From positions 8,374 to 72,373 of the forward strand of contig NC_020062.1 in the NCBI RefSeq assembly GCF_000330885.1: a stretch of 64,000 bases of DNA, written 5' to 3'. Positions 1 to 64,000 of this stretch are shown in pieces (position 1 is the stretch's first letter; every line of letters starts with the position of its first letter). Source of the stretch: Rhizobium tropici CIAT 899 (GTDB lineage: Bacteria; Pseudomonadota; Alphaproteobacteria; Rhizobiales; Rhizobiaceae). The position numbers were made by a program, and so were the translations under genes. A model generated the notes under the pieces. That model worked only from the letters and a program-made list of their open reading frames with translations, was not told the origin of the DNA and ran no database searches.

Positions 1-85
1 TAGGATCGCCCCTTTCTTTTCCATGAGGCCTGAACGGATAGCGGGGCTTTGACGGCCCGCATGACAAGCATGGGACACGGAAAAG
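1..85 (+). other. Upstream non-coding end of the IS110 element (partial)
   Basis: This is the non-coding leader directly before the IS110-family transposase, cut by the window edge. In IS110-group elements the 5' non-coding end is known to encode the bridge RNA that pairs with target and donor DNA. In IS1111-group elements it lies downstream instead. Only 85 bases are visible, so the RNA cannot be folded or bounded here. Assignment is inference from position. Confidence 0.35.
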
Positions 86-1033
86 ATGGCTGACACGATA
101 GCACGAACCCTCGGTATCGACATCTCGAAAGATCGCCTCGATGTCCATCTCCTGCCGGATGGCATCGACAAGCAGTTCCTCAACGACGCCAAAGGGCTGC
201 GGACATTGATCCGCTGGCTGTCGCCCTACGCGCCCACCCGCATTGTCTTCGAGGCGACCGGCGCCTACCATCGGCGCCTCGAACGCATGCTGGCAACGGC
301 GAACCTACCTGGCGTCAAGGTGAACCCGCAGCGCCTGCGCGCCTTCGCCAAAGCCTGTGGCCGGCTGGCCAAGACGGATCGCATCGACGCCAGCGTCATG
401 GCTCGGTTCGGCGCAGTGATGGCCCCGGACATCCGGCCGATCCGCAGCCAGGCGCTTGATCTTCTGGCCGAATTGCTGACCGCGCGTCGCGCTCTCGTCA
501 AGGACCGCAGCGCTCTGCTGCATCGGCAGAAGCAACTGACCATCCCCCTGCTGCAGCGCCAGGCCGAGCAGCGGCTGCGGCAGGTCGAGGCTCAAATCGA
601 GGCCGTCGATGCCGAGAGCCGTCGGTTGATCGCCGCCGAGCCGCAATTGCAGCACCGCTTCGACATTCTCACCAGCATTCCGGGCATCGGCGCAACCTGC
701 GCCATGGCGCTGATTGCCGACATGCCGGAACTCGGAACGTTGGCCAACAAACAGGCCGCCAGTCTCGCCGGTCTCGCGCCCATCGTGCGACAGTCCGGCC
801 AATGGAGGGGCAAAAGCTTCATTCAAGGCGGAAGGACCCAGCTTCGGCGCGCCCTCTATATGCCGGCCCTCGTCGCCATCCGCTTCAATCCCGACCTCAA
901 GAGCAAATATCAGCAACTCACCGCAACCGGAAAAGCCGCTAAGGCGGCAATCACCGCCATCATGCGAAAGCTAATCGTCCTCGCAAACGCACTCATCCGG
1001 GAGGATCGCTTTTGGACGCCTCAGCAAGCTTGA
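86..1033 (+). CDS. IS110-family transposase (DEDD/Tnp20 recombinase)
   Basis: This 315-aa protein is an IS110-type recombinase that moves its element through an RuvC-like DEDD domain and a C-terminal serine domain. The N-terminal domain shows D12 (IDISKD), E56 (VFEATGAY) and D98/D101 (KTDRID), consistent with the DEDD set. A charged helical linker spans about 150-185. The C-terminal Transposase_20 domain has the IPGIG hairpin motif near 198 and the candidate nucleophile S237 in RQSGQWRG. Length is a little short of the usual 320-400 aa but no motif is missing, so it looks intact. The start is an ATG preceded by GGAAAAG. Element ends were not identified. Confidence 0.93.
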   Translation: MADTIARTLGIDISKDRLDVHLLPDGIDKQFLNDAKGLRTLIRWLSPYAPTRIVFEATGAYHRRLERMLATANLPGVKVNPQRLRAFAKACGRLAKTDRIDASVMARFGAVMAPDIRPIRSQALDLLAELLTARRALVKDRSALLHRQKQLTIPLLQRQAEQRLRQVEAQIEAVDAESRRLIAAEPQLQHRFDILTSIPGIGATCAMALIADMPELGTLANKQAASLAGLAPIVRQSGQWRGKSFIQGGRTQLRRALYMPALVAIRFNPDLKSKYQQLTATGKAAKAAITAIMRKLIVLANALIREDRFWTPQQA

Positions 1034-1158
1034 CTAAGACGGATACTGCGCACTTTTCCTGGAATTGCTCTGAGACGATAGAGCCGTACAGACTGTGAGT
1101 GCTGGCCAATGCATCGACATTCTGCAACGGCCGGCCTTAGCGCTGCAACACTGAAGAA

Positions 1159-1782
1159 TCACACTTTCGAGATCGGATGGCGTTCTCCGGCTCTGACCGC
1201 ACCCTTCAATCGATTTCCCGATGGTGCCAATGGGCAGACATATCGTGAAGAATACGCGCAGGAAGGAAAGTAGGAGAAGTTGAAATCAAGGACCAGCCTA
1301 CCGTCTGCGCCGGCAACGCCCAGATCTGCGCCTTTGATAGTGTCGAGAAGATATCGCCCGCCGCCATATGTTTCGGTCCCGGACGTCGCGTCGACAAAGG
1401 GCAGGAACACACCACCGCCGTACCCCTCGATCCAGTAAAGCGTCAGTTCGCCACCCAATTTGGTCTCAAGACCCGCGGTACGGGCGAACGAATGCATCGA
1501 TAGGTCGCCATCCGCTCCAGTTGCAACGGTCATCTGTTCCGGCGTGACCGGCTCAAGCCGTACGATGAAGCGCAACGAAGGATCATAAGGAAATGTTGTC
1601 GGTCCTTCGAAGACCTGGCGCTCTGCCGCCTCGATCGGCGACTGAGGATGATCGCGAAACAGGGATACACGCGTGTCGCACCAGAGGTTCCAGGCAGCAA
1701 CGACGTCCGAGCTGGAGCGTATCATGTAATAAAGGTCGGCGATCCTGCGCCGCCATTCCCAAAGTTGTTCGTCTTCTGTCAT
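1159..1782 (-). CDS. DUF1684 family protein
   Basis: This 207-aa protein matches the DUF1684 family by its characteristic C-terminal half: a LDFNFSYFPSCAYSS segment, then CPLAPSGNRL and IRAGER-like ends. The acidic, Trp-rich N-terminus (EDEQLWEWRRR) is also usual. Biochemical function is unknown to me. It has no signal peptide or membrane segment, so it is probably cytosolic. The ATG is preceded by GTGAGG with good spacing. It begins 25 bases after the stop of the flavoprotein reductase on the same strand, so the two are probably one transcription unit. Confidence 0.8.
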   Translation of the reverse strand: MTEDEQLWEWRRRIADLYYMIRSSSDVVAAWNLWCDTRVSLFRDHPQSPIEAAERQVFEGPTTFPYDPSLRFIVRLEPVTPEQMTVATGADGDLSMHSFARTAGLETKLGGELTLYWIEGYGGGVFLPFVDATSGTETYGGGRYLLDTIKGADLGVAGADGRLVLDFNFSYFPSCAYSSRYVCPLAPSGNRLKGAVRAGERHPISKV

Positions 1783-1807
1783 GTAATATCCTCACTTTTC
1801 GTAAACT

Positions 1808-3193
1808 TCACGACCCACGATTCTTGAGGTCCAACAACAAAGTCGGCAAGAGCTCGGAGACGGTCGGATGGATGGGCAAGGCCCAGCGAAACGTGTCGAT
1901 CGTCTGGCCGGCATGCATCATATCGAGTACGCCGTGGATGGCTTCGTCCCCACCGGTGCCGAGGATTGCTGCGCCCAAAATCTGCCGAGTGTCAGCGTCC
2001 GCCACAATTTTCATGAACCCCTGGCTCTCTCCCTTTTCGACGGCTCGGCCGACACGTGACATCGGACGCTTCGAGAACAAGAGACGACGGCCGCTCTTTT
2101 CCGCAGCCGCGTCGGTCATGCCAACTCTAGCAAGAGGTGGGTCGATGTAGAGAGCGTAGCCGACAATGCGCTGATCAACAGTGCGATCTTCGCCGTCGAG
2201 GAGATTGGCCGCAACGATCTCAAAGTCGTTGTAGGCCGTATGCGTAAAAGCTCCGCGTCCGTTACAGTCGCCTAGGGCATAAACGCCGGGAATGTTTGTC
2301 TGGAGACGATCGTCAACGGTGATATAACCTTGACCATCCGTGTCGATCCCGGCTTTATCCAGGCCGAGATCATCGGTATTCGGTCGCCGGCCGACCGCCA
2401 TCAGGACGTGGCTGCCGATCACGGGCGCGTTGTTGCTCTCACAATTCACCGATACGGCTATCTCATCGCCACGTCGCTCAAAGCCGATACAGTCGGCTCC
2501 CAGCCTTATAGTCACGCCTTCGCGCTCGAGGATAGCGCGGATCTCGTCGGAGACATCAGGATCCTCACGCGCGATCAATCGATCACTGCGTTCCACGATC
2601 GTCACCTCGGATCCAAAACGGCGGTACATCTGCGCAAATTCAAGACCGATGTAGCTTCCGCCGACCACGACGAGGTGTCTGGGAAGCTTCTCCAATGCCA
2701 CGATGTCAGTATTAGTGAGGAGAGGCACCTCGCCAACCCCCGGTGCATTAGGAATATTCGCCCGGCCACCAACATTCACGAATATCAGCGGCGCCGTCAG
2801 CTCCCGCTCGCCAACCGCTATCGTGTGGGATGCTATAAAACGCGCATGGCCTCGGATCAACTCGACGTTTGACATTCCGGCAAGCCAGCTTTCATTCCCG
2901 GCTCGCGAGTCGAGGATGATTTTGCGTGCCCGTGCGGCGACTGCCCGCATGTCGATTTCGATAGGGCCACCGATGGTAAAGCCATACTCCGACCCGCGGC
3001 GCGCGGTATGTGCGGCATAGGCACTTGCAACAAGCGTCTTAGTCGGTTTGCAGCCGGTATTGACGCAGGTGCCACCAACGAGATGTCGCTCAATGATGGC
3101 CACCTTCATGCCGGCATCGTTCAAACGTCCGGCAAGTGACGGTCCGGCTTGTCCTGCACCGATGATGATGGCGTCGAAAGTATCGGGGCTCAT
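1808..3193 (-). CDS. Mercuric-reductase-like pyridine nucleotide-disulfide oxidoreductase
   Basis: This 461-aa FAD enzyme belongs to the class I disulfide oxidoreductases (glutathione reductase, lipoamide dehydrogenase, MerA). Visible features are the FAD-binding GAGQAG at 12-17, the redox-active pair C43/C48 in GGTCVNTGCKPTK, a second dinucleotide fold around VVVGGSYIGLEF, the ALGDCNG FAD motif, and the dimer-interface H442/E447 pair in HPTVSE. It lacks the N-terminal metal-binding domain and the C-terminal vicinal cysteines of true MerA, so mercury reduction is not supported. A general thiol/NAD(P)H oxidoreductase role is inferred. The ATG at 3193 has AAGGAG eight bases upstream. A GTG nine bases further up would overlap that site and was not chosen. 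It leads the DUF1684 gene. Confidence 0.9.
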   Translation of the reverse strand: MSPDTFDAIIIGAGQAGPSLAGRLNDAGMKVAIIERHLVGGTCVNTGCKPTKTLVASAYAAHTARRGSEYGFTIGGPIEIDMRAVAARARKIILDSRAGNESWLAGMSNVELIRGHARFIASHTIAVGERELTAPLIFVNVGGRANIPNAPGVGEVPLLTNTDIVALEKLPRHLVVVGGSYIGLEFAQMYRRFGSEVTIVERSDRLIAREDPDVSDEIRAILEREGVTIRLGADCIGFERRGDEIAVSVNCESNNAPVIGSHVLMAVGRRPNTDDLGLDKAGIDTDGQGYITVDDRLQTNIPGVYALGDCNGRGAFTHTAYNDFEIVAANLLDGEDRTVDQRIVGYALYIDPPLARVGMTDAAAEKSGRRLLFSKRPMSRVGRAVEKGESQGFMKIVADADTRQILGAAILGTGGDEAIHGVLDMMHAGQTIDTFRWALPIHPTVSELLPTLLLDLKNRGS

Positions 3194-3202
3194 CGGCTTC
3201 AC

Positions 3203-3400
3203 TCCTTATTGTTTATTCGTGACATGTTGTTTGATCTCCAGATCGGCAGCCACTGCCATTGGCAGGCATCACGCCCTAAATAACAGGAACGCGAGGTAGC
3301 ATCGCGATTGTGGAAGCCATTCCGAATTGGTTTTTGGCCGTGGATTTGACTTGCTTGAAGTATGATTTCTTAAGCGGCATGAAAGTAGCCGGCGTCGAAA
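3203..3400. other. Intergenic, nothing recognised
   Basis: This is the leader of the disulfide oxidoreductase gene plus sequence with no recognisable coding homology. The promoter of that operon should lie here, but I see no convincing -35/-10 pair. Confidence 0.3.
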
Positions 3401-3613
3401 TTATGCGACTTCCATCGGTACGTTGCTGCGGATCGCATTGGAGTAGGTGCATACCTGATGGGCGCTCGCAACCAGTTGTTCGGAAACGGAGCGTTCGACA
3501 TCAGGAACGTCGGCCACCAGTCTTACAGCAAGGCCGCAGCCGTCGGAACTGTTCAGTCCGATTTCCCGCGGTGGCGCGGACTGATGTCTCTGCCGGCAGG
3601 CTGATCTTCTCAC
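3401..3613 (-). pseudogene. C-terminal remnant of an Ohr/OsmC organic hydroperoxide resistance gene
   Basis: The minus-strand reading has the order of the Ohr family C-terminus: IGLNSSDGCGLAVRL, then DVPDVERSVSEQLVASAHQ, then VCTYSNAIRSNVPMEV. This lines up with the family pattern in which VCPYSNATRGN carries the second catalytic cysteine. About 55 of the usual 140 residues remain. The N-terminal half with the first cysteine is absent and the upstream sequence is unrelated, so this is a decayed fragment. Ohr reduces organic peroxides, which fits the redox neighbourhood. The call rests on motif recognition only. Confidence 0.65.
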
Positions 3614-3830
3614 GAGGGCAGAGGTAAGGCGCGATAATTGTCACGAGGTTCCGGGCGCCAGCGCGAGAAAGATGGTGCCCGAAACGGCGCTTTAGCGCGA
3701 GGCGCGGGCCTTTCGAGCGTCGCTGATTGCGAGTGAGACCGAGGATACAAGGAAGTAGAACGCGCCGGATGCGGCATAGTGGGCGATGTTGTCGCCCCTA
3801 GTTCGAGGCAGCTATATTCAGAGGTGCGTG

Positions 3831-4488
3831 ATGCGAGCTGCTTTTTACGACCGACAGGGATTTGCGAAGGAGGTGTTGGCTGTCGGCGAGCTGCCCGATC
3901 CGCAGCCGGGAGCCGGAGAGGTCCGGGTGAGGGTGGTCGCCTCTGGCATCAATCCTTCCGACATCAAGACGCGGACCGGATTTGGCGGCAAGGCCATGCC
4001 GTTCCCCCGGATCGTACCGCATCAGGACGGCGCGGGGGTCATCGACGCCTTACGGCCAGGCGTGCCCGAGACACGGCGAAGGGGTCTGGATCTACATGGC
4101 GCAATGGGGCCGCGCGTTCGGAACCGCGGCGATCCTTCTTGCGAAATGGGCGGGGGCGTGGGTGGCGACGACGGTGAGCCGCGAGGAGCAGGCTGAGGTC
4201 GCGCGAGCGGCCGGGGCCGATCTTGTGCTCAACCGGCACGAAGAGGATGCCGCTCAAGGCATACGATCGGCGACCGGCGGCCACGGCGTCGACCGCATCG
4301 TAGACGTCTACACCACGCCGGAAGCCGCGATGCGGGAGGCCGCCGAGGAGGTTTCAGCCTACGCCGCGTCGGGGGCACATGCCCCGCGGATCGCGAAGGC
4401 ATATGCCCCCGAAGTGGCCGAGACACAAGAGTCCCAGGAGAGCGGCAAGGCTATCGGAAATGTTCTCGTCCGAATTCAGAATCCGTGA
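3831..4488 (+). pseudogene. Broken NADPH:quinone reductase (MDR superfamily) gene
   Basis: The reading frame opens as a zinc-independent medium-chain quinone reductase: MRAAFYDRQGFAKEVLAVGE, then SGINPSDIKTR and PHQDGAGVIDA. Near 4060-4085 the homology jumps one frame to EGVWIYMAQWGRAFGTAA. It then skips directly to ILLAKWAGAWVATTVSR, so the part carrying the nucleotide-binding glycine motif is deleted. After VDRIVDV another stretch is missing before the C-terminal ESGKAIGNVLVRI. At least one frameshift and two internal deletions leave about 200 of roughly 330 residues. It cannot encode a working enzyme. Confidence 0.85.
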
Positions 4489-4512
4489 CGCGGTCCGCTC
4501 AAGCTCAGCTTA

Positions 4513-5928
4513 TCAGGCGACAACGGCTTTCGGTTCCAGGAACGCCTCGAGGCCGAACACGCCATACTCGCGACCGATACCCGACTGCTTTAAGCCGCCG
4601 AAGGGAGCGAGCGGCTCGTGCGGCGCGCCATTGACAACCACGCGGCCGCACTCCAGTCGATCCGCGAGCGTCTGCATGCGTGCGGTGTCGGTGCCGTGAA
4701 GATAGGCCTGAAGCCCGTACTGGGTGTCGTTCGCGATGGACACGGCCTCGCCCTCGTCGCTATAGGCGATAACCGAAAGGACCGGACCGAATATTTCTTC
4801 GCGGGCGATGCGCATCCGGGTGTCGACATTCGTGAATATGGTCGGCTTTGCGAACCAGCCACGATCCAGTCCGGTAGGCCGTCCGAGACCGCCCGTCAGG
4901 AGGCTGGCGCCCTCTCGTGTCCCCAGCTCGATATAGGACTGGACGCGGTCGTACTGCTTCTGACTGACCATTGGTCCGATCATCGTGTCCGGATCGTCCG
5001 GAGCACCGACCTTGAACGGCTCGACCTCCTGCTTCAACCTGCCCAGGACCTCGGCGAGCCGATGCTTGGGAACCAGGACACGGGTGCCGGCAATGCAGGC
5101 CTGGCCGCTGTTGATGAAGCCCATCCGCAGTACGGCGGGGATGGTCACGTCCAGATCGGCGTCGTCGAGAATGATGTTCGGACCCTTGCCGCCAAGCTCC
5201 AGCGTGACGCGCTTGAAGGTGTCGGCGGCGCCGTGCAGGATTTCCCTGCCGACCGCGGTGGATCCGGTGAAGGTCACCTTCGCGATATCCGGATGCCGGC
5301 TGAGTTCCGCGCCGACGACATTGCCGAGCCCGTTGACGATGTTGAGCACGCCTTTCGGCAACCCCGCTTCATGCAGGCATTCGACCAGGACCTGCGTCTG
5401 TATCGCGCTCATCTCGCTCGGTTTGATGACGATGGTCGAGCCGGCGGCGATGGCGGTTGCGAGCTTCGAGGTGATGAAGCCGATGTTGCTGTTCCACGGC
5501 GTGATGGCGGCGGCGACACCGACCGGCTGCATGACCACGCGCGCTCGACCCATACGGCGCTCGAACTCGTAGCCCTCCAGAACGTTCGCCATGGTGAGAA
5601 AGCTCGAAGCAGCATGGGGAATAGCGAAACGCGTGAAAGTCTGCGGAGCGCCGTATTCGAGTGCCATCGCTTCGGTGAGATCGGAGACGCGGGCGGCAAC
5701 GGCGGCGTTCAACCGCTTCAGCATGTCGATGCGCTCGGCCTTCGTCGTACGTGAAAACGCGGGGAAAGCACGTTTCGCCGCCGCGACGGCCTCCTGCGCG
5801 TCTTGGAGACCGCCGAGGCGAACCCTGCCGATCTTCTCTTCCGTGGACGGATTGTGGAGATCGGCCGTCTCGTTCGCCTGCGGCGTGACGAACTGGCCGT
5901 CGATATAGATTTTGTCGATGTCGCGCAT
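4513..5928 (-). CDS. NAD(P)-dependent aldehyde dehydrogenase
   Basis: This 471-aa member of the aldehyde dehydrogenase superfamily oxidises an aldehyde to its acid with NAD(P)+. Family residues are in place: N146 in ITPWNSN, the cofactor-binding IKPSEMSA, FTGSTAVG, the general base E244 in LELGGK, the nucleophile C278 in GQACIAG, and EEIFGPVL near the end. Length is normal for the family. The substrate cannot be read from sequence. The ATG follows AAGGAG. It is transcribed away from the LysR gene starting at 6025, the usual arrangement of a LysR regulator and its target. Confidence 0.93.
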   Translation of the reverse strand: MRDIDKIYIDGQFVTPQANETADLHNPSTEEKIGRVRLGGLQDAQEAVAAAKRAFPAFSRTTKAERIDMLKRLNAAVAARVSDLTEAMALEYGAPQTFTRFAIPHAASSFLTMANVLEGYEFERRMGRARVVMQPVGVAAAITPWNSNIGFITSKLATAIAAGSTIVIKPSEMSAIQTQVLVECLHEAGLPKGVLNIVNGLGNVVGAELSRHPDIAKVTFTGSTAVGREILHGAADTFKRVTLELGGKGPNIILDDADLDVTIPAVLRMGFINSGQACIAGTRVLVPKHRLAEVLGRLKQEVEPFKVGAPDDPDTMIGPMVSQKQYDRVQSYIELGTREGASLLTGGLGRPTGLDRGWFAKPTIFTNVDTRMRIAREEIFGPVLSVIAYSDEGEAVSIANDTQYGLQAYLHGTDTARMQTLADRLECGRVVVNGAPHEPLAPFGGLKQSGIGREYGVFGLEAFLEPKAVVA

Positions 5929-6024
5929 TTCTAACTCCTTTTGACTGTTGAGGCATATCTGGCATTTCGGGATTGTCCTGATAAGCTGGCCAAAAGTGCT
6001 CAGGCTGATAGGAAATTACGGACA
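5929..6024. promoter_or_regulatory. Divergent promoter region between aldehyde dehydrogenase and LysR genes
   Basis: These 96 bases hold both start regions of a divergent pair. LysR regulators commonly bind such spacers at T-N11-A sites and control both genes. I did not find one unambiguous inverted repeat here, so the assignment rests on gene arrangement. Confidence 0.45.
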
Positions 6025-6948
6025 ATGATGCGTGGCTCTCTTGCCGAACTCGAGGCGGTCCTCGCCGTTTCTTCCCAAGGTGGTTTTCGAGCTGCGGCTC
6101 GCGAACTGGGAATTTCCTCATCATCCCTCAGCCAGCAGATCGCCGCGCTGGAGACGCGCATGGGTGTCAGACTGTTCAATCGCTCGACGCGGAGCGTGGT
6201 CCTTTCAGCAGCAGGTGAACAGTTCGTGGCAAGCGTCGGTCCGGCGCTGGAGGCGATCCGCAGCGCCGTCGAGCACGTCGACGAGCACCGAGCGGAAGCG
6301 ACGGGCACCTTGCGCATCAACACCTCGGTCGGTGCGACCCGGATGATCCTGACGCCGCTGATCCTGGAATACATGCGCCGGAACCCGCTGATGTCGGTGG
6401 AGATCGTCACCGAGGGCGCACTGGTCGACGTCAACGCAAAGGGCTTCGATGCCGGAATAAGGATCCGGGAGGCTGTTCCCCCTGACATGGTGGTCGTTCC
6501 AATCGGCGACAGCATCCGCCCTGCCATCGTCGGATCGGTCGAATACTTCCGACGCTATGGAAAGCCACAGGTTCCGGTTGACCTTCACGATCACCATTGT
6601 ATCCGCGCCCGAATGGCGAGCGGCGCGATCTACCGCTGGGAGTTCGAGCGAAGGGGAGAGACTTTCGCGCTCGACGTTCCGGGCAAGCTCACGCTTGATG
6701 ACAGCGATCTGATGCTCCGGGCGGCCCGCAATGGAGCCGGACTTGCCTATCTGAACGAATGGCAGATCGCCGACGATGTGGCCGCTGGAAGGCTGGAGCA
6801 AGTCCTCGCCGATTGGACCCCGCCATACCCGGGGCTGTGTCTCTACTATCCGGGAAGACGGAACATCCCGGCGAAACTCCGCCACTTCGTCGACTTGATC
6901 AAGGCGCTGCGGGAAAAAATGGACGTTGGGAGACCTCCTTCAATTTAG
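6025..6948 (+). CDS. LysR-family transcriptional regulator
   Basis: This 307-aa protein has an N-terminal winged helix-turn-helix (about residues 4-62, including GGFRAAARELGISSSSLSQQ and the LFNRSTR wing). A periplasmic-binding-like effector domain fills the rest, with the usual GFDAGIRIRE segment. The ATG at 6025 was chosen because it puts the HTH at the normal distance from the start. A TTG at 5941 would add 28 unusual residues. It is divergent from the aldehyde dehydrogenase gene and is its likely regulator. The effector is unknown. Confidence 0.92.
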   Translation: MMRGSLAELEAVLAVSSQGGFRAAARELGISSSSLSQQIAALETRMGVRLFNRSTRSVVLSAAGEQFVASVGPALEAIRSAVEHVDEHRAEATGTLRINTSVGATRMILTPLILEYMRRNPLMSVEIVTEGALVDVNAKGFDAGIRIREAVPPDMVVVPIGDSIRPAIVGSVEYFRRYGKPQVPVDLHDHHCIRARMASGAIYRWEFERRGETFALDVPGKLTLDDSDLMLRAARNGAGLAYLNEWQIADDVAAGRLEQVLADWTPPYPGLCLYYPGRRNIPAKLRHFVDLIKALREKMDVGRPPSI

Positions 6949-7122
6949 GGGATCGCTCATCGGGGTCGGTGCGAAACTCACCTGTCATCTCGGCGGCTCC
7001 GGCACTGTTTCATGCAGCGTAACGGTCCAATGTCAAACATGAATATTCAGCTGGCCGATCGCTCGTTGCATCCTGTGCCTACGGATCGGGAATGGACCCG
7101 GTCTTGAATCAGGAGCGATCGC

Positions 7123-7734
7123 ATGAGACTTTATCACCATCCGCTGTCTGGCCACTCGCATCGCGCTAGGCTCTTCCTTTCACTGATCGGACTCCGGCAC
7201 GAGCTGGTCGAGGTCGATCTGAAGGCTGGCGCCCACAAGCAGCCCGACTTCCTGAAAATGAATCCCTTCGGGCAGGTCCCGGTTCTGGCGGATGGCGATG
7301 TCTTCATTTCGGATTCCAACGCGATCCTAGTCTACGTCGCCAAGAAGGCAGGTCAGACGGCATGGCTTCCTGAAGATGCAAAAGGAGCGGCCGACGTTCA
7401 GCGGTGGCTTTCGGTTGCAGCCGGTGAGATCGCATACGGTCCGGCAGCCGCTCGTCTGGTGACGGTCTTCGGCGCCAAGTTCAATCCGGAAGAGGTCATT
7501 GGCCGCGCACACACCATCCTTGGCCGGATCGAGAGCCAGCTGCAGGGGCGGAAATGGCTGGTGGGCAACGGCCCGACGATCGCCGATGTCGCGATCTACA
7601 GCTATGTCGCGCGCGCTCCGGAAGGCAATGTCGACCTCACTGCGTACGCGTCCGTGAATGCTCTCTTACGTCGGGTCGAACAACTGCCGGGTTTCGTCGA
7701 CTTCGTCAAAACGCCCGTCGGTCTTGCCGCCTGA
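7123..7734 (+). CDS. Glutathione S-transferase
   Basis: This 203-aa cytosolic GST has a thioredoxin-like N-terminal domain with a candidate catalytic serine in HPLSGHSHR (S9 or S12), the cis-proline P54 in GQVPVL, and the glutathione gamma-glutamyl-binding S65 in DSNAIL. The helical C-terminal domain carries the [18 protein letters not shown]-capping/structural motif. It is the first gene of a same-strand run with the flavoprotein fusion, the DUF1348 protein and the AhpD-like protein. An AGGAG precedes the ATG closely. Confidence 0.92.
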
Positions 7735-7745
7735 GCCTCGATAGG

Positions 7746-7780
7746 GCGTGCGGCACCTCGCACGCTCTCCGCCTCTTTTT
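7746..7780 (+). terminator. Possible hairpin between GST and the flavoprotein fusion
   Basis: A 7-bp stem, GCGTGCG at 7746-7752 and CGCACGC at 7759-7765, has a 6-base loop and is followed ten bases later by a run of five T. The gap before the T run makes it a poor intrinsic terminator. It may be an attenuator or mRNA-stabilising hairpin. Confidence 0.35.
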
Positions 7781-7793
7781 CTGGAGAACGCAG

Positions 7794-9851
7794 ATGTCCA
7801 TGAAGCTTAAAAAACTGCCGACGTGGCATGAAGGCGAGACCTTTATCCAGGAAAAGCTCGGTGTAAAGGAACGCATGGCCGCTGTGGGCCAGCGCGTCGT
7901 TCGCGATTTCATGCCCGACCAGCATCGAGACTTCTACGCCCAACTGCCTTTCATCGTTCTTGGCAGCGTCGATCAAGCCGGTGACGCCTGGGCGACTTTT
8001 GTCGAAGGCCAGCCGGGTTTCATGTCGTCACCCTCTCCCGTCGTTTTGGACATTGCCGCGACCCGAGATCCGAGCGACCCAGCAAGCGAAGGACTGGCCG
8101 ACGGCTTGCCGATTGGTCTTCTCGGTATCGAGATGCACACGCGTCGCCGCAACCGCATGAATGGTTTTGTCTCGACGATCGATGGCGGTTTCCGCGTCGA
8201 TGTTGACCAGAGCTTCGGAAATTGCCCGCGCTACATTCAGCTGCGCGACTTCGCGTTCGAACGCCAGCCGGGAACTTTGTTTAAAGGTGAAGTTGAGGAG
8301 CTGCCTGCACTTGATGAGCAGGCGCGCACGGTTATCCGAGAAGCTGACGCGTTTTTCGTTGCCTCCTACGTCGATCGCGAAGACCGGCGCCAAGTGGACG
8401 TCTCACATCGCGGTGGAAACGCCGGATTTGTTCGCGTCGGTGACGACGGCATCCTGACAATCCCCGACTTCGATGGAAATCTCTTCTTCGCGACGCTCGG
8501 CAACATCCTGCTGAACGGAAAGGCGGGACTTCTGTTCGTGGATTTCAAAACGGGCGATATGCTGCAGATGACGGGGAAAGCCGAAGTCATTTTCGACTCG
8601 CCCGAGATCGCCGCCTTCCAGGGCACTGAGCGCTTTTGGACATTCAAGCCGACAAGCCTCGTTCGTCGCCGCAATGCACTGGCTTCGAGATGGGCTTTTC
8701 AGAAGGACGGCTGGTCGCCGAGTTCCCTGATGACGGGGAACTGGCAGCAAGCGGCCGATCGTCTCCGTGCCGCTGAGTTTGCCACAAGCTGGCGGCCAAT
8801 GACCGTCACCGCGATCGTCGATGAAAGCGCGACGATCAAGTCTTTCCATCTGCAGCCAGGTGATGGCGCAGGGCTACTCCCTCACAACGCCGGTCAGCAT
8901 CTACCCATACGTATAAAGCTGCCCGGCGAAGAAAAGGCTGTCATTCGCACCTACACGCTTTCGGTCGCGCCATCAGACCGGATCTACCGCATCAGCGTCA
9001 AGCGCGATGGTCGGGTATCTCAGTTTCTCCATGATTGTATTGCTGTCGGCGATGTCATCGAGGCGCGCGCGCCGGCCGGCGACTTCAGCATCGACGCCCG
9101 CGCGACACGCCCAGCGGTTCTTCTTGCAGGAGGCGTCGGCATCACGCCGCTGCTCGCGATGCTCCGTCATGTCGTTTACGAAGGGCTCCGCAAGCAGCGT
9201 GTCCGTCCGGTCACGTTGTTCTACGCAGCTCGCTCCAAGGCTGATCGACCGTTCGATAAAGAGATCGCCGACCTTATCGGTGCGACGAAGGGCGTCGTGC
9301 GCTTGGTCAGGGTCCTCAGTGACACCACGGATGCTGAAGAGGGCAGGGACTTCGACGCCGCAGGGCGGATCGATATGGCGATGCTGACGCGGTTTCTCCC
9401 CTTCAACGACTATGATTTCTACCTCTGCGGACCTGCACAGTTCACACAAGGACTCTATGACGGGCTGCGGACCCTCAACATTGCGGACGATCGCATCCAG
9501 GCTGAAGCTTTCGGTCCGTCGTCGCTGATCCGCACTGGGCAACCCACAGCAGCAGCCGCGTCTTCCGCCACACAGCCGTCGGAAAAGCCCGTACCCGTCG
9601 TATTCACGAATTCCCTGAAAGAAGCACGCTGGACACCTGGTTCCGGCACTCTCCTGGAACTTGCCGAGGCACGTGGCCTCGAGCCCGAGTTCAGTTGTCG
9701 GGAAGGAAACTGCGGGACGTGCCGGACGAAGCTCGTCGAGGGTGCTGTCGCGTACGTCAAGCAGCCCACCGCGAAGATCGACGCCGACGAAGTCCTACTC
9801 TGCTGCACCGTTCCCGCCGAACAGGAGGGCGGGCTGCAGCTTGCTGTTTGA
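7794..9851 (+). CDS. PNPOx-like / ferredoxin reductase / 2Fe-2S ferredoxin fusion flavoprotein
   Basis: This 685-aa soluble electron-transfer protein has three modules. Residues about 1-300 form a pyridoxamine-phosphate-oxidase-like FMN-binding split barrel. Residues about 325-590 are a ferredoxin-NADP reductase unit with an FAD-binding barrel (RTYTLSVAPSD) and an NAD-binding domain (LLAGGVGITPLLAML, FYLCGPAQF). The C-terminus is a plant-type 2Fe-2S ferredoxin with C635, C640, C643 and C670/C671. It probably passes electrons between NAD(P)H, flavin and the iron-sulfur centre; the final acceptor is unknown. The ATG at 7794 has GGAG eight bases upstream. An in-frame earlier start would overlap the GST gene and was rejected. 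Confidence 0.9.
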   Translation: MSMKLKKLPTWHEGETFIQEKLGVKERMAAVGQRVVRDFMPDQHRDFYAQLPFIVLGSVDQAGDAWATFVEGQPGFMSSPSPVVLDIAATRDPSDPASEGLADGLPIGLLGIEMHTRRRNRMNGFVSTIDGGFRVDVDQSFGNCPRYIQLRDFAFERQPGTLFKGEVEELPALDEQARTVIREADAFFVASYVDREDRRQVDVSHRGGNAGFVRVGDDGILTIPDFDGNLFFATLGNILLNGKAGLLFVDFKTGDMLQMTGKAEVIFDSPEIAAFQGTERFWTFKPTSLVRRRNALASRWAFQKDGWSPSSLMTGNWQQAADRLRAAEFATSWRPMTVTAIVDESATIKSFHLQPGDGAGLLPHNAGQHLPIRIKLPGEEKAVIRTYTLSVAPSDRIYRISVKRDGRVSQFLHDCIAVGDVIEARAPAGDFSIDARATRPAVLLAGGVGITPLLAMLRHVVYEGLRKQRVRPVTLFYAARSKADRPFDKEIADLIGATKGVVRLVRVLSDTTDAEEGRDFDAAGRIDMAMLTRFLPFNDYDFYLCGPAQFTQGLYDGLRTLNIADDRIQAEAFGPSSLIRTGQPTAAAASSATQPSEKPVPVVFTNSLKEARWTPGSGTLLELAEARGLEPEFSCREGNCGTCRTKLVEGAVAYVKQPTAKIDADEVLLCCTVPAEQEGGLQLAV

Positions 9852-9900
9852 AACCTGGATTGCTGCGTCCAGCGTACCGAATTGCCCCATGACACGACAG

Positions 9901-9930
9901 TAAGGGCGGGATCAGAGGTGCCGCCCCTTA
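9901..9930 (+). terminator. Hairpin between flavoprotein fusion and DUF1348 gene
   Basis: TAAGGGCGG at 9901-9909 pairs with CCGCCCCTTA at 9921-9930, with one bulged base and an 11-base loop. There is no proper T run after it, so it may separate transcripts only partly or stabilise the upstream message. Confidence 0.35.
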
Positions 9931-9969
9931 TTCCGCGCCTTTCTAACACCAACTCCAGAGGAGTCATCC

Positions 9970-10434
9970 ATGTCCCGTCCCCCGCTTCCCCCATTCACTG
10001 AACAGAGCGCAATCGAAAAGGTCCGTCTTGCCGAAGACGGCTGGAATAGCCGCGACCCCGCCAAGGTGGCGCTTGCCTATACGCTCGATACGCGTTGGCG
10101 CAACCGCGCCGAGTTCGCAAAGAACCGTGCCGAGGCCGAGGCCTTCTTGACCCGCAAGTGGAACAAGGAGCTCGACTATCGCCTGATCAAGGAATTATGG
10201 GCCTTCACCGGCAATCGTATCGCCGTCCGATATGCGTATGAATATCGCGACGACAGCGGCCAGTGGTTCCGCGCCTATGGCAACGAGAACTGGGAATTTG
10301 CCGAGGATGGCCTGATGCGGGAACGTCATGCAAGCATCAACGAACACCCGATTGCTGAAGCGGATCGCAAGTTTCGCTGGCCGCTTGGCCGCCGGCCGGA
10401 CGACCATCCGGGGTTGAGCGACTTTGGATTTTAG
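9970..10434 (+). CDS. DUF1348 / NTF2-like protein
   Basis: This 154-aa protein matches the DUF1348 branch of the NTF2-like (SnoaL-type) cone fold: a helical start with [16 protein letters not shown], then TRWRNRAEF, the central [15 protein letters not shown] strands, [12 protein letters not shown], and a C-terminal [10 protein letters not shown] tail. Such proteins are small ligand-binding or isomerase-like proteins; the specific function is unknown. AGAGGAG lies upstream of the ATG. Confidence 0.85.
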
Positions 10435-10457
10435 CCCGCACATCGGGGAGATTGAAA

Positions 10458-10790
10458 ATGGTCGGCTTGTCCATTGATCCACGGGTGAGGCTTTCAATAG
10501 AGCTTGCTCTTGCGGGAACCAGCGCGGGCCAGCCCTTACTCGCGAAGCAGGAGGAAGCCGGTCGTGCCCTCGGCATGACCGGCGCTGAGATGGACGTTGC
10601 AAGGCGTGGTTCCAGCTTCGATTTCAAGATCTCGGTCGCGATCTCGCTTGCGCTGGATGCCTGCCGGGAAAGCCGCCAGCGCGCATTATGCGCTGGCCTT
10701 TCCGTAGAAGCCTGTGCGGAAATAGAACGCATTGCGCAAGCCATCCGCGCTAACCCAATCAACTTTGATATTTGGCGTGATGCCCCTTGA
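10458..10790 (+). CDS. AhpD/carboxymuconolactone-decarboxylase-like small protein
   Basis: This 110-aa all-helical protein continues the redox gene run 23 bases after the DUF1348 gene. Its helical pattern, LSIDPRVRLSIELALAG then KISVAISLALDACR, recalls AhpD-like (CMD) folds, but the CxxC pair of true AhpD peroxidase partners is absent (single C residues only). I give the fold as likely and the activity as unknown. The ATG at 10458 follows GGGGAG. An upstream TTG adds only two residues. Confidence 0.55.
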   Translation: MVGLSIDPRVRLSIELALAGTSAGQPLLAKQEEAGRALGMTGAEMDVARRGSSFDFKISVAISLALDACRESRQRALCAGLSVEACAEIERIAQAIRANPINFDIWRDAP

Positions 10791-10845
10791 GGCTTCGGTT
10801 TCGAGCACTTAAAGTATTGGAAAATCGAGCGCTTTGGGGGAGTGG

Positions 10846-11736
10846 ATGGACCGTTGGCAGGCAATGCGGATTTTCGTGAAGGTTGCTGAAACCGAAAGTT
10901 TCGCAGATACCGCTCGCCAGATGTTCATGAGCGCCCCGGCTGTCACTCGTGCAGTCGCGTCCCTGGAAGACCTGATCGGGGCTCGTCTCTTTGTCCGAAC
11001 AACTCGCTCAGTGAAGATGACCGAGGCCGGAGCGCGTTATTTTGACGATTGCCGCCGGATCCTGGCAGATATAGCAGAAGCGGAAGCGGCGGCCGGTGGT
11101 TCGTACGCCACCCCGACAGGAACTCTCTACATCACAGCATCAGTTTTATTTGGTCAGATGTATGTGCTTCCGATCGTGACGCGCTATCTCGACACATACT
11201 CCACGGTGAAGGCGAAGACGCTTTTCGTCGATCGGCCTGTTAATATCGTGGATGAAGGCATTGATGTGGCCATTCGCATTGGTCATCTCCCGGATTCAGG
11301 CCTTACCGCTGTCAAGGTGGGAACTGTTCGTCGCGTGATGTGTGGCTCGCCCAAGTACTTCGAACGCTACGGTGTTCCGAAATCGCCGGCCGATCTCAAA
11401 GACCACCGCATTGCTGCATCGACTGCAGCTTGGGCATCGCCTGAGTGGCGGTTTGCCGATGATCAGCGTGTAACGGTTGAGCCGGTTCTGCAATGCAATA
11501 CCAACGAAGCCGTTATCCATTCAGCACGCGAGGGATGGGGCCTCACAAGAGTGCTTCATTACCAAATTGGACCCGCATTGATGGCGGGAGAGTTACAGAT
11601 CGTACTCAGCGAGTACGAAGAACCGCCCATGCCCATTCACATACTGCATCCTGAGGGCCGGCATGCTCCTGCGAAGGTTCGGGCGTTTGTTGATATGGCT
11701 TCGGCCAGCCTCCGTGAGAACAGGCTTCTCAATTAG
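10846..11736 (+). CDS. LysR-family transcriptional regulator
   Basis: This 296-aa regulator has the N-terminal HTH (MRIFVKVAETESFADTARQ, LFVRTTRSVKMTEAG) and the effector-binding domain (DEGIDVAIRIGHLPDSGL). It follows the redox cluster 55 bases after the AhpD-like gene on the same strand, so it may be the cluster's own regulator. The ATG at 10846 follows GGGGGAG. Effector unknown. Confidence 0.92.
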   Translation: MDRWQAMRIFVKVAETESFADTARQMFMSAPAVTRAVASLEDLIGARLFVRTTRSVKMTEAGARYFDDCRRILADIAEAEAAAGGSYATPTGTLYITASVLFGQMYVLPIVTRYLDTYSTVKAKTLFVDRPVNIVDEGIDVAIRIGHLPDSGLTAVKVGTVRRVMCGSPKYFERYGVPKSPADLKDHRIAASTAAWASPEWRFADDQRVTVEPVLQCNTNEAVIHSAREGWGLTRVLHYQIGPALMAGELQIVLSEYEEPPMPIHILHPEGRHAPAKVRAFVDMASASLRENRLLN

Positions 11737-12082
11737 CCCTTTAAGTCACCGGAACAGACCCACATCCAACTGAGCTGAATGCCCGGTTTCGCCGCCGATT
11801 TGTGCCGGATCAACGTTGGAGCGGACACGAGAGCCCGGTTGTTACTAACAGCAATTGTTGCTGGGCAAGCCGATCGCGTTGGCTGCGATCTGGCCGAAAG
11901 AGACATTCACAAACGCCGACGCAACCGTCACGGTTCATCCAAATGACCGCTCAGTCCGGCCACACTCATATCACCAGACGTAATAATCCCTTGTCCAATA
12001 TGAACATTCTCCTTCCGCGCCGAAAAAGCGATGGTTGTTGCAGGCAATAAGCCGCCCGCAACCAGTCCTGAGGGGAACCACA
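11737..12082. other. Intergenic, no gene recognised
   Basis: These 346 bases separate the LysR gene from the epoxide-hydrolase-like gene. Short open frames here show no recognisable domain, and no hairpin terminator stands out. The hydrolase promoter presumably lies here. Confidence 0.3.
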
Positions 12083-13054
12083 ATGTCTCGCACTCTTGCC
12101 GCCCTGCTTCTCGCATCCGCCAGCATCTTTGTTACCGCCCCCGCAAGCATAGTCTTCGCCGAAACACCTGCGATCACTCAGCAGGCACCCGCGACGATCC
12201 ACTATCGCTCCGTGAAAATCGACGGCGTGAACGTGTTCTATCGCGAAGCAGGCCCAGCCGACGGCCCCGTCGTCGTCCTGCTTCACGGCTTTCCGACATC
12301 GTCTCATATGTTCCGCAACCTGATGCCGCTGCTCGCTGACCGCTACCGGGTCATCGCTCCTGACTATCCGGGCTTCGGTCAGAGCGACGCACCCGATCAC
12401 ACCAAGTTCGAATATTCCTTCGGCCACTATGCCGATATCGTCGATACGTTGCTGACCAAGCTCGGTGCCGCCAAGTATTCGATGTATGTCATGGATTATG
12501 GCGCACCGGTCGGCTACCGGCTGGCGCTCAAGCATCCGGATCGCGTCACGGGACTGATTGTCCAGAACGGCAATGCCTATGACGAAGGCATTCGCGATTT
12601 CTGGAACCCGATCCGCGCCTACTGGAAGTCGGGGGCGAAGAAGGATCGGGAGGCGCTCTCGGTGCTCGTCGCGCCGGAGACGACCAAGTTCCAGTATACC
12701 GATGGCGTCAAGGACCTGACCCGCATCAGCCCCGACAATTGGGTTCATGATCAGGCGCTGCTCGACCGGCCGGGTAACAAGGATATCCAGCTCGACCTGT
12801 TCTACGACTACCGCACCAACCTGCCGCTCTATCCGCAGTTCCAGGCGTTCTTCCGCGACCGCAGGCCGCCGACGCTGATCGTCTGGGGCAAGAATGACAA
12901 GATCTTCCCGGAAGAGGGCGCGCATCCCTATCTTCGCGATCTTCCCGAAGCAGAGTTCCATCTCCTTGATACTGGCCACTTTGCGCTTGAAGACAAGCTG
13001 GACGAGATGGCACCGCTGATCCGGAGTTTCCTCGATCGCAATGTCGCGAAATGA
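12083..13054 (+). CDS. Exported epoxide hydrolase-like alpha/beta hydrolase
   Basis: This 323-aa hydrolase has a Sec signal peptide (hydrophobic 5-19, cleavage after VFA at about 26), so it should act in the periplasm. The fold shows the oxyanion motif [10 protein letters not shown] (H68-G69), the nucleophile D138 in VMDYGAPVG and the base H299 in DTGHFALED. An aspartate nucleophile, instead of serine, places it with epoxide hydrolases and haloalkane dehalogenases. The DYG-type elbow and HGFP motif favour epoxide hydrolase. The ATG at 12083 follows GAGGGGA. An earlier ATG at 12035 would place 16 extra residues before the signal. Confidence 0.88.
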
Positions 13055-13478
13055 AAAAGCACGGGCTTCCTGCGCCGGTCGAGAATGGGCTCAGGAAGCC
13101 TCCACGGGGGAGGAGCATCACAATCGTGATGGACTTCGTTCACTGGCCCGTCTCCATCGAATGGGTTCTCACGCGCGTACCTGGGCCGTTTTCAGTATCA
13201 TTGTCGGTCCGGCCGGGTCTGCAGGCAGCTGGTGGTCCGCTTCCGAGGCACATGCTGGCTTTTCCGGAGAGCAAGCAGCCACTCGCGAAGAAGAATTTGC
13301 GGCAAGTATAGCCAATGAAAGACGGGATCGTTGGTTCGACTCTTCTCAAGAGCGTAGTATATTAGCTCAAGTTTTCGAAGTGGATCTCAACGGGATTATT
13401 ATTTAGAGCGCGATTCGCAGAAGTCCTTTGCGTACGCCGCACCCTCGCTTTCCATCCTCAGCAGGTCGTCACCGATCG
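13055..13478. other. Intergenic, no gene recognised
   Basis: These 424 bases lie between the converging hydrolase and giant-protein operons. Open frames exist on both strands but none has a family signature or a convincing ribosome-binding site. Confidence 0.3.
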
Positions 13479-16400
13479 CTAGACGACGCTGCTTCCGCCG
13501 AGGGTGGCTGCTAGGGTAGTGATGAAGCTTGCTCCGCCGCGCCCGTCCGGATCTGCGACATCGGCGGGATGGGCGATCACGGCGCCCGGAGCCGCTGGAT
13601 CTGGGCCTGGCCATAGGGCAAGCAGCTTTCCGCGGTTGGACTCGGCGGCGAGGGCATCAGCAAAGACTTCATGCGCGCTGACGGGCTGGTGAAGCCTGAC
13701 CCAATCGCCTGCCGGAGCGCCGACGGCATTTGCGGGCGCCCCGCCGCCCACAGGTGTCGGTCCAACACCCAGATGCAGTCCCATCAGCGCTTTTCGGTGC
13801 GCCCGGATAGTGACGCTGGCCCCGCGATCCATCTGCCAGTCGATAAGCGCAACATCGGTTGCACCGTCGAAGGTGAGGCCGCGTCGGCTGATCGAGGAAG
13901 TACCTTGCAGGCACCAGACGTCGTCGACGATCACTGTCGTACTGCGGATGGCCAGTGGCCGCCCCGGCATGCCCATCGGATGACCGATCACCACCCGCGG
14001 TCGCTGCCCGTTAAGGCCATCGACCATGCCTCCCGCCAGGGCGAGCGTTCGCGCCGCCTCGAGCCGGTTGGCATAGAAGAAGGTGGAAAAGGGCTCATAG
14101 CCCGTCACGAAGGGCGGTTCGCGCGGCACGAGGATAACCACGCGGAGGCGCGGTTCGATGGTTAACCGGTTGGCGAGCGCGCTAATGAGGTCTACAGCCG
14201 CTGCCGGGTCTTGCGGTGGACCGGCATCATGCGTCGTATGCGCCAGCAGCGGCGTCTCGATGTAAATGAGCTCGCGGGCGTGCGCGATGGCGCGACGGAG
14301 CGCCCATTGTGCGTCGCGACGACCATAGTTGGACGAGCGAAGCTCGCGCGCGATCTGCCGGTGCAGCTCGGGATCGTTCGGCGTCGATACCCAATTGCCG
14401 AGTTGCGTGGTGACCCAGTTGACCGCTGTCGCTATGTCGGTATCGGGGATAATCGCGAGCTCGGGTGTCTCGACATAGGCCGGCACGGTCTGCAGCACCG
14501 CTGCTGCGATGGTCGAAGGCACCGCCGGCGGGGCAGGCGGTACCGAGGTGGCGTTGGCCTGAAGCAGCACCCAATTGGTCGGCAGGCCGGCGATTGGTCC
14601 CGACGGGAAAGCTTGCGCAACGTCGGCAGTCGGCACTACCGGCCGCGCCCGGTGAGCCGCGGCGACCCACAGATCGAAACCGATCTGGCTGGTTGCGACA
14701 AGGCTCGGTGCATGCACTTCGTGCCACCCGCTGCCGCCGGGATTGGCGAGACGGGGAGCTTGGGCGTCGGCCTCACGTGTCAGCCATGCGCCAGTGAGCA
14801 TTGACCGGTAGAGATCGACGGCGGCTCCAGGCAGGAGCTGTAGCGCGAATATGCTGTCATTGCGCGACATGGTGGGCAACCGCGGCGCCTCGCGCGGATT
14901 GGCATCGGTCGAGAGATGGCGGACGACGCCCTGGATAAATGCAATCGGATCGCCAAGTGCTGCCGCGAGCGGAAACGGCCCGCGCGACGGCGCGCCGATC
15001 ATCGGATTGGACGCGGTACCGCGCCAGAACATCGCAGCGAGGATATTGGCAGGCGGCAGCGGAGGCGCGGGCACGTCAGCGCCGACAGTCAAATGCAGAT
15101 TGCCCATCAGCTTGACGCGCGGCACGGCGCCGACAGCAGTCAACCAGGTCAGCGCTGCGTCCATGCGCAGCGTGGTTGTGCCGCCGGGGCGAACAACGTT
15201 GGTACCCAGGCTAAAAGGATCGGTCAGTCGAACGGTATCGGTTGCCGCGCCGGTGGTGATGGTGGCGTTGCCGTCGGCGCGGCGCAGCAAGGGCTGCTCG
15301 TCCGGCGAAACCCCCATGAGAATCTGGATCGGATAGAAGCGCACGGCGACACCAGCTGGCAATCCCGCCGGCAAGGTAACGAGAATATCGTTGCTGCCGG
15401 CGATCCAATTGGCCACGGCGGTCCTGAGCGGCACCAGCGCAGCCATGACGCTCGCGTCGTTGCCCGGAACCGGCGTTGCGGCGGGTGCGATCGGCCAAGC
15501 GCCATTCGGCCCCGGAATATTCGGGAAAGGCCATTGACCAAGGTCAAAATAGGAGCTTGCGGCAAACATCGGCCCGGTTTGGAACGCTGCCGCCGGATTG
15601 CCTCCCTGTAGATTGAGGATGACTTGCCCGATCCAGCCGAGCGCCGAACGGCTTTCCGGGAGCAAGGTAATCGGGCTGCCTTCCCGGAGAATCGATGCCT
15701 GTGAGGCGTTGGTCCTGACGTCGACACCCGGCACGCCATCGCGCGCGGTGAGCGTGAGATTGCCCAGAAGGTGAAAGGTCGGGTCGCATACGGCGAGGCG
15801 CATCGTGTCTCGCGCCAGCGTTCGTGGACCGGCTGCCGGCCAGCTTAAGGGCAGGTTGTTCAACCGGCCCTGTACCTGCCAGCCAAAGCGGAGCAGCGCC
15901 GGCGTGGTCAAGGCGCTCTGCGCGCCGCTTGGATCGGCATCCGCGGCGATCATGGCCCCGTTCGGGAATGCATAAACCAGGCCGTCGCCGATATGCTGGC
16001 CCTGCGTCGGCGCGGCTCCGACTGCCCCTGGGGTATAGAGGCTGATACCGGTATTGATGCCGGGCGGATCCTGCCAGGGACGACCGTGCAGATCGACTGC
16101 GTGGACGAAGTTGCCAAGAGGGGCGAGGCCGGCGATGGCTGTCGGCGTCCCGGCTGGCGCTCCTGCGGGCATGGCGCCACTCGCGGCCGACGGCGGGGCA
16201 ATGATCGCCGCGACCGCCGCGGCGAAGGCGAAGGGATCGACCGAAAGGCCATGTTCGTCAAACATCGTTACGTTACCGGCCGGCATAACTTGCTCGCCGG
16301 CACCAGCGATCCAGGGCGTCGCGAAAGTTGTTCCGGGATTAGTGATTAGGATTATGGAAGGTACTGGCCGGATCGACCGGTCGGGCGGCGCTGCATTGGC

Positions 16401-16742
16401 TGGCTGCAAATTACTGACCATCAGGCGTTCGAGCCGCAGTCTCGCTTGAGGGTGAATGCGAAAGACCACGGCAGTGCCTGCGGTCGTCGGCCAGGGCGTA
16501 CCATCGATACCAGATAGTCCGAGCCCGGTGGGATTAGGCTCGGTGGCCAGAATGCCCGCAAGCGGGGCGTACCACTGTGCGGCGACGGTGAAGCTGAAAT
16601 TGGCGACGTTTGCCACTGGCAGCGCCTGCGTCCAGGCAGGCGCGAGCAGAGGACCTGCCAGACCGAGTGCCGCCAGCCCATCGCTATTCAGTCGCTGCCG
16701 GATGTCACCCTGACCTGCAATGGTTATCGGGGGTGTTGGCAT
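13479..16742 (-). CDS. Giant protein 3 of unknown function with degenerate phospholipase D-like C-terminus
   Basis: This 1087-aa protein is rich in Ala, Pro and Gly. No family was recognised for residues 1-800. Residues about 800-985 follow the course of one phospholipase D repeat: ARELIYIETPLL, RVVILVPREPP, then STTVIVDDVWCLQGTSS, DGATDVALID and KALMGLHLG. In true PLDs the third segment carries HxKxxxxD; here His and Lys are replaced (IRSTTVIVDD) and only the Asp is kept, so catalysis is doubtful. There is no signal peptide or membrane span. It starts 10 bases after the stop of giant protein 2, with AGGAG before the ATG. It is the last gene of the three-gene operon. Confidence 0.8.
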   Translation of the reverse strand: MPTPPITIAGQGDIRQRLNSDGLAALGLAGPLLAPAWTQALPVANVANFSFTVAAQWYAPLAGILATEPNPTGLGLSGIDGTPWPTTAGTAVVFRIHPQARLRLERLMVSNLQPANAAPPDRSIRPVPSIILITNPGTTFATPWIAGAGEQVMPAGNVTMFDEHGLSVDPFAFAAAVAAIIAPPSAASGAMPAGAPAGTPTAIAGLAPLGNFVHAVDLHGRPWQDPPGINTGISLYTPGAVGAAPTQGQHIGDGLVYAFPNGAMIAADADPSGAQSALTTPALLRFGWQVQGRLNNLPLSWPAAGPRTLARDTMRLAVCDPTFHLLGNLTLTARDGVPGVDVRTNASQASILREGSPITLLPESRSALGWIGQVILNLQGGNPAAAFQTGPMFAASSYFDLGQWPFPNIPGPNGAWPIAPAATPVPGNDASVMAALVPLRTAVANWIAGSNDILVTLPAGLPAGVAVRFYPIQILMGVSPDEQPLLRRADGNATITTGAATDTVRLTDPFSLGTNVVRPGGTTTLRMDAALTWLTAVGAVPRVKLMGNLHLTVGADVPAPPLPPANILAAMFWRGTASNPMIGAPSRGPFPLAAALGDPIAFIQGVVRHLSTDANPREAPRLPTMSRNDSIFALQLLPGAAVDLYRSMLTGAWLTREADAQAPRLANPGGSGWHEVHAPSLVATSQIGFDLWVAAAHRARPVVPTADVAQAFPSGPIAGLPTNWVLLQANATSVPPAPPAVPSTIAAAVLQTVPAYVETPELAIIPDTDIATAVNWVTTQLGNWVSTPNDPELHRQIARELRSSNYGRRDAQWALRRAIAHARELIYIETPLLAHTTHDAGPPQDPAAAVDLISALANRLTIEPRLRVVILVPREPPFVTGYEPFSTFFYANRLEAARTLALAGGMVDGLNGQRPRVVIGHPMGMPGRPLAIRSTTVIVDDVWCLQGTSSISRRGLTFDGATDVALIDWQMDRGASVTIRAHRKALMGLHLGVGPTPVGGGAPANAVGAPAGDWVRLHQPVSAHEVFADALAAESNRGKLLALWPGPDPAAPGAVIAHPADVADPDGRGGASFITTLAATLGGSSVV

Positions 16743-16752
16743 CGCGTGCTCC

Positions 16753-19700
16753 TCATCTCGTCGCTCCCTGCTGAGAGACGCTCTGCCCGAGGCCGTTGGT
16801 CAGCGTGATGCCAACCGACATCCCGACGGAGGCCCGGATCCAGAGCACGAATCTGCCGCCGCCGAGGAGGCGGCGCACCAGCACGGTATCCGTGGCGCGA
16901 CCTGGCAACGGCACCTGGCTTTCGCTCGCGACGGATGGAAGGCCTAGCACCGAGAAGCTGCGGGTTGTCCATGGAATGAGCAGATTGCTCGGACGGAAGC
17001 GGACTTGCAGCGTCCAATCGTGGCCAGGCGCCAGCATTTCAGGGACGTTGGTGTCCATTGCGATCCAGACCGCCGGAGCGAGGATATTCTGGCGGCGCAT
17101 CAGAACGAAGCTTGAGATGACCGGTGCCGGGTCGGCGACGAAAGCTGGCAGATCGAGCAGCGCGTGGGTGGAGCGGCCGAGGGGATCGATCACGTCGATG
17201 CTCAGGGCCAGCGGCGCTCCTCCGGTGCGATCGATCCGGAGAAAAACATCGGCGCCGACATAGGCCGCGTGCTCGGTCGAGCCGAGCATGGCGTCGATGC
17301 TGGGGAAACTGGGTAGTCCGGCGAATGTCGACGATCCCGTAACTGGCGCGCCGCTTCCCTGCCGACTCATCCAGGACAATAAATGGTCACCGATGGTCGC
17401 GCTTGCACGCGGCGCGTCGCTCGTGACTTTGACCACAGCAAGCGTCAGCGACCGCCGAGGCGCGATCTCGGTCAGTGCAAGCGCTGGTGGCCCGACAGGC
17501 GGGAAGAGCAGGCCGTAGGAGCGGGAGGGAGGCGAGTCGACGGCGAGTCCAGCCCTGTCGAGGTCGTCATCCGGGCGGACCACCGCCCGGTATTGCAGCA
17601 GCTCCCAGCTGCGGACGGCTGTCGCATCGGTAAAGGTCGTCGCGGTCCATGCGGCGGGATTCGGCGACACGGCTGCAACCCTGTCCATCGTGCCGAGGGT
17701 ACGCGCCACGACGGCGTTACGTCCACGGTAGAGGGTGACTTGCGTGGCCGGAGTGGCGCCGGCTGCCGTCACGGTGATTTCGGGGGAGCCTGCCGCACCC
17801 ACCGTTGCCCTGATTTCGGGCATCGGGAGCCGCATGGGGTGCGGAATGGCGTACGCCAGAAAACCCTTGCGACCATTGGCATCCGGCACGGGCCAGCCGG
17901 AAACGACGTTCGTCTCGCTGACGCCAACCACGATGAAACAATGGATCAGGCCGCTGCCGCGCGGAAGCTGCGCCTCGTAGCGCATCGTGCCGTCGGGATG
18001 GATAGGCGGCAGGATCGGCTCGTCACCGAGCTTGCGGTACGCCGCCTTGATCGTCGGGAAGTGCGCGTTGTCCTTGTGGAGATCGAAGAGCGTCTGCATT
18101 CGGCTGTAGAAACCCTGGGTCAGCACCGGCCCGGGCTGGCCGCAGGCCGCCAGGATCGCCGCTTCGGTGGCCTCGAACACGCGATAGCGCCAGGCGCCGG
18201 TCGGCGCCCAGGCGATACTGGCGTAGGAGAGGCCGGCGGCGTCCGGCAGCGAGGCCCATACCGGATATTCGGGGGGCAGGGGTATCGGTGTCGGTGGCGG
18301 GAGCGGATTGGGCACGATGACCATTTCGCCGGCGTGACCCCAGTGGCTCCATTCGCCGGGCCGGATCGTCTCCTCCGCCTGAGCGTAGATCGAGACCGCC
18401 TTTTCTTTTGCAGCGCCATAGACAATCGAAAGGGCCGTCCATTCGATACGATAGCGGCGCTCCGTGCCGGCAAAGGGGCTGGCATTGGTCACTTCGGTAT
18501 CGTCGGGATGCAACGGTGTGACGGCCACGTCGGCAGGCTTTTGGATGACCATGCCCGACGCATCGAAGCGAATGAAGGTGTCGACGATGCCAGCCCCGGA
18601 CCGTGGCTTATCCGGCGGATCGGCGAGGGGATCAGGGGGCGCCGGGGAGGGATCGTATACGTCGACGACGAGGTGAAGCTGCCCGAGCGTGCGTTCGCTC
18701 GCCTCCCAGACGATTTCGGCGCTGGCGTTGAGCGCACATGGATCGACCCCGGTCGGTGCACTGGCGCGCGCGCGGCAAACCGTGACGGTTGGTATCTGCA
18801 CCTTCCCATGCTCAAGAGCCAGCCACGCGCCGGACCAACCGCTCCACTGGCCGAAGAGGTCGCCGGCGGCTGCCGCATATTGATAGTTGAGCGCAGCGCC
18901 GCTGACCGGCCGCGGCACGCCGCTGTCGCGAAGCATGACGGTATTCGGCGTCAGTGCGGGGTCGGCCGGCTGCCCCATTGCCCGCGCCGGGGTCGCCGCG
19001 CCGATCGGCACCCAGCCGTCGCCTTTGGGCCGCCGGCGCATCCGATATTGGCCGACACCTGGCTTGTCGAAGCGGGCGAGAGCATAGGCACTGGCGCGGC
19101 TGCGACCGGGCTGCGGCGAGGAGCGCGGAGTCTCGATCTTCACCGCACTGGTAAATGGTGCGTCCGGCTTGGGGGCGCCCTCGACGAAGCTCGGCGCGGG
19201 CAGCAAAGGGCTCGGCGCATCCGGTGCTGCGCGGAAGGTCGGCGCGAGCACGATGGCGGCCAGCTCGCGATCGACCTGCCTGGCAATGATTTGTGGCGGC
19301 TTGTTGCCGAATGGCCAGATCGAGGGTGTTTGCACGGCGGCCTTGATCTGGCCGCTCCATGGCACCGTCACCATGAAGTCGTCGAGCTCCCGGAGGCGCC
19401 CGCTGGGCTCGCCGACGTCGGCGCCGGTGCCGTAGCCAAGTGCAAGGCTGGCCCAGGTGTCGGTGGCAACCGCCGTGGTGAGATTCTGCAACGGCCGCGT
19501 CGTCATCTCCGAACGATCGATCGTACGACCGTCGCCGAATTCGTATTTGAGGCCGGCGATCTGCTGCTCGAATCGTGGCAGCAGCCTCGGCTTGGCGCTG
19601 GCAAGTTGCTGTGCGTCGACATCCGGCGGCGGATGGTCGGCGAGCACTTGCAGCAAGTCGCTCATGATGTTGGCGCCGAGTTGATCGACCAATGCCGCAG

Positions 19701-20430
19701 GGTCGGGCGGTACCCAAGGGTCGAGCCCTGCGAGCGTCGGCCATCCTATGACCGGACCCCAGTCCTTGAGCCGCTGTATTGCGGCGGCCACGGGGTCGTC
19801 GATATAGGAGGACACGTAGCCCTGCTGATCTGAACGATAATAGCTGGTGTTGACGAGGTGCGCGGGCACCGGCAAGCCGACGCGCTGGATTTCCTGCCAT
19901 CCGCCGTCATCTGCCATTGCAATGGCGGAGAGGCCGCGGGCATCGGTCAGAGCGCTTTCGTCGCTCAGCCGGACTCCGAGCATCGGCCCTCCACGTAGTG
20001 TGATCGTGCCCGGCCCGCCACTGACCATCGCCACGGGATCGTTATCCGCACGCGACAGGCCGTATGCGGTCACCGGCGCATTTACGTCGAGCTCGATGAG
20101 GAGCATTTCGGTGAGCCCGTCCCACCAGAAGGTGTCGGGGGCGATCCGGTGCCAGTTGTTGATGGATTTCGCTGGAGGTCGTTTGAGCGCCGTCCGCCGC
20201 CACACTGTGAATGGCTGGAGTGGGATGCCAAGGCTCGCGTTCAGTACCCAGCGTAGGGCGATGTAAGGGCTGCGTCCGCGGGCTTTGCGCGCCGTTCGGT
20301 CGTCAATAGGCGCCGCACGCGCCCAATCCTGCGCCTCCGGTGAGCGGTCCTGCGCGGCAAGTTGCCGGCGCGGATCGACGACGATCGCGTCGAGGAAGAA
20401 CTCGCCCGGCAGGCAGACGCGCGGCCCCAT
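16753..20430 (-). CDS. Giant protein 2 of unknown function, beta-rich with fibronectin-like segments
   Basis: This 1225-aa protein has no family I recognise. The N-terminal 400 residues are mixed alpha/beta with Trp-rich segments. Later parts read like fibronectin type III or similar beta-sandwich modules: near 520 (YQYAAAAGDLFGQWSGW), near 660 (YRIEWTALSIVYG), and 900-980 (VTLYRGRNAVVARTL, then a LLQYRAVVRP strand). Proline-rich linkers (PPPTPIPLPPEYP) separate them. It lacks a signal peptide and membrane helices. The start overlaps the stop of giant protein 1 in a TAATG arrangement, with GGGAGG at good spacing, which points to coupled translation. Confidence 0.8.
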   Translation of the reverse strand: MGPRVCLPGEFFLDAIVVDPRRQLAAQDRSPEAQDWARAAPIDDRTARKARGRSPYIALRWVLNASLGIPLQPFTVWRRTALKRPPAKSINNWHRIAPDTFWWDGLTEMLLIELDVNAPVTAYGLSRADNDPVAMVSGGPGTITLRGGPMLGVRLSDESALTDARGLSAIAMADDGGWQEIQRVGLPVPAHLVNTSYYRSDQQGYVSSYIDDPVAAAIQRLKDWGPVIGWPTLAGLDPWVPPDPAALVDQLGANIMSDLLQVLADHPPPDVDAQQLASAKPRLLPRFEQQIAGLKYEFGDGRTIDRSEMTTRPLQNLTTAVATDTWASLALGYGTGADVGEPSGRLRELDDFMVTVPWSGQIKAAVQTPSIWPFGNKPPQIIARQVDRELAAIVLAPTFRAAPDAPSPLLPAPSFVEGAPKPDAPFTSAVKIETPRSSPQPGRSRASAYALARFDKPGVGQYRMRRRPKGDGWVPIGAATPARAMGQPADPALTPNTVMLRDSGVPRPVSGAALNYQYAAAAGDLFGQWSGWSGAWLALEHGKVQIPTVTVCRARASAPTGVDPCALNASAEIVWEASERTLGQLHLVVDVYDPSPAPPDPLADPPDKPRSGAGIVDTFIRFDASGMVIQKPADVAVTPLHPDDTEVTNASPFAGTERRYRIEWTALSIVYGAAKEKAVSIYAQAEETIRPGEWSHWGHAGEMVIVPNPLPPPTPIPLPPEYPVWASLPDAAGLSYASIAWAPTGAWRYRVFEATEAAILAACGQPGPVLTQGFYSRMQTLFDLHKDNAHFPTIKAAYRKLGDEPILPPIHPDGTMRYEAQLPRGSGLIHCFIVVGVSETNVVSGWPVPDANGRKGFLAYAIPHPMRLPMPEIRATVGAAGSPEITVTAAGATPATQVTLYRGRNAVVARTLGTMDRVAAVSPNPAAWTATTFTDATAVRSWELLQYRAVVRPDDDLDRAGLAVDSPPSRSYGLLFPPVGPPALALTEIAPRRSLTLAVVKVTSDAPRASATIGDHLLSWMSRQGSGAPVTGSSTFAGLPSFPSIDAMLGSTEHAAYVGADVFLRIDRTGGAPLALSIDVIDPLGRSTHALLDLPAFVADPAPVISSFVLMRRQNILAPAVWIAMDTNVPEMLAPGHDWTLQVRFRPSNLLIPWTTRSFSVLGLPSVASESQVPLPGRATDTVLVRRLLGGGRFVLWIRASVGMSVGITLTNGLGQSVSQQGATR

Positions 20431-23400
20431 TACGCTACCTCCCAGATTGCGGCATCGAGGATCATCTTGAGCAGGTCGATATCCGACGTGCCGCTACCCT
20501 CGCCGAGAAACGGGTTTTCATGCACTCTGAGCGAGAATGCGATCGGCTTGTTGCGTCCCGCGTCAACCGCGGCGATGACAATGTTGAGGCCGGGCTGGCT
20601 GATGATGTGAAGCGGCGCTGCGCCGCCGACGCCTACCGCCGGGACCACCTCGAGGTAGGGCTTGTCGACGAGGCTGATTACCTCGCGCTGCAGCCGCGGC
20701 TGCCCAGGCGGCTCGTAGTTCTGCGGTTCCTTGCGGGTGCGCACCAGCGGCTCAGGGGTGCGGATGACGATGAGCCGGGGCTGCAGTGCACCACCATCAG
20801 GCACCCACAATACCTCGATCTCGGGGCTCTTTACTTCGACGACAGGCCGCAGGCCTGCCTCGCCGAGCGCCGCATCGATCTGCGACCGCGACAGTTGAGG
20901 CGCGTTGAGCAAGGCCAGGAGTGCCGCGATATCTGCGGCGCTGGCCGGAAACTCGACCGGCTTGCTCACAGAGACGTCGGCGCACATGGCCGCCGGATTG
21001 GCGTAACGCGAGGTGGTAAAGGCACGTCGGAAGAGCGGCGTCATGAGCTTGCCAGGTGGAGGCGGCGGCGCATTGACCGGTTCGATGTCGAGGACGAAAT
21101 CGGTGCTCGGCTCGAGCAGCAGGTTGATGTCGACGATGGTGTGACGCGTGACGGCCCCTGACGTGGGGATGCAAGGCGCGTTGGCCAAGACATCACGGAT
21201 CATGCCCTCCCACGGAGACAGCACCGACACGCCAACGAGCGGTCGGGTATTGACCTGATCGGCTGCCACCGCGGTGACGGCGTCCTTGATCACGGCAAAG
21301 GTGTGGGGGAACCCAGGCGAGGTGGGCGCGGCGTTCTTGTAGGAGGCAGCGCGGACCTTGGCCTGCAGCTCAACTCCGTAAGTCTTGAACATCGTCAGCA
21401 GATAATCGACGGCGAAGACGATTCGGATCGGCAGGCTGTGAAAATAGAACCGCTCGCCTTCATCGGGGTCCGTCGTGATGACCCATGGGTCGAGCCTGAC
21501 CGGCATCGTCTTCGCCTGGTCCTGCCGGTCACTGGGTGAGGCGATGACGCGGGGCGCCAATGGTTGGTTATCGGTGCGGAAGCGGAAGGTCTGGATCGGG
21601 GCGGCGTTCCACGTCTTCGCATCCGATCCGTCGGCGTTGCATGTTGCCCATTCCCACTCGACCGAAACCGCGTATTCGGTATTGGGCAGAAGGAGCGCGG
21701 GCGGTGCCGTCATGGGCGCGAGCGCGCCATTGATCTCGCTCTTTTTGTGATTCTGGATCAGCGTCTCGTCGGTTTCGCGTGCTACCTCGGCTGCGGTCAG
21801 CGTCTCAATGACGCCGACGAGATAGGAGGGGCGGTTAAAGCCCTCGTCGATGATGCTTAGCAGGTCGACGATGCCGAACTGGACATAGGCGGTTCCGTCC
21901 GGGGTCTTCGTATCGACGAGAATGATGGCGCCGTCCTCTTTTCGATTGGCGGTTGAGAGGAAATTGAAGACCTCGATAACGCGGCAAGCCCAGGGTCCTT
22001 TAAGATTGATCCATGGTTTTGGCAGATCGTTCTGTGTCTGGATGCGGAGGCTGCCGTTGCCGTCTGCCGTGATCTTGACCGCGTCGAGCTGGTTGCCATC
22101 GGCATCGAAGCATCGCATCTGAAGGCGGCCGCTCCGCACGAGCTGGTCGGGCGCGAAGATCAGCACTCGAAGCGTCACGATTTGACCAGTTGCAAGCGTC
22201 AGAACGTCCGAGTAGTCGTCACCCCGGCTGGCTTCCGCGAGCAGCTCGTTGATGATCTCGGCGAGTGGATAGCCGCTCTGAAGGTCCGGCGCCTTCGGCC
22301 GCTGGAACGGTGCTTCGAGCAACTTGGCGTAGCAGCCGCGAGAAGCCCGCTGTCGTGTCGCATCGGCAAATCCGGGCAGGAGCCACGCCAAGCTGGCCCG
22401 CTGGTCCGACGAGCTCGTTACGGCGGCGAAATCGCGGATTGTGGTGAACCTTGGGCGTTGGGACATGGCGGCCTGTGCCAGGTGGGTGTCGGGGCGCTGC
22501 CGTGCCACGGCGCCGGCAGCCGTGCAGCCGTCAGGGCATGCGACATATCCTCCGATCACTCGGGCAGGCGCAACATCAACCAAGAGATCGGCGACTGGAT
22601 TGCCGGAACGCCAGTTCTCGGCGATATCCAGACGAAGCTTGGGTGGAGCCTGGCGCGTCGATTGCGGTGGATCGGGCCAGGCGGTGCCGAATATCTGCCA
22701 GCCGATGCTCGACGGTCCGAGTGGCTGGTCGTGGAACGTCCAGAGCACCGATGTGGCAGGCGCGACCTCGTCGCAGATCGTCGCCCAATGTTGGCGGAGA
22801 AAATCCTCCGCGTGGCGGCTGCGTTCGACGGCGCTGGGGTGCGCATCAGGTATGCGCGTCAGCAGTGCGAGCTCGCGCTTGCTCTCGGCGGTGGGGTCGG
22901 GAACGTTCGGCCACCAGACAGCAGGAACCTCGCCGGGGGTTAGCGCGTGGTCCATGGAAATGCCTTTGAGACGGTATGTATAGTAGGGCGTCCCACGATG
23001 CACCGCGGGCGAGGATGGACCGATGGGACCGATCGCGATACTGGTCGTGATGGTCCTCCCGGCATCGTTAGGGTCGAGCTGCGTCGCCGAGAAGGCGCCG
23101 TCGATGCGGGGCGTGCAGTCGAAGTGCAGCACGATGATCGCGTCGATCGGCACGACTTCGCCGTCGGGGATGGCGCTGCCGTCGGCGTGTGCGTCGACAA
23201 GCTTGCCATCGATCGGACGGTCGCTGCTGACACCGGCCAGCAGCGCCGCCGCCCGCGACTGCAGGCTGACGCCATTAACGAGCGGCGGCGGGGCCGGTGG
23301 ATCGTCGGGACGGGAGCCCAGTGTCACGTGCACGGAACCCGATACGGTGAAGAAGAACAGGTCAACTTCGCCATGCACTTCACCGTCGATCTGAACGACG

Positions 23401-26400
23401 TTCTTTGTCGGCTGATAGAGATGGGTGGGATCACCGGGATAGTCCGGATCGGGCACCGTCGGGCCGTCGGGCACCTGTCCCGCGACGACCGTGAGCTTGG
23501 CCGCTGCCTCGATGCTCACTACCCAGAGATGCAGCTCTCCCCATAGTCTGATCTCGCCGGTAAAGAGGATCGGTGCAAAACCGAGGCCGGCATCGGCAGC
23601 GGCGCCGACCGAAAGATAGAGCCCATCATCCACGTCGCCCCAGGTGAACGAGACGGAAACACCCGTCGCGATAGAGAAACCGCCGAGCCGCAAGGGTAGC
23701 AACGGGAAGGTACTGTCGTGGCCTTCATCGTAGTTGTCGGGAGAGGCCGAACTGTCGGGTATGCCCTTGCCGCGGATCATGAAATAGCCGCGAGCCTTGA
23801 AGAGATCGAAGAAAGTGACCGTTGCCGGGTTGTACCAGGAGCCCACGTCGATCGCGAAATGCGCTAGGTCATCGAAGGGAAAGATGGCGCGCGTCGGTAT
23901 GTGGACAGCAAGCAGAGGCTTGATTTCGTAGTCGAAAGTAAGCCCGATGGTGATCCGGCGCCGCCCGAGGTCGATGTCGATGACCGCGAGGATCGTCGCA
24001 GTCGGATTGCCTTCTCGTGGCGGCCGGATTGCAATGATCTTGGCCTTCATGACGAGAAGGATGCGTGGCCCAGGCATCTCGAAGATGAGCATGCCCTTGA
24101 CGTTGAGCGTAAAGCCGGCGTCCATCGTTCCGAGCACGGCGCCAAGGCCGATAGCCCAACGATCGATGTCCGGCACCCAGCCGGTGATCTCCATCGGATT
24201 GCCGTTGACGCGCGTTAGCCAGTCGAGTGCCGGAATGGGATCGTTAGGATGCTCGTCGCGGCGGAAATGCAGTGCGAAGAGACCGCCAAAGCCGAAAATC
24301 CCGAGCCCCGAATTGCCGAGGGCAATCGGTACCGGGAAATCGACCTCGAGTGTCAGAAGGATTGCGGTGGCCTGCGGCCCCGGCGCGGGCGGCGTCGGCA
24401 CGTGGCGGACTGAGAGCCCTGCCGCAACGCGGACGCCGAGACCGGGCAAAGAGACATCGAGCTGGCCGGCGAAGCCATCGGGATAGATCGCAAGATATCC
24501 ACCGCCCTCGATGGCGCCGCTGATGTTGATGTGGACGCCAAGCGCTGTGATCGTCGGCGGCTGCCCGCCTTCGAGCGGGATGCGGATGGTCGTCTTGTCG
24601 ACGGTGACGACGCCCAGATCGACCTTGAGGCCGAGGTCGAGCTCCAGATTGGCCGGGTTTGAGCGAGCGATACGCGCGCCGGATACTTGCAGGATGTCGC
24701 CGAGCGGCGGGGGCACCCTGATGCTGCCTGTGCTCGGGATATTGATGGTAAATCCCTTCGAGGAGTCGAAGACCGGGATAATGTCGCGGATTTGCGGCGT
24801 GTCGGAGGTTTTGAACCCCACAGCTTTGTAGCGGACGGTAATGGGATTCGTGGGGTCGGTGTTGATGAGCTGCCTGCCGGCGAGGTTCAGTGTGACGACG
24901 AGGGCCACCTCTACGTCCAGCAGCAGCGCGCCCTGCGTGCCATGGGGATCATGTGCGACGACCAGCTCTCCGCCGTAGAAGGTGATGCGTGGTACGTGCA
25001 CGATATCAAGTTTCGCCGCGGCGAGCGGGACACCAGCTCCAATCCCCAGCGCGACAAGGTCGCCGGCCGGCGTGTTGGAGGTTGCGACAGCGTCGAGCAG
25101 CGGCGCGAGGGCAACCAGCAGCCCGAAATAGTCGCGCCAGAAGTAATCGGCCACGGGGCCGGCGGCGAGCGCGGCGGGCGGCGGCGTCTGCAGGAATCCA
25201 TCGCTGTCTTGCTCGAAGAGGCTCGCCAGCATCTGCCATCGCCCGACGGTGTCGTCGAGGGTAAGCTGAAGCCGCATGTCGAGCACGCCGTCATTGGGAT
25301 CGGCCGCCTTGCCGACTGGCAGCGAGATCGGTCCCTGACCCTGAGGTATCGGATTCTGCTGCTGGACGGTGGTCAGGTAGCTCTCGAGAACCGTGGTGAC
25401 GTCGACCTTGAGACGGATCTCGATGGCAATCAGGCGATTGTGGTCGAGTTCGACGCGGACATGCAGCTCCTTGAAGCGGATGCTGTCGTTGCCTGGCGCT
25501 TCGCGCCTAATGACTGGTGGTTTGAAGGGAGCCGGCACAGGCTTACGGGCAGGCCGGGCAATCTGCACAGCGGCCGTTGCGGTGGTCGCCGGCCGAGCGC
25601 CGGTCGGGATGCTGGCGAGGACGCGGCGATAGGCGCCGCGCCCGGGAGCAAGGTAAGGATCGGTAGGGGGCTGCTCGCCCTCGGGCAGCTCGATGATCTG
25701 GTTGGTGACACCTTGCGCTGTAAGCAGCCTACGGATCGCCCAGATGCGGCGCTGCGACAGCGCGACGTTGTATTCGATGACCGGGACCTTCTCCTTGCTG
25801 GCCTCCCCAGCGAGGGTGATAGGTGTATCCGGTTCTGCCTTGGCGGCGGCCACGAAGGCGTTGAAGTCCGAACTGGTCACGAGCTCGTTGTCCACACCCT
25901 GCCAATTCTGCTGGTTGGGATTGGCGGTATCCGCCGAGGGAATCGTCCGGATATTCTCCGGATTGCTGGCGAAGGCTGCCCAGGTCGGATCGTCGACCGT
26001 CTCCGGCGTCGCAGACGAGCGGAGAGGTTGATCGTATTGGAACTGGCCGTGGAAGGTGACCGGGCTCGGCGGTTGGGCCGCGATATTCCAGGTGGCGCTG
26101 ATGTCCACCGAGGAGCCGTGCGGCAACGACACGGAAGCGCGGCCAGCAGTGATCGGCAAAGCCTGCGGTGGTCCCCCAGCGGTTGAAAATGTCGCAATCG
26201 CCGTCTCCGGCGCAAAGACGATAGTGAGCTTTTCCTGCTCGGGGAAATCCAGCATGCCGATGGCATAGCCGGGAGGACCTGCGTTGACGACGGTCAGCAC
26301 GGCCTTTTCGGAAGTGCGATTGAAGCCACCCTCCGGAGCGGTCAGCGATGGCGGTAGTAGAGCCACGCGCACATCGGCATGGCGCGGCTGCGGCCCTACG

Positions 26401-27695
26401 TGCACATCGAGGATGTCGATGCCGACAGTGTGGCTCGTCTGATTGGGGGCCAACTGGACGACGATGGGGTCGGTGGTCTGCGTCTTACCGTCGATATTGA
26501 TGTTGTAAGGCGGCTGCCCGCCCGTGACGTCGACCACCCATTGCGACTTCCGCGGAACCGGTACGATCTCGGATGTGAAAGGCGGAGCTGGAGGCGCCGC
26601 GACGTCAGGCAGGGCGATCTTGTCGACCAGTCCGCCGAACTCGTCGTAGATGGTGATCGTCGCCCCTTGCGCTGCGTCCGGCTTGACGACATCGAGGCCA
26701 AAGATTGCGGACAGGCCACCGTCGCTGCCGAACTGGAACAGCAGTTCCCGCGCTGAAACGTCGACACCAAGGCCTTTGAACGCCGGCGGCTGGATGAAGA
26801 CCCGCACATCGGGAGCATAGAAGCCGCGGAAATCATCGCCGACACCGAACTTTTCGAGGATCGCTGGTGGCGTCTCGGTGCCCGAGAGATCGAGCAGCAG
26901 GCTGTTGAAGCCGAAGCCGAGAACATCGTCGGGGCCGAAGAAGGCGTAGGGCGGCTGCATGCGCAATAGATCGCCGTAGCCGGCACCAGCCGGATCGTTG
27001 ATATCGAAAGCGGCCCAGGAATCGAAGTTGATCGATACCTGCGGATCGCTGCCACCACCCGTGGTCGCTCCGGCAGTTTGGTCGATCGATAGCTTTATTT
27101 TTGGCAGAACGAGCGTGACTTCGGGATTTTGCGGGTCAGGGACGAGTATGCCGTCCGGCTGCAACAAGGCGCCTGTGAGAAACGGCAGATGCAGTGTTGC
27201 AGCATCGAACAGCAGATCGAGATGAAAGACCGTATCGACAGAATCCGCTGCGGTCTGACCCGGCGCGGGTTGGCCCTGGCCAAGCCCTGCCAGAAGCGCG
27301 GCAAGCGGGCCGTTGTTGAGCGCTGCCGGATTGCCGCCGGGGCCGCCGGAAACGACGAGGTCGGCAATGGGTGAAGAAATGCGGGGGGCGTTCAGCTGGA
27401 AGGTGATCGCGATGTCGGGAAAATCCCAATATGCGCCCTGCGTGCGCTGCGTACGATGGTCGACTGTCGCGTTGGGGTTCCAAGTGATGGTAAAGGGCGG
27501 TGTGAAAGTGGGCAATGCATTGCCAACGTTGGCGCTGAAACGGGCAATCCCGCTAAGGCAGATTCCGTTGTCGTCGAAGGCTGTCTCTATTTCGGTAACG
27601 AATAGCGCGCTCAGCAGTTCGTGCAGCGGTTGGCCAATGGCCGCACCGCCGACGACATAAGGACTGACCATATCGAGCAACGCCAACGTCGCCAT
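20430..27695 (-). CDS. Giant protein 1 of unknown function (2421 aa), beta-rich with OmpA-like insert
   Basis: This is the largest gene of the window and first of the three-gene operon. A single GGQPPYNINIDG motif near 388 resembles SprB/PKD-type beta modules. Residues about 600-695 resemble the OmpA C-terminal peptidoglycan-binding fold (ITLAGEAS, NVALSQRRIWAIRRLL, a YRRV ending). Residues about 900-1350 consist of long alternating hydrophobic strands with glycine-rich turns (LGIFGFGGLFAL), as in extended beta structures. No signal peptide, transmembrane helix or catalytic motif is evident. The ATG at 27695 has GAGG five bases upstream; an open frame extends 59 codons further but is compositionally unlike the gene. 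Some large DUF6603-type proteins look similar, but I cannot confirm this. Confidence 0.82.
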   Translation of the reverse strand: MATLALLDMVSPYVVGGAAIGQPLHELLSALFVTEIETAFDDNGICLSGIARFSANVGNALPTFTPPFTITWNPNATVDHRTQRTQGAYWDFPDIAITFQLNAPRISSPIADLVVSGGPGGNPAALNNGPLAALLAGLGQGQPAPGQTAADSVDTVFHLDLLFDAATLHLPFLTGALLQPDGILVPDPQNPEVTLVLPKIKLSIDQTAGATTGGGSDPQVSINFDSWAAFDINDPAGAGYGDLLRMQPPYAFFGPDDVLGFGFNSLLLDLSGTETPPAILEKFGVGDDFRGFYAPDVRVFIQPPAFKGLGVDVSARELLFQFGSDGGLSAIFGLDVVKPDAAQGATITIYDEFGGLVDKIALPDVAAPPAPPFTSEIVPVPRKSQWVVDVTGGQPPYNINIDGKTQTTDPIVVQLAPNQTSHTVGIDILDVHVGPQPRHADVRVALLPPSLTAPEGGFNRTSEKAVLTVVNAGPPGYAIGMLDFPEQEKLTIVFAPETAIATFSTAGGPPQALPITAGRASVSLPHGSSVDISATWNIAAQPPSPVTFHGQFQYDQPLRSSATPETVDDPTWAAFASNPENIRTIPSADTANPNQQNWQGVDNELVTSSDFNAFVAAAKAEPDTPITLAGEASKEKVPVIEYNVALSQRRIWAIRRLLTAQGVTNQIIELPEGEQPPTDPYLAPGRGAYRRVLASIPTGARPATTATAAVQIARPARKPVPAPFKPPVIRREAPGNDSIRFKELHVRVELDHNRLIAIEIRLKVDVTTVLESYLTTVQQQNPIPQGQGPISLPVGKAADPNDGVLDMRLQLTLDDTVGRWQMLASLFEQDSDGFLQTPPPAALAAGPVADYFWRDYFGLLVALAPLLDAVATSNTPAGDLVALGIGAGVPLAAAKLDIVHVPRITFYGGELVVAHDPHGTQGALLLDVEVALVVTLNLAGRQLINTDPTNPITVRYKAVGFKTSDTPQIRDIIPVFDSSKGFTINIPSTGSIRVPPPLGDILQVSGARIARSNPANLELDLGLKVDLGVVTVDKTTIRIPLEGGQPPTITALGVHINISGAIEGGGYLAIYPDGFAGQLDVSLPGLGVRVAAGLSVRHVPTPPAPGPQATAILLTLEVDFPVPIALGNSGLGIFGFGGLFALHFRRDEHPNDPIPALDWLTRVNGNPMEITGWVPDIDRWAIGLGAVLGTMDAGFTLNVKGMLIFEMPGPRILLVMKAKIIAIRPPREGNPTATILAVIDIDLGRRRITIGLTFDYEIKPLLAVHIPTRAIFPFDDLAHFAIDVGSWYNPATVTFFDLFKARGYFMIRGKGIPDSSASPDNYDEGHDSTFPLLPLRLGGFSIATGVSVSFTWGDVDDGLYLSVGAAADAGLGFAPILFTGEIRLWGELHLWVVSIEAAAKLTVVAGQVPDGPTVPDPDYPGDPTHLYQPTKNVVQIDGEVHGEVDLFFFTVSGSVHVTLGSRPDDPPAPPPLVNGVSLQSRAAALLAGVSSDRPIDGKLVDAHADGSAIPDGEVVPIDAIIVLHFDCTPRIDGAFSATQLDPNDAGRTITTSIAIGPIGPSSPAVHRGTPYYTYRLKGISMDHALTPGEVPAVWWPNVPDPTAESKRELALLTRIPDAHPSAVERSRHAEDFLRQHWATICDEVAPATSVLWTFHDQPLGPSSIGWQIFGTAWPDPPQSTRQAPPKLRLDIAENWRSGNPVADLLVDVAPARVIGGYVACPDGCTAAGAVARQRPDTHLAQAAMSQRPRFTTIRDFAAVTSSSDQRASLAWLLPGFADATRQRASRGCYAKLLEAPFQRPKAPDLQSGYPLAEIINELLAEASRGDDYSDVLTLATGQIVTLRVLIFAPDQLVRSGRLQMRCFDADGNQLDAVKITADGNGSLRIQTQNDLPKPWINLKGPWACRVIEVFNFLSTANRKEDGAIILVDTKTPDGTAYVQFGIVDLLSIIDEGFNRPSYLVGVIETLTAAEVARETDETLIQNHKKSEINGALAPMTAPPALLLPNTEYAVSVEWEWATCNADGSDAKTWNAAPIQTFRFRTDNQPLAPRVIASPSDRQDQAKTMPVRLDPWVITTDPDEGERFYFHSLPIRIVFAVDYLLTMFKTYGVELQAKVRAASYKNAAPTSPGFPHTFAVIKDAVTAVAADQVNTRPLVGVSVLSPWEGMIRDVLANAPCIPTSGAVTRHTIVDINLLLEPSTDFVLDIEPVNAPPPPPGKLMTPLFRRAFTTSRYANPAAMCADVSVSKPVEFPASAADIAALLALLNAPQLSRSQIDAALGEAGLRPVVEVKSPEIEVLWVPDGGALQPRLIVIRTPEPLVRTRKEPQNYEPPGQPRLQREVISLVDKPYLEVVPAVGVGGAAPLHIISQPGLNIVIAAVDAGRNKPIAFSLRVHENPFLGEGSGTSDIDLLKMILDAAIWEVA

Positions 27696-27954
27696 AGCGG
27701 CCTCACGAGAGACAGTCGCAAATGCTGTTGAGTTTGAAAAACTCAACGATCGGGAAATGTCGTTAGAAATGCACTCGACGTGCTGCGAAAAAACAGAATC
27801 TCGTCGAGAGTTCGGAACGAGACGCGATTTTCGATTGAATGCCCCACTACAGGATTGGGAGATTACCCCCAAAACGGGAGCTTTGAAAGGGCATTTTTAT
27901 ACAATCGGTTGTACAATTCTGCCAGTGAGCTACGCTGTCGTTTGGCACTTAAAC
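27696..27954 (-). promoter_or_regulatory. Leader of the giant-protein operon with a TACAA/TTGTA palindrome
   Basis: This stretch is clearly more AT-rich than its surroundings and must carry the promoter of the operon. At 27900-27913, TACAATCGGTTGTA forms a 5-4-5 inverted repeat that could be an operator. The region ends at the putative left end of the ISL3 element, so part of the original promoter may have been displaced. Confidence 0.4.
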
Positions 27955-28015
27955 GGGCTCTTCCTCACTTTGTGTGGTTCATCTGCCGTTAGGGACAGTG
28001 TCGCTATGGGCGGCG

Positions 28016-28965
28016 ATGCGAACGAAATCGAAATGGTCGCCCGGTCCAGGAGTCAGGATTCTGGGTGTCGCGCTCACTGTTGATGACGGTTGGGTTGTTT
28101 CCGCAGCTGGATCCGCGATCGGGATTTGTCCCGATTGTGGACGTCGAAGCCGAAGTAGGCATGGCTGGTGCAACCGCAGTCTCCAGGATCTACCAGCCCA
28201 AGGCAAGCCGGTGACAGTGAAGCTCCGGCTGAGCCGCTGGCTTTGTGCAAATCGGGAATGCGCACGACTAACGTTCACCGACCGGCTGCCCACGATCGTT
28301 GCTCCTTATGCGCGCCAGACGAGAAGGGTCGGAGAGATTGTGGGCTTGCTCGGCCACAGCACCGGCGGCCGTCCTGGCGGGCGTTTGATGGAACGTCTCG
28401 GCATGCCGGTCAGCGACGACACCATCCTCCGGCAACTGAAGAGGGATGCCGCGGTTTCTCATCGGAGTTCCGAGGTCCGGGTAGTCGGCATCGATGACTG
28501 GAGTTGGCGACGGGCGACGAGCTATGGAACCATCCTAGTAGATCTCGAGCACCGCTCGGTCGTCGACATACTGGACGACCGCAGCGTCGACAGTGCGGCC
28601 AAGTGGCTTCGTGATCATCCTATCGTCGAGGTCGTCAGCCGGGATCGCTGCGGCCTATATGCGCAGGCCGTGCGTGAAGGCGCACGGCAGGCCCGCCAGG
28701 TCGCCGATCTGTTCCATCTGATCCAAAACCTTCGCGCGGTGATCGAAGAACAGAAGAGCCTTTCTGGACGCACAACGGGCAGGTCCATCCTGTCGGAGGA
28801 CGCAATTGTTGACGCTGCAACGCATCGCCGGCGTGCTCGGCTCGCCCACAGGCAATCGCGCCAGGAAATATTCGAGATGCTCCATGCCTTGCGCTAGCAA
28901 AGGCTCTCTTACCGCGAGATCGTCCGACGGACCGGCTACGAACGTCGCAGCGTAACGAAGTGGCT
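28016..28965 (+). pseudogene. ISL3-family transposase, interrupted by a stop codon and truncated
   Basis: The protein begins with the ISL3 zinc-binding module (CPDCG, then the CANREC pair) and continues with the DDE domain (VVGIDDWSWRRATSYGTILVDL, VVSRDRCGLYAQAVREGA, ADLFHLIQN). A TAG at 28895-28897 ends the frame after MLHALR. The same frame goes on with QRLSYREIVRRTGYERRSVTKWL, a helix-turn-helix typical of ISL3 enzymes, so the stop is a mutation inside the gene. The C-terminal part with the last catalytic residue is missing. A possible left terminal repeat starts near 27955 (GGGCTCTTCC). Non-functional. Confidence 0.85.
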
Positions 28966-29011
28966 CAAGTTCGAGGCTCGCCTTGCGGCCTGCAATGAGA
29001 CGGCGCTTGAC

Positions 29012-29380
29012 AAGATCGGACTTACTATCTGTCTTGCCGGGCCGGAGAATACGCCGATCTTCGCCCATGTCTTGCCGCTGAATGGAAGTAACTTGCGTGC
29101 GCAACTGCAGCCCGAAGCGGAGGCAGCCATATTCGTGGGGCCGTCCATGGCTGCGGCCTTGGACCTGACTCCCGGTGAGTTAAAGGAATATCTGCGCAAC
29201 AGATCTGGACTGACGAGAGCGGAAGCTGACGTCGCGTGGGAAATTCTCAAGGGTGACGGGCGTGACGCGGCGGCTACCCGGCTCGGTATTGCAGCTGCAA
29301 CAATGAGAGCGCATCTGACCCATATCTTCGAGAAGACCGGCGTGCGCAGGCAGGCCGAGCTTGTCCGACTAATGAGCTAA
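29012..29380 (+). pseudogene. C-terminal remnant of a LuxR-type HTH regulator
   Basis: The tail reads as the end of a LuxR/FixJ-class regulator: TPIFAHVLPLNGSNLRAQL, QPEAEAAIFVG, then the HTH with LTRAEADVAWEILKGDG, RLGIAAATMRAHL and FEKTGVRRQAELVRLM. The sensory N-terminal part is missing. It is fused in the same frame to the end of the ISL3 transposase remnant, with the junction somewhere in 28965-29012. An internal ATG at 29072 could in principle start a lone HTH domain. Confidence 0.75.
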
Positions 29381-29904
29381 GTGTTCATTCCATCAGTGCG
29401 CGCGCCGTTGTCCGACGCGATTGCACTTTAACGCCTTGAAGAGATACGGGCAGTGGACCCGATAGTTGTATCTTTCGTACCGAGCAGTTGTACGATTTGG
29501 AGAAACACGAATGAAGGGTTGCCGACCGAACGACGATTGCTTGCCGCCAGCGCCATACCTTGGCTTATCAGCCGTTAAGTTTACGATGCCGGTTAGGCGC
29601 CTGCTTTGCTCGATAGGTTGCTTACCCGGTTATGTCGGTGAATAGGGGGAGCCGATTACAGGAAGGACGATGGGTGAGATCTCATTGCGGCAGGCGAATA
29701 TTGTCTTCCGTGTACCGGCGTTCAAAATCGTCGATCATTTGGCATCATGAATGAACAGTATCTAATTTCATAATTTAAAGAATAGGCGACAAAAGCGACA
29801 AGATTTGATAAATTTAGGCTAGCCGGTTGGGCTTTGATTGTAGATAAAATTCGCCGGACGTCTTTGCAGCGCCAGCCGGTATGTGGTGGAGGAGGAGAGA
29901 TGCT
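29381..29904. other. Intergenic, no gene recognised
   Basis: These 524 bases separate the LuxR remnant from the oxidase region. The second half is AT-rich, fitting a promoter for the downstream genes. One 44-codon frame at 29511 has a GGAG upstream but no recognisable content. Confidence 0.3.
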
Positions 29905-30717
29905 ATGGTGGCATTCCACGTCATGGCCGGTGCGAGTGGCGAGTTTGCTCGCCCGGAAGTGCGGAAGATAAGGATCGGGGATCTTATCGATGCGCTGAGA
30001 TCGGGGCTTAATGATTTCGGAGAAAAGCCCTCACATTACGTTTTTCTCTGTCTTATATATCCGATCACAGGCGTTTTCCTGATCATGTGGAGTTCCGGCG
30101 CTAACCTGATGCCGTTGCTTTATCCCTTGATGTCCGGCTTTGCGCTGGTTGGCCCGATTGCGGCCCTTGGCCTTTATGAAATCAGTCGACGCCGCGAACG
30201 GGGACTGGATAGCTCATGGTATCACGCGCTGGAGGTCTGCCACTCGCCGGCACTGCCATCGATCATTGCAGTGGGCTTCATGCTGTTCGCGCTTTTCGTC
30301 GCTTGGTTATTTGTCGCGCAGCACATCTACACCCTAACCTTCGGCAAGGCCGGTCTGATCTCGGTCTCCACTTTCCTGCTAGATGTGCTGACCACTTCTC
30401 GAGGTCTCTCCCTTATACTTTGGGGAAACTTGGCCGGTTTCGTTTTCGCAATAATTGTGTTGGCGACGACCGTGGTGACCTTCCCGCTGCTGCTCGACCG
30501 GGATGTTGGCGCAACCGCAGCCGTAAATGCGAGCATACGCGCCACGCTTGCCAATCCAGGACCTGTTGCGCTTTGGGGATTGATCGTCGCGGCGCTGCTC
30601 GTCGTCGGCACGATCCCGATTTTTGTCGGCCTTGCGGTCGTCATGCCCATCCTAGGGCATTCAACTTGGCACCTGTATCGGAAATTGATTGCCGCCTATC
30701 CGAACCGCATGTCTTGA
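29905..30717 (+). CDS. DUF2189 integral membrane protein
   Basis: This 270-aa inner-membrane protein has about six hydrophobic helices: near 45-65, 75-95, 120-145, 150-170, 180-205 and 225-250. The opening VRKIRIGDLIDALRSGLNDF and LMSGFALVGPIAALGLYEISRRRE segment are hallmarks of the DUF2189 family, which often sits beside cytochrome oxidase genes in alphaproteobacteria. Its function is unknown; an assembly or accessory role for the oxidase is only inferred. The ATG at 29905 is preceded by GGAGGAGGAGAG, a strong ribosome site, and was preferred over 29881. Confidence 0.85.
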   Translation: MVAFHVMAGASGEFARPEVRKIRIGDLIDALRSGLNDFGEKPSHYVFLCLIYPITGVFLIMWSSGANLMPLLYPLMSGFALVGPIAALGLYEISRRRERGLDSSWYHALEVCHSPALPSIIAVGFMLFALFVAWLFVAQHIYTLTFGKAGLISVSTFLLDVLTTSRGLSLILWGNLAGFVFAIIVLATTVVTFPLLLDRDVGATAAVNASIRATLANPGPVALWGLIVAALLVVGTIPIFVGLAVVMPILGHSTWHLYRKLIAAYPNRMS

Positions 30718-30820
30718 ATTCACAAAGGAAACCTACCCCGGGATCATCCTCCAAGCCATTACGACCTATCCGATGGGAGTCGCGTCGTTTGGAATAGCGA
30801 TGAAGAGAATGAGGATTACC

Positions 30821-31207
30821 ATGTCTTGGCGTTTTCTTCCGATCTGTCTCCTTCTTGCCATTGCCGCCCCGCATGACGCTTTCGCGCAGGAGGGCGATGC
30901 GACCGCGGGAGCCATTGTTTTCAAGAAATGTGCCATTTGCCATATAGCCGAAACGGACCAGAACAAGATCGGACCTTCGCTGAACGGTCTGTTCGGCAGA
31001 ACGGCTGGAACACATCCGAATTTCGCCTATTCGCCGGCAATGCAGCAGGCAGGCAAAGACGGCCTCGTCTGGAGCGAGACATCGCTCCGCGACTATTTGC
31101 ACGATCCCAAGGCGAAGGTGAAAGGCACGAAAATGACCTTCATCGGGCTGAAGGACGATACCGAGATTACCAATCTGATCGCCTATCTGAAGCAATACTC
31201 CAAATAG
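30821..31207 (+). CDS. Class I c-type cytochrome
   Basis: This 128-aa periplasmic electron carrier has a signal peptide (cleavage after FAQ near 23). Haem is attached at C37-A-I-C40-H41 and the sixth ligand is probably M105 in KGTKMTF. IGPSLNGLFGR follows the haem site, as in the cytochrome c2/mitochondrial c group. It probably feeds electrons to the CuA site of the oxidase encoded downstream. The ATG at 30821 has GAGG six bases upstream. An ATG at 30800 would add seven basic residues and is possible. Confidence 0.9.
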   Translation: MSWRFLPICLLLAIAAPHDAFAQEGDATAGAIVFKKCAICHIAETDQNKIGPSLNGLFGRTAGTHPNFAYSPAMQQAGKDGLVWSETSLRDYLHDPKAKVKGTKMTFIGLKDDTEITNLIAYLKQYSK

Positions 31208-31442
31208 CCAGATGGCAAATAGGGATGAGCTGTCTTCCGTGCCGCCGGTTGGATCGGTGGAATTCCGCTCGGCGATTTGACACCGCCGATGTGTTGGCGC
31301 GGTGTCTTCGCGCCCCGTATGGTTTGTTAGGATGAGCCGCTATCGTCGTCGCAATTGCTCGCCTGACCGCTTCATGAGATAATGCTAAAACCTTTCGCGA
31401 TGAGATTGTGGAAATATTCGCGACCGGGTCAGGGAGGCGACA

Positions 31443-32246
31443 ATGGCTGTCGTCATAGTTCTCGTTCTGCTGGTGGTGGGGTCGATCGCATTCCATCTGC
31501 TGAGCCCTTGGTGGTGGACGCCGATCGCGTCGAATTGGAGCTATATCGACAACACCATTGTCATCACGTTCTGGATCACCGGCTTCGTTTTCTCGGCAGT
31601 CGTGTTGTTCATAGCCTATTGCGTCCTGCGCTTCAGGCATCGCGCAGGAAACCAGGCGGCATACCAGCCTGAAAACAAGCGGCTGGAATGGTGGCTCGCC
31701 GGCGGAACCGCAATCGGTGTGGCTGCGATGCTCACGCCGGGCCTCTTCGTATGGAAACAGTTTGTAACGGTCCCGACTGACGCCAGCGAGGTCGAAGTCG
31801 TCGCCCAGCAATGGCAATGGAGTTTCCGGCTGCCGGGGGCGGACGGAAAGCTGGGTCGGGCGGACACGCGCAATGTTGCTCCGGATAATCCGCTCGGCCT
31901 GAACAAGAACGATCCCGCCGGAATGGACGATGTTATTGTCGAAGGCGGCGAACTGCACATACCCGCCGGCATGCCGGTGAAGATGCTTCTGCGCTCGATC
32001 GACGTCGTGCATGATTTCTACGTGCCGGAATTCCGGGCCAAGATGGATATGATCCCCGGCACGGTCACCTATTATTGGTTCACGCCGACGCGAACGGGAA
32101 CCTTCGATGTTCTTTGCGCGGAGTTGTGCGGCGTTGGTCACCCGCAGATGCGCGGCACCGTCATCGTCGATACCGAAACAGCCTATCAAGCCTGGCTGCA
32201 GCAACAGCCGACTTTCTCGAAATCGTTGGCGTCGGCGCAAAAGTAA
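31443..32246 (+). CDS. coxB: Cytochrome c oxidase subunit II
   Basis: This 267-aa subunit accepts electrons from cytochrome c. Two N-terminal helices (about 3-22 and 40-63) anchor a periplasmic cupredoxin domain. The CuA ligands are visible: H190 in VVHDFYVPEF, then C225, C229, H233 and M236 in CAELCGVGHPQM. The aromatic patch QQWQWSFRLPG that receives electrons is present. There is no fused cytochrome c domain, so the separate cytochrome just upstream probably supplies that role. It is followed after 56 bases by subunit I. Confidence 0.96.
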   Translation: MAVVIVLVLLVVGSIAFHLLSPWWWTPIASNWSYIDNTIVITFWITGFVFSAVVLFIAYCVLRFRHRAGNQAAYQPENKRLEWWLAGGTAIGVAAMLTPGLFVWKQFVTVPTDASEVEVVAQQWQWSFRLPGADGKLGRADTRNVAPDNPLGLNKNDPAGMDDVIVEGGELHIPAGMPVKMLLRSIDVVHDFYVPEFRAKMDMIPGTVTYYWFTPTRTGTFDVLCAELCGVGHPQMRGTVIVDTETAYQAWLQQQPTFSKSLASAQK

Positions 32247-32302
32247 GTGCCGTGCGCAGCCGAGGAGGAAGGCTGCATCGCAGGGAACAGGGAGGAAGGA
32301 AT

Positions 32303-34081
32303 ATGGTCGAGATTGGTTCCGGCACCGAACAGGTCATCCGGCCCGCTGAAGTCGAGGATGTCGAGCTTTATCATCCGAAAAGCTGGTGGACGAGATATGT
32401 CTTCAGCCAGGATGCCAAGATCATCGCTATCCAATATTCTCTGACCGCCATCTCGATCGGCATGGTGGCGTTGGTGCTGTCCTGGCTGATGCGCCTGCAA
32501 CTCGGGTTTCCCGGCTATTTCTCCTTCATCGACGTGGAACATTATTATCAGTTCATCACCATGCATGGCATGATCATGGTGATCTACCTCTTGACCGCGT
32601 TGTTCCTCGGCGGTTTCGGCAACTATCTGATCCCCTTGATGCTCGGCGCGCGTGACATGGTGTTTCCCTATGCGAACATGCTGAGTTACTGGCTCTATCT
32701 GCTTGCGGTCATCGTGTTGGTCGTCGGCTTCTTCGCGCCTGGTGGGCCGACGGGTGCCGGCTGGACGCTGTATCCACCGCAGGCACTTCTATCCGGGACG
32801 CCGGGAGGACGTGACTGGGGCATCATCTTGATGTTGTCGTCGCTGATCCTGTTCATCATCGGCTTTACCATGGGTGGGCTCAACTATGTCGTCACCGTGC
32901 TGCAGGGTCGCACCCGTGGCATGACGCTGATGCGAATGCCCTTGACGGTATGGGGTATATTCACCGCCACTGTCATGGCATTGCTCGCTTTCCCGGCGCT
33001 CTTCGTCGCCGCCGTCATGATGCTGTTCGACCGCTTGCTCGGCACGAGCTTCTTCATGCCTGCCATCGTCGAGATGGGCCAGCAGTTGCAGCAGGGAGGC
33101 GGCAGCCCCATCCTGTTCCAGCATCTGTTCTGGTTCTTCGGGCATCCGGAAGTCTATATCGTAGCGCTTCCTGCCTTCGGCATCGTCTCGGATCTGATCA
33201 GCACCCACGCGCGCAAGAACATCTTCGGCTACCGGATGATGGTCTGGGCGATCGTCATCATCGCGGCCCTGAGCTTCGTCGTGTGGGCGCACCATATGTA
33301 TGTGAGCGGTATGAACCCGAACTTCGGGTTCTTTTTCGCGACCACGACGTTGATCATCGCCATCCCGACGGCCATCAAGGTCTATAACTGGGTGCTGACG
33401 CTCTGGCGCGGCGATATCCATCTGACATTGCCGATGCTGTTTGCCCTGGCCTTCATCGTCACCTTCATCAACGGTGGGCTGACCGGCCTCTTTCTCGGCA
33501 ACGTCGTCGTCGACGTGCCGCTATCCGACACCATGTTCGTGGTTGCTCACTTCCATATGGTGATGGGGGTCGCGCCGATCCTGGTGATCTTCGGCGCGAT
33601 CCATCATTGGTATCCGAAGGTCACGGGGCGCATGCTGAACGTGACGATGGGCCAAATCCACTTCTGGATCACCTTTCTCGGCGCTTACGCGATCTTCTTC
33701 CCGATGCACTACCTTGGCCTGATGGGCGTTCCGCGCCGCTATTACGAGCTGGGCGAAACGGCTTTCATTCCGCCGTCGGCGCATACGCTGAACATGTTCA
33801 TCACCGTTGCTGCGCTGGTCGTCGGTGCCGCGCAGCTTCTGTTCCTGTTCAATCTCGCCTGGAGCCTTCGCTGGGGCCGGCAGGCGGGCGGCAATCCATG
33901 GCGGGCAACGACATTGGAATGGCAGACGCCGCAAACGCCGCCCGTTCACGGCAATTGGGGCAAGGAACTGCCGATCGTCTATCGCTGGCCGTATGATTAC
34001 AGTGTCCCCGGAGCGGATCAGGACTTTCTACCGCAGAACCAACCGGCCTCGTCCGGGCCGCCCGAAAGGGCGTTGTCATGA
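32303..34081 (+). CDS. coxA: Cytochrome c oxidase subunit I (haem-copper oxidase, A1 type)
   Basis: This 592-aa catalytic subunit with about 12-14 helices reduces O2 to water and pumps protons. Haem ligands are H88 and H418 (low-spin) and H416 (high-spin); CuB ligands are H281 with cross-linked Y285 in GHPEVY, and H330/H331. E283 in HPEV marks the A1 (mitochondrial-like) group with a D channel. Length is above the 530-560 aa norm because of an N-terminal extension and a hydrophilic tail. The ATG at 32303 follows GGAGGAAGGA. An earlier in-frame start inside coxB was rejected. It overlaps the next gene by ATGA. Confidence 0.96.
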   Translation: MVEIGSGTEQVIRPAEVEDVELYHPKSWWTRYVFSQDAKIIAIQYSLTAISIGMVALVLSWLMRLQLGFPGYFSFIDVEHYYQFITMHGMIMVIYLLTALFLGGFGNYLIPLMLGARDMVFPYANMLSYWLYLLAVIVLVVGFFAPGGPTGAGWTLYPPQALLSGTPGGRDWGIILMLSSLILFIIGFTMGGLNYVVTVLQGRTRGMTLMRMPLTVWGIFTATVMALLAFPALFVAAVMMLFDRLLGTSFFMPAIVEMGQQLQQGGGSPILFQHLFWFFGHPEVYIVALPAFGIVSDLISTHARKNIFGYRMMVWAIVIIAALSFVVWAHHMYVSGMNPNFGFFFATTTLIIAIPTAIKVYNWVLTLWRGDIHLTLPMLFALAFIVTFINGGLTGLFLGNVVVDVPLSDTMFVVAHFHMVMGVAPILVIFGAIHHWYPKVTGRMLNVTMGQIHFWITFLGAYAIFFPMHYLGLMGVPRRYYELGETAFIPPSAHTLNMFITVAALVVGAAQLLFLFNLAWSLRWGRQAGGNPWRATTLEWQTPQTPPVHGNWGKELPIVYRWPYDYSVPGADQDFLPQNQPASSGPPERALS

Positions 34082-34782
34082 GCGCTATTCTGATCTTCAT
34101 GGCGGGGATCGCCGGTATCATCGCCTGGTGGATGGCGCGGCAGCGGCTGACCTCGAAACCCTGGCTGGAAACAGGCCTTGCAGGCGATGCGCCCGACATG
34201 AGGGGATCATCGGCGACCACGGCGAAAGTCGGTCTCGGCATTTTTCTCGCCGTCGTCGGCGCTCTGTTCGCGCTCCTCATCAGCGCCTATCTTACGCGCC
34301 TTGGCGGCGCGGATTGGTGGAGCATTCCGATCCCAAAGCTGCTTTGGGTGAATACGGCCGCCCTTGCCGCCAGCAGTGTCGCGCTACAATGGGCAAAAGC
34401 CGAAGCCCGCCTCGACTACGGCGAGATGCTGAACACGGCTCTTACAGTGGCATTCGCACTGGCTGTTCTGTTTCTGGCCGGGCAGGTTCTGGCATGGCGG
34501 CAACTGGTGTCGGCAGGTTATGTGCTTGCCGATAATCCATCCAACAGTTTCTTCTATATGATCACCGGATTGCATGGCCTGCACATATTGGGTGGGCTTT
34601 TCGTGCTCGGGCGAACAGCAATCCGCGCTCGCATCAGCCCTGTCCTCGCAAGAGTTCGCCTAAGCGTGGATCTCTGCGCCATCTATTGGCATTTCATGCT
34701 CGTTGTCTGGCTGATCCTTTTTGCGCTCTTTGCCGGCTGGGCAAATAGTTTCGTCGATCTCTGCCGTCAATTGGTCAGTTGA
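34078..34782 (+). CDS. Cytochrome c oxidase subunit III-like protein (first copy)
   Basis: This 234-aa membrane protein has seven predicted helices, one being an isolated N-terminal segment. The family pattern appears as ITGLHGLHILGGL and the final YWHFMLVVWLILFAL, matching the haem-copper oxidase subunit III superfamily. It overlaps coxA by four bases, so translation is coupled. A second, more classical subunit III follows. Two adjacent subunit III-type genes are seen in some alphaproteobacterial aa3 operons. Confidence 0.88.
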   Translation: MSAILIFMAGIAGIIAWWMARQRLTSKPWLETGLAGDAPDMRGSSATTAKVGLGIFLAVVGALFALLISAYLTRLGGADWWSIPIPKLLWVNTAALAASSVALQWAKAEARLDYGEMLNTALTVAFALAVLFLAGQVLAWRQLVSAGYVLADNPSNSFFYMITGLHGLHILGGLFVLGRTAIRARISPVLARVRLSVDLCAIYWHFMLVVWLILFALFAGWANSFVDLCRQLVS

Positions 34783-34791
34783 GGAGCCTCG

Positions 34792-35517
34792 ATGATGACC
34801 GAATCCATAGAAAGACCGACAAGTAATCCACATCTGCGGCCCGTGGGACTGCGCGGCGTCGCGGCTGACCTGTCGTCGGACCAGCGAGCGTTCAAGAACG
34901 TCTCCTGGGGCAAGGCGATGATGTGGATCTTCCTCCTGAGCGATACCTTCATTTTCGGCTGCTTCCTGCTGGCCTATATGACCGCGCGCATGTCGACCAC
35001 CATCGCCTGGCCCAATCCCAGCGAGGTTTTCGCACTGACGATCGGGGGTGAGGAAATCCCGCTCATCCTGATTGCCATCATGACTTTCGTCCTGATCAGC
35101 AGCAGTGGCACGATGGCCATGGCGGTCAACTTCGGATACCGCCACGATCGCCGCAAGACGGCGGCGCTGATGTTGGCGACGGCGGTCCTCGGTGCGACAT
35201 TCGTCGGAATGCAGGCATTCGAATGGACCAAACTGATCAGGGAGGGAGTCCGCCCCTGGGAGAATCCATGGGGTGCGGCACAGTTCGGTTCGTCCTTTTT
35301 CATGATTACCGGTTTTCACGGTACCCACGTCTCGATCGGCGTTCTTTTTCTTCTGATCATGGCACGCAAGGTGTGGCGGGGAGACTTCGACCAGGAAAGG
35401 CGGGGGTTTTTCACCAGCCGCAAGGGTCATTATGAGATCGTCGAGATCATGGGATTATACTGGCACTTCGTCGATCTGGTCTGGGTATTCATCTTTGCAT
35501 TCTTCTATCTGTGGTGA
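34792..35517 (+). CDS. Cytochrome c oxidase subunit III (second copy)
   Basis: This 241-aa subunit III has five or more helices. Diagnostic segments are MMWIFLLSDTFIFGCFL, FEWTKLI, FFMITGFHGTHVSIGV and GLYWHFVDLVWVFIF, the last being the conserved WHFVD motif. It stabilises proton uptake in subunit I. GAGG precedes the ATG, nine bases after the stop of the first copy. Confidence 0.93.
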   Translation: MMTESIERPTSNPHLRPVGLRGVAADLSSDQRAFKNVSWGKAMMWIFLLSDTFIFGCFLLAYMTARMSTTIAWPNPSEVFALTIGGEEIPLILIAIMTFVLISSSGTMAMAVNFGYRHDRRKTAALMLATAVLGATFVGMQAFEWTKLIREGVRPWENPWGAAQFGSSFFMITGFHGTHVSIGVLFLLIMARKVWRGDFDQERRGFFTSRKGHYEIVEIMGLYWHFVDLVWVFIFAFFYLW

Positions 35518-35527
35518 GGATGGCATC

Positions 35528-35860
35528 ATGGCACAGGCGCAGGCACATTCCGGACAACAGCATCCGATAAAACTGTACATGGTGGTCTGGGGACTGCTTT
35601 TCGTCCTCAGCACCTTTTCCTACCTCGTCGACTATCTCGGCATTCAGGGCTATCTCAGATGGTCCCTGATCCTTCTGTTCATGATCCTGAAGGCTGGGCT
35701 GATCGTTGCGATTTTCATGCATATGGCCTGGGAACGGCTGGCGCTAATCTATGCCATCCTGTTTCCCCCGGTCCTGATACTTGTCTTTGTCGCTCTGATG
35801 GCGTCGGAATCGCACTACACGGTCCTAACGCGGCTGGCTTTTTTGGGGGGTGGTCCGTAA
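35528..35860 (+). CDS. Prokaryotic cytochrome c oxidase subunit IV
   Basis: This 110-aa protein has three hydrophobic helices (about 17-38, 44-65, 73-95) and the conserved ILKAGLIVAIFMHMAWE segment of the CtaF/CyoD-like small subunit family. The His-Met-containing second helix is typical. It closes the oxidase operon ten bases after subunit III. The ATG at 35528 follows GAGGA. Confidence 0.88.
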   Translation: MAQAQAHSGQQHPIKLYMVVWGLLFVLSTFSYLVDYLGIQGYLRWSLILLFMILKAGLIVAIFMHMAWERLALIYAILFPPVLILVFVALMASESHYTVLTRLAFLGGGP

Positions 35861-35950
35861 GGTTTGGCACCATCCAGCCATCCATGAAACAGAGTATCAG
35901 GTGCTCGCAATATGGCTTAGCCTCGACGCAAGACAAGCATAGCATCTGCG

Positions 35951-36167
35951 GAGTTGATTGTGGTCGGCGCCAATGCCAGCGCAGCCGCTTTTCAATCTCT
36001 GGCGCGTATTTCTGGACCCACCGATAGATCGTGGAATGATCGACAGCGACATCTCGTTCACCCATCATTTGTTCAAGGTCGCGGTAGTTCACCCCATAGC
36101 GGCAATACCATCGAACCGCCCACAAAATCACTTCACCCTGAAAATGACGCTATTTGAAATCGCTCAT
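35951..36167 (-). pseudogene. N-terminal remnant of an IS6-family transposase
   Basis: From 36167 the minus strand reads MSDFK, then a TAG stop, then RHFQGEVILWAVRWYCRYG and YRDLEQMMGERDVAVDHST, then YRWVQKYAPEIEKRLRWHWR. This is the start of an IS6 enzyme, in which the stop replaces the usual Trp codon. Homology ends near 35951 before the DDE domain. Both lesions rule out activity. Confidence 0.85.
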
Positions 36168-36216
36168 CAAAAATCTCGCTGAAAATCACCAGCGCTCTTT
36201 CGGTGATCAACCGAAT

Positions 36217-36231
36217 TTTTGCATCAGAGCC
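36217..36231 (-). repeat. Terminal inverted repeat of the IS6 remnant
   Basis: Read on the minus strand, GGCTCTGATGCAAAA closely resembles the IS6/IS26 end sequence (GGCTCTGTTGCAAA in family members). It lies about 50 bases before the transposase start, exactly where the element should begin. The opposite end was not found. Confidence 0.7.
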
Positions 36232-36239
36232 AGCATTAG

Positions 36240-36908
36240 TCATTCCAATTGCTCTCGAGCGAAATTGATCAAGCTTTCAATGTGGTCGGCCACGGCGAGG
36301 CGCGTCTGCTGGAGATCGCCGCGTTCCAGCGCATCAATGATAAGCAGATGTTCCGTCGAATCCGGCTTCAGCCGGTCTTTCAGCCGATCGATCTCGAACA
36401 GGCGCGTGGTGGCGCGCAGTTCCCGCAAGACCTTGGCCATAACGGCGTTGGCGCAATAATCGATGATGAGATTGTGCAGATTGTCGTCCGATACCCAATG
36501 GGCATCCGTGTGATAAGCGGTTGCGTCGAGAAGATCGTTGATTTCACGCCTGACGACGATCAGTTGCCGCCGGGGGATGTTGGGGATTGCCAACACGGCT
36601 GCTTCAGGTTCAATCAAAAGTCTCAGGCGCAGGCTCTGCAGATATTCGCCAATATCGACACGGCGAACAACGTAGTTGCGGCCGTCTCCCTTGCGTACCG
36701 AGCCTTCACCTTCCAGCCGCTGCAGGGCTTCGCGCAAGGGGGTGCGAGAGATGCCCAGGGCCTCGGCAAGCTTCGCCTCGACGATTACCTGGCCGCCCTT
36801 CAGCCGGCGATGACGGATCATGTCCGACACGGCCTTGTATGCGAGCGAGGCGAGATTGTGCTGTCCGCTAATCGATGTGGCATCTTGCAGGGTTGAAATG
36901 TCGCTCAC
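36240..36908 (-). CDS. GntR-family (FCD) transcriptional regulator
   Basis: This 222-aa regulator has an N-terminal winged HTH (AYKAVSDMIRHRRLKGGQVIVE, ALGISRTPLREALQRLEGEG) and a C-terminal all-helical FCD ligand domain (HNLIIDYCANAVMAKVL, LLIIDALERGD). A GTG start at 36908 was chosen because GAGGA lies just upstream and it gives the normal spacing to the HTH. A TTG 20 codons earlier is the alternative. It is transcribed away from a second GntR gene, and its 3' end lies 8 bases from the IS6 end. Confidence 0.9.
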   Translation of the reverse strand: MSDISTLQDATSISGQHNLASLAYKAVSDMIRHRRLKGGQVIVEAKLAEALGISRTPLREALQRLEGEGSVRKGDGRNYVVRRVDIGEYLQSLRLRLLIEPEAAVLAIPNIPRRQLIVVRREINDLLDATAYHTDAHWVSDDNLHNLIIDYCANAVMAKVLRELRATTRLFEIDRLKDRLKPDSTEHLLIIDALERGDLQQTRLAVADHIESLINFAREQLE

Positions 36909-37018
36909 CTTTTCCTCGCTCTGCGCATAGCCGACATCGCTGGCAACGAACGGCTTTCCTTGGCGCAATTGGTGTTACATATGATAGCCGAACTCATGAA
37001 GAAGCAAAAAGGGGATAC

Positions 37019-37666
37019 ATGGACGACCGGATGGACGATGCGGCCGAAGAAAGCTTGGCTGAGGAAACCTATCGGCTGCTTTTGGCGGAAATTCTCTCGG
37101 CTCGGCTTGCAGGCGGATCGGTGGTGCAGCAAAGGCGGCTGGCGACCCGATATGCGGTATCCCGCTCGCCGATGCGCCATGCTCTGGGTCGTCTTGAAGG
37201 CGAGGGGTTGCTTGTTCGGAACGACAAGGGCGTGTTGTGCGTCCGTGTCATCTCCCTGAAGGACTATCTCGACAGTCTTGCGATGCGGATGCTGCTGGAA
37301 CCGAGCGCGGCGGCTGCAGCGGCGGGGCGCATGCCGGCGGCGACATTGCATTCGCTGGAAGCGATGCTCGATGCGATTGAGGTCGATGCCGAGCCGGATC
37401 CGGAATTTGTCTGGCAATTCGACGACGCCTTGCACATGTCGGTCGCCGATGCGAGCGGCAATGGTTTCATGGCGGCAACGATCAGCGAAATGCGCCGCTA
37501 TACCACGATCTTCGAGCGGCAGATGGCCGTCGTGCGCGCAAAACCCGGCGTTGCCGAACATCGTGGCATTCTCGCCGCCTTGGCGGACGGCGATCCTGAG
37601 GCGGCGCGTCAGGCGATGACACGTCATCTCGAAGCGGTTCGTCAAGGCGTTCTCACAAATTTCTGA
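37019..37666 (+). CDS. GntR-family (FCD) transcriptional regulator
   Basis: This 215-aa regulator has a winged HTH (YRLLLAEILSARLAGGSVVQ, YAVSRSPMRHALGRLEGEG) and an FCD domain (WQFDDALHMSVADASGNGF, EHRGILAALADGD). It lies directly before the amino-acid importer and catabolic genes on the same strand and is their likely local regulator. The ATG at 37019 follows AAAAAGGGG. Confidence 0.92.
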   Translation: MDDRMDDAAEESLAEETYRLLLAEILSARLAGGSVVQQRRLATRYAVSRSPMRHALGRLEGEGLLVRNDKGVLCVRVISLKDYLDSLAMRMLLEPSAAAAAAGRMPAATLHSLEAMLDAIEVDAEPDPEFVWQFDDALHMSVADASGNGFMAATISEMRRYTTIFERQMAVVRAKPGVAEHRGILAALADGDPEAARQAMTRHLEAVRQGVLTNF

Positions 37667-37713
37667 CGGCAATCGAGTCATCTCTTGCATCGAGGGGAAA
37701 GTGTTGTATAAAA

Positions 37714-37725
37714 CTGGGATCCCAG
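37714..37725. promoter_or_regulatory. 12-bp perfect palindrome before the ABC importer operon
   Basis: CTGGGATCCCAG is a perfect dyad 48 bases before the start of the substrate-binding protein, next to a TTGTATAAAA stretch that could be a promoter -10. It is a reasonable operator candidate for one of the two upstream GntR regulators. Function is inferred. Confidence 0.45.
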
Positions 37726-37773
37726 ATGAATGCAAGTGTCTGGGCACAACAAAAAATAACTCCAGAGGTCAGC

Positions 37774-38610
37774 ATGTTTCGATTTTCAACGTCACGCGGC
37801 CTGCTCGCCGCTTCGCTTCTATCCTTGACGACGTCAGTCGCTTTCGCTCAGTCCTGCACGCCGAAGGTTGCGGCAGGCGATTTGATCGCTCCCGGTAAAC
37901 TTGTCATGTCGACGAACCCGACGCTGCCGCCCCTGCAATTCGTCGATTCCAGCGGCGATCTGAAAGGCATGCGCATCGAACTTGGCACCGAGATTGCTAA
38001 ACGCCTCTGCCTTGAGCCCGAATATATCCGCATCGAGTTCTCGGCCATGGTGCCGGGCCTGCAATCGGGGCGCTGGGATATGATCGACACCGGCATCTTC
38101 TTCACCGAGGAACGCGCCAAGATCATGCAGATGATCCCCTACGAGGATCAGGCGATCAGCGTGTCCGTCGCGCCGGGTTACGACAAGAAGATCACCGGCA
38201 AGGACGATCTGGCCGGCATGACGATCGGCGTGGAAATCGGCGGTTTCGAGGAAACCAAGACGCGGCTGCTCGACAAGGAGCTGCGCGATGCGGGCAAGCA
38301 GGGCTTGACGATCCAGACCTTCGACAATTTCGCCCTTGCTTATCAGGCGCTTCGCGCCGGTCAGGTTCAAGGCGTGGTCTCGATCGATGCCGTTGCAAAG
38401 GACTACGATGCCCGTGGTGACTTCAAGCGCGCCCTGAGCGGCCTCTATCCCGCCCCTGTCGCTCTTGCTTTCAAGAGCTCCAAGCTTGCCGATGCCGTTT
38501 CCGCGACGCTGAAGGAGATGAAGGCCGATGGTTCGCTGAAGACGTTGTTCGACAAATATGGCTTGCCCATGGTGGCGGGTGACTATTCCGTAAAGGGTCC
38601 TGGTCGCTGA
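37774..38610 (+). CDS. Polar amino-acid ABC transporter substrate-binding protein
   Basis: This 278-aa periplasmic binding protein of the SBP_bac_3 family has a signal peptide (LLAASLLSLTTSVAFA, cleavage near 25). The core follows the family pattern: LVMSTNPTLPPLQFVDSSG, GMRIELGTEIAKRL, SGRWDMIDTGIFFTEERA, and a repeated DAVSATLKEMKADGSLKTLF at the end. The ligand is an amino acid or opine-like compound; the catabolic neighbours suggest a proline-type or opine molecule. The ATG at 37774 follows AGAGGT. Confidence 0.92.
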   Translation: MFRFSTSRGLLAASLLSLTTSVAFAQSCTPKVAAGDLIAPGKLVMSTNPTLPPLQFVDSSGDLKGMRIELGTEIAKRLCLEPEYIRIEFSAMVPGLQSGRWDMIDTGIFFTEERAKIMQMIPYEDQAISVSVAPGYDKKITGKDDLAGMTIGVEIGGFEETKTRLLDKELRDAGKQGLTIQTFDNFALAYQALRAGQVQGVVSIDAVAKDYDARGDFKRALSGLYPAPVALAFKSSKLADAVSATLKEMKADGSLKTLFDKYGLPMVAGDYSVKGPGR

Positions 38611-38680
38611 TCGGATTGATCGGTCCATTGGAACGGTTGCGCGCGGGTTGGCCGCGCGCTTCGAACGGAAGGTTACGCTC

Positions 38681-39373
38681 ATGCAGCTCTGGAGCTGGTC
38701 GGGTTTCTTCGGATACCTCTTCAACCCCTTCATTCTCGGGGGTGTCTTCACCACCATATGGCTGACGGTCGTCTCGCTGAGTGCCGGCTTGATCCTGGGA
38801 TTTGCCCTGGCGTTGATGCGGCGTTCGCGAGGACGTTTGGTTCAGCTGGTTGCCAAGGCGTATATCTGGTTGTTTCGCGGCACGCCGTTGCTCGTCCAAC
38901 TGATCGCCATCTACACGGCATTGCCGCAGTTCGGCATCCGCTTTTCGGTTGTCGAGGCGGCGCTGATCGGACTGGCGCTCAACGAGGCGGCCTATCTGGC
39001 CGAGATCATTCGCGCCGGCATCGAAGCCGTCCCCGAAGGGCAGGCGAGGGCTGCACGCGCGCTCGGCATGACCGAGCGTCAGATCATGCGTCATATCGTC
39101 ATGCCGCAGGCATTCAAGGTGATCATTCCGCCGCTCGGAAATTCGGTCAACGGCCTTCTCAAAACGACCTCGGTGACCTCGGTCATCTCGATGGAAGAAC
39201 TGTTGCGCCGCACCCAGGTCCTCATCCAGGAACGCTTCATGGTGCTGGAGCTCTTTTCGGTAGCTGCCATCTACTACCTCCTTTTGACCACGCTCTGGGA
39301 CTTTTTCCAGCGCCACATCGAGAAACGCTTCGGTCAGGCAGACTCCCGACTGTCCATGACGGAAAAGCGCTAG
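38681..39373 (+). CDS. Polar amino-acid ABC transporter permease
   Basis: This 230-aa inner-membrane permease of the HisMQ type has about five helices and a cytoplasmic EAA loop (ARAARALGMTERQIMRHIVMP). FRGTPLLVQL is the classic HisM/GlnP motif. Only one permease gene is present, so the transporter probably uses a homodimer. The ATG at 38681 follows GGAAGG. Confidence 0.93.
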   Translation: MQLWSWSGFFGYLFNPFILGGVFTTIWLTVVSLSAGLILGFALALMRRSRGRLVQLVAKAYIWLFRGTPLLVQLIAIYTALPQFGIRFSVVEAALIGLALNEAAYLAEIIRAGIEAVPEGQARAARALGMTERQIMRHIVMPQAFKVIIPPLGNSVNGLLKTTSVTSVISMEELLRRTQVLIQERFMVLELFSVAAIYYLLLTTLWDFFQRHIEKRFGQADSRLSMTEKR

Positions 39374-39389
39374 AACCAGGATAATCGAC

Positions 39390-40280
39390 ATGACCAAGAA
39401 ATTTCGCGGTGTCTATACCGTGATGATCACTCCGCTGGACGAGCATGGCGCGGTGGATCTGAAGGCGCTTGCCGCCTTCACCGATTGGCAGGTTCGCCAA
39501 GGCATCCACGGATTGATACCGTTGGGGTCGACAGGAGAGTTTCTCTCGCTCAGCGAAGACGAGCGCGATGGCGTTGCACGGACGGTGATCGAAACCGTCG
39601 CCGGCCGTGTGCCGGTTCTGATCGGCGCCGGTGCCGAGGACACGCGCGAATGCGTTCGTCTGAGCCGTAAGGCAGAAGCGATGGGCGCCGACGGCGTGAT
39701 GATTATTCCACCCTTCTATTCGACCCCGACCGACGACGAACTGGTGCATCACTATCGCGCCATTGCGTCGGCGATCTCCATTCCGATCATGGTCTACAAC
39801 AATCCCGCAACGGCCAACGTCGACTTGAGGCCGCAGCTCGTCGAGCGCATCGCCGAAATCGACGGCTGCGACTACATCAAGGAGTCGACGCTGGAGGTGA
39901 CGCGGGTGCGTGATATCATCCGGCTTACCGGCGACAATATGACGGTCTTCGGCGGCATTCTCGGCTTCGAATCCTTCGTCATGGGCGCCCAGGGCTGGGT
40001 GGCGGTCGCCTCCAATATTGCACCAGGGCCGATGGCACGCATTTTCGAGCTTGTGGCCGACGAAAAGAAGATCGACGAGGCCCGCGCCCTTTATCTGCAC
40101 TGGCTGCCGATCATTCAGGCGGTCGGCGGGCAGGCCTATGTCGCCGGTTCGAAATCGTTGTTGCGGCACATGGGTTTTGGCGCCGGTGCGCCGCGTCCGC
40201 CCCGTCTGCCTTTACCTGCCGAACAGGATGCAGCCATGAAAAAACTGGTTCAGGATTTCGGCCTGAAATTCGACGCCTGA
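39390..40280 (+). CDS. DapA-family aldolase/deaminase (candidate hydroxyproline-pathway enzyme)
   Basis: This 296-aa TIM-barrel enzyme of the dihydrodipicolinate synthase/N-acetylneuraminate lyase family has the substrate motif GSTGEF (46-51), the catalytic Y136 in VYNNP, and the Schiff-base K164 in DYIKEST. Family members condense or cleave alpha-keto acids, and one branch deaminates 1-pyrroline-4-hydroxy-2-carboxylate. It sits two bases before the fused oxidoreductase, whose relatives oxidise hydroxyproline, so that branch is favoured by context. The exact substrate is inferred. Confidence 0.88.
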   Translation: MTKKFRGVYTVMITPLDEHGAVDLKALAAFTDWQVRQGIHGLIPLGSTGEFLSLSEDERDGVARTVIETVAGRVPVLIGAGAEDTRECVRLSRKAEAMGADGVMIIPPFYSTPTDDELVHHYRAIASAISIPIMVYNNPATANVDLRPQLVERIAEIDGCDYIKESTLEVTRVRDIIRLTGDNMTVFGGILGFESFVMGAQGWVAVASNIAPGPMARIFELVADEKKIDEARALYLHWLPIIQAVGGQAYVAGSKSLLRHMGFGAGAPRPPRLPLPAEQDAAMKKLVQDFGLKFDA

Positions 40281-40282
40281 GG

Positions 40283-43204
40283 ATGCCGTTCGTGTCACCC
40301 GCTCCTCGATCCGCAGCAGAGTCCACCATCGAATTCTTCGTCGATGGCCGTTCTCTTCATGCCGAGCGTGGCATGACGATTGCTGCGGCGATCGAGGCCA
40401 GTGGGCAGCATGGTTTCTCACGCGGATTGAAAGGCGAGGCGCGCGGGCTTTTTTGCGGGATGGGCGCCTGTCATGATTGTCTCGTGACCGTCGACGGTAA
40501 GGTTAGTCAGCGTGCCTGCATGACGGCCGTTACGGCTGGCATGAACGTCCACAGGCCATCTTCGCGGCCGGCTATCGCGTCCGGGGAAATTGCAGATCTC
40601 TGTAATGTCCCGAAGTCTATCGCAACCATCGAGATGGATTTGCTGGTCATCGGCGCGGGGCCGGCCGGCCTTGCCGCTGCGGAAGCGGCTGCAAGCGCCG
40701 GTGCGAAGGTCACGATCGTTGATGAACGCAGGATTGCAGGCGGCCAATACTATAAGCAGCCTGCGACGTCATCGGCTGCGGCGCGGTTGAAACATGATGC
40801 ACAGGCCCGTGAAGGACTGGATCTGATCCGAACTGCCGGAGAGGCAGGAGTGACCTTGATCGGGGAAACGGTTGTCTGGGGCGCTGAAAACGGTGAAGGC
40901 GGCGCCATCATTGCCTGCTACAACCCCTCGGACGCATTCTATTGCAAGCCTCGCATGATTGTGATCGCAACCGGTGCCTACGAGCGGCCGTACCCGGTGC
41001 CGGGCTGGACGCATGCAGGCGTCATGACCACCGGGGCAGCGCAAACCCTCCTCAGAAGCTACGGCACAGTGCCTCGCGGCAGGATCCTTATCGCCGGTAA
41101 CGGTCCCCTCAATATCCAGGTCGCCAATGAGATCCACAGGGCGGGCGGCACGGTGATGGCTTTGGTTGAAGCCGCAGCGTCGCCGTGGTCGAAGCCTTTC
41201 GAGGCTTTGAGCTTGCTGAAGCTAGGTGGCGGCCTTGCCGTTTACGGCGCGCGGCAGCTCGCGGCTTTGCAGGCGGCCGGCATCTCGCTCCATTGGGAAA
41301 GCAAGATCATTTCAATCCATGGTTCCGCTCGCGTCGAGGCAGTCACCATATCCGGCCCAACGGGTGACAGGAAGCTGCATGCCGATACCGTCCTTATCGG
41401 CGGCGGCTTTGCTTCCTCGAATGAGCTTTCCCGTCTCCTCGGTTGCGGTCACGAAGTTGCCGGCGGCGAGCTGGTGGTTACGAGTGGCGACGATGGCGAG
41501 ACTACGCTTTCTCACATCCACGTCGTTGGCGAGGCCGCGCGTTTCGGTGGCGCTCATATCGCCAGAGCACAAGGCCGGCTGGCCGGGCTCGCGGTCGCGC
41601 GCAAACTGGGTCTTGGCGGCACACCTGATCGTGAAGCCGAACGCAGGCTTGCCCGCCATCGCGCCTTCCAGGCCAGTCTCTGGACGACTTTCAAGCCGAC
41701 AACCGTTGATCGAGACGAGGCGTTTACCGACGAGACGATCATCTGTCGCTGTGAAGGTATAACGGCCGGTACGCTAAAGGCGATCATTACGAAGGGCGCA
41801 GCGGATATCGCCACGTTGAAGCGACTTTCGCGTGCTGGGATGGGGCGCTGCCAAAGCCGCTACTGTGGTCATATGCTGGCTAAGATCGCAGATGAGAGAC
41901 ACAGCACTGGAGAGACCCACGGGTTTCTGGCGCCGCAAATGCCATTGCGTCCCATTCCTCTGGCCGCCCTTGCCGTTGAAAAGCCCGAATGGGGAGGACA
42001 CAGGCGGGCCATGCTGCCCGAGAAGCAGCCATTGCAGTCGGCCGAGCCTCTGCCGTTCTCGCAAACATCGACCTTGGTGATCGGGGCAGGGATCGCCGGT
42101 CTGTCGACGGCGCTTTTCCTTGCGCGGGAAGGCGAGGAGGTTGCGGTTGTCGAGCGTGGCTTTGTCAATTCGCTTGCCTCCGGCGGAAATGCCGGCAGCC
42201 TGCATGCGCAGCTTCTATCCTTCGACCATGGCGTGCGCGCGGAAGGCGGCGGTGGGCCGGCGGCGCAAACGCTGCCTCTGCAGCGGGATTCCATCGCCCT
42301 TTGGGCCGCCTTGCAGCAGGAGCTTGGTCGCGATTTCGAGATGAAGGTAACCGGTGGCCTGATGGTTGCCGAGACCGAGGCGCATATGCGTTTTCTTGCC
42401 GAAAAGGTCGCTGTCGAGCAGCGCGCCGGCATTGATTGCCGGCTGATCGATCGAGACGAGTTGCGCACTCTGGAGCCGGGACTATCGCCGGCCTTCCTTG
42501 GCGCCGCCTATTGTCCGCAGGAGGGCAAGATCAATCCGCTCGTTGCCACCCAACATATCCTCGAAGCCGCGCGCGCAAAAAGTGCGCGCCTCATCGAAAA
42601 ATGCGAGGTTGCCGCCATTGCGGCGGTCGCGTCCGGTTTCGAGGTGGCGACATCGCGCGGCATCATCAGGGCGAAACGCATCGTCAATGCGGCCGGTGCC
42701 TTTTCTTCGCGCATCGGTGCTATGCTCGGCCTCGACATTCCCGTCTTCGGCGCACCGCTGCAGATGGTCGTCACGGAGGCGGCTGCCCCATTGATAACCT
42801 GCCTCGTTGCTCATGCCGATCGCCATCTGACATTGAAGCAGGCAAGCAACGGCAACTTCATCATCGGCGGCGGCTGGACGGCTGGTCTTGATCCGGTGCA
42901 TCAGCATCCCCGGCCGCTGCTGTCTGGCCTCGAGGGTAATCTCTGGGTGGCCCAGCATGTGGTTCCGGCGCTGCGCAAGCTGCATATCATCCGCAGCTGG
43001 GCTGCCATGAACATCAATATCGATGGCGCGCCGATCCTCGGCGAACATCCGCTGCAACCCGGCTTTTTCAACGCCGTGACCTCCAACGGCTATACGCTCG
43101 GCCCCCTGGTCGGCCAGCTTACCGCCCAGATCGTCCTTGGCCGCGAGACCGGCAGGGCGCTGCAACCCTTTTCCATCACTCGTTTTACGAAAGGCCGCTC
43201 ATGA
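40283..43204 (+). CDS. Three-part fused oxidoreductase: ferredoxin + FAD/NAD oxidoreductase-BFD + DAO
   Basis: This 973-aa protein joins units usually encoded by separate genes. Residues 15-95 are a ferredoxin-like 2Fe-2S domain (C58, C63, C66, C79). Residues 118-480 are an FAD/NAD oxidoreductase (GAGPAG at 124-129, [14 protein letters not shown]). About 485-530 is a BFD-type 2Fe-2S domain (CRCEG, then CQSRYCG). About 597-970 is a DAO-type amine/amino-acid oxidase ([17 protein letters not shown]). Separate relatives are gamma, alpha and beta subunits of D-hydroxyproline dehydrogenase and similar opine or cyanide-forming dehydrogenases. Substrate is therefore probably an imino or secondary amino acid. 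It ends in an ATGA overlap with the ATPase gene. Confidence 0.9.
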
Positions 43205-43929
43205 TCGAGATCAATGGCGTCTCCAAATTCTACGGCACCTCTCAGGTCCTGAAGAACTGCAGCGTCAAGGTTGAGCGCGGCGAGATCGTCGTGGTGTGCG
43301 GCCCATCCGGTTCGGGCAAGTCGACCTTGATCAAATGCGTCAACGGCTTGGAGCCCTTCCAGGAGGGGTCCATCCAGGTGCACGGGATCGAGGTGGGCGA
43401 TCCGAAAACAGATCTGCCGAACCTGCGCACGCGCATCGGCATGGTCTTCCAGAATTTCGAACTCTTCGCGCATCTCAGCATCCTCGACAACATCATGCTG
43501 GCGCAGAAGATTGTGCTCGGACGCAGCCCGACGATGGCCGAAGCCAAGGCCATGCAACTGCTTGATCGTGTCGGCCTGATCGATCATGCGAAGAAGTTTC
43601 CGAGCCAGCTTTCCGGTGGCCAGCAGCAGCGCGTGGCCATTGCGCGCGCGCTCGCCATGGACCCTCTCGCGATGCTGTTCGACGAGCCGACGTCCGCGCT
43701 TGACCCGGAAATGGTGTCTGAAGTGCTTGACGTCATGACAGGCCTGGCAAGAGACGGAATGACGATGATGGTGGTGACCCATGAGATGGGCTTTGCCCGC
43801 CGCGTGGCCACCCGCGTCATCTTCATCGATCAAGGCGAGATCGTCGAGGATCGGCCGAGTGAAGAATTCTTCACCGCTAGTCACAATCCGAGAACGGAAG
43901 CCTTCCTCGGCAAGATACTCCGGCATTGA
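43201..43929 (+). CDS. Polar amino-acid ABC transporter ATP-binding protein
   Basis: This 242-aa ATPase of the GlnQ/HisP type energises the importer encoded upstream. Walker A is GPSGSGKST (34-42), the signature is [15 protein letters not shown] and Walker B is [13 protein letters not shown]; the switch histidine is in THEMGFA. It overlaps the fused oxidoreductase by four bases, so importer and enzyme are made together. Confidence 0.96.
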
Positions 43930-44011
43930 TGGATGCTCACGTGCGGCGGAAACCGCACCGCCTAAACCGGAACCGACCACAATAGAGACAACCGAAGCAA
44001 GAGAGAGTGGA

Positions 44012-44428
44012 ATGAAGCTGAAGATCACTGCCGGCCCGTTTGAATTCGATGCCATGCTGGAGACGGCGAAGGCGCCCAAGACCTGCGAGGCCTTCCTGAA
44101 GGAGATGCCTTTCGAAGGAAAAATCGTACACGTACGCTGGTCGGGTGAGGGCGTGTGGATTCCGCTCGGGGAGCGAGATTTCGGTGTATCTTACGAGAAC
44201 CATACCAGCCACCCTGCCCCCGGCCAGATCATTCTTTATCCCGGCGGCATCAGCGAAACAGAAGTCCTGCTTGCCTATGGCGGCGTTGATTTCTCGTCAA
44301 AGATGGGGCAGCTCGCCGGAAATCATTTCATCACTGTCACATCCAATCTTGAGAAGCTTGCCGAGCTCGGTCGGCTCACTCTCTGGGAAGGAGCGCAAAA
44401 AATTCGGTTTGAAGCGGCCGACGGCTGA
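44012..44428 (+). CDS. DUF3830 family protein
   Basis: This 138-aa protein matches DUF3830, a small cyclophilin-like beta-barrel family, by its VHVRWSGEGVWIPLGE, HTSHPAPGQIILYPGG and SETEVLLAYG segments and the ending with GNHFITVT. Members cluster with hydantoin, opine and amidase genes; the activity is unknown to me. It closes the importer operon. The ATG at 44012 has a GAGAGAG upstream. Confidence 0.85.
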   Translation: MKLKITAGPFEFDAMLETAKAPKTCEAFLKEMPFEGKIVHVRWSGEGVWIPLGERDFGVSYENHTSHPAPGQIILYPGGISETEVLLAYGGVDFSSKMGQLAGNHFITVTSNLEKLAELGRLTLWEGAQKIRFEAADG

Positions 44429-44487
44429 TGCGCTGAAAATCATTGTGCACAGCCGTAGTTCCAGGTCACAGACATTAGTGGGGATTT

Positions 44488-44718
44488 GTGTTTAATGGCA
44501 TGGGCCTTGCTTTTCCTGGTGACCAGCAGTCCATCCTTTCAGTTCCAGAAGAATTTTCGAAAATGTCACCCGACTTGGATTTTGAACTCGCAAAAAAAGC
44601 CGCGAAAGAGGCGTCTGAGCTTTCGTCCAAGCGGCCAAGTGTCAAGCGGATGTTCCTGGAGCTGAAATCGACAGGGCGCTCGCCGTTGGGCCCTTTGAAA
44701 CGCGGCCGTGAACCCTGA
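44488..44718 (+). CDS. Small hypothetical protein (doubtful)
   Basis: A 76-aa frame from a GTG start encodes a charged, Lys-rich, probably helical peptide (ELAKKAAKEASELSSK). No family was recognised and the ribosome site is weak. It lies in the 353-base gap between two converging operons. It may be a gene remnant or chance frame. Confidence 0.25.
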   Translation: MFNGMGLAFPGDQQSILSVPEEFSKMSPDLDFELAKKAAKEASELSSKRPSVKRMFLELKSTGRSPLGPLKRGREP

Positions 44719-44781
44719 ATTTTGAGACTGTCTGGCGTCCGTATTTCCCGCTATTGACCTTGAACTCCAACCATGCCCCCG

Positions 44782-45540
44782 CTAGGGTCTGCCAGAGAAC
44801 ATCTTGCCAAAACCGGAAATGCGTGTGCGGTCGTACTCGACTGCCGACAAAGCACCGTAGATCGCCGTCGCCACGCTGTCATGGATCGCGATGTCGCAGG
44901 TCTTTTCAAGCTGATCGACGAGGGGGGCGCCGGCGAGATTGGTGCAGAAGACTGCGATCGAGTCCGGCTGCGCGGCTGCGAGATCGGCAACCATGCTGGT
45001 AATCACCTGGGGCGAAACCTGACTGAAGCTGAAGTTGTCTCTGATACCCAGATGCCTTTCGCAGATGATGTCTACACCTTCATTTGCGAAGGACTTCACG
45101 ATCGCAGCCTGGACGTCGTCGGTATATGGGGAGACCAGTCCGATCCTGGTCTCATTTCGCTTACGCATTACGTCGAAGAGGGCAAGCACCGATGTCGACG
45201 CCTTCACGCCCGTTGCCTTGGTGATGCGTTCACACAAGCGACGATCGCTATCGAGGCCGAGCCAGCCGGCACTGGTGCCGTTCCAGACGATGACATCAAC
45301 CTTGGCATCGGCAAGCAGTTCTGCAGCCGTCATCATCGGGCGGTCGTCGAACTGGCTGAGAAGCGCGGCGTCAAGCCCGATCGCGGTCACCCGGAACCGG
45401 GAGAAATGCGCCGTAACATCGGGCAGATTCTGAAGCATCTGCATTGTTACAGGTTCGAGAACGGTGTTGGAGGATGGCGTCAGCATCCCGATGCGAAGCG
45501 GTTTCACGGGTGTTTCCTGATTGTAAGTTTGATTATGCAT
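44782..45540 (-). CDS. Asp/Glu racemase superfamily protein, arylmalonate-decarboxylase-like
   Basis: This 252-aa protein belongs to the maleate isomerase/arylmalonate decarboxylase/Asp-Glu racemase superfamily (IGMLTPSSNTVLEP opening). The position of the first catalytic cysteine reads WNGTSAGW, without cysteine, while the second is kept as C199 in AVFCTNLAGA. A single cysteine with a GTS loop is the pattern of arylmalonate decarboxylase-type members, so cofactor-free decarboxylation or isomerisation is possible. It is the last gene of the eight-gene operon, and its ATG overlaps the amidase stop by eight bases. Confidence 0.82.
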   Translation of the reverse strand: MHNQTYNQETPVKPLRIGMLTPSSNTVLEPVTMQMLQNLPDVTAHFSRFRVTAIGLDAALLSQFDDRPMMTAAELLADAKVDVIVWNGTSAGWLGLDSDRRLCERITKATGVKASTSVLALFDVMRKRNETRIGLVSPYTDDVQAAIVKSFANEGVDIICERHLGIRDNFSFSQVSPQVITSMVADLAAAQPDSIAVFCTNLAGAPLVDQLEKTCDIAIHDSVATAIYGALSAVEYDRTRISGFGKMFSGRP

Positions 45541-46963
45541 GGATGGGTGGACGGCCAAGTTTCGGCAGAACGGCTTCAAAGGCTGCAGCCGCTGAAAGCA
45601 CTTTCGCATCGCCGAGATGGGGACCGATGATTTGTAGGCCGACAGGCAGGCCATTGACGAGACCGCACGGTACGCTGGCAGCCGGCTGGCCGGTCAGGTT
45701 GAAGGGTGAGGTAAAGGGGCACCATTCGTAGGGAGCGATAGGCTTGCCGTCGATTGCGGCAGGACCGTCCTGGTCTTTTCCGAAGGCTGTGACAGAAAGC
45801 GTAGGCGTCAAAATGAAATCGCAGCCGCTCATCACCTTTGCTATTTCATCGACGAAGGCCTTACGGGCGGTGATGGCATCCGTGGCATCCTCGAAAGGCC
45901 GTGACTCGGCAAGCAGATCCGTGACCGCTTTAGAGACTGGAAGCGACTTCTCGGTGAGAAGTTTGCGCATGCCGTTCAGGTCGGTTTCGAGAGCGACCAT
46001 GGCTTTGAACGTTGCGTGGACATCAATTCCAGGCGGAGCGCCGACCACCAATTCCAGTCCGCAGGCCTCGGCAACCAGCGCGACTGCCTTGTCCGTCGCG
46101 GCCTTCAGTGCCTGTTCGATCGCCCGGTCATGCCAGGTCGGCCAGTAGAGCACCTTCGCGCCGCGGGGTAGCGAGGCGATGCTGGTCCAGTCGAGATCAG
46201 CACAAGGTATGGACCAGCGGTCGCGAGGATCGGGACCGGCGATAACGGAGAGCATGAGCGCTGCGTCTGCAACGTCACGGGCGATGGGGCCGATATGCTC
46301 GATCGATTCCCAGCCCGAGACGCCTGGAAGCGAAATGTCGCGACATCCCGGCCACAGGGGTACGCGGCCCATCGCCGCCTTTATGCCGACCAGGCCGGAC
46401 AGGGCTGCTGGCAGACGCACGGAGCCTCCGCCATCGCTGCCGATGGCGATCGGGCAGACACCGGCCGCTACGGCTGCCGCCGAGCCTGCGCTGGAGCCGC
46501 CTGGAGATCGTTCGGTGTTCCATGGATTGCCGGTGGCAGGAAACAGCAGATTGTTGCCATGCGCGCCAAAGCCGAACTCCGAGACATTCGTCTTTCCGAG
46601 AATGATGGCATCGGCCGCCCTCAGCCGTTCGACGACGATGTCATCGGCATCGGGGATATAGTCGGCATAAAGGTTGGATCCAAAGGTGGTTCGTATCCCT
46701 TTCGTCAGAACCAGATCCTTGATTGCCACCGGGACACCTGCAAGCGCGCCGACCGGTTCCCCGCGGGCGATCCTGTCATCGAGCGCGGCGGCCGTCGCAT
46801 AGGCTTCCTCGCGAGCAAGCGTCGCGAAGGCATGGATTTCTGGTTCGACCTTGTCGAGTGCCGCGAAGGCGGCGTCCAGTATCTCGAGGGCGGAGACCGC
46901 GCCGGAAGAAACACGCGTCGCGATCTCACGGGCCGACAAGGTCGGGTATTCTTCGATAAGCAT
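45533..46963 (-). CDS. Amidase signature family hydrolase
   Basis: This 476-aa hydrolase has the Ser-cisSer-Lys triad: K82 in VAIKDLV, S158 in SPGGSSAGSAAA and S181 in GSDGGGSVR. The C-terminal TGQPAASVPCG and GLQIIGP segments are also typical. Family members hydrolyse amides, carbamoyl compounds or act in tRNA amidation; its place beside racemase-like proteins and a peptide/hydantoin-type importer suggests a carbamoyl or amide intermediate. It starts 12 bases after the racemase-like gene. Confidence 0.94.
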   Translation of the reverse strand: MLIEEYPTLSAREIATRVSSGAVSALEILDAAFAALDKVEPEIHAFATLAREEAYATAAALDDRIARGEPVGALAGVPVAIKDLVLTKGIRTTFGSNLYADYIPDADDIVVERLRAADAIILGKTNVSEFGFGAHGNNLLFPATGNPWNTERSPGGSSAGSAAAVAAGVCPIAIGSDGGGSVRLPAALSGLVGIKAAMGRVPLWPGCRDISLPGVSGWESIEHIGPIARDVADAALMLSVIAGPDPRDRWSIPCADLDWTSIASLPRGAKVLYWPTWHDRAIEQALKAATDKAVALVAEACGLELVVGAPPGIDVHATFKAMVALETDLNGMRKLLTEKSLPVSKAVTDLLAESRPFEDATDAITARKAFVDEIAKVMSGCDFILTPTLSVTAFGKDQDGPAAIDGKPIAPYEWCPFTSPFNLTGQPAASVPCGLVNGLPVGLQIIGPHLGDAKVLSAAAAFEAVLPKLGRPPIHA

Positions 46964-46975
46964 GGGGTCCTCCTG

Positions 46976-47758
46976 CTATGAAAGTTTTTCGTGCCGTTGC
47001 GATGCCGGGGACGTGCCTGCCAACAGCGAACGCTCGAGCGCTGGCGAAAGGCCGATGGATGGTTTCGGGTCCGGGCGGCGAAAGCTGCCGGCGGACGCCT
47101 TTTTCGAATTGAGGATAACGAGAAGCTCGGCCTGCTTGACGGCGGCGACGACGGATTCCACCACCGGCACCGGAATTCGGTCGCGGACGCGTGCCGCAAG
47201 GCCGGCGAGTGGCGCACCGGCAAGGATGATGGCGTCGGCGCCATCGTCTTCAATGGCCCTGCGCGCCAGCTCGATCAGCAGCCCTTCCTTCTCGTCTTGT
47301 ACATTGGCCAGCGATGCGAATGGTCCGTCGAGAAGCCGGATGCTCGCCAGCCTGTCGAGCAGGCCGTGTATTGCCACGCATTCGCGAAACCACGGTCCGA
47401 GCGCGCGCGAAAAGGACACGATCGAGAAGCGCTGGCCGAGCATGCAGGCGCTAAGCATGGCGGCTTCGGCAAGGCCGATCACCGGCACCGGCATCAATTC
47501 CCGTGCGCCGCCGAGGCCCGGATCGCCGAACGCGGCGACGATGGCGACATCGAAGGTGCCTTCCCGTTCCGCCAGGACATCCAGAACAATGCCCGATGCG
47601 ATCGCGGCTTCCGCCCGTGTGGCGATATAGGGAACGCCACGGGGCGCGGTCACGGGAATGAGCGTCGATCCGGCTGAGAGGAAGGGGCTTGCTGCCTGGA
47701 CCAGAAGGTCCGTTACGTCAGTCGATGTGTTGGGGTTGAGGAGCAGAATTCGGGTCAT
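46976..47758 (-). CDS. Hydantoin/Asp-Glu racemase-like protein lacking both catalytic cysteines
   Basis: This 260-aa protein is a clear relative of hydantoin racemase (ILLLNPNTSTDVTD start, FGDPGLGGARELMPVPVIGLAEAA). The racemisation cysteines are lost: the first position reads VAAFGDPG (Ala for Cys) and the second reads ILAGAPLAG where family members have LGCAGM. Classical two-base racemisation is therefore unlikely; binding or another reaction is possible. The last 40 residues form a charged tail. It overlaps the upstream ATPase gene by four bases. Confidence 0.85.
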   Translation of the reverse strand: MTRILLLNPNTSTDVTDLLVQAASPFLSAGSTLIPVTAPRGVPYIATRAEAAIASGIVLDVLAEREGTFDVAIVAAFGDPGLGGARELMPVPVIGLAEAAMLSACMLGQRFSIVSFSRALGPWFRECVAIHGLLDRLASIRLLDGPFASLANVQDEKEGLLIELARRAIEDDGADAIILAGAPLAGLAARVRDRIPVPVVESVVAAVKQAELLVILNSKKASAGSFRRPDPKPSIGLSPALERSLLAGTSPASQRHEKLS

Positions 47759-48741
47759 GATGGATCGCCTTCAGCCGCGCGATGACAAGCCACCAGATTG
47801 CCGTCGCTGCCTGGTGTCAGGGTCGGCATGGACTGCGTGCAGACCGGGAGTTCCACCGGGCAGCGACCGGCGAAGCGGCATGCGTTCGGGTTCGGATCGA
47901 TCGGGCTGGAGGCCGAACCTTCGAGCTTTGTGCGCGCGGAATTCTTCCGTTCTGGATCAGGAATGGCATCGATCAGCGCCCGGGTGTAGGGATGGCGCGG
48001 CTTGAAGTAGACGGATTTTGAGGGGCCGAATTCGACGATTCGTCCGAGATACATAACCGCGATCTTGTCGCAGAGAAGCCGGACGACGTTGAGATCATGC
48101 GACACGAAGAGATAGCTCATGTTTCGCTGCTTCTGCAGTTTCGACAGGAGATTGAGAATGAGCGACTGAACGGAAACATCGAGTGCCGATGTCGGTTCGT
48201 CGAGAACGAGAAGCTTCGGATTGACGGCGATTGCCCGCGCGATGCCGACGCGGGCCTTCTGGCCGCCCGACAGCTGGTGCGGATAGCGGCTGCCATATTC
48301 GCGCGGCAGGCCGACATCGTCCAATGCCGCAAGCACCCTGTCGGCAATCTCCTCGCCGGTTCCACCGACCAGGCGCTTCAAAGGATCGGCGATCGCCTGA
48401 AATACAGTGAAGCCCGGATTGAGGCTTTCCGTCGGATCCTGAAATACGACCTGGATGTCCCGTCGCAGAGGCGATCCGCCGAACGCCTTTGCCGGCATTT
48501 TCCCGACCTCGACGCCGGAGAGCCTTATCTCGCCCTCCGTCGGATCAACCAGGCGGGCGAGCACCCGGGCGAGCGTCGACTTTCCACAACCAGATTCACC
48601 GACAAGGCCGATGCACTCGCCTTCAGAGATTGTCAGACTAACGTGGTCGACGGCATGAAGCATTTTCCGGCGGAAGGTGCCGACCGGGTAGCGCTTTGAC
48701 AGGCCGTCGATTTCAACGAGTGGTAAGGAAGGAGCGCTCAT
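47755..48741 (-). CDS. Oligopeptide/dipeptide-type ABC transporter ATP-binding protein (DppF-like)
   Basis: This 328-aa ATPase has Walker A GESGCGKST, signature LSGGQKARVGIARAI, Walker [15 protein letters not shown] and the C-terminal OppF-type cysteine cluster region (CRFAGRCPVELPVC) found in peptide-importer ATPases. It pairs with the DppD-like ATPase, with which it overlaps by four bases. Confidence 0.95.
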   Translation of the reverse strand: MSAPSLPLVEIDGLSKRYPVGTFRRKMLHAVDHVSLTISEGECIGLVGESGCGKSTLARVLARLVDPTEGEIRLSGVEVGKMPAKAFGGSPLRRDIQVVFQDPTESLNPGFTVFQAIADPLKRLVGGTGEEIADRVLAALDDVGLPREYGSRYPHQLSGGQKARVGIARAIAVNPKLLVLDEPTSALDVSVQSLILNLLSKLQKQRNMSYLFVSHDLNVVRLLCDKIAVMYLGRIVEFGPSKSVYFKPRHPYTRALIDAIPDPERKNSARTKLEGSASSPIDPNPNACRFAGRCPVELPVCTQSMPTLTPGSDGNLVACHRAAEGDPS

Positions 48742-49700
48742 AGCGGGTGCCTGCAGCGGACGGAGTGATCACCATCGATCGGGCGAAGCGGGATCGGCGC
48801 GGTTTGGCAGGCCGGCTGTCGCCGGTCGCAGCGATGCAGGAATCTGCACGGTGGAAGCTCGCCCCGCAGATCGGGCAGGCTCCCTGGGATTGACGCCAGG
48901 TGCTCGAGTTCCGACTCGGCCGTCGGCGTCGCTGCAAAAAGCCCTTTTGTATAGGGGTGGGCGAAATTCGAGCGCAGTTCATCGGCCGGCGCGACTTCCA
49001 CAATATGGCCAGCATGCATCACCGCGATACGGTCGCAATATTCCCCGGCGAGGGCAAGGTCATGGGTGATCAGGATGGCCGACATTCTGGTTTCCAGGAC
49101 AAGTTCGCGGATCAGATCCATGACAACCGCCTGGGTCGTGACGTCGAGTCCCGTTGTTGGCTCGTCGGCGATCAGCAATGAAGGAGAGCATGACAGCGCC
49201 ATGGCGATCATCACGCGCTGGCACATACCGCCGGACAGTTCGAAGGGATAGGCTTCATAGCGTCGCTCGGGATCGGGAATGCGGACACGGGCAAGCGCGG
49301 CAATGGCGGCTGCCCTGGCGTTCGCCCTGGAAACTGGGCCGTGCCGCCTCAGCACATCCTCGATCTGCCGCCCGACGCGCATGATCGGGTTGAGAGCGGT
49401 GCGCGGACTTTGGAAGATCATCGATAGTTCGCGACCGCGAATGGATGCGAGCGGCGAGGCCGGGCCGGCCAGATCGATCCCCCCGAATTCTATCCTGTCC
49501 GCCTTGATCTCGGCACTGTCGTCAAGCAAGCCCATCAGGGCGTAGGAAAGCACGGACTTGCCCGATCCGCTTTCGCCGACGATCCCGAGGATCTCTCCCT
49601 TTGGAAGGGAGAAGTTGATATCGTTCAGAACCTTTACGGTACCGGACCGGGTCCGGAAGTCGACGTTCAGGTTCTCCACGGAGAGCAAGGGTACGCTCAT
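48738..49700 (-). CDS. Oligopeptide/dipeptide-type ABC transporter ATP-binding protein (DppD-like)
   Basis: This 320-aa ATPase has Walker A GESGSGKSV, signature LSGGMCQRVMIAMAL and Walker B LLIADEPTTGLDVT. Cysteines near the end (CRFLHRCDRRQPAC) probably hold an iron-sulfur cluster or structural fold typical of this group. The ATG at 49700 gives the normal length and overlaps the permease stop by four bases; earlier in-frame codons extend into the permease gene and were rejected. Confidence 0.95.
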   Translation of the reverse strand: MSVPLLSVENLNVDFRTRSGTVKVLNDINFSLPKGEILGIVGESGSGKSVLSYALMGLLDDSAEIKADRIEFGGIDLAGPASPLASIRGRELSMIFQSPRTALNPIMRVGRQIEDVLRRHGPVSRANARAAAIAALARVRIPDPERRYEAYPFELSGGMCQRVMIAMALSCSPSLLIADEPTTGLDVTTQAVVMDLIRELVLETRMSAILITHDLALAGEYCDRIAVMHAGHIVEVAPADELRSNFAHPYTKGLFAATPTAESELEHLASIPGSLPDLRGELPPCRFLHRCDRRQPACQTAPIPLRPIDGDHSVRCRHPL

Positions 49701-50572
49701 GTCCGCCTCCTCGGGTCGATAATATCTCTCAGGCCGTCGCCGATCAGGTTGAAACAGAAGACGGTGATGACTAGTGCCGCACCGGGGAAGACGAAGGTCC
49801 ACCACTCGCCGGAGAAGATGTATGAGGCACCTTCCGAGACCATGATCCCCCATTCCGGCGTCGGCGGACGGACACCCAGGCCGATGAAGGAAAGACCAGC
49901 CGCGTTGAGGATCGCCCAGCCGAGGTTGAGGGATCCCTGGACCATCATGGTCGGCAGGATATTCGGCACGATGTGGAATGCCAGCAGCTGGAACGGCCGG
50001 TTGCCGCCCATTCTCGCCGCCTCGACGAAGGTCATGTCGCGGCGGACATTGACCTCGCTCCGGGCGAAGCGGCTATAGAACGGCAGGTTGATGATGGCTG
50101 TCGCCAGGACGATGTTCTCGACGCTGTTGCCCAATGCCGCAACGATGCCCATCGCCAGGACGAAGAGCGGGAACGCCATGATCGTATCCATGAAACGGCC
50201 GATGATGGCATCCGTCCAGCCGCCGAAATAGCCGGCAATCGCGCCGGTCGCCGTGCCGAAGATGAAAGACAGGGCGACTGCGCCGATGGCCATGCCGATG
50301 TCGAGCCGCGTGGCGACGGCAACGCGGCTGAGGATGTCGCGGCCGAGCGCATCGGTTCCGAACGGATGCGCCAGGCTCGGCGCCTTCAGGGCTGTGGCCG
50401 AATCCACCGCCAGCGGATCGTAGGGGACGAGCCAGGGTGCGAGCAGCGAAACGACGACAAACAGCAGCAGGATCAGCGCTGCGGCCAGCGTCAGCTTGTT
50501 CTCGCCCGCCATGTGCCGGGCATCCCCCCAGAAGGTGCTGGCCTGCATGTTAGATGAGGTAGTGTCAGCCAT
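49697..50572 (-). CDS. Oligopeptide/dipeptide-type ABC transporter permease (DppC-like)
   Basis: This 291-aa permease has an N-terminal helix (about 28-48), the PLAPFGTD-like region HPFGTDALGRDILSR characteristic of OppC/DppC, and five further helices with the EAA loop EAARMGGNRPFQLLAFHIVPN. It overlaps the DppB-like gene by eight bases. It forms the channel with that partner. Confidence 0.95.
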   Translation of the reverse strand: MADTTSSNMQASTFWGDARHMAGENKLTLAAALILLLFVVVSLLAPWLVPYDPLAVDSATALKAPSLAHPFGTDALGRDILSRVAVATRLDIGMAIGAVALSFIFGTATGAIAGYFGGWTDAIIGRFMDTIMAFPLFVLAMGIVAALGNSVENIVLATAIINLPFYSRFARSEVNVRRDMTFVEAARMGGNRPFQLLAFHIVPNILPTMMVQGSLNLGWAILNAAGLSFIGLGVRPPTPEWGIMVSEGASYIFSGEWWTFVFPGAALVITVFCFNLIGDGLRDIIDPRRRT

Positions 50573-51587
50573 CGTAGCGAACCCTCGGATCGATCGCGGC
50601 CGCCGCAAGGTCGACCACGAGGTTGAGGAGGATGTAGAGGATTGCCATCATCAGCACGAACCCCTGGACAGCGGCGTAATCCGAGGTGATGACGGCGTTG
50701 ACGGCATAGGCGCCGATCCCTGGCCAAGCGAAGACCTGCTCGACTAGAACATTGGCGCCGAGCAGGAAGGAAAAAACCATGCCGAGGATATTGACGACGG
50801 GCAGCATCGCATTGCGCAGGCCGTATCCGTAGACGATCCTGGCTCGAGAAAGCCCCATGGCACGCGCAGTGCGACAGAAATCGCTGGAGAGCGAGGCCAA
50901 CATGGAGGCGCGGGCGATGCGAGCGATCGGCGCCAGCGCGAACAGGCCGAGTGAGATCGATGGCAGCATCAGCTGGGACAGGGAGGCCCAGAAGGCCTGG
51001 ATGTCGCCGGCGAGCAGCGTGTCGATAAGGTAAAGCCCGGTCACTGTCGGCGGTATCGAGAAGTAGGTGTCATTCAGGCGGCCAAGAGGTTCCGGCGCGA
51101 TACCGAGCCTGAAGTAGAAGACATAGACCAGTCCCAGGGCGACGAAGAAGGTCGGGAAGGCCGCACCGACCGAGACGATGATGCGACAGAGGTGGTCGAT
51201 CGCCTTTCCCGGGCGCGTCGCGGCCGCGATGCCGAGCGGCAATCCGATGAGCATTGCGAAGACAAGCGCGCAGAGCGTCAGTTCGATCGATACCGGCAGC
51301 CGCGTCACAAGGTCTTGAAACACCGGCTGGCCGCTGGAAAGCGAAGTGCCGAGATCGCCGTGCAGAAGGCGTGAGGTATAGTCGCCGAATTGAAACCAGA
51401 GCGACCTGTCGAGCCCGAGCGCGTTGCGGATCTGGGCAATGCTTTCGGGCGTAGCGGACGATCCGGCATAATAGGCGGCGGCGTCGCCGGGCAGCGCCCG
51501 CGCCAACAAGAATGTGACGACGACCACGCCGATGATGCTCGGGATCGCGGTCGCGATCCGCTTTGCAAAACTCAGGGCCATTTTCAT
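50565..51587 (-). CDS. Oligopeptide/dipeptide-type ABC transporter permease (DppB-like)
   Basis: This 340-aa permease has the OppB/DppB opening (VVVVTFLLARALPGDAA), six helices, an EAA loop (CRTARAMGLSRARIVYGYGL) and the final AIDPRVRYDG. It lies 91 bases after the binding-protein gene in the same operon. Confidence 0.95.
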   Translation of the reverse strand: MKMALSFAKRIATAIPSIIGVVVVTFLLARALPGDAAAYYAGSSATPESIAQIRNALGLDRSLWFQFGDYTSRLLHGDLGTSLSSGQPVFQDLVTRLPVSIELTLCALVFAMLIGLPLGIAAATRPGKAIDHLCRIIVSVGAAFPTFFVALGLVYVFYFRLGIAPEPLGRLNDTYFSIPPTVTGLYLIDTLLAGDIQAFWASLSQLMLPSISLGLFALAPIARIARASMLASLSSDFCRTARAMGLSRARIVYGYGLRNAMLPVVNILGMVFSFLLGANVLVEQVFAWPGIGAYAVNAVITSDYAAVQGFVLMMAILYILLNLVVDLAAAAIDPRVRYDG

Positions 51588-51678
51588 GAACTCAGTCTCC
51601 GCACGTCACGTCTCCAAGCGATTGGCCGATCCGGGGGTGAATGCCGGGGCGCGGTTCAGGCCGCCCCCGACTTCCCTG

Positions 51679-53319
51679 CTATTCCTTCGAGATCGACCTG
51701 AGGTCGAGATGCGTGTGGAACCAGTAGACGTAACCCTTGACGTTCTTCTGCATCGCGATGTCCGAATAGAGATGGGCGACGGGCACGCGCGGCACGTCAT
51801 CCATGGCAATGGTGTTCATCTTGGTGATGATCGCATCGTAGGCGGTCGGATCGCTTTCGAAGCGCGCCTGTTCGATCAGCTTGTCAAGTTCCGGATTGGA
51901 GTAGTTCGCCGTATTGAACACGCTGTTGTTCTTGCCGTCATAGGTCCAGAAATAGAAGTATTCTGGATAGTCCAGCCAGCCGTAGAAGTAGTTGATATCC
52001 ATCGGCATGCTCTTCGAGCCCATCTTGGCGAACCATTCGGAGCCGGGCACCTTGTGGATCTCGATGGAGATGCCGATCTTCTTCAACTGCTCCTGGATTA
52101 GCAGTGCCATCGGCTCCTGAACCGTCGTCTGGCTCATGTCTATGTAAAGGTCGGACTTGAAGCCGTCGGCATAGCCGGCATCCTTCAGCAGCGCCTTGGC
52201 CTTGTCGAGGTCGGTATTGTATTTGGAAGCCACCGGCCACTTCGGTGGGAAGGGCGTTGTCGGGTCGGCACCGAAGAGCGGCCTGCCGCGTTCGTAGAGC
52301 GCCTGCTTCATGATGCTGTCATAGGGAAGAGCATAGGCGATTGCCTGGCGGACGCGCTTGTCGTCGAAAGGCTTCATCGTGACGTTGAGGTCGACGTTGA
52401 ATTGCTCATTCTGCATCAGCGTGCCAATGACGTTGACCTTGCCGGCGGCGGCAAGCTCGGCATAGTCCTTCGGCGGCAGTCCGACGGAGACGTCGACGTC
52501 TCCTTTTTCGAGCAGGGCGCGGCGGGTTCCCGGAGAGGTGATTTCGCGAAGGACGACGCGCTTCAGCGCCGGCGTGGGGCCGGACTTCCAGTTGTCGAAC
52601 CGGTCGAAAACGATCCGGTCGCCGCTCTTCCAGCTGCCGACCTTGAACGGGCCGCCGCCGGCATCGTTCAACGAGGTCCATTTCAGCGCCCAGGGGTCGT
52701 CAGTTGTCGCATGCTGCAGGGCAAGCTTCTTGTTGACGACGTAGGGAACGGGAACAGCCAGATCCGGCAGGGTCAGCTTATCGGCTACGGGGAGAGTAAT
52801 CTTGAAAGTATGAGCATCAACGACGGAGAATTGCTTCGGATCGGTCAGGGAGCCGGCTGCCATCTGAACCGTTGGAAAGCCGCCGACCGAAACGGCGCGG
52901 TCGAAGGACCATTTCACGTCGTCAGCCGTAACGGGGGAGCCATCGTGGAAGGTGGCGTCTTCACGTAGATGAAAGATCAGGGTCTTGCCGCCATCCTGGA
53001 CCTCCCAGCTCTTTGCCAACTCGGGCTCGATCTTGGTTGCGTCGTACATCACCTTGCCATCGGGCAGCGTCTTGGTACCGTGGGTGATCAGTCGGTCATA
53101 GATCTGCCAAGAGGTCATCTGGCTGAATTCGTTTGCGGCCGGCGCCATGGCATCGAGCGAGTTTGGGCCATGCTCGGCGACTTCGATCAGGACGTCTTTC
53201 GGTGTTTCTGCGTGAGCGGAGCTGTGAAGCAGACCAAGCGACAGGGTCGCTGCGATCAGGAGGGATGTTTGGGAGCGGTAGGCTTGCATGCGAGCGATCG
53301 CGGATTTGCTTTTGGCCAT
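51679..53319 (-). CDS. Peptide/nickel-type ABC transporter substrate-binding protein (DppA-like)
   Basis: This 546-aa periplasmic protein of the SBP_bac_5 family has a signal peptide (LLIAATLSLGLLHSSAHA, cleavage near 37), then the family core with DATFHDGSPVTADDVKWSFDR and FDDKRVRQAIAYALP. It binds the imported substrate; peptides, hydantoins or similar amides are all possible. The ATG at 53319 follows AGAAGG; a TTG 11 codons earlier is less likely. It is first in the eight-gene operon. Confidence 0.95.
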   Translation of the reverse strand: MAKSKSAIARMQAYRSQTSLLIAATLSLGLLHSSAHAETPKDVLIEVAEHGPNSLDAMAPAANEFSQMTSWQIYDRLITHGTKTLPDGKVMYDATKIEPELAKSWEVQDGGKTLIFHLREDATFHDGSPVTADDVKWSFDRAVSVGGFPTVQMAAGSLTDPKQFSVVDAHTFKITLPVADKLTLPDLAVPVPYVVNKKLALQHATTDDPWALKWTSLNDAGGGPFKVGSWKSGDRIVFDRFDNWKSGPTPALKRVVLREITSPGTRRALLEKGDVDVSVGLPPKDYAELAAAGKVNVIGTLMQNEQFNVDLNVTMKPFDDKRVRQAIAYALPYDSIMKQALYERGRPLFGADPTTPFPPKWPVASKYNTDLDKAKALLKDAGYADGFKSDLYIDMSQTTVQEPMALLIQEQLKKIGISIEIHKVPGSEWFAKMGSKSMPMDINYFYGWLDYPEYFYFWTYDGKNNSVFNTANYSNPELDKLIEQARFESDPTAYDAIITKMNTIAMDDVPRVPVAHLYSDIAMQKNVKGYVYWFHTHLDLRSISKE

Positions 53320-53352
53320 GTTGGCGAAACCTTCTGCTGATGTGGCGGACAA

Positions 53353-53556
53353 GACATGACGTGCAAGCAGTATGCCAAGTCATAAATATCTGAAAATATT
53401 ATATATCTTTACGAAGTGCATTATTTATGTAATTATCTCCATGCATTTAATATGGTCAGGATGCTTTAATTTTAGCCATTAAACTGACTTGCCTAATTGC
53501 TGCTCAATTGGATATCAGTGAGGCCAAGTGGGACAATCATGCTCAAGGAAACGGCC
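53353..53556. promoter_or_regulatory. AT-rich divergent promoter region
   Basis: These 204 bases between the importer operon and its divergent GntR gene are much more AT-rich than the rest of the window (for example ATATTATATATCTTT near 53396). Promoters for both directions and the regulator's operator should be here. I could not fix a single best inverted repeat. Confidence 0.5.
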
Positions 53557-54276
53557 ATGGACGAAGAAGACGATCCGATGACGGCAGCACCTTATGCGGT
53601 GGCCATAAAGCGCGCCTCGCTGCATCATCACGTAGTCGACAAGCTGCGTGAGATGGTCAGCCGGGGCGACCTGCCTGCCGGTGAGAGACTGAACGAAGTC
53701 GCTCTCGCCCAGGCGATTGGCGTTTCGCGAACACCCATGCGCGAGGCCGTGAAATTGCTTGCCTCCGAGGGCTTGCTTGAACTTCTGCCAGGTCGCGGTG
53801 CCCGGGTCCGGCAGTATTCGGCGGAGGAGCTGATGGATGTGTTCGACGTCCTCGGTGCACTCGAGCGACATGCCATCGAGATCGCGGTCTCCAGAATGAA
53901 GCCGAAGGCGCTCGCGGAGATCGAACGCCTGCATGATCAGATGGGCGAAGCCTATGCGAAGCGTAATCAGAAGGCCTATTTCAAGGCGAACCAGAAGCTT
54001 CATGCGCTGATTGTCGAACTAGCGGCTAACCCAGCGCTGACAGCTACGCATATGACCATGACCAAGCAATCGGTCCACAACAGACATGAAACATTGATGT
54101 CGGAGCAGCGATGGAAGGAGTCCGTTGCTGAACACCAGGCGATCTTCGATGCCATCGTGAAAGGAGACGCATCGCAGGCGGGACTTCTGATGTTGGATCA
54201 CAGCCGTAAAACCGGGGCTGCCGTTGTCGAGGCTGCCCGCGCAGCAAATGAGATCAGAGTAGGAAGTGGTCGATGA
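53557..54276 (+). CDS. GntR-family (FCD) transcriptional regulator
   Basis: This 239-aa regulator has a winged HTH (DKLREMVSRGDLPAGERLNE, AIGVSRTPMREAVKLLASEG) and an FCD domain (FDVLGALERHAIEIAVSR, ANQKLHALIVELAANPAL). It is divergent from the Dpp-type operon and overlaps the hydantoinase fragment by ATGA, so it probably controlled both arms of one hydantoin/amide degradation divergon. The ATG at 53557 follows AAGGA; 53539 is the alternative. Confidence 0.92.
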   Translation: MDEEDDPMTAAPYAVAIKRASLHHHVVDKLREMVSRGDLPAGERLNEVALAQAIGVSRTPMREAVKLLASEGLLELLPGRGARVRQYSAEELMDVFDVLGALERHAIEIAVSRMKPKALAEIERLHDQMGEAYAKRNQKAYFKANQKLHALIVELAANPALTATHMTMTKQSVHNRHETLMSEQRWKESVAEHQAIFDAIVKGDASQAGLLMLDHSRKTGAAVVEAARAANEIRVGSGR

Positions 54277-54428
54277 ATGTGTTTGATCTCGTCATCAAGA
54301 ACGGCATGGTGGCAACGGCCTCCGATGTCTACGATGCCGATGTTGGAATAAAGGTATCGCCAAGTTGTTTGAAGCAAGTTTCTGCTGAGCGGTTGGATCG
54401 AGATCAAGCGGTCATTTCTTCGGTATAG
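54273..54428 (+). pseudogene. 5' fragment of a hydantoinase/dihydropyrimidinase gene
   Basis: The first 27 codons read MNVFDLVIKNGMVATASD then VYDADVGIK, the standard opening of D-hydantoinase/dihydropyrimidinase (FDLVIKNG, ATASD...ADVGI). Homology stops exactly at 54352, where the inverted-repeat-bounded IS begins; the frame then runs 24 more codons through IS DNA to a TAG. The rest of the roughly 480-codon gene is not found in the window. The missing enzyme would have opened cyclic ureides to carbamoyl amino acids, fitting the adjacent importer, amidase and racemase-like genes. Confidence 0.85.
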
Positions 54429-54902
54429 TCATACCATAGGGCGAACGCATCCGTCCTGGCGTGACGGCAAGACGCGGCGTTGATTTTGTGGCGGCGGGGG
54501 CGGAAGATCAGATTGATCTGGTCGTGGGTAGCAAGGAATCTCTGTGCTTGCCGGGGTGACCTGAACTGCCCGAATATCTTCTGTCGCTTTCGTGTCGTGA
54601 TCACGACCTCGTCGACGCGCCACTCGTCGCGAGGCGCAGGCCGATCTCGCCGAACACAATCTGCGAAATGCCGCCGAAACGATTGACCCAAAGCCGGATT
54701 GCTTCCCGGCTGACAATGACACCGCGTTCGGCGAGCAGGTCTTCCACGTCGGCGGTGCTGAGCGCAAAGCGATGATAAGCCCACACCGCATAGGCGATGA
54801 TTTCACGGGCAAAGCGAAAGCCTTTCAGACGCGGCATTTGATACGGGATATTCATCCAGCTCGAATAGCCCACGCAGAAAGATCAAACAATTTGGCAATA
54901 CC
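54353..54902 (-). mobile_element. Internally deleted IS6-like element
   Basis: The element is bounded by near-matching 20-bp inverted repeats: GGTATCGCCAAGTTGTTTGA at 54353-54372 and TCAAACAATTTGGCAATACC at 54883-54902 (18 of 20 pairs match). Both ends carry the 3-5' GGTAT. It contains a shortened IS6-family transposase. The 8 bases flanking each end (GGAATAAA and CATGCAGG) do not match, so no target duplication remains and the right flank has been replaced by deletion. Confidence 0.75.
54404..54855 (-). pseudogene. IS6-family transposase remnant with frameshift and internal deletion
   Basis: The N-terminal part (MNIPYQMPRLKGFRFAREII, AVWAYHRFALSTADVEDLL) shifts frame after VNRFG into HFADCVRRDRPAPRDEWRVDEVVI, which holds the first catalytic Asp of the DDE domain. 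It then jumps to RKRQKIFGQFRSPRQAQRFL and ends FRPRRHKINAASCRH, the enzyme's C-terminus. Roughly 90 central residues with the second Asp and Glu are missing. Inactive. Confidence 0.85.
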
Positions 54903-54945
54903 CATGCAGGCTCTCAGGGTGATGAACTCTTGTGGTGCCGGATGC

Positions 54946-55308
54946 TCAAACATGGCCGCTGACACCGGCCAGCATCAACAACAGCAGGAACAGCATTGGC
55001 GGCGGGAGTTCTCGATAGTTCCGGATGCGAACAATAGCCGCGATCGCTGCGAGCATGATGCAGGTGCCCAAGGCGACGCCGATGTATCGGCTGCCAGCTG
55101 TAACCAGCAGCACTGCGGTCAGGAGTTCGAGCGCGCCAGTGACCCAGCACCACCAGAATGGAAAGCCAAGCTGCACAAAGCCTGCGCGGACTTTTGAATG
55201 GCCGCTCATGTTGACCATGGCCCCGACGAGAAACGCTGCTGCAGACAGCCAAATGAGGACTATGTTGACCACCGTTGTGCCCGTGAAAATTTGGACTGGA
55301 AGATCCAT
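54946..55308 (-). CDS. DoxX-like membrane protein
   Basis: This 120-aa inner-membrane protein has four hydrophobic helices (about 8-30, 45-68, 72-92, 98-118), a DoxX_2-type arrangement with the GFPFWWCWVTGALELLTAV segment. Function of such small proteins is uncertain; some are linked to redox or stress. It is divergent from a TetR regulator, which likely represses it. Confidence 0.82.
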   Translation of the reverse strand: MDLPVQIFTGTTVVNIVLIWLSAAAFLVGAMVNMSGHSKVRAGFVQLGFPFWWCWVTGALELLTAVLLVTAGSRYIGVALGTCIMLAAIAAIVRIRNYRELPPPMLFLLLLMLAGVSGHV

Positions 55309-55365
55309 CGCTATTCTCTTCTCCAGCGAACCACGTCGCAGTGATTTCCTATAGCAAGATCATTT

Positions 55366-55384
55366 AATCTAGCATCGCTAGTTT
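55366..55384. promoter_or_regulatory. TetR-type operator candidate
   Basis: AATCTAGCATCGCTAGTTT is an 8-3-8 inverted repeat with one mismatch (core CTAGC-ATC-GCTAG) located between the divergent DoxX-like and TetR genes. Size and place fit a TetR-family operator controlling both. Confidence 0.6.
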
Positions 55385-55449
55385 GTCAATCGACGTTCTT
55401 TTTGATAACCTTAGCATCGAGAAATCGTGCATGAAGACGAGGAGACCAC

Positions 55450-56028
55450 GTGGGTATCAGTGAACGCAAAGCCCGGGAAAGGGAGGAACGCGGTCGCAGG
55501 ATCGTTGTCGCTGCGAGGACGATCGCCGAGCGGGACGGCTGGGCTTCGGTCACGATCCGGCGTCTCGCCGACGAGATAGAATACAGCCAGCCGGTTCTCT
55601 ATTCGCATTTCCACAATCGCGATGAAATCGTCGGCGCAGTCGCGCTCGAAGGGTTTGGCGAGTTGGCCGGAATCCTCCGCGACGCAATCCGGCCGTCGTC
55701 CACGCCCGCAGAGGCAATAGAAGGCGTGGCGACCGCCTATCTCGATTTCGCCTTCGCCCGACCGGCAATGTACGAGGCGATGTTTATCCTTCCCACCGGT
55801 CTGCGCTTCGCCAGATCCGATACGCCAACGCAGCTCAGGGAGGGCTTCGGAGCCATGGCGACGGTGATCGCGCCCTTCGCCCGGGATGTGGATACCGCCA
55901 CGGAAACTTTCTGGGCGGCGCTCCACGGATTGGCGGAGCTTGAGCGCCACGGCAGAATAAGGCCCGCCTTCCGGTCTCAGCGCATCACCCTCATCATGCG
56001 GATGGTGTCGGGCCAGCTCCAACGATAA
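55450..56028 (+). CDS. TetR-family transcriptional regulator
   Basis: This 192-aa repressor has an N-terminal HTH (SVTIRRLADEIEYSQPVLYSHF with preceding IVVAARTIAERDGW) and a helical ligand domain. A GTG start at 55450 is used because GAGGAG precedes it. It is divergent from the DoxX-like gene, its likely target. Confidence 0.9.
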   Translation: MGISERKAREREERGRRIVVAARTIAERDGWASVTIRRLADEIEYSQPVLYSHFHNRDEIVGAVALEGFGELAGILRDAIRPSSTPAEAIEGVATAYLDFAFARPAMYEAMFILPTGLRFARSDTPTQLREGFGAMATVIAPFARDVDTATETFWAALHGLAELERHGRIRPAFRSQRITLIMRMVSGQLQR

Positions 56029-56199
56029 ATGCTGCGAGTAAAGGGATGCCGTAGCAGGGAGCAGGAGTTGGACGAAGGGCCTCAATCTTCGGAATTTGTT
56101 CACTGCCGATAGGGGCATGATTTACTGAAATTCTACGGCTTTGCCTTGGGCGTATCGATATCTAAATCGAAGATGGATAGCTCCGTCATCTATCAGTCG

Positions 56200-57633
56200 T
56201 TACTGCGACTGCCGCGGGCAGAACAACATTGCGACGGCAATAGCCGTGGCGATGACACCGCCCGCCGCGCAAAGCCAAAAGGCGAGACGAACACCGCTCG
56301 CCATGTCGCCGGCAGATACCTTGTCTCCTGCGAAACCGGCATAGGCATTGGCAAAACCAACGAGGACAGCAAGGCCAACAGCGTTGCCGATGTTCATCGT
56401 GGTCGACGCCATTCCTGATGCAACGCCCTGTTCGCGATCCGGCACTCCGGAACCGGCGATGATCCACATTGCCGTCCATACGACGCCCTGACCAATTCCC
56501 GAAACGAGCAGACCCGGAATGATGGCCGCATAGCTGCTTTCGGGCCACGCCCCGGTCACCATGATGACTGTGCCCGCCGCCCCTACCAGCATTCCCGCAA
56601 TCAATGTCGATCGTGCCGAAAAGCGTGATGCATAACGCTCGCCGATTTGCGTGCCGGCAGCAATGGCAAGCGAGGGAACGAGGAAGGCAAGGCCCGTCTC
56701 CGAGGCCGTGAAGTGATGGATATCCTGAAACAGCACCGTCAGAAAATACGGCAGGGCTCCAAACGTACCCATGTAGAGAAAGGTGATGGCCATGCTCGTT
56801 ACGAGCATGCGATTGCCAAACAGCCTGAGAGGCATCAATGGATCGCGACTTTTAGACTCAATGATCATGAATGCCAGCAACAGAAGCGCCGAGAAACCAA
56901 AGGCCCAGAGAATTGGCGCGGCATTCCAGCCGAACACCGGCCCCTGGACGAGTGCGAACACCAGCAGAGTGGCGCCCGCAGTAACCGTCAGTGCTCCCGA
57001 CAAGTCGAAGGAGCGGCCATGAGACATACGAGGATCTCGCGGGATGACGAAGAAGGCTGCGATGATCGCAATCAAAGCGAGGACGACATTGACGAAAAAC
57101 ACCGATGGCCAGCCAAAAGCGCTCGTTAGGAAGCCGCCGGCAAGTGATCCGATCGTAAGACCGCTGGCGCCCGCCCCGCCCCAGACCGCCAGAGCACGGT
57201 TTCGCGCAGCCCCTTCCGCAAACAGCCGGTTGACGAGCGAAAGCGTGGCCGGAAAGAGAAAAGCGCCGCCAATGCCTTGGACGGCTCGCGCTGCGATGAT
57301 GACTGCGGGCTCCCAGGCCAATCCCCCCACCAGTGAGGATATCGCATAGAGCCCGAGCGCCGTGATGAACAATCGGCGTTGGCCGATGAGGTCTGCCGCA
57401 CGCCCGCCGAAGAGCAGAAAACCGCCGCAGAAGACTGTATAGGCGCTGACGACCCATTGCAGCGTCTGACCGGAAAAGTTGAGACCCTCGCCGATTTTGG
57501 GCAAGGCGACGAAGACGATGTTGATATCGAGCGAGATGATCAACTGTGCGAATGCGAGGAGCGCCAGTGCAGCCGCTCGGTTGAAATTCGCCGCGCCTGC
57601 CCCGACTGATGGTCTTTCCGCAATGTGGTCCAT
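56200..57633 (-). CDS. MFS multidrug efflux transporter (DHA2, EmrB/QacA type)
   Basis: This 477-aa inner-membrane exporter has about 14 helices. Motif A is GGRAADLIGQRR, the first helix carries LDINIVFVALP (motif D1), and motif C is GASGLTIGSLAGGFL. DHA2 proteins export lipophilic or cationic drugs by proton antiport. The ATG follows GAGAGGA. It is divergent from the TetR gene at 57734 and shares the inverted repeat there. Confidence 0.93.
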   Translation of the reverse strand: MDHIAERPSVGAGAANFNRAAALALLAFAQLIISLDINIVFVALPKIGEGLNFSGQTLQWVVSAYTVFCGGFLLFGGRAADLIGQRRLFITALGLYAISSLVGGLAWEPAVIIAARAVQGIGGAFLFPATLSLVNRLFAEGAARNRALAVWGGAGASGLTIGSLAGGFLTSAFGWPSVFFVNVVLALIAIIAAFFVIPRDPRMSHGRSFDLSGALTVTAGATLLVFALVQGPVFGWNAAPILWAFGFSALLLLAFMIIESKSRDPLMPLRLFGNRMLVTSMAITFLYMGTFGALPYFLTVLFQDIHHFTASETGLAFLVPSLAIAAGTQIGERYASRFSARSTLIAGMLVGAAGTVIMVTGAWPESSYAAIIPGLLVSGIGQGVVWTAMWIIAGSGVPDREQGVASGMASTTMNIGNAVGLAVLVGFANAYAGFAGDKVSAGDMASGVRLAFWLCAAGGVIATAIAVAMLFCPRQSQ

Positions 57634-57660
57634 TTATCCTCTCCGTCCATTCTTTGTCGA

Positions 57661-57712
57661 TCAACAAATAATGTTAAGCTTGCATAGCCGAGTCAAGGTG
57701 ATTATTTGTTGA
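57661..57712. promoter_or_regulatory. Long perfect inverted repeat between MFS and TetR genes
   Basis: TCAACAAATAAT at 57661-57672 and ATTATTTGTTGA at 57701-57712 are perfect 12-bp inverted copies, 28 bases apart. Each copy sits near one gene start. TetR repressors commonly bind paired sites in such spacers, so these are likely the operator arms. Confidence 0.7.
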
Positions 57713-57733
57713 ATGACAAAGATTGAGGTAAGC

Positions 57734-58348
57734 ATGGCAGGACGGCCGCGGGAATTTGATCGTGATGAGGCGTTGGCCAAAGCCCGCGACCTCTTCTGGG
57801 AGCGAGGCTACGAAGGCGTCTCGATGGCCGACCTCGTCGACGCCATGGGCATAGCGTCGGCGCGCATCTATGCCGCTTTCGAATCGAAAGAGGCGCTGTT
57901 CCAGGAAGCGGTCATGCTGTACGCCTCCGGCGAGGGCGGATTTGCCACCCGTGCTTTGGCTGAGGAATCGACTATTCTCGATGCCTTCGAGCGGCTTCTG
58001 CGGGATGCGATCCTGCTCTACACGCGTCCAAATCACCCGCACGGCTGCATGATCGTGATGGCGGCCACCAACTATACGATCAATAACCAGGCTGTTCGCA
58101 CGCGGCTCGGCCGATATCGGCGGGACCGCGCTGCGTCCCTATACGAGCGTCTGAAAATGGCATCGGAGGCCGGCGAGTTGAAACCTGATGCCGACCCTCG
58201 CGCGCTGGCGGAATTCTACGCCGCTTTTCTTCACGGCCTATCGGTGCAGGCGGCCGACGGCGTACCAAGAGACATGCTTCTGTCTACATTGTCTCCCGCG
58301 CTGTTGCCGTTGAAGAGCGCGTTATTGGCCAAGGCTGACGATCTCTGA
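57734..58348 (+). CDS. TetR-family transcriptional regulator
   Basis: This 204-aa regulator opens GRPREFDRDEALAKARDLFW with HTH GVSMADLVDAMGIASARIYAAF, the AcrR/TetR pattern, and a TetR_C domain. The ATG at 57734 is favoured by GAGG six bases upstream; one at 57713 adds seven residues. It likely represses the divergent efflux pump. Confidence 0.9.
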   Translation: MAGRPREFDRDEALAKARDLFWERGYEGVSMADLVDAMGIASARIYAAFESKEALFQEAVMLYASGEGGFATRALAEESTILDAFERLLRDAILLYTRPNHPHGCMIVMAATNYTINNQAVRTRLGRYRRDRAASLYERLKMASEAGELKPDADPRALAEFYAAFLHGLSVQAADGVPRDMLLSTLSPALLPLKSALLAKADDL

Positions 58349-58390
58349 ACCGATTGTCGCCGGCGTTGCACATTCTCGATGGTGAGAGCT

Positions 58391-59371
58391 TCAATCCACA
58401 GGGTGCGAATTCGTTTCAGCTCCGCTGCTATTGCGGAACTGGCTCGGTGGCGCACCGATAATGCGCTTGAAGGCACGGCTGAACGATGCTTCGGCGTCGT
58501 AGCCCAATCTCTGCGCAACCACGGATACACGCATTCCGCCACGCAGCCATTGAAGAGCTTGATACATGCGCACCCTCGCCACGTAGCGCGCCGGCGTCTC
58601 GCCCACGACTTTCAGGAATCGCTCTGCGAAACCCGACCGCGAGATGCCCATCAGGTTCGCCAGTGCCGCCAAGCTCCAGTCACGGTCCGGCTCGAGGTGA
58701 ATTGCAGCCAGCACCCGGCCGATTTCGGGGTTGCGCACCGCGGCAATCCAGCCGGTGGTATCGCCACAGCCATGTTCGACCCATGTCCTGATCAATGTTG
58801 CGGTCAAGACATCCGCAAGCCTTGCAAGTATGCCTCCCGCGCCGACCCGATCCATCTGGACTTCGCGCGTCATGGCATCGAGCAAATGCGGAATGGCCGG
58901 CTCGTTCTTGGCAAGATCGCTGGTGAGCATGGTGTCGGGCATCAACCGCAGCAGTGGATGAAGGTTGTCGATATTGAAGCGCATCGCCGCGGTCAAAGCC
59001 ACCGTTCCCCCACACGCATCCTGGCACTGGAGATCGAAGACATCCCGGCAGACTTCCTTGCGGTCAAATTGCTCGAAAGGCACCGGCGGAATGCCCGGCT
59101 CGCTCGCGATCACATGCGCGTTGCCACGCGGCAGAAGCGCGGCGTCTCCGGGTCCCAACTGAAGCCAATCGCCTGACGGCGCCTGAAGCCACGCGGAACC
59201 GGACGAAATGAAATGCAATCTCGCCGACGGCTGCGACGCAAAATAGGTCGCCCACGGCTCCGAGAGCCGGCAGCGCCCATATTCAACGCCATCAAGCCGC
59301 AAGCCCCTCAGCATCTCGCTCAGGGCGTCATGAGTCTCGCCGGCATTATCTTTGGACGAATAGTCAAGCAT
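58391..59371 (-). CDS. AraC-family transcriptional regulator (cupin-type sensor)
   Basis: This 326-aa protein has an N-terminal cupin domain (RLHFISSGSAWLQAPSG, LLPRGNAHVI) of the AraC_binding_2/cupin_6 type and a C-terminal double HTH (WSLAALANLMGISRSGFAERF, VSVVAQRLGYDAEASFSRAFKR). It is divergent from an MFS exporter and is its likely regulator. The ATG at 59371 gives the usual length; upstream codons run toward the other gene. Confidence 0.9.
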   Translation of the reverse strand: MLDYSSKDNAGETHDALSEMLRGLRLDGVEYGRCRLSEPWATYFASQPSARLHFISSGSAWLQAPSGDWLQLGPGDAALLPRGNAHVIASEPGIPPVPFEQFDRKEVCRDVFDLQCQDACGGTVALTAAMRFNIDNLHPLLRLMPDTMLTSDLAKNEPAIPHLLDAMTREVQMDRVGAGGILARLADVLTATLIRTWVEHGCGDTTGWIAAVRNPEIGRVLAAIHLEPDRDWSLAALANLMGISRSGFAERFLKVVGETPARYVARVRMYQALQWLRGGMRVSVVAQRLGYDAEASFSRAFKRIIGAPPSQFRNSSGAETNSHPVD

Positions 59372-59470
59372 CTCGGATTTCCTAGCATGGAAAGTACAGA
59401 CTGTCACCACTACCTTTCGCTGGATGGCATCAACAGTACGCCAAGACATCTTAGTATAGGACCGCCCGCC

Positions 59471-60694
59471 ATGGCAGACAGCGATTTCAAGCCAATTTCA
59501 TCTCCTCATAGCCAGCCGACGGCAGAGACATCCCAACGACCCAGATGGGATGCCGTCGTCGCCCTGGCTCTCGGCGTGTTCGGCCTCGTTACGGCGGAAT
59601 TTCTGCCTGCCAGTCTCCTAACCCCAATCTCTTCCGACCTAGGTCTCTCTGCCGGGGAAACCGGCCAAACAGTCACGGTAACGGCTGTCGTCGCTGCATT
59701 TGCAGGCCCAGGTATCGTCATAGCCACTCGAAGTTTCGACCGACGCCGTGTGCTCTTTGGCCTGACCGCTCTTCTGATTCTTTCCTGCGTTCTGGCGGCA
59801 ACCGCCAACAATTTGATTTCGCTCCTAGTATCACGAGTTCTGCTTGGTGTCGGGCTCGGCGGTTTCTGGGCAATGGCCGGCGCGCTTGCAATGCGGCTGG
59901 TCCCGATTGAACATCTCCCCCGGGCGATGGCGATGATCTTTACAGGCGTCTCCCTCGCCACCGTCACGGCAGCCCCGCTCGGCTCCTATGTGGGGTCGAC
60001 CCTTGGATGGAGAGCTTCCTTTGTTCTGGCCGGAGCTGTCGGCGTGCTTGCATTTATTGCCCAGGCTGTCACCGTGCCGTCATTGCCGCCAGCCGGTCAC
60101 GCAGGTTTGTCAACGCTCGGCGCCGTTTCGACGCGGCCTAAGATCCGGGTGGGGCTGATCACGACACTTCTCATCGTTTCAGGCCATTTTGCCGGCTTCA
60201 CTTATATCCGCCCCTATCTGGAAGGTATCGCCCACCTCAAGGTCGAGATGGTGTCGCTGGTGCTCCTCGCCTACGGCGTCAGTGGTTTCTTCGGCAATAT
60301 TGTCGGTGGCATGATCGCGGAGCGGAGCTCTACTGTTGGCACCGTCTTCTCATCGAGCCTGATTGCCGTTGCCGCCGCCATCTTCGTAACCGTCGGCGCC
60401 TCCGAGCTCGCAGCGATTGTCGGAGTTGCCATTTGGGGTTTCGCCTTCGGCGCATTTCCCGTCTCCATACAGAGCTACATCACGCGTGCTGCTCCCGACG
60501 AAGCTGAAAGCGCAGGAGCATTGCTTCTGACCGCTTTCCAGGTCGCTATTTCGAGCGGAGCGGTCCTGGGCGGCATATTGATCGACCTGCAGGGGCCGCT
60601 GGGCGTCATGTCGTTCCTTGGCGCCGCATGCTTTGCGGGAACCATCGTGATGGCGGCGCGAGGCGGCAAGCAGACCGCGCTCGCTCAAAGCTGA
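59471..60694 (+). CDS. MFS transporter (DHA1 family)
   Basis: This 407-aa inner-membrane protein has 12 predicted helices. Segments such as FGLVTAEFLPASLLTPISSDLGLS, a GPGIVIATRSFDRRRVL loop (motif A position) and GFAFGAFPVSIQSYI are typical of DHA1 exporters (YdhP/AraJ/SotB type) for sugars, arabinose or drugs. The ATG at 59471 excludes a long upstream in-frame stretch that overlaps the AraC gene. Substrate unknown. Confidence 0.9.
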   Translation: MADSDFKPISSPHSQPTAETSQRPRWDAVVALALGVFGLVTAEFLPASLLTPISSDLGLSAGETGQTVTVTAVVAAFAGPGIVIATRSFDRRRVLFGLTALLILSCVLAATANNLISLLVSRVLLGVGLGGFWAMAGALAMRLVPIEHLPRAMAMIFTGVSLATVTAAPLGSYVGSTLGWRASFVLAGAVGVLAFIAQAVTVPSLPPAGHAGLSTLGAVSTRPKIRVGLITTLLIVSGHFAGFTYIRPYLEGIAHLKVEMVSLVLLAYGVSGFFGNIVGGMIAERSSTVGTVFSSSLIAVAAAIFVTVGASELAAIVGVAIWGFAFGAFPVSIQSYITRAAPDEAESAGALLLTAFQVAISSGAVLGGILIDLQGPLGVMSFLGAACFAGTIVMAARGGKQTALAQS

Positions 60695-60775
60695 CGGGCG
60701 AGATCACAGAGCAATACTTCCTAAAAAGGTCCGTATACAAAAGGCCAGGCCGGATACATTAGAGACCGCGGCGCC

Positions 60776-61438
60776 TTGAGCATCATCGCCCATGCGGTCT
60801 GGCTTTATTTCCGCTTCCCGCTCAGCCTGCGGCTGGCCGAGGAAATGCTGCTGGAGCGCGGCATTGTCGTATCCTATGAAACGATCAGGCGATGGGGCCG
60901 GAAATTCGGGGCAGCATATACGAAGCGATTGCGCAGAAAGAAGCCGTCTGGAAAGGCTGTCTGGCACCTGGATGAGGTGGTGATTTCTATCGGCGGCCGC
61001 AAGCACTGGCTTTGGCGAGCCGTTGACCAGGACGGTTATGTTCTCGACGAAATCGTCCAGACCCGCCGTGATACGAAGGCGGCCAAGCGGTTGCTGATCA
61101 GGCTGATGAAGAAGCAAGGCCTGTCCCCCAAGCGCATCGTCACCGACAAACTGCGCTCATACGGGGCGGCCAGGCGCGATGTGATGCCTGCTGTCGAACA
61201 TCGATCGCACAAAGGCCTGAACAATCGCGCAGAGAATTCTCATGTGCCGCTGCGAAAACGAGAACGGATGATGCGGGGCTTCAGATCCGTCGGCTGTCTG
61301 CAACGATTCATCTCCGTATTTTCAGCGGTCAGAAATCTTTTCGTACCGCCGCATCAGAAACGCTCAGCCCTGGCCACCAACATTCATCGCATCCGAGCAA
61401 TGGCGCAGTGGAAGGTCGTGACCGGCACGGCGGCATGA
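60776..61438 (+). CDS. IS6-family transposase, possibly lacking its extreme N-terminus
   Basis: This 220-aa DDE transposase has the first Asp in VWHLDEVVISIGG, the second in VTDKLRSYG and the Glu in NNRAENSHVPLRKRERMM, so the catalytic core is complete. The start is a TTG inside the expected RFP-x-IIAHAVW segment; the upstream bases continue the homology in another frame (VYKRPGRI), which suggests an N-terminal frameshift. No clear terminal repeats were found. It directly precedes the truncated molybdoenzyme gene. Confidence 0.85.
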   Translation: MSIIAHAVWLYFRFPLSLRLAEEMLLERGIVVSYETIRRWGRKFGAAYTKRLRRKKPSGKAVWHLDEVVISIGGRKHWLWRAVDQDGYVLDEIVQTRRDTKAAKRLLIRLMKKQGLSPKRIVTDKLRSYGAARRDVMPAVEHRSHKGLNNRAENSHVPLRKRERMMRGFRSVGCLQRFISVFSAVRNLFVPPHQKRSALATNIHRIRAMAQWKVVTGTAA

Positions 61439-61457
61439 GATCTGCGGCATGAGATCT
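61430..61457. repeat. Tandem 14-bp duplication
   Basis: GCGGCATGAGATCT occurs twice, back to back (61430-61443 and 61444-61457), at the stop of the IS6 transposase. This is probably a slip or junction duplication at the end of the element. Confidence 0.7.
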
Positions 61458-61471
61458 AATGAAGGCGCTTC

Positions 61472-62017
61472 ATGCGCCCTCAGCCCAACAACGCGACAAC
61501 GCCTGAGGCAATTCTGCGCCGTGCCGGACGCAGCGAGCTCATCTGTCAGGCCGAAGCGCGCCCACCCGCGGAGATGGAGGCTTTTTCCATGCATTCCTAC
61601 GGTGCGCAATTTTGCGAGGTGCGAGTAAGCGAGATCACGGGAGAAATTCGAGTATCCCGTTTCCTCGGCTCATTCGACGCGGGCCGCATCCTGAATTCCA
61701 AGACTGCGATCAGCCAGTTCAAGGGCGGGATTGTCATGGGAATTGGGCTTGCATTGACAGAACAGACGAATTTCGACGAGCGGACGGGCCGCATTATCAA
61801 CGCGTCACTCGCCGAATATCATGTGCCGGTTCGGATGGATGCGCCGCGGATCGACGTAATCTACACCGATGCAGTTGACCCGCAGGCCCCAATGGGAGCG
61901 CGCGGAATCGGCGAGATCGGCACTACTGGAACCGCAGCGGCCATCGCCAATGCAGTCTTTAATGCGACAGGCAAACGGGTTCGTACTTTGCCGATCACAC
62001 TCGATAAGGTGATCTAG
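61472..62017 (+). pseudogene. C-terminal remnant of a xanthine dehydrogenase-type molybdoenzyme
   Basis: About 180 residues match the molybdopterin-binding large subunit C-terminus of the aldehyde oxidase/xanthine dehydrogenase family: AILRRAGRSE, SMHSYGAQFCEVRVSEITGE, GSFDAGRILNSKTA, FKGGIVMGIGLALTEQ, then the conserved GARGIGEIGTTGTAAAIANAV with the catalytic Glu (E of GIGEIG). Some 550 upstream residues are missing and replaced by the IS6 gene, so the protein is non-functional. Confidence 0.85.
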
Positions 62018-62028
62018 GACGCGGTAAA

Positions 62029-62115
62029 TCAAAGCCGGAAGATGGCGGCTGCGGCGATGCATATGGCTGAGAAGCAGGTGTGCCACATCGGTCCTAGCGC
62101 GCGATGCGCGCCGGT
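62029..62115 (-). pseudogene. 3' remnant of an IS5-family transposase
   Basis: The minus strand reads HTCFSAICIAAAAIFRL then a TGA, resembling the HTFFSAICIAAxVIFWL terminus of IS427/IS1031-type IS5 transposases in rhizobia. A one-base shift upstream restores the expected DRCG before HT. About 25 codons remain. Confidence 0.55.
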
Positions 62116-62365
62116 CTGTTGATTGATCCAGCTGGCCGCGGTACTTAATCCTTCTGGCACGCGCGCCGCGGAGCTGATCGGGCTGTCCTTTGAACTTATG
62201 GCAAATTCCGAAGCGACGTAGCTTCAGCTGCGCGATCGATACTGGTTCGGTGAAATTCACCTTCATCGAAGAGCCGTCGTGGTTGCGCTTTCCTTGGCAC
62301 ATTGCCCGCAAATTGGGCGGCTGCTATGGTTCCTTATTGAGGTTTGTGACAAATGGCAGGATGGC
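62116..62365. other. Intergenic, no gene recognised
   Basis: These 250 bases lie between the IS5 remnant and the TetR gene. A few open frames are present with no recognisable homology. The promoter of the TetR gene is presumably here. Confidence 0.3.
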
Positions 62366-62995
62366 ATGTCGACGGCCGAAAGAGCTCTCACCCGACGCGA
62401 GCCCAAACAGAAACGTTCGCAGCAGACGGTAGAGGCGGTGCTTGAGGCGGTCCAACTTGTCGTCAAGCGCCACGGAATGCGTGCCATTACCACGAATCGG
62501 ATCGCGGAGGCTGCCGGTGTCAGCATCGGGTCACTTTATCAGTATTTTCCTGACAAGCGCGCGATCTTCGCGGCCCTCCATGATCGACATGTCGACGAGG
62601 TACGACAGCTCATCGAGCAGACTATGGCCGCCTGCCGCTTGGCACCACTAGACGAATTCGCTCGTGAACTTGTCCAAGGCCTGATGAATGCGCATGCGGG
62701 CTTCGCGGAATTGCACGACGCCGTTTCGTCTGCCGTTCCGGAGAGCGCTCTCGGCTTCAAGCGCGCCCTGCATCATTCTTTCAGACAGATGCTGTCGTAC
62801 GACGACCAGCAGCGGTACAGTCTCGATGAAAAGGAGCGAATGCTCTTTGTCCTTCCGGGAATGGTGGAGTCGCTCGTGCATGGGGCAGCGCATCAGGGGC
62901 GCGCCGCCCTTTCGCGCAATGGCGCCGAGGGCGAGGCAATCCGCGCCGTAGCGCTTTACGTGAATTCGTTTCAAGACATCGCGCCGAAACACTAG
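62366..62995 (+). CDS. TetR-family transcriptional regulator
   Basis: This 209-aa regulator carries the TetR HTH (AITTNRIAEAAGVSIGSLYQYF, preceded by VEAVLEAVQLVVKRHGM). The QYFPDKRAIFAALHDRH stretch after it is typical of the AcrR group. The ATG at 62366 gives normal length. Its 3' end converges with, and overlaps by four bases, the end of the NmrA-like gene on the other strand. Confidence 0.9.
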   Translation: MSTAERALTRREPKQKRSQQTVEAVLEAVQLVVKRHGMRAITTNRIAEAAGVSIGSLYQYFPDKRAIFAALHDRHVDEVRQLIEQTMAACRLAPLDEFARELVQGLMNAHAGFAELHDAVSSAVPESALGFKRALHHSFRQMLSYDDQQRYSLDEKERMLFVLPGMVESLVHGAAHQGRAALSRNGAEGEAIRAVALYVNSFQDIAPKH

Positions 62996-63843
62996 TGAAA
63001 CGATGGAGCATTTTCGGCAGACCACTGATCGAACGAGATTGGTTCTCGCCTCAATATCCGCCTTACCTCGCCCGTTACCGTTTCAAGCCGTCCCTCGCGC
63101 ACCGCGCGCCAGATTTCGACGAGGGCTTCGGCATAAAGCCCTTTGCCGGCCCATTCGACCGTGCGCGCGTATGCCTGCTGGTCAGATAATTCCTCGAAGC
63201 CGACAGGCTTGCCGATAGCCTTGCCTATCGCGGCGGCCATCTCCCCGTACGACAGCGCTTCGCGGCCTGTAATCACCAATGCCTGACCGTGATAGTCGAG
63301 CGTGGTCAGAGCGGTCACGGCGACGGCGGCGATGTCGTCTGGATGGATAAAAGCGATTTTGCCAGCGCCTGTGGACGAGCGCAGCATTCCATCTTTGCGG
63401 ATGGAGTGCGACCAGCTGAGCGCGTTCGACATGAATCCGGCCGCCCGAATAAATGTGAACGCCGCTCCGCTACCTCGAATGGCGTCCTCGCCGCGTGCGT
63501 GCCATGGGCCAGTGCCGACCCCGGATAGCACGTCCAAGGTAGAGAGCTTGACGATGTGCCGCACGCCTGAGTGGCGCGCAGCCAAGGCGACTGCGTGATC
63601 CTGCATGTCGAGATACGGTCCGTCAGTCACGAGGAAAGCCGCGCCGACCCCACTCAGCGCGGCATCCAGCGAAGAGCCGGGCCTTTCGAGGTCTCCGGTG
63701 TGGATTTCGACGCGGTTACCGAAAAGAGCCCTGGCCCTCGTGGCGTTGCGAACGAAAACGGAAGGACTTGCTCCAGAATCGAGCAGGCGCTGGGTAACCC
63801 GAGCCCCGATGTTTCCTGTGGCGCCGAAAACGAGGTAATTCAT
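62992..63843 (-). CDS. NmrA/SDR-type NAD(P)-binding oxidoreductase
   Basis: This 283-aa protein has the Rossmann motif FGATGNIGARV at the N-terminus and the NmrA-like course (VFVRNATRARALFG, GVGAAFLVTDGP, HIVKLSTLDV, FTFIRAAGFMSNAL, FIHPDDIAAVAV). The YxxxK catalytic pair of classical SDRs is not evident, so it may be a quinone reductase (QOR2-like) or a redox sensor. The ATG at 63843 overlaps the GDSL hydrolase stop by four bases. Confidence 0.88.
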   Translation of the reverse strand: MNYLVFGATGNIGARVTQRLLDSGASPSVFVRNATRARALFGNRVEIHTGDLERPGSSLDAALSGVGAAFLVTDGPYLDMQDHAVALAARHSGVRHIVKLSTLDVLSGVGTGPWHARGEDAIRGSGAAFTFIRAAGFMSNALSWSHSIRKDGMLRSSTGAGKIAFIHPDDIAAVAVTALTTLDYHGQALVITGREALSYGEMAAAIGKAIGKPVGFEELSDQQAYARTVEWAGKGLYAEALVEIWRAVREGRLETVTGEVRRILRREPISFDQWSAENAPSFH

Positions 63844-64000
63844 TTGAGGCTGCTCCAACCCCGGATCACTTCGAGCGCCAGCCGCTTCTGACCCTCCAGG
63901 GTGAAATGCAGTCCGTCGCTCATCAGCAGCTCAGAAGGAGGTGGACTCCCCAACTTGGAGAAGGCGTCGACAACAGGCCCATCACCGTCTCGGACGATCT
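63840..64000 (-). CDS. SGNH/GDSL hydrolase, C-terminal end (partial)
   Basis: The last 52 codons of a minus-strand gene running off the window include LLMSDGLHFTLEGQKRLALEV, where D-G-L-H is the Asp-x-x-His catalytic pair of SGNH/GDSL esterases. The TGA overlaps the NmrA-like ATG (ATGA), so both genes form one unit. The N-terminal GDS motif lies outside the window. Confidence 0.72.
   Translation of the reverse strand, partial: IVRDGDGPVVDAFSKLGSPPPSELLMSDGLHFTLEGQKRLALEVIRGWSSLK

Follow-up and report, generated by a model that had tools for sequence, protein, structure and literature searches.

The locus considered here raises the question of whether three very large proteins encoded side by side in Rhizobium tropici CIAT 899 constitute one system and, if so, of what kind. 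The genome measures 6.69 Mb and is assembled into four contigs, and the window (the whole stretch of DNA that was analyzed, 64,000 nucleotides) sits in one of 2.08 Mb; the three minus-strand ORFs, designated A, B, and C, span positions 13479-27695. A preliminary description made from the DNA alone had reported genes of 2421, 1225, and 1087 codons, a TAATG overlap of the first two, and a third gene following after 10 bases with its own AGGAG, and all of these were found again (Table 1). The GGAGG within the final codons of A can serve, as far as its position tells, as a candidate ribosome-binding site of B. A, B, and C form a coupled operon in which the A/B coupling is tight. The ORF of A is open upstream to a TTG at 27872, and the family alignment starts only at the ATG at 27695. 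Promoter and terminator scans returned nothing upstream of A; near C they gave a single weak match resembling a promoter, on the opposite strand.

Table 1. Coordinates (window numbering) of the A-B-C operon, its parts, and its surroundings
Feature	Position	Strand	Remarks
Whole mobile cassette	13325..27921	-	92-95% DNA identity with R. tropici SARCC-755
Gene A	20430..27695	-	2421 aa: N-terminal part, OmpA-like module, predicted amphipathic beta-meander core, conserved C-terminal half
OmpA-like segment of A (residues 609-670)	25686..25871	-	Ser replaces usual Asp; Arg kept
Amphipathic beta-meander of A (residues ~899-1459)	23319..25001	-	25 strands of at least 8 residues, predicted model
A/B junction	20428..20442	-	GGAGG within final codons of A; TAATG overlap
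Gene B	16753..20430	-	1225 aa; no recognizable family
B/C junction	16740..16755	-	TGA, AGGAG, 10-base gap, ATG
Gene C	13479..16742	-	1087 aa; apparent PLD-fold pseudoenzyme
PLD-fold part of C (residues ~322-1064, both lobes)	13551..15779	-	Fold match
Degenerate second HKD site of C (R933, T935, D940)	13923..13946	-	Alignment
ISL3-type transposase remnant	27974..28897	+	Adjoins upstream end of cassette

When genome contigs were scanned with the C profile, 14 loci emerged, from R. tropici, Paenibacillus, two Glycomyces, Bryobacterales, Edaphobacter, Gemmatimonadetes, Pirellulaceae, two Nitrospira, Rhodospirillales, Bacteroidia, Rhodanobacteraceae, and Chitinophagaceae, which we take to span eight phyla; the titles of nine of them indicate metagenome-assembled or otherwise uncultured genomes. 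Gene B lies immediately upstream of C at all 14 loci, and A immediately upstream of B at 11 of the 11 whose contig is long enough, L011, L013, and L018 being left out of this second count because their contigs start within B. With the nearest possible start, the A/B junction ranges from an overlap of 8 bases to a gap of 4 bases at 10 of these 11 loci, and the B/C spacing, with the starts as used, from an overlap of 10 bases to a gap of 46 bases across loci. At the eleventh A/B locus (Gemmatimonadetes, L010:2-5650), A is split across two frames, maybe through sequencing error or decay. A genome from the same order as the host of the window, G246, also carries A-B-C in this order, with 4-base overlaps, and in Streptomyces griseochromogenes and Mycobacterium vulneris C and A have locus tags spaced such that one gene would fit between them.

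The three genes also diverge jointly. Pairwise divergences of A, B, and C are correlated (r 0.98, 11 taxa), and after removal of near-duplicates (9 taxa), Mantel r values of 0.91, 0.92, and 0.97 were obtained, with 0/5000 permutations as high; this comparison holds 11 of the 16 carriers, the incomplete L008, L010, L011, L013, and L018 being omitted, and A is cut by the locus ends in most. Identities of protein C cross host lines, Paenibacillus being nearest to Edaphobacter (53%) and Nitrospira to Bacteroidia (52%), and G246 belongs to the same order as the host of the window yet reaches only 32% with the window. The divergence of A, B, and C is in step with each other and not with the hosts. 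All three genes are under purifying selection, with dN/dS against R. tropici of 0.13 for A, 0.18 for B, and 0.12 for C. Because order and coupling recur across phyla and dN/dS is this low, the arrangement exceeds what chance would give. The neighborhood search proposed in the preliminary description thus found co-occurrence and order held at every locus where they are visible, and in G246, and its idea that a conserved three-gene set would mark a system is borne out by fixed order, joint presence, and co-divergence: A-B-C is a conserved system.

This system is horizontally transferred as a unit. Its closest relative, in R. tropici SARCC-755, shares only the 14.6-kb interval listed as the cassette, which reaches 226 bases beyond the A start on the upstream side and 154 bases past the end of C, and identity ends at both edges though sequence beyond both was compared; the cassette therefore moves as a whole. 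Its GC content is 64.1%, against 59.0-59.6% outside. The IS110 and ISL3 debris announced for the wider flanks was recovered, in the form of the ISL3 remnant of Table 1 and of an IS110-family transposase at the left window end (86-1033, Pfam E 3e-21). In six genomes of the genus, shared DNA begins only at window positions 29641-29773 and continues rightwards, so that the left junction falls within variable sequence; a clean empty site was seen in none of these six. Conserved same-genus DNA restarts at 29641-31260; leftwards of it, in the part that holds the ISL3 remnant and the cassette, the six relatives vary. Scans for terminal repeats, each end being scanned on its own, gave just short, chance-like pairs. 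Values of dS against R. tropici are unequal (C 0.37, A 0.16, B 0.20), which hints at recombination inside the cassette.

No gene accompanies the operon consistently. The flank comparison covered, with ORFs picked by length, the upstream side of ten genomes (two with less than 3 kb beyond A), the downstream side of 13 loci (all but L008, which ends within C), and the window; no flanking gene recurs in it at a matching position among unrelated carriers, so a shared accessory gene beside the operon was rejected, and no export genes accompany the module there. Likenesses between flanks are scattered and pairwise. One family lies ~30 kb away in the window and 7 kb away in Paenibacillus, and also adjoins C in two closely related Nitrospira. 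Spread by plasmids was likewise rejected, the sole plasmid matches being in a Nonomuraea record of 11.9 Mb, over a PLD-lobe stretch, and in plasmid pAMI4, to one gene.

The module is rare and patchily spread. Protein searches, each among nearly 8000 best candidates, grouped the relatives of C, B, and A into 39, 34, and 67 clusters, respectively; the nearest relatives of all three among these candidates are in Rhizobium, and the hosts include Rhizobium, Streptomyces, Amycolatopsis, Micromonospora, Mycobacterium, and a Chloroflexota bacterium. C is absent from 60 relatives of the host, two of which have short PLD-type matches. In 297 genomes of the order, with at most two candidates scored per listed genome, the C profile matched ten at E 1e-10 or better, namely two with full-length C (G000, the window's own genome, and G246) and eight with the PLD lobe only (ORFs of 486-569 aa). 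Under the same scoring, the A profile at E 1e-20 matched exactly G000 and G246; A and full-length C are therefore found in the same two genomes of the 297. At E 1e-30, again with at most two candidates per listed genome, the seed genome alone matched in samples of the window's phylum (299 genomes), the Glycomyces phylum (296), and the Edaphobacter phylum (297). Overall, the frequency of the module is well under 1% of the genomes sampled.

A partial relative is found on plasmid pAMI4 of Paracoccus aminophilus (L053:430-11440), where the A profile, run on 101 ORFs, picked out at E 7e-191 an A-like gene annotated "outer membrane protein." A second gene follows at a distance of 1 base; BLAST links it weakly to B (best E 1.5e-8), and the B profile does not match it (WP_020952543 and WP_020952542 for the pair). 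As no C was detected in the 7 kb downstream of this pair, C may be dispensable there, and in some branches it may, from such comparisons, have been gained or lost. In P0140, the closest A relative of the pAMI4 gene in our set, the TD of the OmpA site is preserved. Five phrases looked for in the pAMI4 paper (PMC3925955) do not occur there.

What the three proteins might do was approached through their folds and families. The preliminary description had found no recognizable family for any of them, which stands for A and B but not for C: C has no Pfam or NCBIfam family match, yet it has a family in that the PLD fold is kept though the catalytic motif is lost. Its model contains a two-lobed fold shared with the phospholipase D superfamily (human PLD1/PLD2, plant PLD alpha, Pseudomonas PldA). 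C differs from that superfamily in that the HxKx4D catalytic motif occurs in 0/46 C proteins and in an extra N-terminal part of ~310 residues, outside the PLD matches, which was modelled and is scarcely covered in the fold search. At the second HKD site, the H position is occupied by H in one of 45 family members and the K position by K in none of the 45. The degenerate PLD-like segment described earlier is accordingly real, and C is apparently, judged by these substitutions, a PLD-fold pseudoenzyme, that is, a dead phospholipase. At the Rhodanobacteraceae locus (L017:9980-12205), C has 741 aa and no second PLD lobe, being either degenerate or the product of an assembly fault.

B has no Pfam or NCBIfam family match: its 35 members gave just three single-member, chance-level matches in Pfam (E 0.03-0.08), and the best match in the PDB was an antibody chain at E 0.3, with nothing below. 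The fibronectin-like segment of the preliminary description thus found no confirmation in B. A relationship of B to A or C was rejected by profile comparison.

For A, all Pfam and NCBIfam matches are below cut-off, being of OmpA/Pal type (18.9 against 27.2 bits for Pfam OmpA, 22.5 against 125 for NCBIfam Pal) or to a gluconate permease (E 0.16-0.31). The A family profile matches Pal-type PDB chains at E 2e-5 to 1e-3, and it also matches a phage decoration protein. In OmpA-like peptidoglycan-binding domains, an Asp and an Arg hold diaminopimelate. The Arg (residue 650) is kept in 49/49 A proteins, as in OmpA/Pal C-terminal domains; by contrast, Ser occupies the Asp position in 48/49 and Asp in a single one, and Pfam OmpA at E 0.01 matches only 1/20 and 2/11 of the A proteins scanned. 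The OmpA-like segment proposed earlier hence holds as regards the Pal-type profile matches and fails as regards the Pfam cut-off and the Asp. Two A relatives, P0108 (35.6) and P0129 (46.2), pass the 27-bit cut-off of DUF6603 (PF20248), a Pfam family without function, and 2/20 further relatives match it at E 0.01 or better; the A of the window gave no match in two scans, in one of which the control genomes were also silent. P0127 and P0138, other A relatives, carry PG_binding_1 at the N-terminus (residues 12-70), an indication that such proteins can acquire modules for docking to the cell wall.

The structure of A was predicted for residues 730-1725, with moderate quality (pLDDT 76.8, pTM 0.48). 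In this model, hydrophobicity alternates over 25 of the 30 strands, five strands of 4-5 residues being omitted; such amphipathic strands would suit an outer-membrane beta-barrel, and ordinary layered soluble sheets also alternate in this manner. Foldseek matched the core to LptD and, with a probability of 0.35 only, to ApoB100, TM-scores being mostly ~0.1-0.3. The 50 entries listed by VIA, which come from Foldseek's own candidates only, are nearly all outer-membrane barrels, and its porin alignments have an rmsd of ~8-12 Å. A differs from porins and LptD by this distance, by the absence of any signal peptide noticed by eye, and by the presence of the module in Streptomyces, Amycolatopsis, Paenibacillus, and Glycomyces as well.

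Composition sets the three proteins apart from their surroundings. The Pro-rich character claimed for them is confirmed, with 9.7-10.8% Pro and 0.2-0.5% Cys against 5.3% and 1.2% in neighboring ORFs, and most relatives are likewise Pro-rich and Cys-poor, C of L018 being an exception (0.8% Cys against 0.5% in its neighbors). By eye, conserved residues are present from the very start of most members, and their N-termini are for this reason unlike a cleaved signal.

No known kind of system accounts for this set. Tc toxin complexes are made of three giant subunits, and the likeness to them goes no further than an overall design with three very large proteins that lack a signal peptide; membership was rejected as A, B, and C have no Tc-family match in Pfam or NCBIfam at E up to 1. 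Known anti-phage defense was discarded on the basis of PADLOC (0 families for the three proteins at E 0.1). A phage or viral origin was rejected because phage records and viral contigs hold no relative of C or A and the fold matches are weak only, and a phage tail or contractile injection system because PHROGs gave only matches of E 0.047 and 0.25, to families of unknown function, and the flanks no recurring gene. In the literature covered, mostly outside subscription journals, DUF6603, PF20248, and six locus tags are not mentioned, and broader searches of it showed no description of such a module. The suggestion of an undescribed system therefore agrees with Pfam, NCBIfam, PADLOC, and PHROGs, none of which matched the set to a known system; since no known kind was matched, A-B-C may be a new kind of system, the parts of which use known folds.

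The reading that we favor, tentatively, is that A-B-C is one horizontally transferred, self-contained system of three proteins that would assemble into a single complex, as the folds suggest, meeting membranes or lipids. The very large amphipathic beta-sheet of A, as a barrel or an open groove, would shield lipid or insert into it, and A would dock via its OmpA-like module; the non-cutting PLD pocket of C may serve to bind phospholipid headgroups or phosphate, or may be a scaffold, and B would be the adaptor between A and C. The complex would act outside the cytoplasm, leaving the cell by lysis or by some other route. An extracytoplasmic factor fits the lack of an obvious signal peptide, low Cys, high Pro, and patchy spread. 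Several observations speak against this lipid-engaging complex, among them the moderate model of the A core with its large porin rmsd and low Foldseek TM-scores, the alternation that ordinary soluble sheets share, the few A proteins matched by Pfam OmpA and the Ser in place of the peptidoglycan-binding Asp, pAMI4 without a detected C, the missing second lobe in L017, the Cys content of C in L018, and the lack of export genes with the module.

It is unlikely that A-B-C is instead an antagonism complex, secreted or released by lysis, in which A would form a giant beta-pore in a target membrane with B and C capping or aiming it, in the way of a multi-subunit pore-forming toxin. Such a complex would suit a rare, patchy, horizontally moving stand-alone operon encoding three giant proteins without an obvious signal peptide (by eye), as well as the porin-like strand meander predicted in A, but no small partner gene recurs beside the operon, no toxin family matches, and the hosts include ones without an outer membrane. 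Equally unlikely is a role in lipid exchange or storage within the producer, A being a bridge- or lipoprotein-like open hydrophobic channel and C a phospholipid-binding dock; the modelled alternation over 25 strands, the LptD and weak ApoB100 matches, and a PLD fold devoid of its catalytic motif are consistent with this role, against which stand the outer-membrane barrels that make up nearly all of VIA's 50 listed entries (Foldseek's own candidates only), the absence of any noticed membrane anchor, and the absence of the module from 60 host relatives. Less probable still is a surface or extracellular structure such as an adhesin or appendage, with stacked beta domains, the OmpA-like module on the wall, and a pseudo-PLD cap: the Pro-rich, Cys-poor composition, the OmpA-type and phage-decoration-protein profile matches of A, and PG_binding_1 in two A relatives point towards it, and the lack of a noticed signal peptide, of a shared secretion partner nearby, and of the OmpA Asp away from it. 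That A, B, and C are unrelated chance neighbors deserves hardly any credence, for although profile comparison links neither B to C nor A to B and the pAMI4 A-like gene lacks C, the same order at every locus across phyla, joint presence and divergence, and purifying selection already contradict it.

In its broadest and rather doubtful form, the lipid-engaging complex would represent a so far undescribed class of bacterial nanomachine, handed on whole between phyla, in which a giant amphipathic beta-protein carries or enters lipid and is governed by a headgroup-recognizing dead phospholipase D. The module has stayed intact over very large evolutionary distances and is nevertheless rare, so it must confer an occasional strong benefit. 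Its study would test for a giant bacterial lipid-engaging or pore-forming machine missed by the family libraries searched, and could supply a function for DUF6603-type proteins.
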